Shown piece after piece: positions 1 to 35,201 of a DNA stretch of 35,201 nt. Made by a program: the position numbers and the translations under genes. The number at the start of each line of letters is the position of its first letter. The first letter of the stretch is position 1. The notes below the pieces were generated by a model. That model ran no database searches and was not told the origin of the DNA. It saw nothing but the letters and a program-made list of their open reading frames with translations. The stretch covers positions 1 to 35,201 of the forward strand of contig JAPKCM010000044.1 in assembly GCA_028822935.1 (NCBI GenBank), written 5' to 3'. The DNA is from Akkermansiaceae bacterium (GTDB lineage: Bacteria; Verrucomicrobiota; Verrucomicrobiia; Verrucomicrobiales; Akkermansiaceae).

Positions 1-36
1 CGAAGGGTCGAAGGGTCGAAGGGTCGAAGGGTCGAA
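1..36. repeat. 8-bp tandem repeat at the left edge
   Basis: Four and a half head-to-tail copies of CGAAGGGT run from the first base, so the array may extend beyond the window. Single CGAAGGGT-like cores recur at 2881-2889 and, on the other strand, at about 9817-9826 inside a gene relic. No coding frame is supported here. The 145 bases that follow, up to the regulator gene, hold nothing I recognise. Confidence 0.8.
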
Positions 37-181
37 CCAACTTATACCAACGGCAAAGCAAAGAACGAGTCCCGCCCTGGGTCCACCGATCAGCGAAGAC
101 CATGGGCAATCCCAGCACTCCAACGCCACGTGAGAAGATCCAAAATCAGAGCAAAATCATCCTTCATCCTTCATCCGATAT

Positions 182-1054
182 TCAAACCGTCGCCGCCATT
201 TCCCAAAGTGCCGCCACACTCGGACGGGCGAGGCTCTTTTTCGTCGAGCAAAGCCCCACTTCATAGGGGGCCAGTTTAGGAGCATTCTCAAGAATCTCCA
301 CTTCGTCCCGAAAAGGGCTCTTCTCGAGCACCAGCTCCGGCACCACCCCGATCCCGCAACCCAATCGAACCATCGCAATGATGGCTTCGTTTCCAGAGAC
401 CTCAGTAGTGACCTGAGTTCGAATCGCTTTCTTTTTCAAATAGGCATCGATCCGCCTCCGCGACAATCCCACGCTAGGCAGCACTAAAGTTGCTTTCGCG
501 AGATCAGGTTTCCCTTTCAACATGGGAACTTTTTCCAATCCCTTGGGCGCAATGAAAACAAGCGCGGTCTCTTTCAAAGGCAGAAACTCCAAGGCCCCTG
601 GCCGACGATCCGGCAGCGCCGCCACCGCCAGATCAATCTCCCCCGTCATCACCTGCGGAACCGCTTCTTCCGCAGATCCCGTCTTCAGCGCCAACTGCAC
701 TGCCGGGTAAAGCTCACGATAGCTCTCGAGAAGATCCGGCAACAAATCATAAACCGCAGTGATCGAGGCATAGATCGACAGCCCCCCTCTCAGCTCCCCT
801 CCTCCCGCCATTTCCGATTTCACCAACTCCCAATCCTTCACCGCCCCCATGGCATACTTACGAAATAATCTCCCCGCGCTCGTCAGCGAAACCTCGCGTT
901 GATTCCGATAGAAGAGCGCTTGCCCCGTCTCCTCTTCCAGACGCTGGATCAAGCGCGTAAAGGCCGAACGGCTTAAATGGCTCCTCCGACTCGCCTCCCC
1001 AAAGTGCAAGGTTTCCGCAAGTGTCAAAAATGAGCGATGGCTGTCGAAGTTCAT
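182..1054 (-). CDS. ilvY: LysR-type regulator, IlvY-like activator of ilvC
   Basis: A LysR-family DNA-binding regulator of 290 residues. The N-terminal helix-turn-helix (about residues 3-60) reads HFGEASRRSHLSRSAFTRLI and then RLEEETGQALFYRN, which closely matches the start of E. coli IlvY. The rest is the periplasmic-binding-protein-like effector domain. The start at 1054 is chosen because MNFDSHRSF aligns with the IlvY N-terminus; the frame stays open to 1171 but the extra 39 residues look non-native and would cover the probable operator. It lies divergently next to ilvC, the arrangement known from enterobacteria, where IlvY activates ilvC in response to acetolactate or acetohydroxybutyrate. 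Function is inferred from this similarity and position. Confidence 0.85.
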   Translation of the reverse strand: MNFDSHRSFLTLAETLHFGEASRRSHLSRSAFTRLIQRLEEETGQALFYRNQREVSLTSAGRLFRKYAMGAVKDWELVKSEMAGGGELRGGLSIYASITAVYDLLPDLLESYRELYPAVQLALKTGSAEEAVPQVMTGEIDLAVAALPDRRPGALEFLPLKETALVFIAPKGLEKVPMLKGKPDLAKATLVLPSVGLSRRRIDAYLKKKAIRTQVTTEVSGNEAIIAMVRLGCGIGVVPELVLEKSPFRDEVEILENAPKLAPYEVGLCSTKKSLARPSVAALWEMAATV

Positions 1055-1156
1055 CTTAAAGTTTCCGTCGTTGAATCGTCCCCGCTCCCCATCCCCGAAG
1101 TAAAGTCCCGCGGATCCCCACCTCATTCCCCATAAAGAGACGGCGGCGCGGACGTG

Positions 1157-1202
1157 TTGCGTTTCATGCAATATACCCTACCAATCAATTCAACGGATGC
1201 AA
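1157..1202. promoter_or_regulatory. Probable tandem IlvY operator in the ilvY-ilvC spacer
   Basis: The spacer between the two divergent genes contains TTGC-N7-GCAA at 1157-1171, which includes the T-N11-A pattern of LysR-type boxes. A second ATGCAA half-site follows at 1197-1202. The two GCAA elements (1168 and 1199) are 31 bp apart, close to three helical turns, so bound dimers would lie on one face of the helix. Enterobacterial ilvYC uses tandem operators in the same place. I saw no convincing sigma-70 promoter. Confidence 0.5.
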
Positions 1203-1274
1203 CGGTCTTCTTCGTTTACAAATCCCCATTTCCTGACATGCAGAGCCCGTCTAATCAATCAACCCATCATCACG

Positions 1275-2753
1275 ATGAGCAATAACTACTTCAATACCCT
1301 CCCTCTCCGTCGCCAGCTCGATGAGCTCGGCACCTGCCGCTTCATGGATGCTTCCGAGTTCACCAATGGCGTCAATGCTGCCAAAGGACTCAAGATCGTC
1401 ATCGTCGGTTGCGGCGCTCAAGGTCTCAACCAAGGCCTCAACATGCGCGACTCTGGACTCGATGTTTCCTACACCCTCCGCGATGCCGCCATCGCTGAAA
1501 AGCGCCAGTCCTTCCTCAACGCGACCGAGAATGGCTTCGCTGTCGGCACCTACGAGGAGATGCTTCCCACCGCCGACATCGTCATGAACCTCGCTCCTGA
1601 CAAGCAGCACACCAAGGTTGTCGAAACAGTCATCCCACACATGAAGGAAGGCGCTACTTTCTCCTACGCCCACGGATTTAACATCGTCGAAGAAGGCACC
1701 GAGATCCGCAAAGACCTCACCGTCATCATGGTCGCTCCCAAGTCTCCTGGCTCTGAAGTGCGTGAGGAATACAAGCGCGGCTTCGGCGTCCCAACTCTCA
1801 TTGCCTGCCACGGTGAAAACGATCCTTCCGGTGAAGGCATCGAACTAGCCAAGGCCCTCGCCGTCGCTCAAGGTGGTGACAAGGCTGGCATTCTTGAGTC
1901 CTCCTTCGTTGCCGAAGTGAAGTCCGACCTCATGGGCGAGCAGACCATTCTCTGTGGCCTTCTCCAGGCGGGTTCCATCCTCTGCTTCGAAAAGATGAAG
2001 GCCGATGGCATCGACACCAAGTGGGCTGTCAAATTCATCCAGAACGGCTGGGAAGTCATCACCGAAGCTCTCAAGCACGGCGGCATCACCAACATGATGG
2101 ATCGTCTTTCCAACCCCGCTAAGATTGAAGCCTTCGTTCTCTCCGAGGAACTGAAGGACATCATGCGCGACCTTTTCTACAAGCACATGGACGACATCAT
2201 CTCCGGTGAGTTCTCCAGTACCATGATGGCTGACTGGGCAAACGACGACGTCAACCTCCTCGGCTGGCGCAAAGCAACCGGTGAAACCGAGTTCGAAAAG
2301 ACCGAAGGCGAAGGAGAGATCACCGAGCAGGAATATTTCGACAAAGGCATCCTCATGATCGCCATGGTCCGCGCTGGAGTGGAACTCGCCTTCGAGGCTA
2401 TGGTCGAGGCCGGCATCGAGCCTGAGTCCGCTTACTACGAGTCCCTCCACGAGACTCCCCTCATCGCCAACACGATCGCGCGGAAGAAGCTCTTCGAAAT
2501 GAACAACGTCATTTCCGATACCGCCGAATATGGTTGCTACCTCTTCTCGCACGCCGCCGTGCCTCTTCTCGAAGAGTTCATGTCCAGCGTCGACACCTCC
2601 GTCATCGGAAAAGGTCTCGGCGAGTCTGACGCCAGCGTGGACAACAAGTCCCTCGTCGCCGTCAATGCCATCATCCGCGAGCACCACGTCGAGCACATCG
2701 GCGAGGAACTCCGCGAAGCAATGGGTGCCATGCAGCCCATCGAAACAGTTTAA
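1275..2753 (+). CDS. ilvC: Ketol-acid reductoisomerase, long (class II) form
   Basis: Catalyses the Mg- and NADPH-dependent isomeroreduction of acetolactate and acetohydroxybutyrate, the second common step of valine and isoleucine synthesis, in the cytoplasm. The 492 residues match the long E. coli-type enzyme (491), not the short form of about 330. The Rossmann segment [20 protein letters not shown] is near residue 40. Knotted-domain motifs [36 protein letters not shown] and [16 protein letters not shown] are all present. The start at 1275 ([19 protein letters not shown]) aligns with the E. coli N-terminus; an upstream in-frame ATG at 1197 falls in the operator and is rejected. The gene is divergent from ilvY and is followed by a terminator. 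Confidence 0.97.
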
Positions 2754-2774
2754 GCACTTCGCTTCACAATCTTC

Positions 2775-2807
2775 AAAAGCCCGGTCCAGCAATGGCCCGG
2801 GCTTTTT
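2775..2807 (+). terminator. Rho-independent terminator of ilvC
   Basis: A perfect 10-bp stem, AAAAGCCCGG (2775-2784) with CCGGGCTTTT (2797-2806), closes a 12-nt loop and runs into a T tract. It starts 22 bp after the ilvC stop, so ilvC appears to be monocistronic. Confidence 0.9.
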
Positions 2808-2878
2808 GATGAAAAGAAAAGGAGTCGCGGATCCCCCGCCGCTTAGCTTCGCAAGCACCCGCCATCTCTCCCGCCATT

Positions 2879-2960
2879 GCCCGAAGGGTCTAGGAGAAAG
2901 CCTTGCGTAGCAGAAAGCCGTTCAGAGTTCGAATCTCACTGTTCACCATTCTCAAATCTC
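2879..2960. repeat. Dispersed intergenic repeat, copy 1
   Basis: Two adjoining modules are visible. The first is GCCCGAAGGGTCTAGGAGAA followed by AGCC. The second is TTCAGAGTTCGAATCTCACT followed by a GTTCA and CTCAAATCTCA tail. The same order recurs at 3344-3394 and, in degraded form, at 33351-33390. The tail overlaps the stop codon of the zinc-ribbon gene (2952-2954). Confidence 0.6.
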
Positions 2961-3287
2961 ATCCATCATCTCCATCGCCGCATCAAGCTCCTTTATCGCC
3001 CCCTGATACGCAGTATAAGACATCCAGGAAAACGCTCCAATCACCACCGTCAACACCACCTTCCAGGCCAAATGAATCCTCGGATGAAGCCAGATCAACG
3101 GTAATGCCACCGGCGGAAGAATCAAAAACGTCACCACAATAAACGACGTCCGCAAATAAAGCGGCAACGGATCACCCGTAACCTCCGGCCTCTTCGATCC
3201 ATCCAGAAACTCACCACAAAAGCGACACTTCACCGCCTCTTCCTGAATCTCCTCCGCACAATAGGGACATTTTTTCAAAGCACTCAT
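2952..3287 (-). CDS. Small zinc-ribbon membrane protein
   Basis: A 111-residue protein of unknown function. The N-terminus carries a zinc ribbon with two CxxC pairs (KKCPYCAEEI and KCRFCGEF, about residues 7-26). Two hydrophobic segments follow, at about residues 46-66 and 74-92, and the acidic C-terminus is short (ELDAAMEMMDEI). This resembles the many small zinc-ribbon plus two-transmembrane proteins of bacteria, whose role is unsettled. It converges on ilvC and is probably its own transcription unit. Its stop codon lies inside a dispersed repeat. Confidence 0.8.
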   Translation of the reverse strand: MSALKKCPYCAEEIQEEAVKCRFCGEFLDGSKRPEVTGDPLPLYLRTSFIVVTFLILPPVALPLIWLHPRIHLAWKVVLTVVIGAFSWMSYTAYQGAIKELDAAMEMMDEI

Positions 3288-3343
3288 CCGATATCTACTC
3301 TGCCCCCTTCCCCACCATTTGTCCAGATCCCACCCGTCGCGCC

Positions 3344-3394
3344 GTAGCTTTGCTTAGGAGGAAGCCATTCAGAGTTCAAATCTCAAAGTTCATC
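3344..3394. repeat. Dispersed intergenic repeat, copy 2
   Basis: A CTTAGGAGGAAGCCATTCAG core is followed by AGTTCAAATCTCAAAGTTCA. It matches copy 1 (2879-2960) in the order of its parts. The following bases, to 3455, contain ATTCGCGAGATTCGCG, a further direct repeat. No gene is supported between 3288 and 3498. Confidence 0.55.
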
Positions 3395-3498
3395 TTCTCT
3401 CAAAACCAAGATTCGCCCCATTCGCGAGATTCGCGTTCAAAATCTCAAGCTCACAATCCGCAAGACTCCCGCCACCTGATTCGTAAAGACTAGACCGC

Positions 3499-6060
3499 AT
3501 GGCCCTTCACCTCTCCGCGCTCCCCTTCGTCCTCATCGCCCTCGCCCGGGCCGATGAAGCGCTCCCCGCGAACGCAACTCATTTTCTCGAAGACCACTGC
3601 ACCGATTGCCACGACTCCGCAGAAGCCAAGGGCGATCTCAACATCGAAGACCTCCTCCTTGATCTCAAGGATCCTAAAAACTTCACCACCTGGCAACTCA
3701 TCCACGACCGCTTACGCGACGGCGAAATGCCTCCCAAAAAGAAGAAGCGCCCCGACCCCACCGTCCTTAAATCATTCCTCGCCGCTCTCGCCCATCCCCT
3801 CATCGTCGCCGATCAAGAGCGTATCGAGACAAACGGCCGCACCAGTATGCGCCGCCTCAACCGCTTCGAATACGAGAACACTCTGCGCGCCCTCCTTAAG
3901 GCACCCTGGCTGCAAGTCGCCGACCGCCTCCCCGAAGACGGCACCGCCCATCTCTTCCAAAAAACAGGCTCTCGTCTCGACGTCTCCCACGTCCAAATGA
4001 CGGCCTACCTCGGGACCGCCCAGCACGCCCTCCGCCTCGCGACCCAGGCCGCCGCGCACCCGACAAAAAAAGAGAAATTTTACGCCCGCGACGAGCAGGG
4101 CATGCTCAAAAATCTCTCTTACCGCTTCGGGCAACGAGACGCCGCTCGGTCGACTATTCCCCTTCTCGGCCTTACGGCTCAGCCAGAGATCATCCGGGGA
4201 AAGCAAGCCATCACCGTGGGACCTTCCGATCCCGAAACACGCGAGAAAGAAGCCTTCGGATTTGTCTGCGGCACCTACACCGCCACCACGACATACGACT
4301 TCACCCGCATGGCCGTCCCCACCGACGGCCGCTACCGCCTCCGCATGAAAACCTACACCTTCATGGCCGGCCCCAATGGCGCCAATGGAGGAGACGACCA
4401 CGGCCTCACCGGAGGCGACCACAAATGGTGGCGCCCTGACCGCAACGTCATCCTACGCGCCCAACGCAGCGAACCGGTGACACTCTACGCGCTTACGAAA
4501 AGTGGCGATAGCCGCTTGCTCACGACCTTCGACGCCCACCCTGACCCCGCCATCATCGAGCGCGAGGTCTTCTTGAAAAAGGAGGAAGACATCCGCCCTG
4601 ACGCGAGCCGCCTCTTCCGCACCCGCCCCGGATGGGATGGCAATCCCAACGCCTCCAAGGAAGGCGTGCCCGGACTGGCGCTCAACTGGCTCGAAGTCGA
4701 AGGCCCACTTCATGAAACTTGGCCACCACAAAGCTTCACCACCCTCTTTGGTGACCTCCCCTTTGTCGTAAAAGATGGTCGAATTCATGTCACGCCAACC
4801 GACCCCGAGAGTGCCGCGCGCGCGCGTCTCCTTACGCTCTTACAGCAAAGCACTCCTCAAAAAATTACCTACAAAGACGTCACGCCATTTCTGAAAATCT
4901 TCCAACAAGCGTCCGAACTCGGAGAAGATTTTACCGACGCGATGATCACCGCATTTTCCGCCATCCTGTGCTCGCCCGACTTTCTCTATCTTGCTCCAGA
5001 GAAGGATAAACTCACTTCGGCAGACCTCGCGAATCGCCTTTCCTATTTCCTCTGGAATGGACCCCCTGATACCGAGCTGCGCGCCGCCAAAAACCCGCTC
5101 GCTCAAACGCCGCGCCTTCTTAAAGACTCGCGCTCCGAGCAATTCATCAACGCCTTCCTCGATGCATGGCTCGACCTCCGGGAAATCAACACCGACGCCC
5201 CGGACGCTGGACTCTACCCGGACTACTACCTCGACGATCACCTCACGGAGTCCTCACTCCTCGAGACACGCCAATTTTTCACCCACCTGATTCAGAACAA
5301 TCTTCCGGTGCAAAACTTGATCGACTCCGACTTCGCCTTCGTCAACGAGCGACTCGCTAAGCATTACGATCTCCCCCATTCCGAAGGCGTCGCCCCACGG
5401 CTCGTCACCCTTCCTGAAGACTCTCCCCGCGGCGGCCTCCTCACCCAAGCCAGCGTCCTCCGCGTCACTGCCAATGGCACCACCACCTCCCCCGTGATTC
5501 GCGGCGCATGGATCGTCGAGCGCCTCCTCGGCATTCACATTCCTCCGCCGCCATCCGGCATCGCCGCCGTCGAACCCGACACCCGCGGAGCCACCACCAT
5601 CCGCGAGCAGCTCGATCTCCACCGCAGCAGCACTTCGTGCAATGCCTGCCACGCCAAATTTGACCCCGCCGGCTTCGCCCTTGAGAGCTTCGATATCGCC
5701 GGAGGCTGGCGTGATCGCTACCGGGGAATTGGTAAGAGTTCAGAACATGTCAAGGGCATCGGTCACAATGGCCATTTCTTCCGCTTCCACCTCGGCCAAC
5801 CCGTCGATCCATCCGGCCAGCTTGCCGATGCCTCAGTCTTCCAAGACATCCAAACCTATAAAGATCTTCTCCTCAAAGACGAACGCCAAATCGCCCGCAA
5901 CCTCGTCCACCAACTCCTCACCTACGCCACCGGCTCCCCCGGCTCCTTCTCTGAGCGCGCCGAAGTCGAAAAGGTCCTCGATGCGTGCCAGGCCGAACAA
6001 TTTAGGATACGCTCCCTCATCCAAACCGTCGTCCAAAGCCCCCTCTTCCGCCAAAAGTAG
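3499..6060 (+). CDS. Exported planctomycete-type cytochrome c / DUF1592-DUF1588-DUF1585 protein
   Basis: An exported 853-residue multidomain protein typical of Planctomycetes and Verrucomicrobia. A signal peptide probably ends at ARA (residue 18). A first haem c site HCTDCHD (C34, C37, H38) lies in the PSCyt1-type domain. Next come the DUF1587-like region (RRLNRFEYENTLRALL), a beta-rich insert (about 230-430), and the DUF1595/DUF1592 region (LANRLSYFLWNGPPDTEL). A DUF1588 region with a second site, CNACHAKFDPAGFALESFD (C714, C717, H718), and a C-terminal DUF1585-like segment (LTYATGSPGSFSERAEVEKV) complete it. The family is thought to be periplasmic and possibly redox-active; its substrate is unknown. 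It ends 2 bp before the DUF1552 gene, the usual partner. Confidence 0.92.
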   Translation: MALHLSALPFVLIALARADEALPANATHFLEDHCTDCHDSAEAKGDLNIEDLLLDLKDPKNFTTWQLIHDRLRDGEMPPKKKKRPDPTVLKSFLAALAHPLIVADQERIETNGRTSMRRLNRFEYENTLRALLKAPWLQVADRLPEDGTAHLFQKTGSRLDVSHVQMTAYLGTAQHALRLATQAAAHPTKKEKFYARDEQGMLKNLSYRFGQRDAARSTIPLLGLTAQPEIIRGKQAITVGPSDPETREKEAFGFVCGTYTATTTYDFTRMAVPTDGRYRLRMKTYTFMAGPNGANGGDDHGLTGGDHKWWRPDRNVILRAQRSEPVTLYALTKSGDSRLLTTFDAHPDPAIIEREVFLKKEEDIRPDASRLFRTRPGWDGNPNASKEGVPGLALNWLEVEGPLHETWPPQSFTTLFGDLPFVVKDGRIHVTPTDPESAARARLLTLLQQSTPQKITYKDVTPFLKIFQQASELGEDFTDAMITAFSAILCSPDFLYLAPEKDKLTSADLANRLSYFLWNGPPDTELRAAKNPLAQTPRLLKDSRSEQFINAFLDAWLDLREINTDAPDAGLYPDYYLDDHLTESSLLETRQFFTHLIQNNLPVQNLIDSDFAFVNERLAKHYDLPHSEGVAPRLVTLPEDSPRGGLLTQASVLRVTANGTTTSPVIRGAWIVERLLGIHIPPPPSGIAAVEPDTRGATTIREQLDLHRSSTSCNACHAKFDPAGFALESFDIAGGWRDRYRGIGKSSEHVKGIGHNGHFFRFHLGQPVDPSGQLADASVFQDIQTYKDLLLKDERQIARNLVHQLLTYATGSPGSFSERAEVEKVLDACQAEQFRIRSLIQTVVQSPLFRQK

Positions 6061-6062
6061 CC

Positions 6063-7364
6063 ATGCATATCGCCCGCGATCCCCTTCCCCGCCGCAGCGT
6101 CCTCAAAGCCGCTGGTGCCACCCTCGCCCTTCCCTTCCTCGAAGCGATGGTCCCCCTCTGGGCGCGCAGCTCCGCTACCACCGAAGCTCCACCACAACGC
6201 TTCATCGGCATCTGCAACAACCTCGGCGTCCGCCCCGAGAGCTTCTTCCCCACCACCGTCGGACGCGCCTACACCCTCTCGCCCTACCTCCAAGAACTCG
6301 CCGCGCATCGTGAAGAGATGACCGTCCTCAGCGGCGTCTCCCACCCCGGCGTCGATGGCTCCCACTCTTCCGATGTCTCCTTCCTCACCGCCGCCCCCCA
6401 CCCCGGCGGAGGCGGATTCCGAAACTCCATTTCGCTCGATCAAAAGATCGCCATGGTCCTCGGCCACCACACCCGCTTCCCCTCCCTCACCCTAGGCGTC
6501 AATGCCAAGGAAGGCCGACGCAGCCTCTCCTGGACCGACTCCGGAGTTCTCATTCCCTGCGAAAACTCCGCCACCCAAGTCTACCGCAAACTCTTCCTCC
6601 AAGGCTCCCCTGCCGAAGTCGAACGCCAGATGCGCAAGCTCACCCTCGGCGAAAGCATCATGGATTCGCTCGCCGACCAATCCTCCGCCCTCAACCACAA
6701 GCTTGGAAAAAACGACCGCGAACGCCTCGATCAATACACCACCGCCGTTCGCGAAGTGGAACAGCGCATGATCAAAGCGCGCAACTGGGAAAAGTTACCC
6801 AAGCCCACGCCTCCCATCCCTCAGCCAGAGGACCCCGGCGAACGCAGCGCCTACATGGAAAAGACCCGCCTCATGTATCAAATGGCCCACCTCGCCATCG
6901 CCACCGACTCCACCCGCAGCGTCACCCTTCTCCTCGATAGCAACAACTCCCCCACCATCCAGGTCCCCGGTGCCAAGATCTCCGATGGCTACCACAACCT
7001 CTCCCACCACGGAAAAAACGAGGCCAAACTTAAGCAACTCGACGCCATCGATCGCTCCCACATGCGACTCCTCGGCCAACTCATCGGTGATCTCAAAGCC
7101 ACCCCCGAGGGCGACTGTAATCTCCTCAAACGCACCACCGTCATCTACGGCAGTAACTTCGGCGACGCCAACAAGCACACCACCGACAACATGCCCATCC
7201 TCCTCGCCGGCGGCCGCTTCCGTCACGGCCAGCATCTCGCCTTTGACAAAGAGAACAACTACCCCCTCCCCAACCTCTTCGTCAGCATCCTCCAACAAAT
7301 GGGCCTGAAGACCGACAACTTTGCCACCTCCACCGGCACCCTGAAAGGCCTCGAACTCGGATAA
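6063..7364 (+). CDS. DUF1552 exported protein, partner of the cytochrome protein
   Basis: A DUF1552-family protein of 433 residues. A twin-arginine signal is clear: PRRSVLKAAGATLALPFLEA (R10, R11), implying export of a folded, perhaps cofactor-containing protein. Family signatures include RFIGICNNLGVRPESFFP, SVTLLLDSNNSPTIQVPG, DGYHNLSHHGKNEAKL and TTVIYGSNFGDANKHTTDNM. In PVC genomes DUF1552 almost always follows a DUF1592 cytochrome-like gene, and here only 2 bp separate them, so translation is probably coupled. The biochemical role is not established; a metal-dependent hydrolase-like fold is a possible reading by analogy with DUF1501. Confidence 0.92.
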   Translation: MHIARDPLPRRSVLKAAGATLALPFLEAMVPLWARSSATTEAPPQRFIGICNNLGVRPESFFPTTVGRAYTLSPYLQELAAHREEMTVLSGVSHPGVDGSHSSDVSFLTAAPHPGGGGFRNSISLDQKIAMVLGHHTRFPSLTLGVNAKEGRRSLSWTDSGVLIPCENSATQVYRKLFLQGSPAEVERQMRKLTLGESIMDSLADQSSALNHKLGKNDRERLDQYTTAVREVEQRMIKARNWEKLPKPTPPIPQPEDPGERSAYMEKTRLMYQMAHLAIATDSTRSVTLLLDSNNSPTIQVPGAKISDGYHNLSHHGKNEAKLKQLDAIDRSHMRLLGQLIGDLKATPEGDCNLLKRTTVIYGSNFGDANKHTTDNMPILLAGGRFRHGQHLAFDKENNYPLPNLFVSILQQMGLKTDNFATSTGTLKGLELG

Positions 7365-7433
7365 AAAAACTCAATCCAAAGGGCACCTACATTTCGCAGA
7401 AATTGTTATTATTCCGCGTAAGCTCGCAAGAAA

Positions 7434-7476
7434 ACATCTGTGAAATCATCTTAAATCTGTTCAAATCTGTGTTCTG
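7434..7476. repeat. Intergenic repeat with ATCTGT units
   Basis: Successive imperfect units ATCTGTGAAATC, AAATCTGTTC and AAATCTGTGTTC lie between the DUF1552 gene and vapB. A related stretch (ACAGATTAAG, CACAGATTTCAC) occurs at about 33180-33226. The 239-bp gap otherwise holds only the vapBC promoter. Confidence 0.45.
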
Positions 7477-7567
7477 AATCCTCCATCTAAATTTCTTCAG
7501 GCACCAATTTTTGCTGATGACTTAAGGAGAAATATATATCGCTCCACTTCCCTGACCAAGCACCTCC

Positions 7568-7596
7568 TTGACTCAGCGATGATTTTGAAATATGGT
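7568..7596 (+). promoter_or_regulatory. Sigma-70-like promoter of vapBC, probably giving a leaderless mRNA
   Basis: TTGACT (7568-7573) and TATGGT (7591-7596) are separated by 17 bp, a good sigma-70 arrangement. Transcription would start near 7603, almost on the vapB ATG at 7604, so the messenger would have little or no leader. This also argues against the upstream ATG at 7592, which lies inside the -10 element. Confidence 0.45.
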
Positions 7597-7603
7597 GACC
7601 CAT

Positions 7604-7834
7604 ATGAAGACAACCATCGAGCTATCCGACAACCTCCTTCTCCGTGCTAAAAAGCGAGCCAAGGACGAATCGATCACCCTTCGGTCTCTCATCGAAAAGT
7701 CTCTCGCCGTCACTCTCGCTAACCCACCAAAGGAACCGAAAATCGAGCCCGTCACCTTCAAAGGAAAAGGCCTCACCCCCGAATTCGAAAACGCCAGCTG
7801 GGACAAAATCCGCGACGCCATTTATACCACGTAG
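7604..7834 (+). CDS. vapB: VapB-family antitoxin
   Basis: A 76-residue antitoxin that should bind and neutralise the adjacent PIN-domain toxin and repress the operon. The N-terminal DNA-binding part MKTTIELSDNLLLRAKKRAK followed by ITLRSLIEKSL is typical of ribbon-helix-helix VapB proteins. The C-terminus (FENASWDKIRDAIYTT) would be the toxin-binding tail. The start at 7604 is preferred to 7592 because the family begins MKTTIEL and because 7592 lies in the -10 box. The toxin gene starts 10 bp after the stop. Confidence 0.88.
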   Translation: MKTTIELSDNLLLRAKKRAKDESITLRSLIEKSLAVTLANPPKEPKIEPVTFKGKGLTPEFENASWDKIRDAIYTT

Positions 7835-7844
7835 AGTATTACTC

Positions 7845-8279
7845 ATGATCGCCGTCGACACCAACATCCTCGTTTACGCCCACCGCGAGGATTCACCCTG
7901 GCACCCGGAAGCAGCTCGGCAACTCACTAAACTCGCCACCTCCGGCCAACCCTGGGCCATCACCTGGTCCACCTTCCACGAGTTCATCGCCGTTGTCACC
8001 CATCCCCGAATCTACCACCCACCCACCCCGCTCGCCACCGCCCTCAAAGCCATGTCCGCCTGGCAGGCCAGCCCCGGACTCCGCATGATCAACGAAGGCC
8101 CCGGCTACCTCGACACCTTTGCCCAACTCGCCAAATCCGGAAAAATTAAAGGCCCAAAAACCCACGACGCCCGCATCGCCGCCACCTGCCTCCACCACAA
8201 AGTCAAAACCCTCTGGACCGCCGACCGCGATTTCTCCGCCTTCCCCAAACTGAAGAGCACCAATCCCTTGGTCGGCTGA
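7845..8279 (+). CDS. vapC: VapC-family PIN-domain ribonuclease toxin
   Basis: A 144-residue PIN-domain protein, expected to be a Mg-dependent ribonuclease toxin held in check by VapB. The acidic residues of the family are visible: D5 in VDTNILVYAH, E46 in STFHEF, D108 in THDARIAATC, and D127/D129 in WTADRDF. The start at 7845 gives the canonical MIAVDTN opening; a longer open frame from 7644 only shadows vapB. The gene looks intact, in contrast to the second PIN gene at 8465-8872. Confidence 0.9.
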   Translation: MIAVDTNILVYAHREDSPWHPEAARQLTKLATSGQPWAITWSTFHEFIAVVTHPRIYHPPTPLATALKAMSAWQASPGLRMINEGPGYLDTFAQLAKSGKIKGPKTHDARIAATCLHHKVKTLWTADRDFSAFPKLKSTNPLVG

Positions 8280-8372
8280 GCCCACCCCACCCGACAGGAT
8301 GGGAGCCTCCTCTCGCCCCCCTCCATTTTACATCTCGTGTTCAAACCTCAACCTCCCCTCCCTCTAGCTTCC

Positions 8373-8413
8373 GCGTATTCAGCGTATTCAGCGTATTCCG
8401 TGGTTCAAAATTT
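8373..8413. repeat. 9-bp tandem units ending in GTGGTTC
   Basis: Three consecutive units, GCGTATTCA, GCGTATTCA and GCGTATTCC, are followed by GTGGTTCAAAA. The same plan (three 9-nt units, then GTGG) with different letters is seen at 32983-33010. It lies between two convergent genes, with no coding frame. Confidence 0.7.
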
Positions 8414-8464
8414 TCACCTAATCAACCAAGCCCGTTCAGAATTTGTGCTCAATGTTCATCATCT

Positions 8465-8872
8465 TCACGGCGCAATCAACTCCACCGCCGGAAAATAACT
8501 CCGATACCACTCCACATCCCGCGTCAAAACCGGAATCCCGAAAGCTGCCGCATGGGCCCCAATAAAAAAGTCCGGCAGCGGCGAATTATTGGTCCCTCGA
8601 CGCTTACGATACAGCCTATATGCTTGGGAGGTGAGAAACAACGCCTGCCGCGACAGCTCATGATAACGAAGGCCCAGCGTAATCATCACGACATCGACAT
8701 CAGCCGTTTCACCGACCTCATAACAGAGTTCGTTGTAGATCAGTGGATTGATGATCATCCAGTCCGTAAATTGGCTCATTTGCTTCTGTGACCAATCCGC
8801 CCAGACCTCATCCTGCTCGATCACATCCAGAAGCACCTTCGTATCGACAAGAACGAGAGAACTTTCAGTCAT
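8465..8872 (-). CDS. PIN-domain toxin-like protein without an intact antitoxin
   Basis: A 135-residue PIN-domain protein of the VapC type. The acidic residues are kept: D10, E48 (INPLIYNELC), D101 (LPDFFIGAHA) and D119 (LTRDVEW). The usual VDTN motif reads VDTK, with Lys12 replacing the conserved Asn. The WADWS and INPLIYNEL segments mark a recognisable VapC subgroup. Its start overlaps (ATGA) the end of an upstream antitoxin gene that is broken by a deletion and a frameshift. Either the toxin is inactive, or it is controlled by another antitoxin, possibly from the vapBC module 600 bp away; the last point is speculation. Confidence 0.85.
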   Translation of the reverse strand: MTESSLVLVDTKVLLDVIEQDEVWADWSQKQMSQFTDWMIINPLIYNELCYEVGETADVDVVMITLGLRYHELSRQALFLTSQAYRLYRKRRGTNNSPLPDFFIGAHAAAFGIPVLTRDVEWYRSYFPAVELIAP

Positions 8873-9086
8873 CGCCTCTCAATTCTTGCATGATCTCATC
8901 ATGTACTCCGACCACCTGCACGATCCTTCCAAATCCCTCTCACCGCCTGAAGACGCTCTTTCAGCTCTTCCGCATTCTTCGGCGGCCCCAAAGTCTCCGG
9001 CTCCTCCACCGCACGCGTCAAAATCGCCCGCGCTTCCGCAGCTTCACCGCCGCATCCAAACTCCGAATCGTCAGCGTCGTGCTCAT
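8865..9086 (-). pseudogene. Wrecked antitoxin gene of the PIN toxin
   Basis: Translated in pieces, this reads MSTTLTIRSLDAAV, then in another frame EAAEARAILTRAVEEPETLG and on to ELKERLQAVRGIWKDRAGGR-ST, then in a third frame DEIMQELRGDD and a stop overlapping the toxin ATG. Together these look like an antitoxin of the FitA/VapB kind, normally about 85 residues. An internal deletion of roughly 40-50 bp (near 9040) removed the stretch after DAAV and shifted frame. A single extra base near 8902 separates ST from DEIM. No continuous product remains. Confidence 0.8.
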
Positions 9087-9240
9087 GCTAGCAACGTAAG
9101 CACTGCTGGCAATTTCCCAAAACACGGAGTGGGGACATTCCTTCATCCTTCACCTCTAGTTCCTGCCTTGGAATGAGCTTGGCGACTATTTGATGACTCG
9201 TTAAATTTTGGCAGATCTGAAGATGCTTCATCGATCGCTC

Positions 9241-9585
9241 TCACTTTTTGGGATCTTTGGAGTCAAGTAACTTGAGCAAGCCTCCCAGCGTTTTTAGAGC
9301 CAGTTTCACTTTAAGATTTCTTGTCTTCAGGGCCGCCGCATTGACGGCTGCAGCCGCCCCTCTGGGTCCATTAGAGCGTGCCTGCTCGACTACTTTTTCA
9401 CGAATCTCAGGTGGCACGTGATCTAAAAGCTTTCGGGAAACTCCCTTGATTCCGGCACCAATTCCCGCGAACCACTCCTCCGGGGTCTGCTCAGGGTGGT
9501 CGGGGATCCGTTCATCCTCGCTTGAATTACCCGCGCTCCCGGGCGGAGACTTGGCAACCTTTTCAGTGGATTTCTTCTCTGGCAT
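9241..9585 (-). CDS. Hypothetical soluble helical protein
   Basis: A 114-residue protein that I do not recognise. The first 35 residues are charged and probably disordered (MPEKKSTEKVAKSPPGSAGN). The rest is predicted helical by eye and basic: EEWFAGIGAGIKGVSRKLLD, EKVVEQARSNGPRGAAAAVN and LALKTLGGLLKLLDSKDPKK. There is no signal peptide or membrane segment. Its upstream side borders the restriction-gene relics. Codon use and even composition suggest a real gene. Confidence 0.65.
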   Translation of the reverse strand: MPEKKSTEKVAKSPPGSAGNSSEDERIPDHPEQTPEEWFAGIGAGIKGVSRKLLDHVPPEIREKVVEQARSNGPRGAAAAVNAAALKTRNLKVKLALKTLGGLLKLLDSKDPKK

Positions 9586-9592
9586 ATGAGCG

Positions 9593-10041
9593 CTATTTTA
9601 TTGGGATCAAGTTATCTCCCACTCGGCGGAACTCTTCAAGTGTAACTTCGAGAGATACCACAATCTCGGCGGAAATCATCTTGATGACGCGCTGGAGGTC
9701 GAAGGGGTTGGAGATCTTGTTCTGGGCCTTGCGGAAGATGATCCCGACGAGGCCGAGCTCTTTGCCAAGGGTCTCGAGAGTGTGGCGGTAGTGGACTTGA
9801 TGGGAGCCCCCGCACCAACCCTTCGGGCGATCCTTTCGGATCGTCTATGTCGCGCCGCTCCATTCGAGTTCGTCGCCGCTCTTACTGCTGAGCTCGGACC
9901 ACTGGAAGGCCTCGGGGCTGGGGTTGTCGAAGATTTCGCCGTCTTGGTTCTAGAGGGATTCCTGGTCTCGTGGGGACTCCGGGCTTTCTCGCTAGAAGTC
10001 ACGGGTGTCGGCGGCGGAGACGTTACCATTGAACTCCGGAT
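9593..10041 (-). pseudogene. Relic of a type I restriction-modification M subunit (HsdM N-terminal domain)
   Basis: One frame on the minus strand, closed by three in-frame TAG codons, contains PSPEAFQWSELSSKSGDELE and then HYRHTLETLGKELGLVGIIF followed by RKAQNKISNPFDLQRVIKMI. This lines up with the HsdM N-terminal region of E. coli EcoKI (RWDDLKSRIGQEQ, then FYRKMLVHLG and later FHNVSTTITEPKQI). The catalytic methyltransferase domain is absent and the frame stops at 9593-9595. Between the two matching segments sits a short foreign-looking stretch with a perfect hairpin (9828-9843). I am confident of the 9676-9800 part; the 5' portion (FNGNVSAADTRDF) is unassigned. Confidence 0.6.
9828..9843. 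repeat. Hairpin inside the hsdM relic
   Basis: CGATCC and GGATCG form a perfect 6-bp stem around a 4-nt loop (GAAA on the minus strand). A CGAAGGGTTGG sequence is adjacent, similar to the CGAAGGGT repeat at position 1. It interrupts the HsdM-like reading and may be a small inserted repeat. Confidence 0.45.
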
Positions 10042-10113
10042 AGAGAGCGGGATGTGAGCGTAGAGATAGTTCTTCAGCGGAGCGGGATCCATGACACTCA
10101 AAAAGTGCCCCAT
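10042..10113 (-). pseudogene. Possible N-terminal stub of a thioesterase-like protein
   Basis: The minus strand reads MGHFLSVMDPAPLKNYLYAH followed by IPLS, after which the frame loses sense. YLYAHIPLS resembles the N-terminus of thioesterases of the YiiD C-terminal type (LHAHIPLSRAMGV). Only about 24 residues remain, so this is a weak assignment. It abuts the HsdM relic, and together they form a patch of decayed genes. Confidence 0.3.
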
Positions 10114-10152
10114 GACGAAGAATTGTCCTTGGTTTCCACCTTGAACCGGATC

Positions 10153-11502
10153 CTAGATCGAAGCTGCCCTACTCTCCCAGCTGGTCCCATCGTGGACCAG
10201 CTCATGGGTGACGCAGTCGAGGTGATCCTCGGGCTCATGCGTGATGTAGAGAATCTGGGTCAATCCCGTCGACGCGATTCGATCAATCACGTTTAAAACG
10301 AGTGCCCGGTTGAGCGGATCGAGTCCCTGACAGGGTTCATCGAGAATCAAAAGAGGAGGTTGCTTCACCAAGGCGCGCGCGATCAGCAAAAGGCGCTGCT
10401 GTCCGTAGCTCAGGGAGCGAAAGAGGTGCTTCTCCTGACCGGACATGCCCACTAGGTTGAGCCATTCTTTGGCAACTGCCACATGGGCCGGCTCGGGTTT
10501 GCGGTAAATCCCCACACTATCGTAAACGCCGGAAAGGACGACCGAAAGCGCCGGAGATCCCACGCGATATTGCTGATGAAGCCCTGGAGAAACGATCCCG
10601 AGATGGCTTTTAATATCCCACACTGATTCGCCATTTCCGCGTCGCATCCCCATGACCGTAACGTCATTGGAATAGCACTGGGGATGATCACCCGAGACCA
10701 GATTGACCAAGGTTGATTTCCCACAGCCATTGGGCCCGGAAATCTTCCAATTTTGTCCCGGCTCCACCTGCCAGTCAAAGGATGAGATGATCTCACATCC
10801 GCCGTGGATCACGGTGACCTTTTTCATGGAAACGAGAGATCCCTCCCTCTCCATGCGATCTTGCTTCCGGGCCGGAATAGAAACTCGCTCGTCACTCAAT
10901 TCCATCAGCTGCTTGAAAAGATCATTTCCTTCCACTTCTTCCCGAGGTCCGGATAGGAGAAGCTCCCCGCGATCCACGCAAGCAAGATGGGAGATCAAGC
11001 CATCGAGATCACTAAGCCGGTTGGCCACAATGACGAGAGTCACCTTTTTCGAGAGCTCTTCAAAAAGATACCGCAGATGGACCCGAAACTCCTGATCAAG
11101 CCCATCGAATGGTTCATCGAGGATCAACAACTCCGGCGACTTGATGAGCGCGCGTGCAAGCACCACTCGACGGCGCTCACCCGTGGAAAGAAGCCGGAAT
11201 CCACGATCAACGAGGGCGAAAAGACCCAACTCGGTCACGAGTTCATCGATGGACTCGCCCGTCGGACAAACTTCTAGAATCAATTCCGCCACCGTCCTGC
11301 CAGGATCAATCCGATCCAAAAAGTCAGTATCGTCTTCGCGAATCTCGCGCTCGAGCAGCGCGTCTTCGACCTCAAAAGAAACGAGCGCCGACCGGGTGAA
11401 CTGTCCACTTTCCGTCAAGGAAGCCGCGAGAGACGTTTTGCCTCCCCCATTTCGACCGACGACGCCCCAGGATTGCCCCGGAAAAATCATCTCCGGCTTC
11501 AC
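10153..11502 (-). CDS. modF: ModF-like twin-domain ABC ATPase
   Basis: A cytoplasmic protein of 449 residues with two ABC ATPase domains and no membrane part. Domain 1 has Walker A GRNGGGKT (residues 16-23), the signature LSTGERRRVVLARAL and Walker B LLILDEPFDGLD. Domain 2 has GPNGCGKST, DHPQCYSNDVTVMGMRRGNG, LSYGQQRLLLIARAL and LLILDEPCQGLDPLNR. The second half matches E. coli ModF (DHPQGYSNDLTLFGRRRGSG) very closely. ModF (PhrA) is linked to molybdate transport by genetics, but its job is unclear, and no modABC is present here. The start is a GTG overlapping the fabF stop (GTGA), about 15 residues short of E. coli ModF; no ATG lies upstream before a stop. Confidence 0.88.
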   Translation of the reverse strand: MKPEMIFPGQSWGVVGRNGGGKTSLAASLTESGQFTRSALVSFEVEDALLEREIREDDTDFLDRIDPGRTVAELILEVCPTGESIDELVTELGLFALVDRGFRLLSTGERRRVVLARALIKSPELLILDEPFDGLDQEFRVHLRYLFEELSKKVTLVIVANRLSDLDGLISHLACVDRGELLLSGPREEVEGNDLFKQLMELSDERVSIPARKQDRMEREGSLVSMKKVTVIHGGCEIISSFDWQVEPGQNWKISGPNGCGKSTLVNLVSGDHPQCYSNDVTVMGMRRGNGESVWDIKSHLGIVSPGLHQQYRVGSPALSVVLSGVYDSVGIYRKPEPAHVAVAKEWLNLVGMSGQEKHLFRSLSYGQQRLLLIARALVKQPPLLILDEPCQGLDPLNRALVLNVIDRIASTGLTQILYITHEPEDHLDCVTHELVHDGTSWESRAASI

Positions 11503-12746
11503 GAGAACTTCGTAATGAGGAGCGAGGCATTATGCCCGCCGAATCCGAAGGAATTGCTAAGAGCCGCCTTCACTTCCATCTCGCGAGCGGTGTGCGCACA
11601 GTAATCGAGTGGGCAGTTGGGATCTTGGTCCTCAAGATTGATCGTCGGAGGAATGACGCCATCGCGCATCGCCATCAGACAGGCAAGCAGCTCCACCCCG
11701 CCGGCGGCACCGAGAAGGTGGCCCGTCATGGACTTGGTGGAGCTAACAACGAGACCGTCATTAGCCCAGGCTCCGAAAGATTTCTGAATGGCCTTGGACT
11801 CACACACGTCGCCCTGGGGAGTGGAGGTTCCGTGGGCGTTAACGTATTGCACGTCCTCCGCATTGAGACCGGCGTGCTTGAGCGCCATGTCCATGCAGCG
11901 AGCTGCTCCGTCGCCTTCGGGATGAGGCGAGGTCAGATGATAGGCATCGGCACTGAGGCCATATCCGGAAAGTTCAGCCAGGATGTTGGCACCACGCGCT
12001 TTCGCGTGCTCAAGTTCCTCGATCACCACGACGCCTGCTCCTTCGCCCATCACAAAACCGTCACGGCCCACATCGAAGGGACGAGAGGCCGCCGTCGGGT
12101 CGTCGTTTCGGGTCGAAAGCGCTTTCATGTTCATGAAGCCCGCCAGCCCCATGGGACGGATCGAGGCTTCGGATCCACCCGCAACAAATGCGTCGGCATC
12201 GCCAAATTTAATCATGCGCCAAGCCTCGCCAATCGAATGATTCGCGGTAGCACAGGCCGTCACAATCGCCATATTGGGGCCGCCAAAACCATATTCGATC
12301 GAGAAAACGCCACTCGCGATGTTGGAAATCATCATCGGGATGGTGAAGGGCGAAACGCGGCTCGGGCTTTTCTGAAGGAGAGCGGTGTGGTTATCTTCTA
12401 GGGTGCCGAGACCACCGATGCCACTACCAAGCATGACCCCCACGCGGTTGCGATCGATCTCCGCTTCATTTAAACCGGAATCATCGAGCGCCATTTTAGC
12501 GGCCGCAATTCCAAGATGGGCATAGCGATCCATACGCCGTGCATCCTTGGGGTTTTTGAAAAAGGGCTTGGGGTCGAACCCCTTCACTTCTCCCGCGATT
12601 TTCACGGTATAATCCGTCGTATCCATCGACTCAATGAGTCCAATGCCACTGCGACCATTTTTCATCCCATCCCAAGTGGAGGAGACATCATTTCCGAGAG
12701 GGCTAAGGGCACCAAGGCCAGTGATAACAACGCGACGGTTTTCCAT
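11499..12746 (-). CDS. fabF: 3-oxoacyl-ACP synthase II
   Basis: Condenses malonyl-ACP with acyl-ACP in fatty acid elongation, in the cytoplasm. At 415 residues it has the family's usual length. The catalytic triad is complete: C165 in TACATANHSIG, H305 in VNAHGTSTPQGD and H343 in SMTGHLLGAAGG. Further family motifs are PFDVGRDGFVMGEGAG and NSFGFGGHNASL near the C-terminus. It sits between a zinc-ribbon membrane protein (65 bp upstream) and modF (4-bp overlap) and not in a fab cluster, so it may be a second copy or a displaced housekeeping gene. Confidence 0.96.
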   Translation of the reverse strand: MENRRVVITGLGALSPLGNDVSSTWDGMKNGRSGIGLIESMDTTDYTVKIAGEVKGFDPKPFFKNPKDARRMDRYAHLGIAAAKMALDDSGLNEAEIDRNRVGVMLGSGIGGLGTLEDNHTALLQKSPSRVSPFTIPMMISNIASGVFSIEYGFGGPNMAIVTACATANHSIGEAWRMIKFGDADAFVAGGSEASIRPMGLAGFMNMKALSTRNDDPTAASRPFDVGRDGFVMGEGAGVVVIEELEHAKARGANILAELSGYGLSADAYHLTSPHPEGDGAARCMDMALKHAGLNAEDVQYVNAHGTSTPQGDVCESKAIQKSFGAWANDGLVVSSTKSMTGHLLGAAGGVELLACLMAMRDGVIPPTINLEDQDPNCPLDYCAHTAREMEVKAALSNSFGFGGHNASLLITKFS

Positions 12747-12811
12747 AGTTCGTGAACGTTAAAGAGAGGTAGAATGGAAAGGAGAAAAAGGCAAGCGAAG
12801 TCAGGAGACAC

Positions 12812-13051
12812 TTAGCCCAGCCGACGATGCTGCTTTCGGGTATTAAGGGCATCACAATCGGGACAATGGGAGATCTTGAGAGACGAGCTCTCTTGATAAT
12901 TTTTTCCGCAGAGGTGACATTCCCGGATCTTCCGGCTCTTATTCCACTGGTAAATCCGACCGATAATCCTCTCGAATAGGAAATCGAGAACGACCCAAGC
13001 GAAGGCAAGGAGAACGAGCCCTAGAAAAAATTGGGTGATATCAATCGTCAT
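12812..13051 (-). CDS. Membrane-anchored zinc-ribbon protein
   Basis: A 79-residue protein with one N-terminal membrane segment (about residues 7-27, FFLGLVLLAFAWVVLDFLF). A cytoplasmic treble-clef or zinc-ribbon pair follows: CHLCGKNY and CPDCDALN. The family is unknown to me. Its ATG overlaps the stop of the TonB-like gene upstream (ATGA), so it is probably translationally coupled to the ExbB/ExbD operon and may be an accessory factor of that complex. Confidence 0.75.
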   Translation of the reverse strand: MTIDITQFFLGLVLLAFAWVVLDFLFERIIGRIYQWNKSRKIRECHLCGKNYQESSSLKISHCPDCDALNTRKQHRRLG

Positions 13052-13812
13052 GGGGCACCCCTCTCTACGCAGCTCGCTTCCAGCATCCAGATCCTGAAAG
13101 GAGCGTCTTTTTTAGCGAGAGGATAGCGCAGCTCACGAAGCGTCTTGGCAAGCTCTAGAGCGGTAGTTTCTTTTAGATCCTCAAGTGGAAGGCAGGAAAC
13201 AACGATTCCCCGCCAATCAACGATCAGCTGAAAGGTCCAAGTTTCGCCTGCGCTGAGGGCCGCATTTTCGCCGGCCCAACGGAAGGCCGTCCCCTCCCAT
13301 TTGGATTTTCCTTCGCGATTACTGACCTCGATCCACCATTCCGGATTAGAAGTCTGAATCGCGGCGATGGTTACCGCCTCCGGAGCAGGAAGGCTGTGGC
13401 TCGACACCCCGGGCAGCCCTCGCAACTCAGGAGCCGAAACACTCAAATCAATAACCTGCAGAGTCGGTTGGTAGGGCGAAGGCGCCGACTGCTTCAGGGC
13501 GGCGGCGATCTCTTGTTTCAGACGAGAATCATCCCTCACCTCCCAGCGGGAATGAAAAGGTGATTCACGTTCGACCACCTCGGAGAGCCAACGGTTGGAA
13601 GGATGCTCGAGATCGACAATTTCGAGGTCGCTCGATCGCTGGGGAAGCGGAAGTGGATCGGGTAAGCGCACTTGAACATAAGCCACCAAGGCACCCCAGA
13701 AAAAGGTAGCGACCAATCCACCAATCAGAAGGCGCCCCAACGATCCTTGCGGGAGATGCCAGTGAAAATGAAGACCCGCCTGGCGGTCGCGATGGAGTTT
13801 CTTACGGCTCAT
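13048..13812 (-). CDS. Single-pass membrane protein, candidate TonB-like energy transducer
   Basis: A 254-residue protein with a basic cytoplasmic start, one membrane segment (about 27-49), a short proline-rich stretch (RLPDPLPLPQ, 49-58) and a periplasmic remainder. The C-terminal part, FQLIVDWRGIVVSCLPLEDL followed by ALELAKTLRELRYPLAKKD, resembles the beta-strand/helix pattern of TonB C-terminal domains, but this is a weak similarity judged by eye. The position is what supports the idea: it follows exbB and exbD by 8 bp. The proline-rich spacer is much shorter than in classical TonB. It could instead be an unrelated periplasmic partner. Confidence 0.65.
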   Translation of the reverse strand: MSRKKLHRDRQAGLHFHWHLPQGSLGRLLIGGLVATFFWGALVAYVQVRLPDPLPLPQRSSDLEIVDLEHPSNRWLSEVVERESPFHSRWEVRDDSRLKQEIAAALKQSAPSPYQPTLQVIDLSVSAPELRGLPGVSSHSLPAPEAVTIAAIQTSNPEWWIEVSNREGKSKWEGTAFRWAGENAALSAGETWTFQLIVDWRGIVVSCLPLEDLKETTALELAKTLRELRYPLAKKDAPFRIWMLEASCVERGAP

Positions 13813-13820
13813 CGGACTTC

Positions 13821-14249
13821 CTAGTTTTGACCATCGTCACTCGTTTGTTGAGCAATCTTAAGGCGGTAGCCGAGACGCCGGGTGAGATCGATAATTTCCT
13901 GCTGCAGAGAAATCGGGGACGATTGGTCCATTCGAAGAGCCACCAAGGTGGTGCTTCGAGCCTTGGCTTCGCTTTCGATCGCTTCCTCGAGCCGCGATTG
14001 CTCCACCGCTTCTTTCGCCACGTAAAAAGTCGGCCCCTTGATCCCCTGCTTCACGTTGACCACCACGGGAGAGTCATCCCCCAAGCGTGAGCCCCGGAAT
14101 TCAGAGACAGGCAGAGAAATTTCAACATAGTTCTCCTTTGTCACCACGCCCGTGAGAAGGACGAGAGCGAGAAGAAGCCCCACAAAATCGAAGGCCGGAA
14201 CAAGGTAGACCAGGCCCGGGCTTTCAGGAATGGTCAGAGAAAGCTTCAT
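13821..14249 (-). CDS. exbD: ExbD/TolR-family proton-channel subunit
   Basis: A 142-residue inner-membrane protein with one N-terminal membrane segment (about 13-37) and a periplasmic domain. Asp21 (VPAFDFVGLLLALVLL) corresponds to the essential membrane aspartate through which ExbD and TolR couple proton flow. The periplasmic part (VVVNVKQGIKGPTFYVAKEA) follows the family pattern. It lies 6 bp after exbB and 8 bp before the TonB-like gene. ExbD versus TolR cannot be settled from sequence alone; no tolB or pal is nearby. Confidence 0.88.
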   Translation of the reverse strand: MKLSLTIPESPGLVYLVPAFDFVGLLLALVLLTGVVTKENYVEISLPVSEFRGSRLGDDSPVVVNVKQGIKGPTFYVAKEAVEQSRLEEAIESEAKARSTTLVALRMDQSSPISLQQEIIDLTRRLGYRLKIAQQTSDDGQN

Positions 14250-14255
14250 GACAGA

Positions 14256-14990
14256 CTAGGACGACTTCTTGGGATTCTTAGGCTTCTTAGCCTTCTTCGA
14301 CGCCTTCGAACCGGATTCCTTCTCAGGCTGGGTGCGTCCTTCCACTTCATCACGGAAAGAAACAATGTGATCCTGACTCCGACCGTCACAGACGATATTG
14401 ACCGTTTCGATACCCGCGCGCATCAGACGATGCAAAAGGCGACGCGCTTTTCCGTAAAGATAAAGGTAGAGAATATAGGCCGGAATCGCAATCGCCAGCC
14501 CCATCGCGGTCGAGGAAAGCGCTTGGAATAACCCTTTCGCGAGAGCGGTCTGGGCCACCGCACCTTCAGCCGAGCTGACATTAAGAAAGACCTCAATCAA
14601 GCCCAGCACGGTGCCGAACATCCCCAGAAGGGGCGCGAGAAGCGCAACCGCCAGAATGACCCGGAGATTCTTTTCGATGCGGGGAACCTCAAGCTGCCCC
14701 GCTTCTTGTGCAATTTCACGCAGATTGCTACGCTCCAAATGATGCCGTTGCAACACCGCGTGCACGATTCGGGCTTCCGGGCCGCGACGTCGCGAAGAGA
14801 CATGTAGTGCCTCAGCGTAGGCCTTATTGCGCACATGATTGGTCACCCCAAGGAGCAGATCGGCGAACTTTCCGCGAGTGTGCTGAAAGTAAATCATCCG
14901 TTCCACCGTCACCATCAGGGCCACAAATCCGAGGGCAGCCTGTAACCACAGGATGATACCGCCAGATTCTTTCAGAAAGTCCACTAACAA
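14256..14990 (-). CDS. exbB: MotA/TolQ/ExbB-family proton-channel protein
   Basis: A 244-residue inner-membrane protein with three hydrophobic segments (about 10-30, 110-135 and 155-178). It carries the family core LLAPLLGMFGTVLGLIEVF followed by ALSSTAMGLAIAIPAYILYL. It would form the pentameric collar around ExbD and use the proton gradient to drive a transducer. The C-terminus ends in an unusual lysine/serine-rich tail (KASKKAKKPKNPKKSS). It is the first gene of a run of six minus-strand genes ending with modF; the HNH gene lies 70 bp upstream. Confidence 0.93.
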   Translation of the reverse strand: MLVDFLKESGGIILWLQAALGFVALMVTVERMIYFQHTRGKFADLLLGVTNHVRNKAYAEALHVSSRRRGPEARIVHAVLQRHHLERSNLREIAQEAGQLEVPRIEKNLRVILAVALLAPLLGMFGTVLGLIEVFLNVSSAEGAVAQTALAKGLFQALSSTAMGLAIAIPAYILYLYLYGKARRLLHRLMRAGIETVNIVCDGRSQDHIVSFRDEVEGRTQPEKESGSKASKKAKKPKNPKKSS

Positions 14991-15060
14991 GACCCTAGCA
15001 GCTCATTACAAGTGTGAAAAGGTGAGTTTCTCGCTTATCTTTATCTTTTTGAAAATAATC

Positions 15061-15660
15061 TCAGGCCGACATCGAGACTTTCTTGCGATCTGGATAGAGA
15101 AACTCCTGCCACGCAGAATCGCTAGTGTGCTTCTTAAGCCCGTAAAGAGGACGCCACCGAGGGGCCTTGGGTTCATTAAGAAGGCGTAAGTTGGCTTGCA
15201 CCAAGGTCCGATTGGCCTTGCGCGTATTGCAGGGAACACAGGAGGCCACAATATTGTCCCAGCTGGTTATCCCCCCCAGGTCACGCGGAGTGACATGATC
15301 CAGATTGAGCTGATGCTCGGGGAAAATTTCGCGGCAATATTGGCAAGTGTGCTTGTCTCGAAGAAACACGTTTTGCCGGGTGAATTTCACCTCTTTTCGT
15401 GGCAGCCGATCGTAAATCCCCAAGACGATAATCTTGGGAACCTGCAGCGCAATCCTCACTGTTCTGATCACCTCACCCGTGAAGGTGTGCGTGGAGTAAT
15501 CGAGCCAGGATTCAATATCGTGGGTTTGGTAGCGACACTCCCCCTCGGTCTGCACCACTTGGGCTCGACCCAGGCAAAGAAGCTTGAAGGCGCGCCTCAC
15601 GGAGCAGGTATGGACCGGCTGCCAGAGCCTGTTCAAAACAAGGACGGGGCGTTCGGTCAT
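15061..15660 (-). CDS. HNH endonuclease-family protein
   Basis: A 199-residue HNH protein of the group that opens with a VLVLNRLWQPVHTCSVRRAF-like N-domain. The HNH site is complete: zinc ligands C106/C109 (CQYC) and C141/C144 (CVPC), the DH pair D121-H122 (LNLDHVTPRDLGG), and N136 and N145. Such single-gene HNH proteins are common in PVC bacteria and cyanobacteria; their DNA target is not known. The start at 15660 (MTERPVL) fits the family; an ATG 9 bp upstream is equally possible, and the open frame to 15807 only overlaps a relic. Confidence 0.88.
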   Translation of the reverse strand: MTERPVLVLNRLWQPVHTCSVRRAFKLLCLGRAQVVQTEGECRYQTHDIESWLDYSTHTFTGEVIRTVRIALQVPKIIVLGIYDRLPRKEVKFTRQNVFLRDKHTCQYCREIFPEHQLNLDHVTPRDLGGITSWDNIVASCVPCNTRKANRTLVQANLRLLNEPKAPRWRPLYGLKKHTSDSAWQEFLYPDRKKVSMSA

Positions 15661-15739
15661 CACTTCCATAATTTTATAAAGCAGTGGGCATCCTACTCCC
15701 TTCCCAGACAGAGGCAATCTTAAACTTAAGCAGTCCAAA

Positions 15740-16062
15740 CTACTCCATCCAGTAAATCGCCCCCTCCAAATCGAGAAGATACAGCTCCCCTTGCTGATCC
15801 TGACCAAAGGAAGAATTTAAAGATCACCCGTCAGATCAAGAACCTCGTTCACCTTAGTCCCGCCCTCGGAATCGACCACGAAAATTCTCCCATCCTGCTC
15901 TACCACCACTATCGGGGACCCTCCACCCTTCGCCTGTTGCAAATCAACCGGACGCTTAAAAGAGGCCTCAAAAGGAACAAGAGTGACCGGTTCAATCCCG
16001 GTCGAAACCGAAATCATACCACCAATCAAAAGAGAAAAGAGAGCATCTTGATTCATCGCCAA
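15740..16062 (-). pseudogene. Collapsed PQQ-dependent sugar dehydrogenase-like gene
   Basis: The first 81 codons contain PFEASFKRPVDLQQAKGGGS then IVVVEQDGRIFVVDSEGG and VNEVLDLTGDL, which resembles the first blade of soluble sugar or sorbosone dehydrogenases. About 10 bp later, in another frame, comes SLNSSFGQDQQGELYLLDLE and GAIYWME-stop (15740), which resembles the very end of the same family. The middle of the protein (normally about 300 residues) is missing. The two ends now lie side by side, as expected from one large internal deletion. Confidence 0.65.
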
Positions 16063-16110
16063 GACAGTTACCCCCCCCTTCTACAAAAGGGCAATCGGCG
16101 AAGAAGAGAT

Positions 16111-17229
16111 CTATTTCTCCTGAGCAAATCCCGGAAAGATCTCGCCCACCGTCTCGCATACTGCGTGCATCTTCAGCTCGGGAATAAGAATGCTTCGATA
16201 GTCCGTCACCACCGGAACGTCTCCCGGCCCAATCAAGGTTCCCGCATCCAGCTTGGGCATCGTTCCCACGAGACCGCGCTCCTTTCCGCCCATCACCATC
16301 ATGAGCCCGCCACTTCCGTGATCAGTCCCGAAAGAGGAATTTTCCGCGACCCGCCGTCCAAACTCGGTCATCACGACAACCGTGACCTTCCGCATGAGCG
16401 GGCCAAGGTCCTGATAAAAAGTCGACAAGCCCTCGGACAAACGCGTTATCATCGGAGCAATCAACGTCTCCTGGGCAAAGTGCGAATCCCAACCATCCAA
16501 ATCGAGGGAGACCGCCTCCAGCCCGACTCTCGCCCGAACCAATTGCGCGGCCTGACGCAGGCCATTTGAAAAAGAATCATCGCCATACTCCGCACCATGC
16601 TCAGGCGAATAACTCGTCTTCGCCAGCTCCGCCACTCGATCGAGCGCTTGTAAGGTATCACGTGCTGCAGGTCCCAGCAACGATGTCTCCGCACCGTAAA
16701 GCCCAGCCAGCTCTGCTTTAAACTTTGCCGTCGAAACTCCCTTCTTCCCCAGCGAAAAGGTATCCATCGATTCCATCACGGTTGCTGCCGGAGCACCGCG
16801 AAGCACCTCGGGCATCTTTTTTCCTAGTGCCACCGCCGATAGCGCCGTCGGCTGACGCCCTTCCCGGTAACGCAGGAATCTCCCCAACCACCCGCCGGCC
16901 ACGGGCCCTCCATGCTCCATCAAATCCTGTGCGTAGAAATGCGAGCGCGTCTCATCCTCCGATCCCACCGCCGGAATCACCGAAAGCCCACCGTCTTTAA
17001 AGACATCATGCAGCCCCGACATCGCAGGATGCAAACCGCAGTTCGCATCCCCCAGCTTGAGCACCTCATCTTCCGATACCGCGATATTCGAACGCAGGTC
17101 ATGATAAACCTGATCACCCACCGGTGGCGCAAGCGTCAGCCCATCGGCACCGCCGCGTAAAAATACCACCACAAGCGTCCGTTGCTCGTCGCCTTTTCCT
17201 GAAACTATTCCTGTCCCTTTCATCGCCAT
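16111..17229 (-). CDS. DUF1501-family protein
   Basis: A 372-residue DUF1501 protein, related in fold to the alkaline-phosphatase/sulfatase superfamily. Characteristic motifs: TLVVVFLRGGADGLTLAPP, LHPAMSGLHDVFKDGGLSVI, RSHFYAQDLMEHG, DLDGWDSHF, VVVMTEFGRRVAENSSFGTDHGSG (split here for reading) and TDYRSIL. There is no signal peptide, so export may depend on the Tat-bearing DUF1800 partner. The ATG at 17229, or the one at 17223 (ATGA overlap), lies inside the end of the DUF1800 gene, so the two are coupled. Such pairs are widespread in PVC bacteria; the substrate is unknown. Confidence 0.92.
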   Translation of the reverse strand: MAMKGTGIVSGKGDEQRTLVVVFLRGGADGLTLAPPVGDQVYHDLRSNIAVSEDEVLKLGDANCGLHPAMSGLHDVFKDGGLSVIPAVGSEDETRSHFYAQDLMEHGGPVAGGWLGRFLRYREGRQPTALSAVALGKKMPEVLRGAPAATVMESMDTFSLGKKGVSTAKFKAELAGLYGAETSLLGPAARDTLQALDRVAELAKTSYSPEHGAEYGDDSFSNGLRQAAQLVRARVGLEAVSLDLDGWDSHFAQETLIAPMITRLSEGLSTFYQDLGPLMRKVTVVVMTEFGRRVAENSSFGTDHGSGGLMMVMGGKERGLVGTMPKLDAGTLIGPGDVPVVTDYRSILIPELKMHAVCETVGEIFPGFAQEK

Positions 17230-18707
17230 TGAAATCCTGGTGATGCAAGCAGCAGCGCAAGCGCTTCCCCGCTCCGCGTAATACTTGCTGATTCTTCCTC
17301 CGTGGGAACGCGTCCCAATAAACTCGCGCTGAGGCCCGCGACCCCGCCCGCCTTCTCGATGAGATCCGCCTCATCGACCTTAATCTTTTTGTCGATCTCG
17401 TTCCGCGCCAGAGCGATGGCAAAGTGCCACCGCCAAAGCAAAGTCCCCGACCACGGCGAGGCCACATCGGGATAGCCATCCGGCGTAGGATACTGAAAAG
17501 GCGCGTGCCCCATCCGCACCAGGTAGTCGATCAGAGCCAACTCCGATCGCACCTCCGCCCGCGATCCCCGCAGCGCAGAAATGATAAATTCAAAAGGCCG
17601 CTTCAACTTGCTCCCCCGGCTTCCTTCCAGAAAGGCCTTCGTTGAAAAAAGAGCCCGTAAAGTCGTCTTGATATCGCCTCCGCTCTCCGAAAAAGCCTTC
17701 GCGGTCGCCTCCACCGCGTCCTGCGACGGATCATCATCGATAAAGCGAACGCACAATTTCTGCGCGAGATATTGAGCTGTCGATGGATGCCCGCAAACAA
17801 TCTCCAGCACCGCATCGAGATCCGTCTCTCCCCCTCCAGCCGCGATCTCGTGACCGAGCACCACCTTGGCACCATCATCATGCGCCTCGGGATCGAAACT
17901 AACCTTCCCCTTCTTAAGCATTCGGTCCAATCCCCGCACGGTCCACCCACTGAGACAGCGGGCCACTTCCATCACGTCTTTCTGACTGTAGCCACCATCG
18001 ACCCCCAAGGTGTGCAGCTCCAACAACTCACGGGCGTAATTCTCGTTCGGCTTCTCGTCCTCATTCCGCTTCCGATTCTCCCGCCCGTCGAGATACCAAA
18101 GCATCGCCGGACTGAGCGCCGATGCCCGCACCATTTCCGAAAAATTCCCCAGCGCATGCTTCCGGATCACCTCGCGATCATCCGCCGCCTTTAGCCAACG
18201 ACACTCCTCCTTCGAGGCATCGATATTAAAATGGTCGCTCCAAAAATGCACCATCATCTCAAAGAGCTGACGCTTACTCCGCGTCGCCCCCACCAAGGTG
18301 GCCCGCGTCATCTGCTCTAGGAGAAACTCCTCCTTATATTCATACATCTCGGCCAGCGGCGCATGGATCGCCTCGAAACGGCGCACTGCTCGCGTCGCCC
18401 GCTTGTCATCGATGGAGTCCGGATCCAGCTGCTCATCAACATAAGCCGCAACCGCTTCTTCCTCGCTCGCACCCATCTCCTTCACCCGAGCATACTCACT
18501 CGGATCAGGCCCAAAGCTCAACCGGTTCAGCGCGTGCGAAATAAGATCGATCCCTTTACCCGATGGCGGCACCACCGGCCCGGGCTGCGACCCCAGGAGA
18601 AACATCTTCTCAATCCGCTCGCACCCCGACATTGAAAAGAGCGCTGCTCCCGCTGAGCTCATGAGGAACTTCCGCCTCGTGACCTCGTCTGACCGTTCCA
18701 TTTCCAT
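17220..18707 (-). CDS. DUF1800-family protein with Tat/lipoprotein-like signal
   Basis: A 495-residue DUF1800 protein. The start at 18707 gives a tidy twin-arginine signal (TRRKFLMSSAGAALFSMSGC), with C29 in a lipobox-like setting, so it may be a Tat lipoprotein. Family motifs include HALNRLSFGPDPSEYARV, LFEMMVHFWSDHFNI, NENYARELLELHTLGVDGGY and ARCLSGWTVRG. It is followed by an overlapping DUF1501 gene and preceded by a small membrane protein whose stop is 5 bp away. The frame extends to 18764, but those extra codons overlap the upstream gene and precede the signal. Confidence 0.92.
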   Translation of the reverse strand: MEMERSDEVTRRKFLMSSAGAALFSMSGCERIEKMFLLGSQPGPVVPPSGKGIDLISHALNRLSFGPDPSEYARVKEMGASEEEAVAAYVDEQLDPDSIDDKRATRAVRRFEAIHAPLAEMYEYKEEFLLEQMTRATLVGATRSKRQLFEMMVHFWSDHFNIDASKEECRWLKAADDREVIRKHALGNFSEMVRASALSPAMLWYLDGRENRKRNEDEKPNENYARELLELHTLGVDGGYSQKDVMEVARCLSGWTVRGLDRMLKKGKVSFDPEAHDDGAKVVLGHEIAAGGGETDLDAVLEIVCGHPSTAQYLAQKLCVRFIDDDPSQDAVEATAKAFSESGGDIKTTLRALFSTKAFLEGSRGSKLKRPFEFIISALRGSRAEVRSELALIDYLVRMGHAPFQYPTPDGYPDVASPWSGTLLWRWHFAIALARNEIDKKIKVDEADLIEKAGGVAGLSASLLGRVPTEEESASITRSGEALALLLASPGFQWR

Positions 18708-18711
18708 TCGT

Positions 18712-19233
18712 CTATAGACTTGGAATTTCATCCAAAGAAGGAGGAGCTGGCATCTTGCGCCCATCGCGCCAGCTCAGGACCAGCGCACCCACTCCGGAAA
18801 TCAAAACGAGCGGCAGCACTATGAACCATCCCAGCAGAGGAAAGATAAAGGTAAGCCCCAAAACGATCCCCCCACGTCGAACCCCCTTCCAGGGAGCCCC
18901 TTCATCCGAAGGAGAATTCAGTCCCTCTCCAATCTTCTGGCACAGCCCCGCCGAACCAAAGAGCCCCATCAAGAGAGGCAGGAGAATAAAGCCAAAGCCC
19001 AGGATCTTCGGAAAAGTATTCGGAATCGAAAAAAGAAGCATTCCCAGCCCCACAACCGGAACTCCCACCAGGAGCCCAATCAACAAATTACGAATCGGCG
19101 ACACCTCAAAGCGCCTCCGACTCCCAGCCACCAGCTTCGGAGCCAGCGCAAATGCCACCAGCCAGTAAGCCAGCATAACGGCATAAAACCCTAAAATAAT
19201 AAAGGTCCACATCAGCAAGTCAGCCATGATCAT
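18712..19233 (-). CDS. Small multi-pass membrane protein
   Basis: A 173-residue integral membrane protein with about four hydrophobic segments (7-30, 50-70, 76-95 and 122-150). The cytoplasmic tail RDGRKMPAPPSLDEIPSL is short. I do not recognise the family. It sits immediately upstream of the DUF1800 and DUF1501 genes in the same orientation and probably shares their transcript. The start could be the first or second ATG (19233 or 19227). Confidence 0.7.
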   Translation of the reverse strand: MIMADLLMWTFIILGFYAVMLAYWLVAFALAPKLVAGSRRRFEVSPIRNLLIGLLVGVPVVGLGMLLFSIPNTFPKILGFGFILLPLLMGLFGSAGLCQKIGEGLNSPSDEGAPWKGVRRGGIVLGLTFIFPLLGWFIVLPLVLISGVGALVLSWRDGRKMPAPPSLDEIPSL

Positions 19234-19293
19234 ATCGTCTTCATTCTACACAGTTTCATCTTCACCGGGAGTACGCAATCGATCCCCGAAAGG

Positions 19294-19551
19294 TTACAGA
19301 AAAACGAAAACCCTCCACCCCAAAGAGCGGTAACCGTAACGAAGTGGAACCCGGATGAAATGGAGATAGCCTCCGGCAAATAGCCAACGGCAATCGCCGT
19401 ATCGACGAACCTTATCTCCATCGAAAAGCCATTCCGATATCCCACTCCATGCCAATGCTGCGCCGTCAAAAGCGGCACTCCCGATCTGAGCGTCATCCCC
19501 AGCCCTACCGGTCTCCCCACTAGCAGAAAAAATCCCATCAATCTCATTCAT
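19294..19551 (-). other. Uncertain open frame, possibly a gene remnant
   Basis: Two overlapping minus-strand frames compete here. The 85-codon frame (MNEIDGIFSASGETGRAGDD at its start) has a purine-rich first codon position in its first half and looks more coding-like. The other, 19230-19547 (105 codons, MRLMGFFLLVG), ends overlapping the start of the next membrane-protein gene. Neither product is recognisable, and one may be the broken end of an older gene. Confidence 0.3.
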
Positions 19552-19568
19552 CCGCGGTTTCCTCTCCC

Positions 19569-20915
19569 CTACTTCTCAGGCACCCACCAAGCATCGAGAA
19601 CCTTGGTCAACTCATCCACCTTCTTCGGATTTTCCTCCGCAAGATTCCTCTTTTCATGAGGATCCCCCGTCACCTTATAAAGCTCCACCTTCCCTTCAGG
19701 ATTATTCGGATGGGCCGCTGATTTCCCGGCATAAGGCAGCCCGTAATTTTCTTGATCGTGAAGAAGAAGCTTCCAGCCACCTTTCACCAAATAGCGTGAT
19801 TCCATATTCGCGGTCCGGTCGTTCACATCAAACATGTCATGGTTTCCATCGAAGCCGAAGACGACGTCGCGCTTCTTCAGAGCCTCCGTGTCACGGAGAT
19901 CTAGTCCCGTCATCGCAGCAGGAACCTCAACCCCCACCGCCTTAAGAATGGTCGGCGCAATATCGATAGAAGAAACCAAGGTCTCCTTGTCCATCTTGGG
20001 AGCAATCTTACCCGGCCACTTGATGATCAGGGGCGTGCGAATCCCCATCTCATAAGGAGCCTGTTTCGAAAGCGGCGCATAGCGGCCCGAGTCTTCCGAC
20101 TGAATCCAGCCATTATCGGTCACGTAAATGATGATGGTATTCTCCGCAACGCCGCGCTTCTCCAGTTCCTGAAAGAGCTCCCCACAGGTTTGATCGAACC
20201 ACTCAACCATGGCGTAATAACGAGCGACGAATTTGCTCTCCCCTTTCGCGAGGTATTTCTCGAAAAGCGCCTTCGGCGGATTGTGCGGAGTGTGTGGCAA
20301 GAAAGGAGCATGCCAGATAAAGAAGGGCTTCTTTTCCTTTGAAGCTTCATCGAGAAAACTCTGGATCGGCTTAATTCCAGTTCGGGAGATTTTAAGACCG
20401 ACATCCCCGTGTCGTCCACCCCTCGCCGGGTCGGCATGCGTCATGGCATGAGTGAAACCGTGACGTTGCGGATTCCCTTCCCACCATTTCCCCGTCTGTA
20501 AAGTCAGGTATCCCGCCTTCGTCAAAAGTCGCGCCAATCCATCATGCTTCTCAAAGTCCGCATAGATTTTCTCATGCTTTTCCGCTCCTGCTTTTTCCGT
20601 GCGATCCCACTTCTTCCTGGACTCACCCTCCTTTCTCAAATCATTCCCCGTGATCCCGTGAACCGGCGTATGGAGCCCGGAAAAAATCGAAGCCAAAGAC
20701 GGACGACAAAGCGGCGACGTCACATATCCCCTCGTATACGTCAGCGACTCAGCCGCCAGCTGGTCAATGCAAGGTGTCTCAATTACCTCATGCCCCATAA
20801 AGGAATAATCCGTCCACGACTGATCATCCGATAAAATAAGCACGACATTCGGCGGAGCCGCGAGAGACGGACTCAAGAGAGAAAAGGCGAGAGCTAACCT
20901 GCGAAGAGACTTCAT
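19569..20915 (-). CDS. Exported sulfatase with a variant CRPSL active-site motif
   Basis: A type I sulfatase-fold protein of 448 residues with a signal peptide ending near SLAA (residue 20). The metal-binding start is PPNVVLILSDDQSWTDYSFM. The formylglycine site reads SPLCRPSLASIFSGL: Cys70 is present, but the Arg of the usual CxPSR is Leu74. GKWWEGNPQRHGF, FLPHTPHNPP and YVTDNGWIQ complete the catalytic half. It should hydrolyse a sulfate ester, probably on a polysaccharide in the periplasm or outside. It is followed on the same strand by a run of unclear frames and preceded by the pseudo-protease gene 45 bp upstream. Confidence 0.92.
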   Translation of the reverse strand: MKSLRRLALAFSLLSPSLAAPPNVVLILSDDQSWTDYSFMGHEVIETPCIDQLAAESLTYTRGYVTSPLCRPSLASIFSGLHTPVHGITGNDLRKEGESRKKWDRTEKAGAEKHEKIYADFEKHDGLARLLTKAGYLTLQTGKWWEGNPQRHGFTHAMTHADPARGGRHGDVGLKISRTGIKPIQSFLDEASKEKKPFFIWHAPFLPHTPHNPPKALFEKYLAKGESKFVARYYAMVEWFDQTCGELFQELEKRGVAENTIIIYVTDNGWIQSEDSGRYAPLSKQAPYEMGIRTPLIIKWPGKIAPKMDKETLVSSIDIAPTILKAVGVEVPAAMTGLDLRDTEALKKRDVVFGFDGNHDMFDVNDRTANMESRYLVKGGWKLLLHDQENYGLPYAGKSAAHPNNPEGKVELYKVTGDPHEKRNLAEENPKKVDELTKVLDAWWVPEK

Positions 20916-20960
20916 TACGGTAGAATAATCTCGCAGGAAACGAATCTTACAAACTTTCTC

Positions 20961-22268
20961 TTATTTCGTCTCCAGTTCCTCTCGGCGCAGCGCGCTGTCA
21001 CGGAAGACCGTTTGATCGAGTTCGAGAACTGCTCTGCGATTTTTGAAAACAATCCAACCGTCGTTGGACTGATCGAACTTCGCCTTTAAGAGCTCTTCGG
21101 CCCCTGCGTTCCCGAGCGAGCGTTTGAAGCGAACTTTGACCACTTGGGTCTCCTTGGACTGCCCTTTGATTTTCCCGGTTTCAGTAAAGGCGATTCCAAA
21201 CACAAGATATTCTTCCTCACCCACCTTAATTACCTTTGCCAGGTTTTTAGTATCAATGAGCGTTCCGGTAAAAACGGCCTCGGAACTGGCGAGCAATCGC
21301 TTCGTCACAGCCGCTTTGAAAGGGAATCCCCCGGGGTGAATCGAAAACTCCGAGCCATCGACCTCAATATCAGGGAAGTAGATCTTCTTATTGGTGTAGT
21401 CAAGCACCGCACCGGTTTCCGCAAGCAGATCGGAACCAATGATCCCCGCAATCTTGCGAGCAGGTGAATCGAGCTTTTGCGCCGACATCGAAACCACCCG
21501 AAGCGGAAGGTTTTTCAAGGTCACCGAACCAAGTTTCATTTCCTTAATATGACCCAGCACCGGCAGCGAAACGCCCTCGGGAAGCTTGGGCATCGCAAGC
21601 CCCAGATCTTTGAGGTGCTCCTTCGCAAGAAGTGATTCGGGAGCCGCTATATCGACAAGGAAATGCGCATCAGTTCCATCAATTTTCACCACCATGTCCG
21701 CATCAGCCCCATTTTCCCCCAGCTCCATCGCCATGACATCGAGTTCCTCCATCGCATCAGCAAACGAAGTATCGAGCTCAGCATCCTTCCCCGCAAAATA
21801 GAATTTCTTCTCCGGGTAGTGGAAAATACACTGAACCGCTTTAAAGACATCGCCGCCCAGTTTCCCGTCGGCGCCCAGATCAGGAACGCCATTCCCATGC
21901 TGCGCGGAAGCAGCCAACGAACTCACATTAAACATGAGGGTCCCTCCTAACTTCAATTTCTCAGCCGCCACCTGATACATCGAGGTCGTCTCCCCATTAG
22001 GCAGACGGTCATTCCCTGCAGAATCCCCCTTGGTTAGCTTGAATTTCTCCAGGTTCTCCAGGGCAAGAACCGTGCGGGGCGAGCGATTATCGAGAATGAG
22101 CATTCCGTCCACCTCATTGACGTTGCAGTCCATGTAAAGACAGCGGGTTTTCTCGTCCGTCTTCAGCTCGATTGCTTTATAATTGTCTTCAAGCACGTCC
22201 TTCACATCTGCAAGGAGCGAGGCCGTCGAGAAAATCAGGAAGCAGGAAAAAAGAGGAAGCATCTTCAT
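20961..22268 (-). CDS. Exported two-lobed retropepsin-like protein lacking DTG motifs
   Basis: A 435-residue exported protein with a signal peptide ending near SLLA (residue 20). Two aspartyl-protease-like lobes are visible. Lobe 1 has MLILDNRSPRTVLA (D60) and ends LGADGKLGGDVF with CIFHYPEKKFYF. Lobe 2 has FLVDIAAPESLLA (D206) and ends KIAGIIGSDLLAETGAVLDY and NKKIYF, the classic retropepsin closing strand. In both, the D-[ST]-G motif is altered (DNR and DIA), so peptidase activity is doubtful. A C-terminal domain of about 130 residues (IHPGGFPFKAAV to the end) is unassigned. The start at 22268 is preferred over 22280 because the signal then begins MKMLPLF. Confidence 0.75.
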   Translation of the reverse strand: MKMLPLFSCFLIFSTASLLADVKDVLEDNYKAIELKTDEKTRCLYMDCNVNEVDGMLILDNRSPRTVLALENLEKFKLTKGDSAGNDRLPNGETTSMYQVAAEKLKLGGTLMFNVSSLAASAQHGNGVPDLGADGKLGGDVFKAVQCIFHYPEKKFYFAGKDAELDTSFADAMEELDVMAMELGENGADADMVVKIDGTDAHFLVDIAAPESLLAKEHLKDLGLAMPKLPEGVSLPVLGHIKEMKLGSVTLKNLPLRVVSMSAQKLDSPARKIAGIIGSDLLAETGAVLDYTNKKIYFPDIEVDGSEFSIHPGGFPFKAAVTKRLLASSEAVFTGTLIDTKNLAKVIKVGEEEYLVFGIAFTETGKIKGQSKETQVVKVRFKRSLGNAGAEELLKAKFDQSNDGWIVFKNRRAVLELDQTVFRDSALRREELETK

Positions 22269-22376
22269 GACAAGAGCCAAACTGCCCCAATTTTCAGAAT
22301 TGGTAAAGTCTCAGGAAAGGCCTGAAGATCAATTCACTCTTGCGCAGAACCCAAGCAAGGAGATATTGCCCCCACG

Positions 22377-23975
22377 ATGTCAGACGACGACAAAAAAGGC
22401 CCCAAATCTCCCGATCACGAGGAACTCCGCAAGTCCCTCGAAGGCATCTTTGGCAAGATGAGCAAAACCGGCTTCAGCTTCCCCGGTATGACTCCCGCCG
22501 GCTCTTCTCAGGAAGAGGAAGATCCCTTCGAAGCCGAAGTAGAAGAAAAAGACGATATTTTCGAGTTCAACTACCTCCCCCGCGACATTAAAGCGCACCT
22601 CGATCGCTTCGTCATTAGTCAAGACGATGCTAAGAAGGCCCTCGCGATCGCGGTCTGTGATCACTACAATCACGTGAAGTCGCTCAAAGCGCAGGACGCC
22701 GACGCCCAGCCCCTCGAAATCCAGAAACAAAACGTCATGGTCGTCGGTCCCACCGGAGTGGGCAAAACCTACCTAATCAAGCACATCGCGGAACTCGTTG
22801 GAGTTCCCTTCGTTAAAGCCGATGCCACAAAGTTCTCCGAAACCGGCTACGTCGGCGGCGATGTCGATGACCTCGTCCGTGAGCTCGTATCGAAGGCCGA
22901 TGGCGACGTCTCCCTCGCCGAATATGGCATTATCTACATCGACGAGATCGATAAGCTCGCCAGCACCGGTGGAGGCATGGGTCGCGATGTCAGCGGTCGC
23001 GGCGTGCAAACCACCCTTCTAAAGCTCATGGAGGAAACCGAAGTTGCCCTTCGGAACCCCAATGACATGCGTGGTCAGATGGCGGCCATGATGGAGATGC
23101 AGCAGGGCAAAAAGTCAAAGGAGACGATCAACACCCGCCACATCCTCTTCATCGTCAGCGGTGCCTTTTCCGGATTGGAAAAAATCGTCCGCAAGCGCAG
23201 CGCCGCATCGCAGATCGGCTTCACCGCCGAGAGCAAAGTCCCCGAAATGGACAACGAGCTCTTCAAGCACGTCACCTCCCAAGATTACATCGACTTCGGC
23301 TTCGAAGCCGAATTCATTGGCCGAATCCCGGTGCGCGTCGTTTGCGAACATCTCCAAGCGCCTGATCTCGAAGCCATCCTGAAATACTCCGAGGGCAGCC
23401 TCCTCCGCCAATACGAACGCGAATTCGAAGCCTATGGCATCGACGTTATTTTCAAAGACGAAGGCATCAAGCGCATCTCCGAAATGGCTGCCGAAGAAAA
23501 AACGGGGGCTCGAGGACTCATGACCGTCGGCGAGCAAATCCTCCGCGATTTTAAATACGAACTCCCCGGCACCTCCGTCAACGAACTCATCGTCGACGCC
23601 GATCTCATCGACAACCGCGAAAGCCATCTCGAAAAATTCCGCGAACTTGGCCAGGAACTTGTCGTTGAGAAAGCCCGCCAGGAAGTCGAAGCCTTCGTCC
23701 GTGAATTCAAAGACAAGCACAGCGTCATCGTTACCCTGGAAGACGACGCCGTCGCCCTCATCGTCGAAAAGGCAGGAGCCCAAGCCCGCAGCGTCCTTCA
23801 AGTCGCCCGACAACTTTTCCGCGACTACCAGTTCGGCCTCAAGCTCGTCCAAAAGAACACCGGCCAAAAGGAGTTTCACCTCCCCGCCTCCGCCGTCACC
23901 GATCCCGACACCTTCCTCAGCGAAATGGTCGTCAAGTCCTACAAAGACCAAGCCGGAGACAAAAAATCTGAATAA
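22377..23975 (+). CDS. clpX: ClpX-like AAA+ unfoldase without the zinc-binding domain
   Basis: A 532-residue AAA+ ATPase of the ClpX family; ClpX unfolds proteins for the ClpP protease. Visible motifs: Walker A GPTGVGKT (124-131), GYVGGDVDDLV, Walker B IIYIDEIDK (D189-E190), RDVSGRGVQTTLLKLME, the arginine-finger region EFIGRIPV (R316) and sensor 2 TGARGL (R379). The IGF loop that docks on ClpP is present (280-282). The usual Cys4 zinc domain is missing; the first 90 residues are acidic and low in structure. The RKH pore-loop area differs (MRGQMAAMMEMQQGKKSKET). About 110 extra C-terminal residues follow the usual end of ClpX (424 in E. coli). Confidence 0.85.
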   Translation: MSDDDKKGPKSPDHEELRKSLEGIFGKMSKTGFSFPGMTPAGSSQEEEDPFEAEVEEKDDIFEFNYLPRDIKAHLDRFVISQDDAKKALAIAVCDHYNHVKSLKAQDADAQPLEIQKQNVMVVGPTGVGKTYLIKHIAELVGVPFVKADATKFSETGYVGGDVDDLVRELVSKADGDVSLAEYGIIYIDEIDKLASTGGGMGRDVSGRGVQTTLLKLMEETEVALRNPNDMRGQMAAMMEMQQGKKSKETINTRHILFIVSGAFSGLEKIVRKRSAASQIGFTAESKVPEMDNELFKHVTSQDYIDFGFEAEFIGRIPVRVVCEHLQAPDLEAILKYSEGSLLRQYEREFEAYGIDVIFKDEGIKRISEMAAEEKTGARGLMTVGEQILRDFKYELPGTSVNELIVDADLIDNRESHLEKFRELGQELVVEKARQEVEAFVREFKDKHSVIVTLEDDAVALIVEKAGAQARSVLQVARQLFRDYQFGLKLVQKNTGQKEFHLPASAVTDPDTFLSEMVVKSYKDQAGDKKSE

Positions 23976-24004
23976 GTCGGCGCAAAAAACTCAAGACCTC
24001 CTGA

Positions 24005-24023
24005 GTGAGCCGAAAAGGCTCAC
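24005..24023 (+). terminator. Hairpin after clpX, possible terminator
   Basis: GTGAGCC and GGCTCAC form a perfect 7-bp stem with a GAAAA loop, 30 bp after the clpX stop. There is no T tract behind it, so intrinsic termination is uncertain; it could instead protect the 3' end. Confidence 0.4.
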
Positions 24024-24166
24024 CTCCCGAATCCCCAGCGAAAATCCATACACAAGCCCCTCAACCAAGATCCCATTCATCTGCGGTTTCATTCACTCCC
24101 GGCCCTCCACCCACCCTTCCTCCTAAAAAGAATTGCAAGGAAGCGCGGAAAAGTCAGGATGCCGCC

Positions 24167-24181
24167 GACAGAAATTCTGTC
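24167..24181. promoter_or_regulatory. Perfect palindrome just upstream of ilvE
   Basis: GACAGAA-A-TTCTGTC is a perfect inverted repeat with 7-bp arms. It ends 8 bp before the ilvE ATG. It covers the place where a ribosome-binding site would be, so it could be an operator or a start-masking hairpin. No regulator is suggested by the neighbours. Confidence 0.35.
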
Positions 24182-24189
24182 ATAAAAGC

Positions 24190-25074
24190 ATGAGTCGGAA
24201 AATTTGGTTGGACGGAAACATCGTCGAAGAGGCGGATGCCAAGATCTCGGTATTCGACCACGGTCTTTTATATGGTGACGGAATCTTCGAAGGCATTCGC
24301 TTTTACGAAAACCGCGTCTTCCGCCTCCGCGAGCACATCGAACGCCTCTTCCTCTCTGCCAAGGCCCTCCTAATCAAAATGCCCTGGTCCATCGACGAGG
24401 TCATGGCCTACAGCCTCGACACCATCCGCGCAAACGGACTCACCGAAGGCTACATCCGTCTCGTCGTCACTCGTGGCGTCGGTGACCTCGGCCTCAACCC
24501 TTACCTTTGCCCCACCCCGTCGATGTTCATCATCGCCTCGGGTATCAAACTCTACCCTGCTGAGTATTACACTAAAGGCCTCGAAGTCGTCACCTGTGGC
24601 ACCCGTCGACCCACCCCTGCGAGCTTGAGCCCGCAAGTCAAGTCGCTCAATTACCTCAACAACATCATGGCCAAAATCGAAGCCCTCAAGGCTGGCGCCA
24701 TGGAAGGTCTCATGCTCAATGAGCAAGGCTACGTTGCCGAGTGCACTGGAGACAACGTCTTCATCGTCAAAAAAGGCCAAGTCATCACTCCTCCCGTCTC
24801 CGATGGCTCGCTCGATGGCATCACCCGCCAAGTCATCTTTGACCTCTGTGAAAAAGCTGGCATCACCATCCGTGAAGCCTCCCTCACGCGCTACGATCTC
24901 TACACCGCGGAAGAATCCTTCCTCACCGGAACCGCCGCCGAAGTCATCCCGATGGTGAAACTCGACGAACGCGAAATCGGCCACTGTGAAACCGAAGGCC
25001 GCCCCGGCCCCATCACCCTCAAGCTCACCAAAGCCTTCCGCGCCCTGGTGAGAAGCGAAGGCGAGCCGATCTAG
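24190..25074 (+). CDS. ilvE: Branched-chain amino acid aminotransferase
   Basis: A PLP-dependent fold-type IV transaminase of 294 residues. It makes valine, leucine and isoleucine from their keto acids with glutamate as amino donor. The PLP lysine is K151 in SPQVKSLNYLNN. Other family motifs are GDGIFEGIRFYENRVFRLRE, GYIRLVVTRGVGDLGL, LNEQGYVAECTGDNVFIVKK and SFLTGTAAEVIPM. The start at 24190 (MSRKIWLDGN) fits the family; the open frame to 24133 runs through the palindrome. D-amino acid transaminase or aminodeoxychorismate lyase are less likely, given the near-canonical BCAT motifs. Confidence 0.93.
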   Translation: MSRKIWLDGNIVEEADAKISVFDHGLLYGDGIFEGIRFYENRVFRLREHIERLFLSAKALLIKMPWSIDEVMAYSLDTIRANGLTEGYIRLVVTRGVGDLGLNPYLCPTPSMFIIASGIKLYPAEYYTKGLEVVTCGTRRPTPASLSPQVKSLNYLNNIMAKIEALKAGAMEGLMLNEQGYVAECTGDNVFIVKKGQVITPPVSDGSLDGITRQVIFDLCEKAGITIREASLTRYDLYTAEESFLTGTAAEVIPMVKLDEREIGHCETEGRPGPITLKLTKAFRALVRSEGEPI

Positions 25075-25210
25075 GCAACGCCCGGAGAGATCTCAGCAGC
25101 TCTTCGGAGAACACCATCCACGAACTCGTCCGTTAGTCCTCTCCTTCTCTATATTCTGGAGCGTGCCTGTCATCTCGCCATAAAATGTAGGAATGAGAAG
25201 CAACCCCATC

Positions 25211-25250
25211 GTTCAAACTTCAAATCTCCCTGTTCAGATCTCAAAGTTCA
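25211..25250. repeat. Dispersed intergenic repeat, copy 3
   Basis: GTTCAAACTTCAAATCTCCC is followed by TGTTCAGATCTCAAAGTTCA. It ends exactly on the stop codon of the following minus-strand sulfatase (25248-25250). The rest of the 173-bp gap after ilvE has nothing recognisable. Confidence 0.55.
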
Positions 25251-26561
25251 TTCCCCCACCTTCCCCGGTCCCCAACGAGGTTCCTCAAGCTCACTCTCCC
25301 ACTGATCCAGCTTCTTCAGCATCGCTTTAAAGCGTTCTCCCTCTAATCCCGATAAATCGGTCGCTTCTCCAATATCCTTACTGAGATTAAATAAAGTCGC
25401 CTTCATTCCCTTCTTGCGATCCTCCACTACCTTCCACTTCCCCTCGCGCATCGCCCGAGGTCCCTTTGAACCTCCTTGCCGCCAGAAGAGAATCCTCTCA
25501 GTCGGTTCCTCCGACCCATCAAGCAAGTTCAAGAAGCTCCGTCCGTCGAGCTTCCACTCTTCCTTCACTTCAGCGCCCCCCGCTTCCAGAAATGTCGGCG
25601 TGAGATCCAAAGAACTCACCACTCCATTCACCACGCTCCCTTTCTTGATCTTCCCGGGCCAGCGCATCGCCCAAGGCACTCGCACTCCGCCTTCCCAGAC
25701 CGTCCCTTTTTTTCCCTGAAGTGGGAAATTATTTGCCCCGGATTGCGTCTGCCCGCCATTGTCATTCGTGAAAAGAACAAGGGTGTTTTCCTCAAGTCCC
25801 TCCGACTTCAAACAATCGAGTACCTTCCCGACATTGTCATCGAGGCTCACAATCAATCCCGCATAACTCTTCCGCTTCTTCTCCTTAATATGCGCGACTC
25901 TCGATAAATCAGACTCCTTCGGCTGCAGCGGACCGTGGGGCGAGGTGAACGAGACAAAGAGATAAAAGGGCTCCTCTTTATTCTCCCTAATAAAGCGACA
26001 AGCGGCATCCCCAAAGCGGTCTGTGACATAGCCCTCCTCCGGCGTGTTCTTTCCGTTCTCCTGAATCACCTTATGATCCGAAATCTTCTTCTGCGCCGGG
26101 TAAGGACGTGCGCCCTGAAGCAGTCCATAGAACCAATCAAACCCCCGCATATTCGGATGATAAGCTTCCGGATAACCCAAATGCCATTTCCCGATCAGCC
26201 CGGTCTTGTAGCCAATCTTCTGCATCCTCTTAGCTCCAAAAGTTTCCTTCAGCTCCAGGCCATTCTTCGTCCCCGGAGGCAGATTATTATCGTAACCAAA
26301 GCGCTGCGGATACCGCCCCGTCATCAACCCAGCCCGCGACGGTGAGCACACTGATCCACACATATAAGCATTCGTAAAACGAGCCCCCTCCTTCGCAATC
26401 CGATCAATATGTGGCGTGAGCGCCTTCATCTCCTCCCGGCACCCGGGCTGAAAACCAAAATCCGCGTAACCCGCATCATCCGAATACAGGACCACGATAT
26501 TCGGCCGCGATAAGCCATTCAGAACCAACAGCGCAAAAACGAACCCAAATCGGAAGATCAT
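25248..26561 (-). CDS. Exported sulfatase with canonical CSPSR site
   Basis: A type I sulfatase of 437 residues with a short signal peptide (about 1-18). The active site is canonical: C72 and R76 in GSVCSPSRAGLMTGRYPQRF, the Cys being converted to formylglycine. Metal-binding and catalytic motifs include RPNIVVLYSDDAGYADFG, YKTGLIGKWHLGY, FTSPHGPLQP, LFTNDNGGQ and GKKGTVWEGGVRVP. The pattern is that of arylsulfatase A-like enzymes acting on polysaccharide sulfate. It stands alone between the convergent ilvE and the divergent TPR gene. Confidence 0.95.
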   Translation of the reverse strand: MIFRFGFVFALLVLNGLSRPNIVVLYSDDAGYADFGFQPGCREEMKALTPHIDRIAKEGARFTNAYMCGSVCSPSRAGLMTGRYPQRFGYDNNLPPGTKNGLELKETFGAKRMQKIGYKTGLIGKWHLGYPEAYHPNMRGFDWFYGLLQGARPYPAQKKISDHKVIQENGKNTPEEGYVTDRFGDAACRFIRENKEEPFYLFVSFTSPHGPLQPKESDLSRVAHIKEKKRKSYAGLIVSLDDNVGKVLDCLKSEGLEENTLVLFTNDNGGQTQSGANNFPLQGKKGTVWEGGVRVPWAMRWPGKIKKGSVVNGVVSSLDLTPTFLEAGGAEVKEEWKLDGRSFLNLLDGSEEPTERILFWRQGGSKGPRAMREGKWKVVEDRKKGMKATLFNLSKDIGEATDLSGLEGERFKAMLKKLDQWESELEEPRWGPGKVGE

Positions 26562-26712
26562 TCAGAAAACTAGTTCCTCACCCTCCCCCAAGACAACGTC
26601 CAAGTAAGACATCCTCTCACACACCCGTAACCATCGATCACCGAGTTAGTCTCGGTGACCACACGACATAGCCCTTCCATCTTCATTCGATCAGGTTAAA
26701 AAGGGATCTCTC

Positions 26713-27573
26713 ATGCCCTCAATACGAACAGTCGAGCCAGCTTTTTTCTCAAAGAGCACCTCTTTGGCAACCGTCCTCGTAATTGCCCTTGTCGTTTTCC
26801 TCTCCTCGCCCCCAACAAGCGGACACGGCTTACTCCACGAACAAATTGTCGAAGTCAGCGCTCAATTAAAAGCGGCCCCTAACGACAAGGCTCTTCGCCT
26901 TCGTCTCGCCGAACTCTTCATCGCCCACAGCCAACCAGAGAAGGCCCGTAAGGAACTATCCAAACTAACCAATTCTCAGCCACCCCACCTCCCCGCTCTC
27001 CTCTCCTTTGCGAGTTTTGAAAAAAGGCAAGGAGCCCACAAAAAAGCGCTCTTGCTCATCGACACCTATCTTCAGTTGGGAGGAACAAAAGAGGTCTCCC
27101 ACAGCGAACGAGCCTACATTCTCTCCGCCCTCGGATCCCATCATGAGGCATCGAAGTCATGGGTCCGTTTTCTGGAACTCTCCAAGTCACCAACAGCACA
27201 GCAATTCTCCGACGCCGGAATCTCCTTCCTCTCAGAGGGTGAATTTCAAAAAGGCCAGCGCCTCGTCGAGAAAGGTCTCCTCATTTACCCACGCTCTATT
27301 CCCCTCCATCAAACCACTGCCCGCTTGATGCTCTCTCTAAGGGATTTTAAATCAGCCCAACTCCAATTCAAAAAACTGCGGAATCACTATCCTAGTTTAT
27401 CCCACCGTCTTTATTATGACGAGGGTGTCCTCCTTTCAAAAGAAGGTCTGAAAACCGAAGCCACTAAAGCGTTTAAAAGCGCACTCTCTCAGTTCAATAA
27501 ACTCCCCGCTCGCAAGCAATCCCTCCCCGCACTGAAAGCGCTTAAAATTGAACTTCAGTCCAAAATTCCCTGA
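26713..27573 (+). CDS. Exported TPR-repeat protein
   Basis: A 286-residue protein with an N-terminal membrane or signal segment (about 18-33, ATVLVIALVVFLSSPP). A GHGLLHEQIVEVSAQL stretch and several tetratricopeptide-type helix pairs follow (LRLRLAELFIAHSQPEKARK, SERAYILSALGSHHEASKSW, EGEFQKGQRLVEKGLLIYPR and YDEGVLLSKEGLKTEATKAF). TPRs bind partner proteins; no partner can be named. The stop overlaps the ATG of the next frame (TGATG), so it was translationally coupled to a gene that is now broken. Confidence 0.8.
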   Translation: MPSIRTVEPAFFSKSTSLATVLVIALVVFLSSPPTSGHGLLHEQIVEVSAQLKAAPNDKALRLRLAELFIAHSQPEKARKELSKLTNSQPPHLPALLSFASFEKRQGAHKKALLLIDTYLQLGGTKEVSHSERAYILSALGSHHEASKSWVRFLELSKSPTAQQFSDAGISFLSEGEFQKGQRLVEKGLLIYPRSIPLHQTTARLMLSLRDFKSAQLQFKKLRNHYPSLSHRLYYDEGVLLSKEGLKTEATKAFKSALSQFNKLPARKQSLPALKALKIELQSKIP

Positions 27574-28024
27574 TGAAACTCATCTCTCTTATTCCTCGCC
27601 ATCTCCTCGTTTGCGTTTGGTGAGCTTGTCACCATCCTTCCTGAAAACGCCTCAGGCTGGGCCTATCTCAACTCTCTCGATGAAGAAATGGCTCCTATTT
27701 CACCACCTCAGGATCTGCGACCAACCTTCCCGGAGCACCCCCGTCTCAATCAGGCGCGGTCACATTTAAGTCCGGAGAGAGTTCCAGGATCGTGGAATTC
27801 ATTGCCGATATCAGCGACCTTGCTCCAGCAGATAGAACGTTCACTCTCAACTTAGTCCCACCTCAGGATCAGATCACACCCACCTCTGTTAAAAAGACAA
27901 CCTCCTTTATTGCGGGGCCTCATTCTGAAAGATTCCCCATGGTAAACACCCCCCTCCATCCAAGCCTTCATCGTTCAAATCTCACTATTCGCTGTTCAGA
28001 GTTCATTCCCCAAGCAAGCCCTTG
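27573..28024 (+). pseudogene. Broken gene for a secreted protein, coupled to the TPR gene
   Basis: The ATG at 27573 overlaps the TPR stop. Read through two frameshifts, the product is MKLISL, then LFLAISSFAFGELVTILPEN and ASGWAYLNSLDEEMAP, then FTTSGSATNLPGAPPSQSGA followed by VEFIADISDLAPADRTFTLN. This looks like a signal peptide plus a beta-rich extracellular segment. The shifts lie near 27588 and 27693. The 3' end (from about 27973) is no longer original but consists of a dispersed repeat. The family is not identified. This stretch fills the 508-bp gap before leuC. Confidence 0.6.
27973..28011. repeat. Dispersed intergenic repeat, copy 4
   Basis: GTTCAAATCTCACTATTCGC is followed by TGTTCAGAGTTCATTCCCC. 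This is the same word set as the copies at 2921, 3368 and 25211. It lies at the 3' end of the relic and just before leuC. Confidence 0.55.
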
Positions 28025-28081
28025 ATCTCCCGCAGAAATCCGCTAAAACGCTTTCCCCGCCTCAACCAGCGGGACGATTTC

Positions 28082-29509
28082 ATGGGAAAAACACTCTACC
28101 AAAAGGTCTGGGACGCACACACGGTGGGCACCCTCAGCGACGGACGCACCCAACTTTTCATCGGCACGCACCTCATTCACGAAGTGACGAGCCCGCAGGC
28201 CTTCGGCATGCTCCGCGAGCTCGGCCTTCCGGTTAAGTATCCCAAGCGCACTTTCGCAACAATTGACCACATCGTCCCTACCATTAATCAGAACCAGCCC
28301 GCCGACCCGCTCGCCGCTGAGATGATCGAGGCCATCCGCAAAAACTGCGATGACTTCGACGTCACCTACTTCGACCTTAAATCTGGAAAACAGGGCATCG
28401 TCCACGTTGTCGGACCGGAGCAGGGCATCACCCAGCCCGGTTCCACCATCGCTTGTGGTGACTCGCACACCGCGACCCACGGAGCCTTCGGCGCCATCGC
28501 CTTCGGCATCGGAACCACGCAGGTGCGCGACGTCCTAGCCACCCAGACCATGGCCATGGAGTCTCTCAAAGTTCGCCGCATCGAGGTGAACGGCAAACTC
28601 CGCCCCGGCGTCTACGCCAAAGACGTCACCCTTCACATCATCCGCATGCTCGGAGCAAAAGGCGGCATCGGCTACGCCTACGAGTATGCCGGCGACACCT
28701 TCGATCACTTCTCGATGGAAGAGCGCATGACCGTCTGCAACATGGCGATCGAAGGCGGCGCACGCTGCGGCTATGTCAACCCCGACGAAACCACCTTCGA
28801 ATTCCTCAAAGGACGCCCCTACTCACCCACCGGAGCCGAGTGGGACGAAGCCGTCACCCGCTGGAAATCCTTCGCCTCCGATTCCGACGCGGAGTTCGAT
28901 GACATCATCACCATCAATGCCGAAGACGTAGAGCCCTCCGTCACCTGGGGAATTTCCCCCGACCACGGCATCACCATTGGCGAAAACATCCCCGATCCCG
29001 CCACCACCCCTGACCCGGAAGAAAGAGCCGTCATCGAGGAAGCCCTCGCCTACATGAAGCTCCCCGCCGGAACCCCGATCAAAGGCATCCCCATTGATGT
29101 AGCCTTCATCGGCTCCTGCACCAATGGCCGCCTCTCCGACTTCCGCGAAACCGCCAAATACCTCAAGGGCAAAAAGGTCGCCGCGGGTATCACCGCCATC
29201 GCCGTTCCCGGATCGCAAATCACCGCCATCCAGTGCGAGCAGGAAGGCCTCGATAAAATCTTCGAAGAAGCCGGATTCGAATGGCGGGCCGCAGGCTGCT
29301 CCATGTGCCTCGCGATGAACCCCGATAAACTCATCGGCGATCAGATCTGCGCCTCCTCTTCCAACCGGAACTTCAAAGGCCGTCAGGGCTCCCCCATCGG
29401 ACGCACCATCCTCATGTCGCCCGTCATGGTCGCCGCCGCCGCAGTCGAAGGCAAGATCGCCGACGCCCGCGAAACCTTCGAAAATCTCGGCACCTCGGCC
29501 GTCGCTTAG
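28082..29509 (+). CDS. leuC: 3-isopropylmalate dehydratase large subunit
   Basis: With LeuD, isomerises 2-isopropylmalate to 3-isopropylmalate in leucine synthesis, in the cytoplasm. The 475 residues match the bacterial LeuC length. The [4Fe-4S] cysteines are C346 ([12 protein letters not shown]), C406 and C409 ([13 protein letters not shown]). Active-site motifs [20 protein letters not shown] and [14 protein letters not shown] are also present. The start at 28082 ([13 protein letters not shown]) fits the family; an in-frame extension to 28022 overlaps the spacer. leuD follows 202 bp later, with a small gene relic in between. Confidence 0.97.
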
Positions 29510-29527
29510 GTCAACCAACCGAACTCC

Positions 29528-29691
29528 ATGAAACATCTCTTTGCCTTACTCTTCCTTACCTGCTCCATCACGGTCCAAGCCAAGGAAAGGATGCTTTTGG
29601 AAACAAGGAACTCTCAGCGAGACTCATGAAAAATCTCCTCGATGATCGGAACATCACCATGACCGACACCATCACTCCTGCCTTCAAGTAA
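29528..29691 (+). pseudogene. Remnant of a small secreted-protein gene between leuC and leuD
   Basis: The first part reads MKHLFALLFLTCSITVQAKE, a clean signal peptide. The continuation KDAFGNKELSARLMKNLLDD followed by RNITMTDTITPAFK-stop is in a different frame. A deletion at about 29588 most likely removed the middle of the gene. The family is unknown. Confidence 0.5.
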
Positions 29692-29711
29692 CTCTCACAA
29701 ATTATCGCATC

Positions 29712-30314
29712 ATGGCCATCGCACCCATTACTCAAATCTCCGGAACCGCCGTCCCCATCCCCGGAGCCGATATCGACACCGACCGCATCATCCCCGCACG
29801 CTTCATGAAGTGTGTCACCTTTGATGGCCTCGGTGAGTTCGCCTTCTACGACGTTCGCTTTGATCCCGTCACCGGAGAAAAAACCGACCACCCGCTCAAT
29901 GACGAGCGCTTCAAGGATGCCTCCATCCTCGTTGCCGGCATTAACTTCGGTTGCGGCTCCTCCCGTGAGCACGCCCCCCAGTCGCTTACTAAGTATGGCT
30001 TCACCGGCATCGTCGCCGAGTCCTTCGCGGAAATCTTCTACGGGAACTCCACCACCCTCGGCCTTCCCTGCGTGTCTGCGCCCAAGGCTGACATCGACGC
30101 GCTCAAAGCTGCCACCGCAGCCGATGCCACCCTCGAGGTGAAAATCGATATCGAAGCCCTGACCGTCACCGCTGGGGACCTCAGCTTCGCCGTCGAGATG
30201 CCCGCTCCCGCACGTCACGCCCTCCTCTCCGGAAAGTATGACCCCATCGCAGAACTCATCGGAAACAAAGACAAGATCGAAGCCACCGCCGCCGGTCTAG
30301 CCTACATCGAGTAA
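29712..30314 (+). CDS. leuD: 3-isopropylmalate dehydratase small subunit
   Basis: The small, swivelling-domain subunit that joins LeuC. At 200 residues it matches the usual LeuD length. Motifs: GADIDTDRIIPARFMKCVTF near the N-terminus, ILVAGINFGCGSSREHAPQS as the substrate-binding loop, and GIVAESFAEIFYGNSTTLGL. It follows leuC on the same strand across a short relic, so the two probably still share a transcript, and it is closed by a terminator. Confidence 0.97.
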   Translation: MAIAPITQISGTAVPIPGADIDTDRIIPARFMKCVTFDGLGEFAFYDVRFDPVTGEKTDHPLNDERFKDASILVAGINFGCGSSREHAPQSLTKYGFTGIVAESFAEIFYGNSTTLGLPCVSAPKADIDALKAATAADATLEVKIDIEALTVTAGDLSFAVEMPAPARHALLSGKYDPIAELIGNKDKIEATAAGLAYIE

Positions 30315-30338
30315 CAAGAACATCGCTCATCCCTCGCC

Positions 30339-30366
30339 AAAGCTCGCGATCCCGCGGGCTTTTTTG
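30339..30366 (+). terminator. Rho-independent terminator of leuCD
   Basis: AAAGCTCGCG (30339-30348) pairs with CGCGGGCTTT (30353-30362) across a 4-nt loop, with one T-G pair, and runs into a T tract. It lies 24 bp after the leuD stop. Confidence 0.88.
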
Positions 30367-30419
30367 TGCCCTTGGAAGAATCACCTTAAAGAGATATCAT
30401 CGAAGAGGGTCCTCCAAAG

Positions 30420-30505
30420 CAGCTCCACATCGCCCTGCTCTTCCTTTACTCATTTTTGCTCTTCGGACTAGCCGTCACCTTAAACCAAACCCTTCGCTGG
30501 ACCGA
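30420..30505 (+). pseudogene. Fragment of a membrane-protein gene
   Basis: One frame reads QLHIALLFLYSFLLFGLAVT followed by LNQTLRWTDHWMGF, a hydrophobic stretch resembling one membrane helix. There is no ATG ahead of it and the frame loses sense soon after, so this looks like an internal piece of a lost gene. Confidence 0.3.
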
Positions 30506-30508
30506 CCA

Positions 30509-30905
30509 TTGGATGGGATTTATGAATGGAGAAAATGGCAACGCTTTCGCACTCACTGGATTCTTGCGCTATCGATTCTCTTCTTTATTACGATGGTCGT
30601 GGGTCTAATCATCAATCCACCGACTCCATCTGCTCGCTTTGAAAAATGGTCAAATGCTAAGCTCCCAGAAAACCTGCGAAATCTATCTTACCACTTCCGC
30701 GGCGGAGGGGTCGCCGATCACAGCGACTTCTACTATTTTAAAACAACACCCACCGCAGTCGATCGCCCCAACTTTGGAGGATCCCTCCGCTTCTGGATCA
30801 TCCCATCAACTCACCATCGCCGTGATCGTAGGTTCAATCATCTTGGGATTCGGGGCCATTCTGGCATTCCGACGGAATCACGCTCAAACAAGCCCGCTCG
30901 AGTAA
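30509..30905 (+). pseudogene. Frameshifted small membrane protein
   Basis: The first frame codes for a basic N-terminus, a membrane helix (HWILALSILFFITMVVGLII) and an outer stretch (LSYHFRGGGVADHSDFYYFK). After about 30770 the sense moves to another frame, which gives a second helix, LTIAVIVGSIILGFGAILAF, and the tail RRNHAQTSPLE-stop. A single small indel near 30750-30790 would restore a two-helix protein of about 130 residues. The first frame runs on to 30946, but its last 50 residues look non-native. Unknown family. Together with the fragment before it, this fills the 628-bp gap after leuD. Confidence 0.5.
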
Positions 30906-30942
30906 AAGACCGCGCCGTAGTGCAATCACCGATCCAAGCCGC

Positions 30943-32307
30943 CTAATCCAAGAACTTCCCCGGATTCAGAATCCCTTTCGGATCCAACGCATCCTTCACT
31001 GTCAGATGCGTCGCAAAGCCCACCTCGCCCAGCGCGTCCTTGATCCAGCGCTTCTTCGCCAGACCCACTCCGTGCTCGCCCGTGATCACCCCGTCGTTTT
31101 CTAAGATCCAGGTAAAGAGGACATCCAGAGCCGCGTCCGCCTTCTCGCGAATCACCGGATCATCGTAGTCCTCCACCATAAGATTGGTGTGAATGTTTCC
31201 ATCCCCCGCATGCCCGAAGCACGCCACTGGGATCCCGGTCTTCTCCTGCAAGCCCGCCGCGAAATCCGCCAGATCGACCAGCTTCGATCGCGGCACCACG
31301 ATATCCTCGTTCAACTTCGTCAGCCCCGTAGCGCGCAGCGAATAGGAAAAATCTCTTCTCAACTGCCACACCGCCTCACACGCCTCCGCATCTCCGTGAC
31401 GCTCGCTCGAAAGTGCGCCCACTTCCTTGAGCAATTCATCCAGCTCCTCCAACTCGCTCGCAATCGCCCGCGAACGACCATCAATCTCCACAATAAGATG
31501 CGCATCCCCGTCCGGGAGACAATCCTGCCCCAGGTAATCCCGAGCCGCCCTCAGCGTAAAACGATCCGTGATCTCGAGAGCCGATGGCAAATGCCCCGCA
31601 TTCAAAATCGCCTGCACCGCCCCTGCCGCATCGGTGAACTCCGAAAAAGTAGCCGTCAACATCGCCCGATCCTGCGGATGCGGAATGATCCGCAGCGTCG
31701 CCTCCGTGATCACCCCCAGCATTCCCTCGCTTCCCACAAAAAGATGCAGCAAATCAAAGCCCGTCTTATTCTTGTGACAGCGCCCGCCCACCTTGAGCAC
31801 CTCGCCACTCGCCAACACCACCTCAAGGCCCAGCACGTAATTCTTCGTCACCCCGTATTTCAAACACCGAGGCCCACCCGCATTCGTCGCGAGATTTCCC
31901 CCAATCGAACACTCCTTCAGCGACGCCGGATCAGGCGGATAATACCAGCCCAAGGCACTAACCGCATCCTGCAGATCTTTTAAAATAACACCTGGCTGAG
32001 TCACCACCACCCCATCCGCCGGAGCCAACTCCACCACCTGATTCATCCGTGCCACCGAAAGCGCAATCCCGCCCTGCACCGGCACACATCCCCCCACATA
32101 ACCCACACCCGCTCCCCGGGTCGTCACCGGAATCTCCCGCGCATTCGCAAACTTCATCACCGCCACCACATCATCCCGCGACTCCGCAAAAACAACGACA
32201 TCCGGCAAGTGGGAGAAATCCCACCGGTCCGTCCCATGCACCTCAAGCACCTCCGCCATGGCAGAAACCTTCCCCTCGCCCAACAACTCACGCAACTCGT
32301 CAATCAC
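30943..32307 (-). CDS. glcD: GlcD-type FAD-linked oxidase
   Basis: A 454-residue flavoprotein of the glycolate oxidase subunit D / D-lactate dehydrogenase family. It oxidises a 2-hydroxy acid to the 2-oxo acid with FAD. The FAD-binding domain is clear: PVTTRGAGVGYVGGCVPVQG, PGVILKDLQDAV, YPPDPASLKECSIGGNLATN and VGSEGMLGVITEATLR. The C-terminal cap has CFGHAGDGNIHTNL and GEHGVGLAKKRWI, typical metal/substrate motifs. glcE and glcF are not adjacent, so glycolate versus D-lactate cannot be decided. It is on the opposite strand to its neighbours. Confidence 0.93.
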   Translation of the reverse strand: MIDELRELLGEGKVSAMAEVLEVHGTDRWDFSHLPDVVVFAESRDDVVAVMKFANAREIPVTTRGAGVGYVGGCVPVQGGIALSVARMNQVVELAPADGVVVTQPGVILKDLQDAVSALGWYYPPDPASLKECSIGGNLATNAGGPRCLKYGVTKNYVLGLEVVLASGEVLKVGGRCHKNKTGFDLLHLFVGSEGMLGVITEATLRIIPHPQDRAMLTATFSEFTDAAGAVQAILNAGHLPSALEITDRFTLRAARDYLGQDCLPDGDAHLIVEIDGRSRAIASELEELDELLKEVGALSSERHGDAEACEAVWQLRRDFSYSLRATGLTKLNEDIVVPRSKLVDLADFAAGLQEKTGIPVACFGHAGDGNIHTNLMVEDYDDPVIREKADAALDVLFTWILENDGVITGEHGVGLAKKRWIKDALGEVGFATHLTVKDALDPKGILNPGKFLD

Positions 32308-32424
32308 TCCTTATCTGTAGCGCCGGTCCGTGACCGTCGCAAGCCCAGCCCATCACCAAAAACGATCAAGATCGCCTGGGAAGCATCATTGTGACAAACT
32401 ATCGTTTCGATAAAAATCAAAGTG

Positions 32425-32955
32425 ATGACCAAAGGACAACAATACTTCTTGTAACCCTTCCTTCTTTGCGCTGCCGCCACCGGCACCGCTTGGCTGATCC
32501 ACGCGAGGCAGAAGACCCAGCAAGCAAGAGAAGGCATCCAAGCGCTGGAAAACGCCTGCTCGTTTTACGATGACCGATATGACTCGCTCCCTCTCTCGGA
32601 AGGCACCGACGGCGACACGACAGTCACCACCGACGATTCAGAAACCGGGAATATCACCGCTGTCCTTTTCCATCCCGACGCCCCAGAAATTAGCCCCTAT
32701 CTCACTAACTTCCTTGAATTTAGTGAGGCCAAAAATGGCAAAAACGGAATCCTTAAAACCGCTCAAGGCTACTCAATGCTCGATCCATGGGGAAACCCCT
32801 ACTTCATCCGCTTGGATCACGACTACAACCAGTCCATCACCCACCCCGGCACCGGTGAGATCCACCACAAAAGATTCCTCATCTGGTCCCCCGGCCCCGA
32901 CGGAAAAACCGGTAACCCGGAAACTAGCAAAGACGACATCAGCTCCTGGAAATAG
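32425..32955 (+). pseudogene. Pseudopilin-like gene with a stop at codon 10
   Basis: The frame from ATG 32425 reads MTKGQQYFL, then TAA (32452-32454), then PFLLCAAATGTAWLIHARQK and a long helical and globular remainder ending at 32955. The C-terminal part YSMLDPWGNPYFIRLDHDYN and FLIWSPGPDGKTGNPETSKDD resembles the calcium-binding region of type II secretion major pseudopilins (GspG). The membrane helix follows the stop directly and no plausible start lies between, so the stop should block synthesis. The usual prepilin FTLIE motif is absent. Without the stop the product would be 176 residues. One base change would restore it. Confidence 0.6.
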
Positions 32956-32982
32956 CAGTAAGCCTCACTCCGCCCCCAACCC

Positions 32983-33040
32983 TCTGCGTCCTCCGCGTTC
33001 TCTGTGGTAATCTTGGCTCCCCCCAACCAAGATTAGCCAC
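32983..33040. repeat. 9-nt unit repeat with attached hairpin
   Basis: CTCTGCGTC, CTCCGCGTT and CTCTGTGG run head to tail (32983-33007), the same plan as the repeat at 8373. The last unit enters a strong hairpin: GTGGTAATCTTGG (33004-33016) with CCAAGATTAGCCAC (33027-33040), one base bulged, around a C-rich loop. There is no T tract behind the hairpin. Confidence 0.6.
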
Positions 33041-33113
33041 ATGCGCGTTCTCCCCCCTCAACCAGCCCTTCATTTTTCAACGATCACTGTTCCCTGTTCA
33101 TCCCAATCGCGCT

Positions 33114-33336
33114 TCCTCAACCAAGTTTCGTAGCTGCCCCCCATCTTCTCGTATTTCCAGAAAAAAACAGAGGATTTTACACAGATTAAGAAACGGATTG
33201 AGGCGGGATTTTCACAGATTTCACCCGACCAGTGAAACCAGATTCCTTGCCACCTTCCTCCCCTACTTTCTGCTCCTTCCGCTTTTTCTGTGGTCAGAAA
33301 AACCCTCAATTAAGTTTCGTGGTTACCCCCCCTCAA
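33114..33336. repeat. Pair of AGTTTCGT...CCCCCC repeats in a gene-free spacer
   Basis: CAACCAAGTTTCGTAGCTGC followed by CCCCC (about 33115-33141) and CAATTAAGTTTCGTGGTTAC followed by CCCCCC (about 33307-33333) are diverged direct copies. An ACAGATT-rich stretch lies between them (33180-33226), related to the one at 7434. The spacer 32956-33432 has no gene that I can support. Confidence 0.5.
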
Positions 33337-33350
33337 CCACTCGTCCGCCG

Positions 33351-33390
33351 CAGCCCAAAGGGCGTAGGCAGAAGTCGCTCAAATCTCAAT
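33351..33390. repeat. Dispersed intergenic repeat, degraded copy 5
   Basis: CAGCCCAAAGGGCGTAGGCA is followed by GAAGTCGCTCAAATCTCAAT. The order (AAGGG, TAGG, GAAG, CAAATCTCA) matches copy 1 at 2879-2960. It is 43 bp upstream of the last gene. Confidence 0.4.
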
Positions 33391-33432
33391 TAGTGATAGC
33401 ATCCCCGCTTTTTATCCGTAAAAATTGCCCTC

Positions 33433-35201
33433 ATGCGCTTTGCTCTATCTCTTCTTCTCCTCGCTTCACCCCTCGCAGCAAAGAATGTGGCCCAGAGTCC
33501 CAAGCTCCACGCCGCAGACTCCCAACGTCTTCACGAACTCTCAGCCGACATCGCCAACCTCGAAACTCTCGAGCTCTTTGTCAACGACCTCGGCAACGAA
33601 TCACACGACTGGGCCGCTTGGGTCAATCCCACCTTCCACACTAAGGACGGCAAAAAAATCCCTGTCACCAAAAACCACATCACCGACGCCAAACAAGCCT
33701 GGCGCGATCTTCAGATCAACAAATCGGTCGGCGGTGGCGCCCTCACCATCGATGGCAAAACCTACGACCACGCCCTCGGCACCCACGCCAAGTCCACCAT
33801 CCAACTCCGCGTTCCAAAAGGCGCCGTAAAGTTCACCGCCCAAGTCGGCATTGACGATGGTGGCGCAAAGCAAGGGGGCGCGGTCTCCGAAGCCGCAGTC
33901 CAATTCAACATCCGCACCCCAAAAGCCCCCAAAGATCCCAATGCCCCCTGGGAGTCCGATCTTGATCCCGCACTCGTTAACCTCGAGTTCTTCAAACTCC
34001 CCGAGGACCTCGAAATCTCAGTCTGGGCCACCTCGCCCCACCTCTACAATCCCACCAACGTCGATATCGATCACGCCGGTCGCATGTGGGTCGCTGAAGG
34101 AGTGAATTACCGCCGCCACAACGGACGCCGCCCCGGTGGCGACCGCATCGCGGTCCTGCAAGACACTGATGGCGACGGCAAAGCCGACACCTCCCACACC
34201 TTCGTGCAGGAAAAAAGTCTTATCGCCCCCCTCGGCGTCGCCGTTTTTGACAACGTTATCTACGTTTCCCAGCCACCCGAACTCCTCGTCTACACCGACG
34301 TCGACCGCAATCTCAGGTTCGATCCCGCGATCGACAAACGAGAAGTCCTCCTGACCGGCTTCAACGCCCGCAACCACGACCACTCCCTCCACTCCGTCAC
34401 CGGCGGACCCGACGGAAAACTCTACTTCAACAACGGAAACTGCGGCGCCGTCTTTAAAGACAACTCCGGCAAGAATTTCTACATGGGCGGCCCATACGGC
34501 GGCGGTGGCGGCGACTTCCTCGTCGATCACATCGCCGTCTCCGGTAAGCGCTCGGATGATGGCCACATCTGGACCTCCGGTTTCACCGTCCGCATGAACC
34601 CCGACGGCACCGACTGTGAAATCATCGGCCACGGCTACCGCAATTCCTACGAGCAATCGCTCGACTCCTTCGGCAACGCCTTCCAAAACGATAACGACGA
34701 TCCACCGGCCTGCCGCGTCTCCTACATCCTCGAATACGGCAGCGCGGGATACTTCACCCGCGATGCCAAGCAAGGATATCGCTCCGTCAAACGCCCAGGT
34801 CAGGACCATGGACGCGCCCATTGGCGTCAAGACGACCCCGGCACGATGGACGCCGGCCACATCTACGGCGGCGGATCCCCCACCGGCGTCAGCATGTATG
34901 AAAACGGAGCCCTTCCCGCGAGCTACAACGGCTCCTTCTTCTCCTGCGAACCCGGAAAAAACACCATCTTCCACTACAAGCCCGAGCCCCAAGGCGCCAC
35001 CTTCAAACTCGAGCAAGGCAACCTCACCACCACCAACCCCAACAAGGAATACGCCGGCTCCGACTTCGTCGGCGGTGGTGCTGATGCCAACGACACCAAG
35101 ATCCTCTTCCGCCCCTCCGACATCGTCGTAGGACCAGACGGCGCTCTTTACATCTCCGATTGGTATGACGCCCGCGTCGGTGGCCACGGCGACCGCGATG
35201 A
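33433..35201 (+). CDS. NPCBM plus membrane-bound-dehydrogenase-domain protein, truncated by the window edge
   Basis: At least 589 residues, still open at the right edge. A signal peptide probably ends at PLAA (residue 16). Residues of about 43-155 form an NPCBM-like carbohydrate-binding domain (LELFVNDLGNESHDWAAWVN and DHALGTHAKSTIQLRVPKGA). From about 170 comes the beta-propeller domain often named the putative membrane-bound dehydrogenase N-terminal domain of Pirellula/Verrucomicrobium proteins (PHLYNPTNVDIDHAGRMWVA, DGDGKADTSHTF, GPDGALYISDWYDARVGGHG). Relatives usually continue with a HEAT region and a C-terminal CxxCH cytochrome domain, which would lie outside the window. The role is likely oxidation of a carbohydrate in the periplasm, by inference only. 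Confidence 0.9.
   Translation, partial: MRFALSLLLLASPLAAKNVAQSPKLHAADSQRLHELSADIANLETLELFVNDLGNESHDWAAWVNPTFHTKDGKKIPVTKNHITDAKQAWRDLQINKSVGGGALTIDGKTYDHALGTHAKSTIQLRVPKGAVKFTAQVGIDDGGAKQGGAVSEAAVQFNIRTPKAPKDPNAPWESDLDPALVNLEFFKLPEDLEISVWATSPHLYNPTNVDIDHAGRMWVAEGVNYRRHNGRRPGGDRIAVLQDTDGDGKADTSHTFVQEKSLIAPLGVAVFDNVIYVSQPPELLVYTDVDRNLRFDPAIDKREVLLTGFNARNHDHSLHSVTGGPDGKLYFNNGNCGAVFKDNSGKNFYMGGPYGGGGGDFLVDHIAVSGKRSDDGHIWTSGFTVRMNPDGTDCEIIGHGYRNSYEQSLDSFGNAFQNDNDDPPACRVSYILEYGSAGYFTRDAKQGYRSVKRPGQDHGRAHWRQDDPGTMDAGHIYGGGSPTGVSMYENGALPASYNGSFFSCEPGKNTIFHYKPEPQGATFKLEQGNLTTTNPNKEYAGSDFVGGGADANDTKILFRPSDIVVGPDGALYISDWYDARVGGHGDRD

Follow-up and report, generated by a model that had tools for sequence, protein, structure and literature searches.

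The Akkermansiaceae bacterium examined here encodes, apart from its ordinary ClpX, a second ClpX-type protein that, from its sequence and predicted structure, is probably an anciently diverged, ATP-driven unfoldase feeding ClpP, in which both sites of substrate recognition have been remodelled and the lid domain is duplicated. ClpX is among the best-studied unfolding motors, and its lid domain belongs to the ring by which ATP use is coupled to pulling. The window, meaning the whole stretch of DNA analysed, is an entire contig of 35,201 nucleotides (JAPKCM010000044.1) from a 4.59-Mb assembly that is 96% complete (GCA_028822935.1). We use "paralogue" for the ClpX-type protein of the open reading frame at 22377–23975 and its family members, and "ClpX" or "zinc ClpX" for the canonical form. 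With ClpX of the E. coli type the paralogue shares the core (residues 65–418, about 40% identity), the GYVG pore loop, sensor 2, the arginine finger, and the IGF loop; it differs in lacking the zinc domain and the RKH loop, in having a second small domain, in forming a separate clade, and in scoring under both NCBIfam cut-offs for ClpX.

Motor core and family assignment

Features of the gene are collected in Table 1. The initial annotation had reported Walker A, Walker B, sensor 2, and the IGF tripeptide, and all were found in the window protein, along with an arginine finger. Motif counts refer to 123 members, obtained from 147 family stretches after removal of 24 that were identical, cut, or short. 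Of these members, 108 were less than 92% identical to one another and 104 entered the second structure prediction, L013, L053, L099, and L102 having been omitted without a set criterion. This AlphaFold model (mean pLDDT 80.8) was used in place of an earlier one built from 18 rows (pLDDT 59.4).

Table 1. Features of the clpX-type paralogue in window coordinates, with residue numbers in parentheses.
Feature	Position	Strand	Basis
clpX-type paralogue, whole gene, 532 aa, ATG start	22377..23975	+	ORF list, profile matches
N-terminal acidic arm replacing zinc domain (1-65)	22377..22571	+	member alignment; mean pLDDT <60 for residues 1-60
Predicted helix within arm, partly conserved (14-27)	22416..22457	+	AlphaFold model, alignment
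Walker A GPTGVGKT (124-131)	22746..22769	+	identical in 121/123 members
Pore-1 loop GYVG (157-160)	22845..22856	+	GYVG in 122/123
Walker B IIYIDE (185-190)	22929..22946	+	member alignment
Predicted helix at ClpX RKH-loop place, Met-rich in many members (228-245)	23058..23111	+	alignment, AlphaFold model
IGF ClpP-docking tripeptide in predicted coil (280-282)	23214..23222	+	alignment, AlphaFold model
Arginine finger (R316)	23322..23324	+	GR in 123/123
First small (lid) domain stretch (318-416)	23328..23624	+	profile comparison, AlphaFold model
Sensor-2 GAR (377-379)	23505..23513	+	GAR in 123/123
Predicted connecting helix (414-448)	23616..23720	+	AlphaFold model
Second, degenerate small-domain copy (~441-524)	23697..23948	+	profile comparison, AlphaFold model
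Conserved C-terminal motif around PDxxLSxxVVxSY (510-522)	23904..23942	+	member alignment

Pfam recognized an AAA_2 domain in the window protein, with the ClpB_D2-small lid just under its cut-off. The top NCBIfam models were two ClpX equivalogs (NF003745 and TIGR00382), and the protein scored below the cut-off of each (341 vs. 359 and 315 vs. 370.75 bits, respectively). Six further members were scored on the same models; L126 passed NF003745 (364.9 bits) and none passed TIGR00382. The solved structures closest in sequence were ClpX from several bacteria, the top match spanning residues 67–417 only, and VIA-align placed model residues 65–418 on a ClpX crystal structure with Z 32.9 and rmsd 2.2 over 308 aligned residues. 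Comparison with the nearest relative found gave pN 0.042 against pS 0.744; the ratio of 0.012 is only rough because dS was saturated.

An HslU identity was considered. The AAA+ core is shared with HslU (Z 27.9 to 1g41), and some of the wording of the sequence around pore 1 and the lid seems HslU-like. The paralogue differs in having a ClpX-type IGF loop and in reaching 200 bits against a cut-off of 362 on the HslU model (TIGR00390), and an HslU identity was ruled out by cut-off and docking loop. HslU was sought in 49 genomes and found in none of them.

Paralogy and phylogeny

The PF06689 zinc domain had a single match in the window assembly, on a separate contig (C130), within a gene for a normal ClpX of 429 aa with the Cys4 domain, RKH, and an LGF loop; this protein scored 641.7 bits on NF003745. 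The initial annotation had suggested looking for a second, zinc-containing clpX, and since one is present the window gene is a paralogue. A ClpX tree, suggested at the same time, placed the paralogues in a clade of their own, apart from ClpX. Trees included 22 of 43 paralogue representatives (<68% identity). In a tree of 63 rows, these 22 together with L166 and L167 formed one clade (100/99), and 31 ClpX rows, the phylum's own included, formed another (82/75). When other long rows were left out, support for the ClpX clade was 99/98 and that for the paralogues again 100/99; the former held ClpX of the phylum, E. coli, Acinetobacter, a Bacillus relative, Ruminococcus, Sphingosinicella, and phage G. 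A clade uniting the paralogues with the phylum's own ClpX was rejected at a borderline level (AU p 0.045), and the root is unsure because HslU is a long branch. Neither tree thus supported the idea that the phylum's own ClpX had duplicated recently to give the paralogue, with the provisos of long branches and the borderline AU value. From its sequence relationships, the paralogue looks like an old subfamily rather than a local duplication, because many families of the phylum carry it and its branch lies outside the sampled ClpX. The earlier description of it as a lineage-specific ClpX paralogue therefore stands as to paralogy and holds only in part as to lineage.

Some divergent sequences were observed beside the two clades or within them. 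Nested among the paralogues is an extra copy, L166 (G180:C42), from which both the IGF loop and the second lid are missing; the same genome encodes a zinc ClpX as well as a paralogue of full length. Further AAA+ proteins that resemble ClpX but have no zinc domain (L168, L169, and L171–L174, from G054, G044, G053, G048, and G043) fell outside both clades, and L168, L169, and L173 have long, differing C-termini.

Distribution and gene neighborhood

The paralogue was found in 46 of 58 genomes, its own included. Among the 46, it was partial, split, or broken in G010, G047, G052, and G014, and in G007 it ended at a contig edge. Within the genus (27 genomes) it was absent from two, which are 61 and 65% complete. 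In a draw across the phylum, where canonical ClpX starts at 315.5 bits, paralogue-strength matches were obtained in 81 of 288 genomes: 77 at ≥500 bits (with G301 cut), and G320, G334, G321, and the split G052 at 379–494 bits. In some genera of the family to which the window genome belongs, only canonical-strength matches were obtained. The paralogue is thus not a form shared by all Verrucomicrobia, the circumstance under which the initial annotation would have taken it simply for the clade's ClpX. In the best 80 of 545 relatives, titles name Verrucomicrobia groups, including Roseibacillus persicicus (L050) and Persicirhabdus sediminis (L052); L035 is titled just a bacterium. A mobile or viral gene was considered and rejected, as no plasmid or phage record matched over 80% of the query and no relative was found in IMG/VR.

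Neighbors were compared at 87 loci. Downstream lay recR in at least 50, lipA in at least 31, and two types of membrane protein in at least 28 and at least 12, with rluD on the other side in at least 24; the counts are lower bounds because several stretches are short. A recurrent order, in which paralogue, membrane protein, recR, and lipA share one strand and rluD points the other way, was observed in about half of L035–L114 and in L181, and one of the membrane-protein types has a weak cyclase-like domain. The window locus is without recR, lipA, those membrane proteins, and rluD; downstream it has instead an ilvE-like aminotransferase gene (24133–25074), the start of which is probably the ATG at 24190, not the listed TTG at 24133. 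The neighborhood of the 87 loci offered no functional clue. A search of the window for the CIRCE heat-shock element returned one match, with a mismatch and far from the gene, where 1.4 are expected by chance. At L179 (G014:C9, also C30), the paralogue occurs in frame-shifted pieces on two contigs, representing either a pseudogene or an assembly error.

Replacement of the recognition elements

In ClpX, the zinc domain is the receiver of adaptors. The ten Pfam families listed for the window protein did not include zf-C4_ClpX, and the first 66 residues contain no Cys in 120 of 123 relatives and a single Cys in the remaining 3. Residues of the arm are predominantly acidic (17 D/E vs. 8 K/R in 60). 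Of the initial proposal that the zinc domain had been exchanged for an acidic, low-complexity arm, the absence of Cys4 and the acidity were borne out, yet the arm holds a predicted and partly conserved helix. The RKH pore-loop region, described at the outset as altered, is so throughout the family: the RKH motif was found in 0 of 123 members, and a helix is predicted in its place, in which D230 and Q234 are nearly invariant and which in 10 of 123 members (residues 228–245) is without any Met. In E. coli, the RKH loops contribute to recognizing substrates and help to set the rate of ATP hydrolysis, according to an excerpt of PMC7112951. Because both known recognition elements, zinc domain and RKH loop, have been replaced, it is plausible from sequence that the substrates of the paralogue differ from those of ClpX.

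A comparable protein is ClpX3 of Myxococcus xanthus (MXAN_2743), which the excerpted text of PMC11423568 describes as a ClpX paralogue without the N-terminal domain and without RKH, present alongside normal ClpX copies; its deletion weakened growth at high temperature. The likeness, drawn from that description, lies in the lack of both zinc domain and RKH motif, so that two of the paralogue's three oddities have precedent in another phylum. The paralogue differs in its C-terminal extension, a feature that the excerpt does not mention for ClpX3.

The docking loop and ClpP

The docking tripeptide takes the form xGF in all 123 members (IGF in 109, MGF in 8, LGF in 3, VGF in 2, and XGF in 1). Over 104 rows, entropy is 0.7 bits at I280 and 0 at both G281 and F282, and the other positions of 275–300 are variable (1.6–3.7 bits). 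The initial annotation regarded partnership with ClpP as unlikely should the IGF residues lie outside a loop; in the model they lie in a predicted coil, residues 279–292 (mean pLDDT 57 for 281–290). The docking region (275–302) is shorter than that of ClpX, with 28 residues in 81 of 123 members (range 26–31) against 28–35 in the 31 ClpX rows. In E. coli, most contacts of ClpX with ClpP come from the IGF loops, and altered loop length reduces ClpP affinity according to work cited there (PMC7112951, in excerpt), so that the shorter region counts against partnership with ClpP.

ClpP was present in all 49 genomes examined, with or without the paralogue, and co-occurrence of the two is therefore uninformative. 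In the window genome a single clear ClpP was identified (255 bits), beside a weak match to the family (70.7 bits). Its own ClpP retains Ser-His-Asp and R192, in E. coli the C-terminal Arg that contacts the IGF loop. The residue equivalent to R192 was observed to vary across sampled Verrucomicrobiota (L224–L243), also where ClpX is normal. A dedicated second ClpP was discounted, given the one clear ClpP of the window genome and the occurrence elsewhere of second ClpPs both with and without the paralogue. That the paralogue would work with ClpP is well supported by the conservation of its loop.

A second small domain

ClpX homology stops near residue 418 of 532, leaving about 115 extra residues at the C-terminus, in keeping with the approximately 110 first estimated. 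Profile–profile comparison of residues 318–416 with 425–524 (104 rows) gave a probability of 98% and E 3e-13, and the corresponding comparison on 18 rows 97% and E 2e-11, each E-value applying to a single comparison. Among controls, 30 column shuffles reached a probability of at most 0.4% (best E 0.07), and neither one reversed profile nor any of four other profile windows exceeded 0.1%. Structure prediction, which the initial annotation had advised for this region, returned a lid-like topology that matches the profile comparison, with block mean pLDDT of 85–94 over residues 431–520. The order strand-helix-helix-strand-helix recurs in both lids: strand 356–359, helices 361–374 and 379–395, strand 403–406, and helix 408–412 in the first; strand 451–454, helix 456–469, a helix in two parts (473–480 and 484–495), strand 499–502, and helix 504–508 in the second. 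By profile and predicted fold, then, the C-terminal extension is a tandem, degenerate duplicate of the AAA+ small (lid) domain.

Similarity of the second lid to canonical ClpX lids is weak (E 6e-4, probability 12%), and its greater nearness to the paralogue's own first lid points to an internal duplication within the paralogue lineage. The sensor-2 motif is not conserved in the second copy across the 123 members, so the copy is probably structural. A sequence search for a solved homologue of the extension gave none that convinced (4 matches up to E 10, best E 0.4). When the whole model was searched, human mitochondrial CLPX (9dvy, 9ykx), which shares the ClpX core fold, aligned just to residues 62–426, with the second lid uncovered. 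Among the matches listed from open-licence PMC literature (no preprints), we found neither a precedent for a doubled lid nor a described family of the paralogue's kind.

Genomes without a zinc ClpX

In the other paralogue-bearing genomes, a ClpX zinc-domain match was found in 74 of 80, in 73 above the curated cut-off. The six without are G092, G113, G110, G210, G274, and G326. A ClpX of canonical type (58–59% identity to that of the window genome) but without a recognized zinc finger is present in G210 and G274, and G110, in 90 contigs, may be incomplete. G092 and G113 each consist of one contig (915,884 and 917,278 bases, respectively), in which the paralogue (L220, L221), with a VGF loop, is the sole ClpX-type gene found; across the 19 kb surrounding clpP and the paralogue, no hit exceeded 25 bits and no ClpX remnant was recognized. 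Each of the two has one ClpP, with Leu at the equivalent of E. coli R192, a ClpC-like protein whose loop reads LGF, and a ClpB-like protein for which no such loop was found, the ClpC and ClpB names being a reading from size and loop. ClpC alone could explain the retention of ClpP in these genomes.

Proposed mechanism and alternatives

By homology, six subunits would assemble into an ATP-hydrolysing ring, through the GYVG pore loops of which substrate would be drawn. To judge from their conservation, the IGF loops on one face of the ring would dock the cell's ClpP, and proteins would then be unfolded for degradation. Substrate choice would be unlike that of ClpX, through the acidic arm with its short helix and through a pore-mouth helix standing where ClpX has basic RKH loops; the replacement is observed and its effect presumed. 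The weakest step concerns the second lid, which may sit on the protease-facing rim and stiffen the ring or add a contact, by analogy with HslU, the C-termini of which reach its protease.

The main competitor, which we consider unlikely, is a ClpP-independent remodelling chaperone that unfolds or disassembles specific proteins by means of the second lid and the changed loops, its IGF loop being a relic. The window gene does not adjoin clpP, the ClpP of G092 and G113 has Leu for R192, and the derived copy L166 lacks the docking loop, all of which suit such a chaperone; however, the 123 members retain the loop Gly and Phe without exception amid freely variable flanks, which is not expected of a relic. 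Mixed hexamers with canonical ClpX, tuning ClpXP, would fit the many genomes (74 of 80) that hold both proteins, but two single-contig genomes have the paralogue without canonical ClpX, and identity between the window protein and its own genome's ClpX is only about 37%, so we consider this improbable. Hardly any probability attaches to the paralogue being the clade's ordinary ClpX, diverged in sequence: although NCBIfam ClpX models are its best match, that reading is refuted by the separate zinc ClpX of the same genome, which clears by a wide margin the cut-off that the paralogue fails.

Our preferred reading thus remains an old ClpX-type unfoldase delivering proteins to ClpP. A fuller version of it, which we offer tentatively as a possibility, is a separate ClpXP-like protease of Verrucomicrobiota, in which a doubled-lid ring on ClpP would read its own degrons through the pore-mouth helix, and which an obligate endosymbiont could not lose even where ClpX had become dispensable. 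As a conserved natural variant in which a second lid has been added and both substrate-reading elements replaced, the paralogue would allow a direct test of the roles of those parts. The small genomes that carry it without ClpX turn into a testable question whether a ClpP-bearing cell can run without ordinary ClpX.
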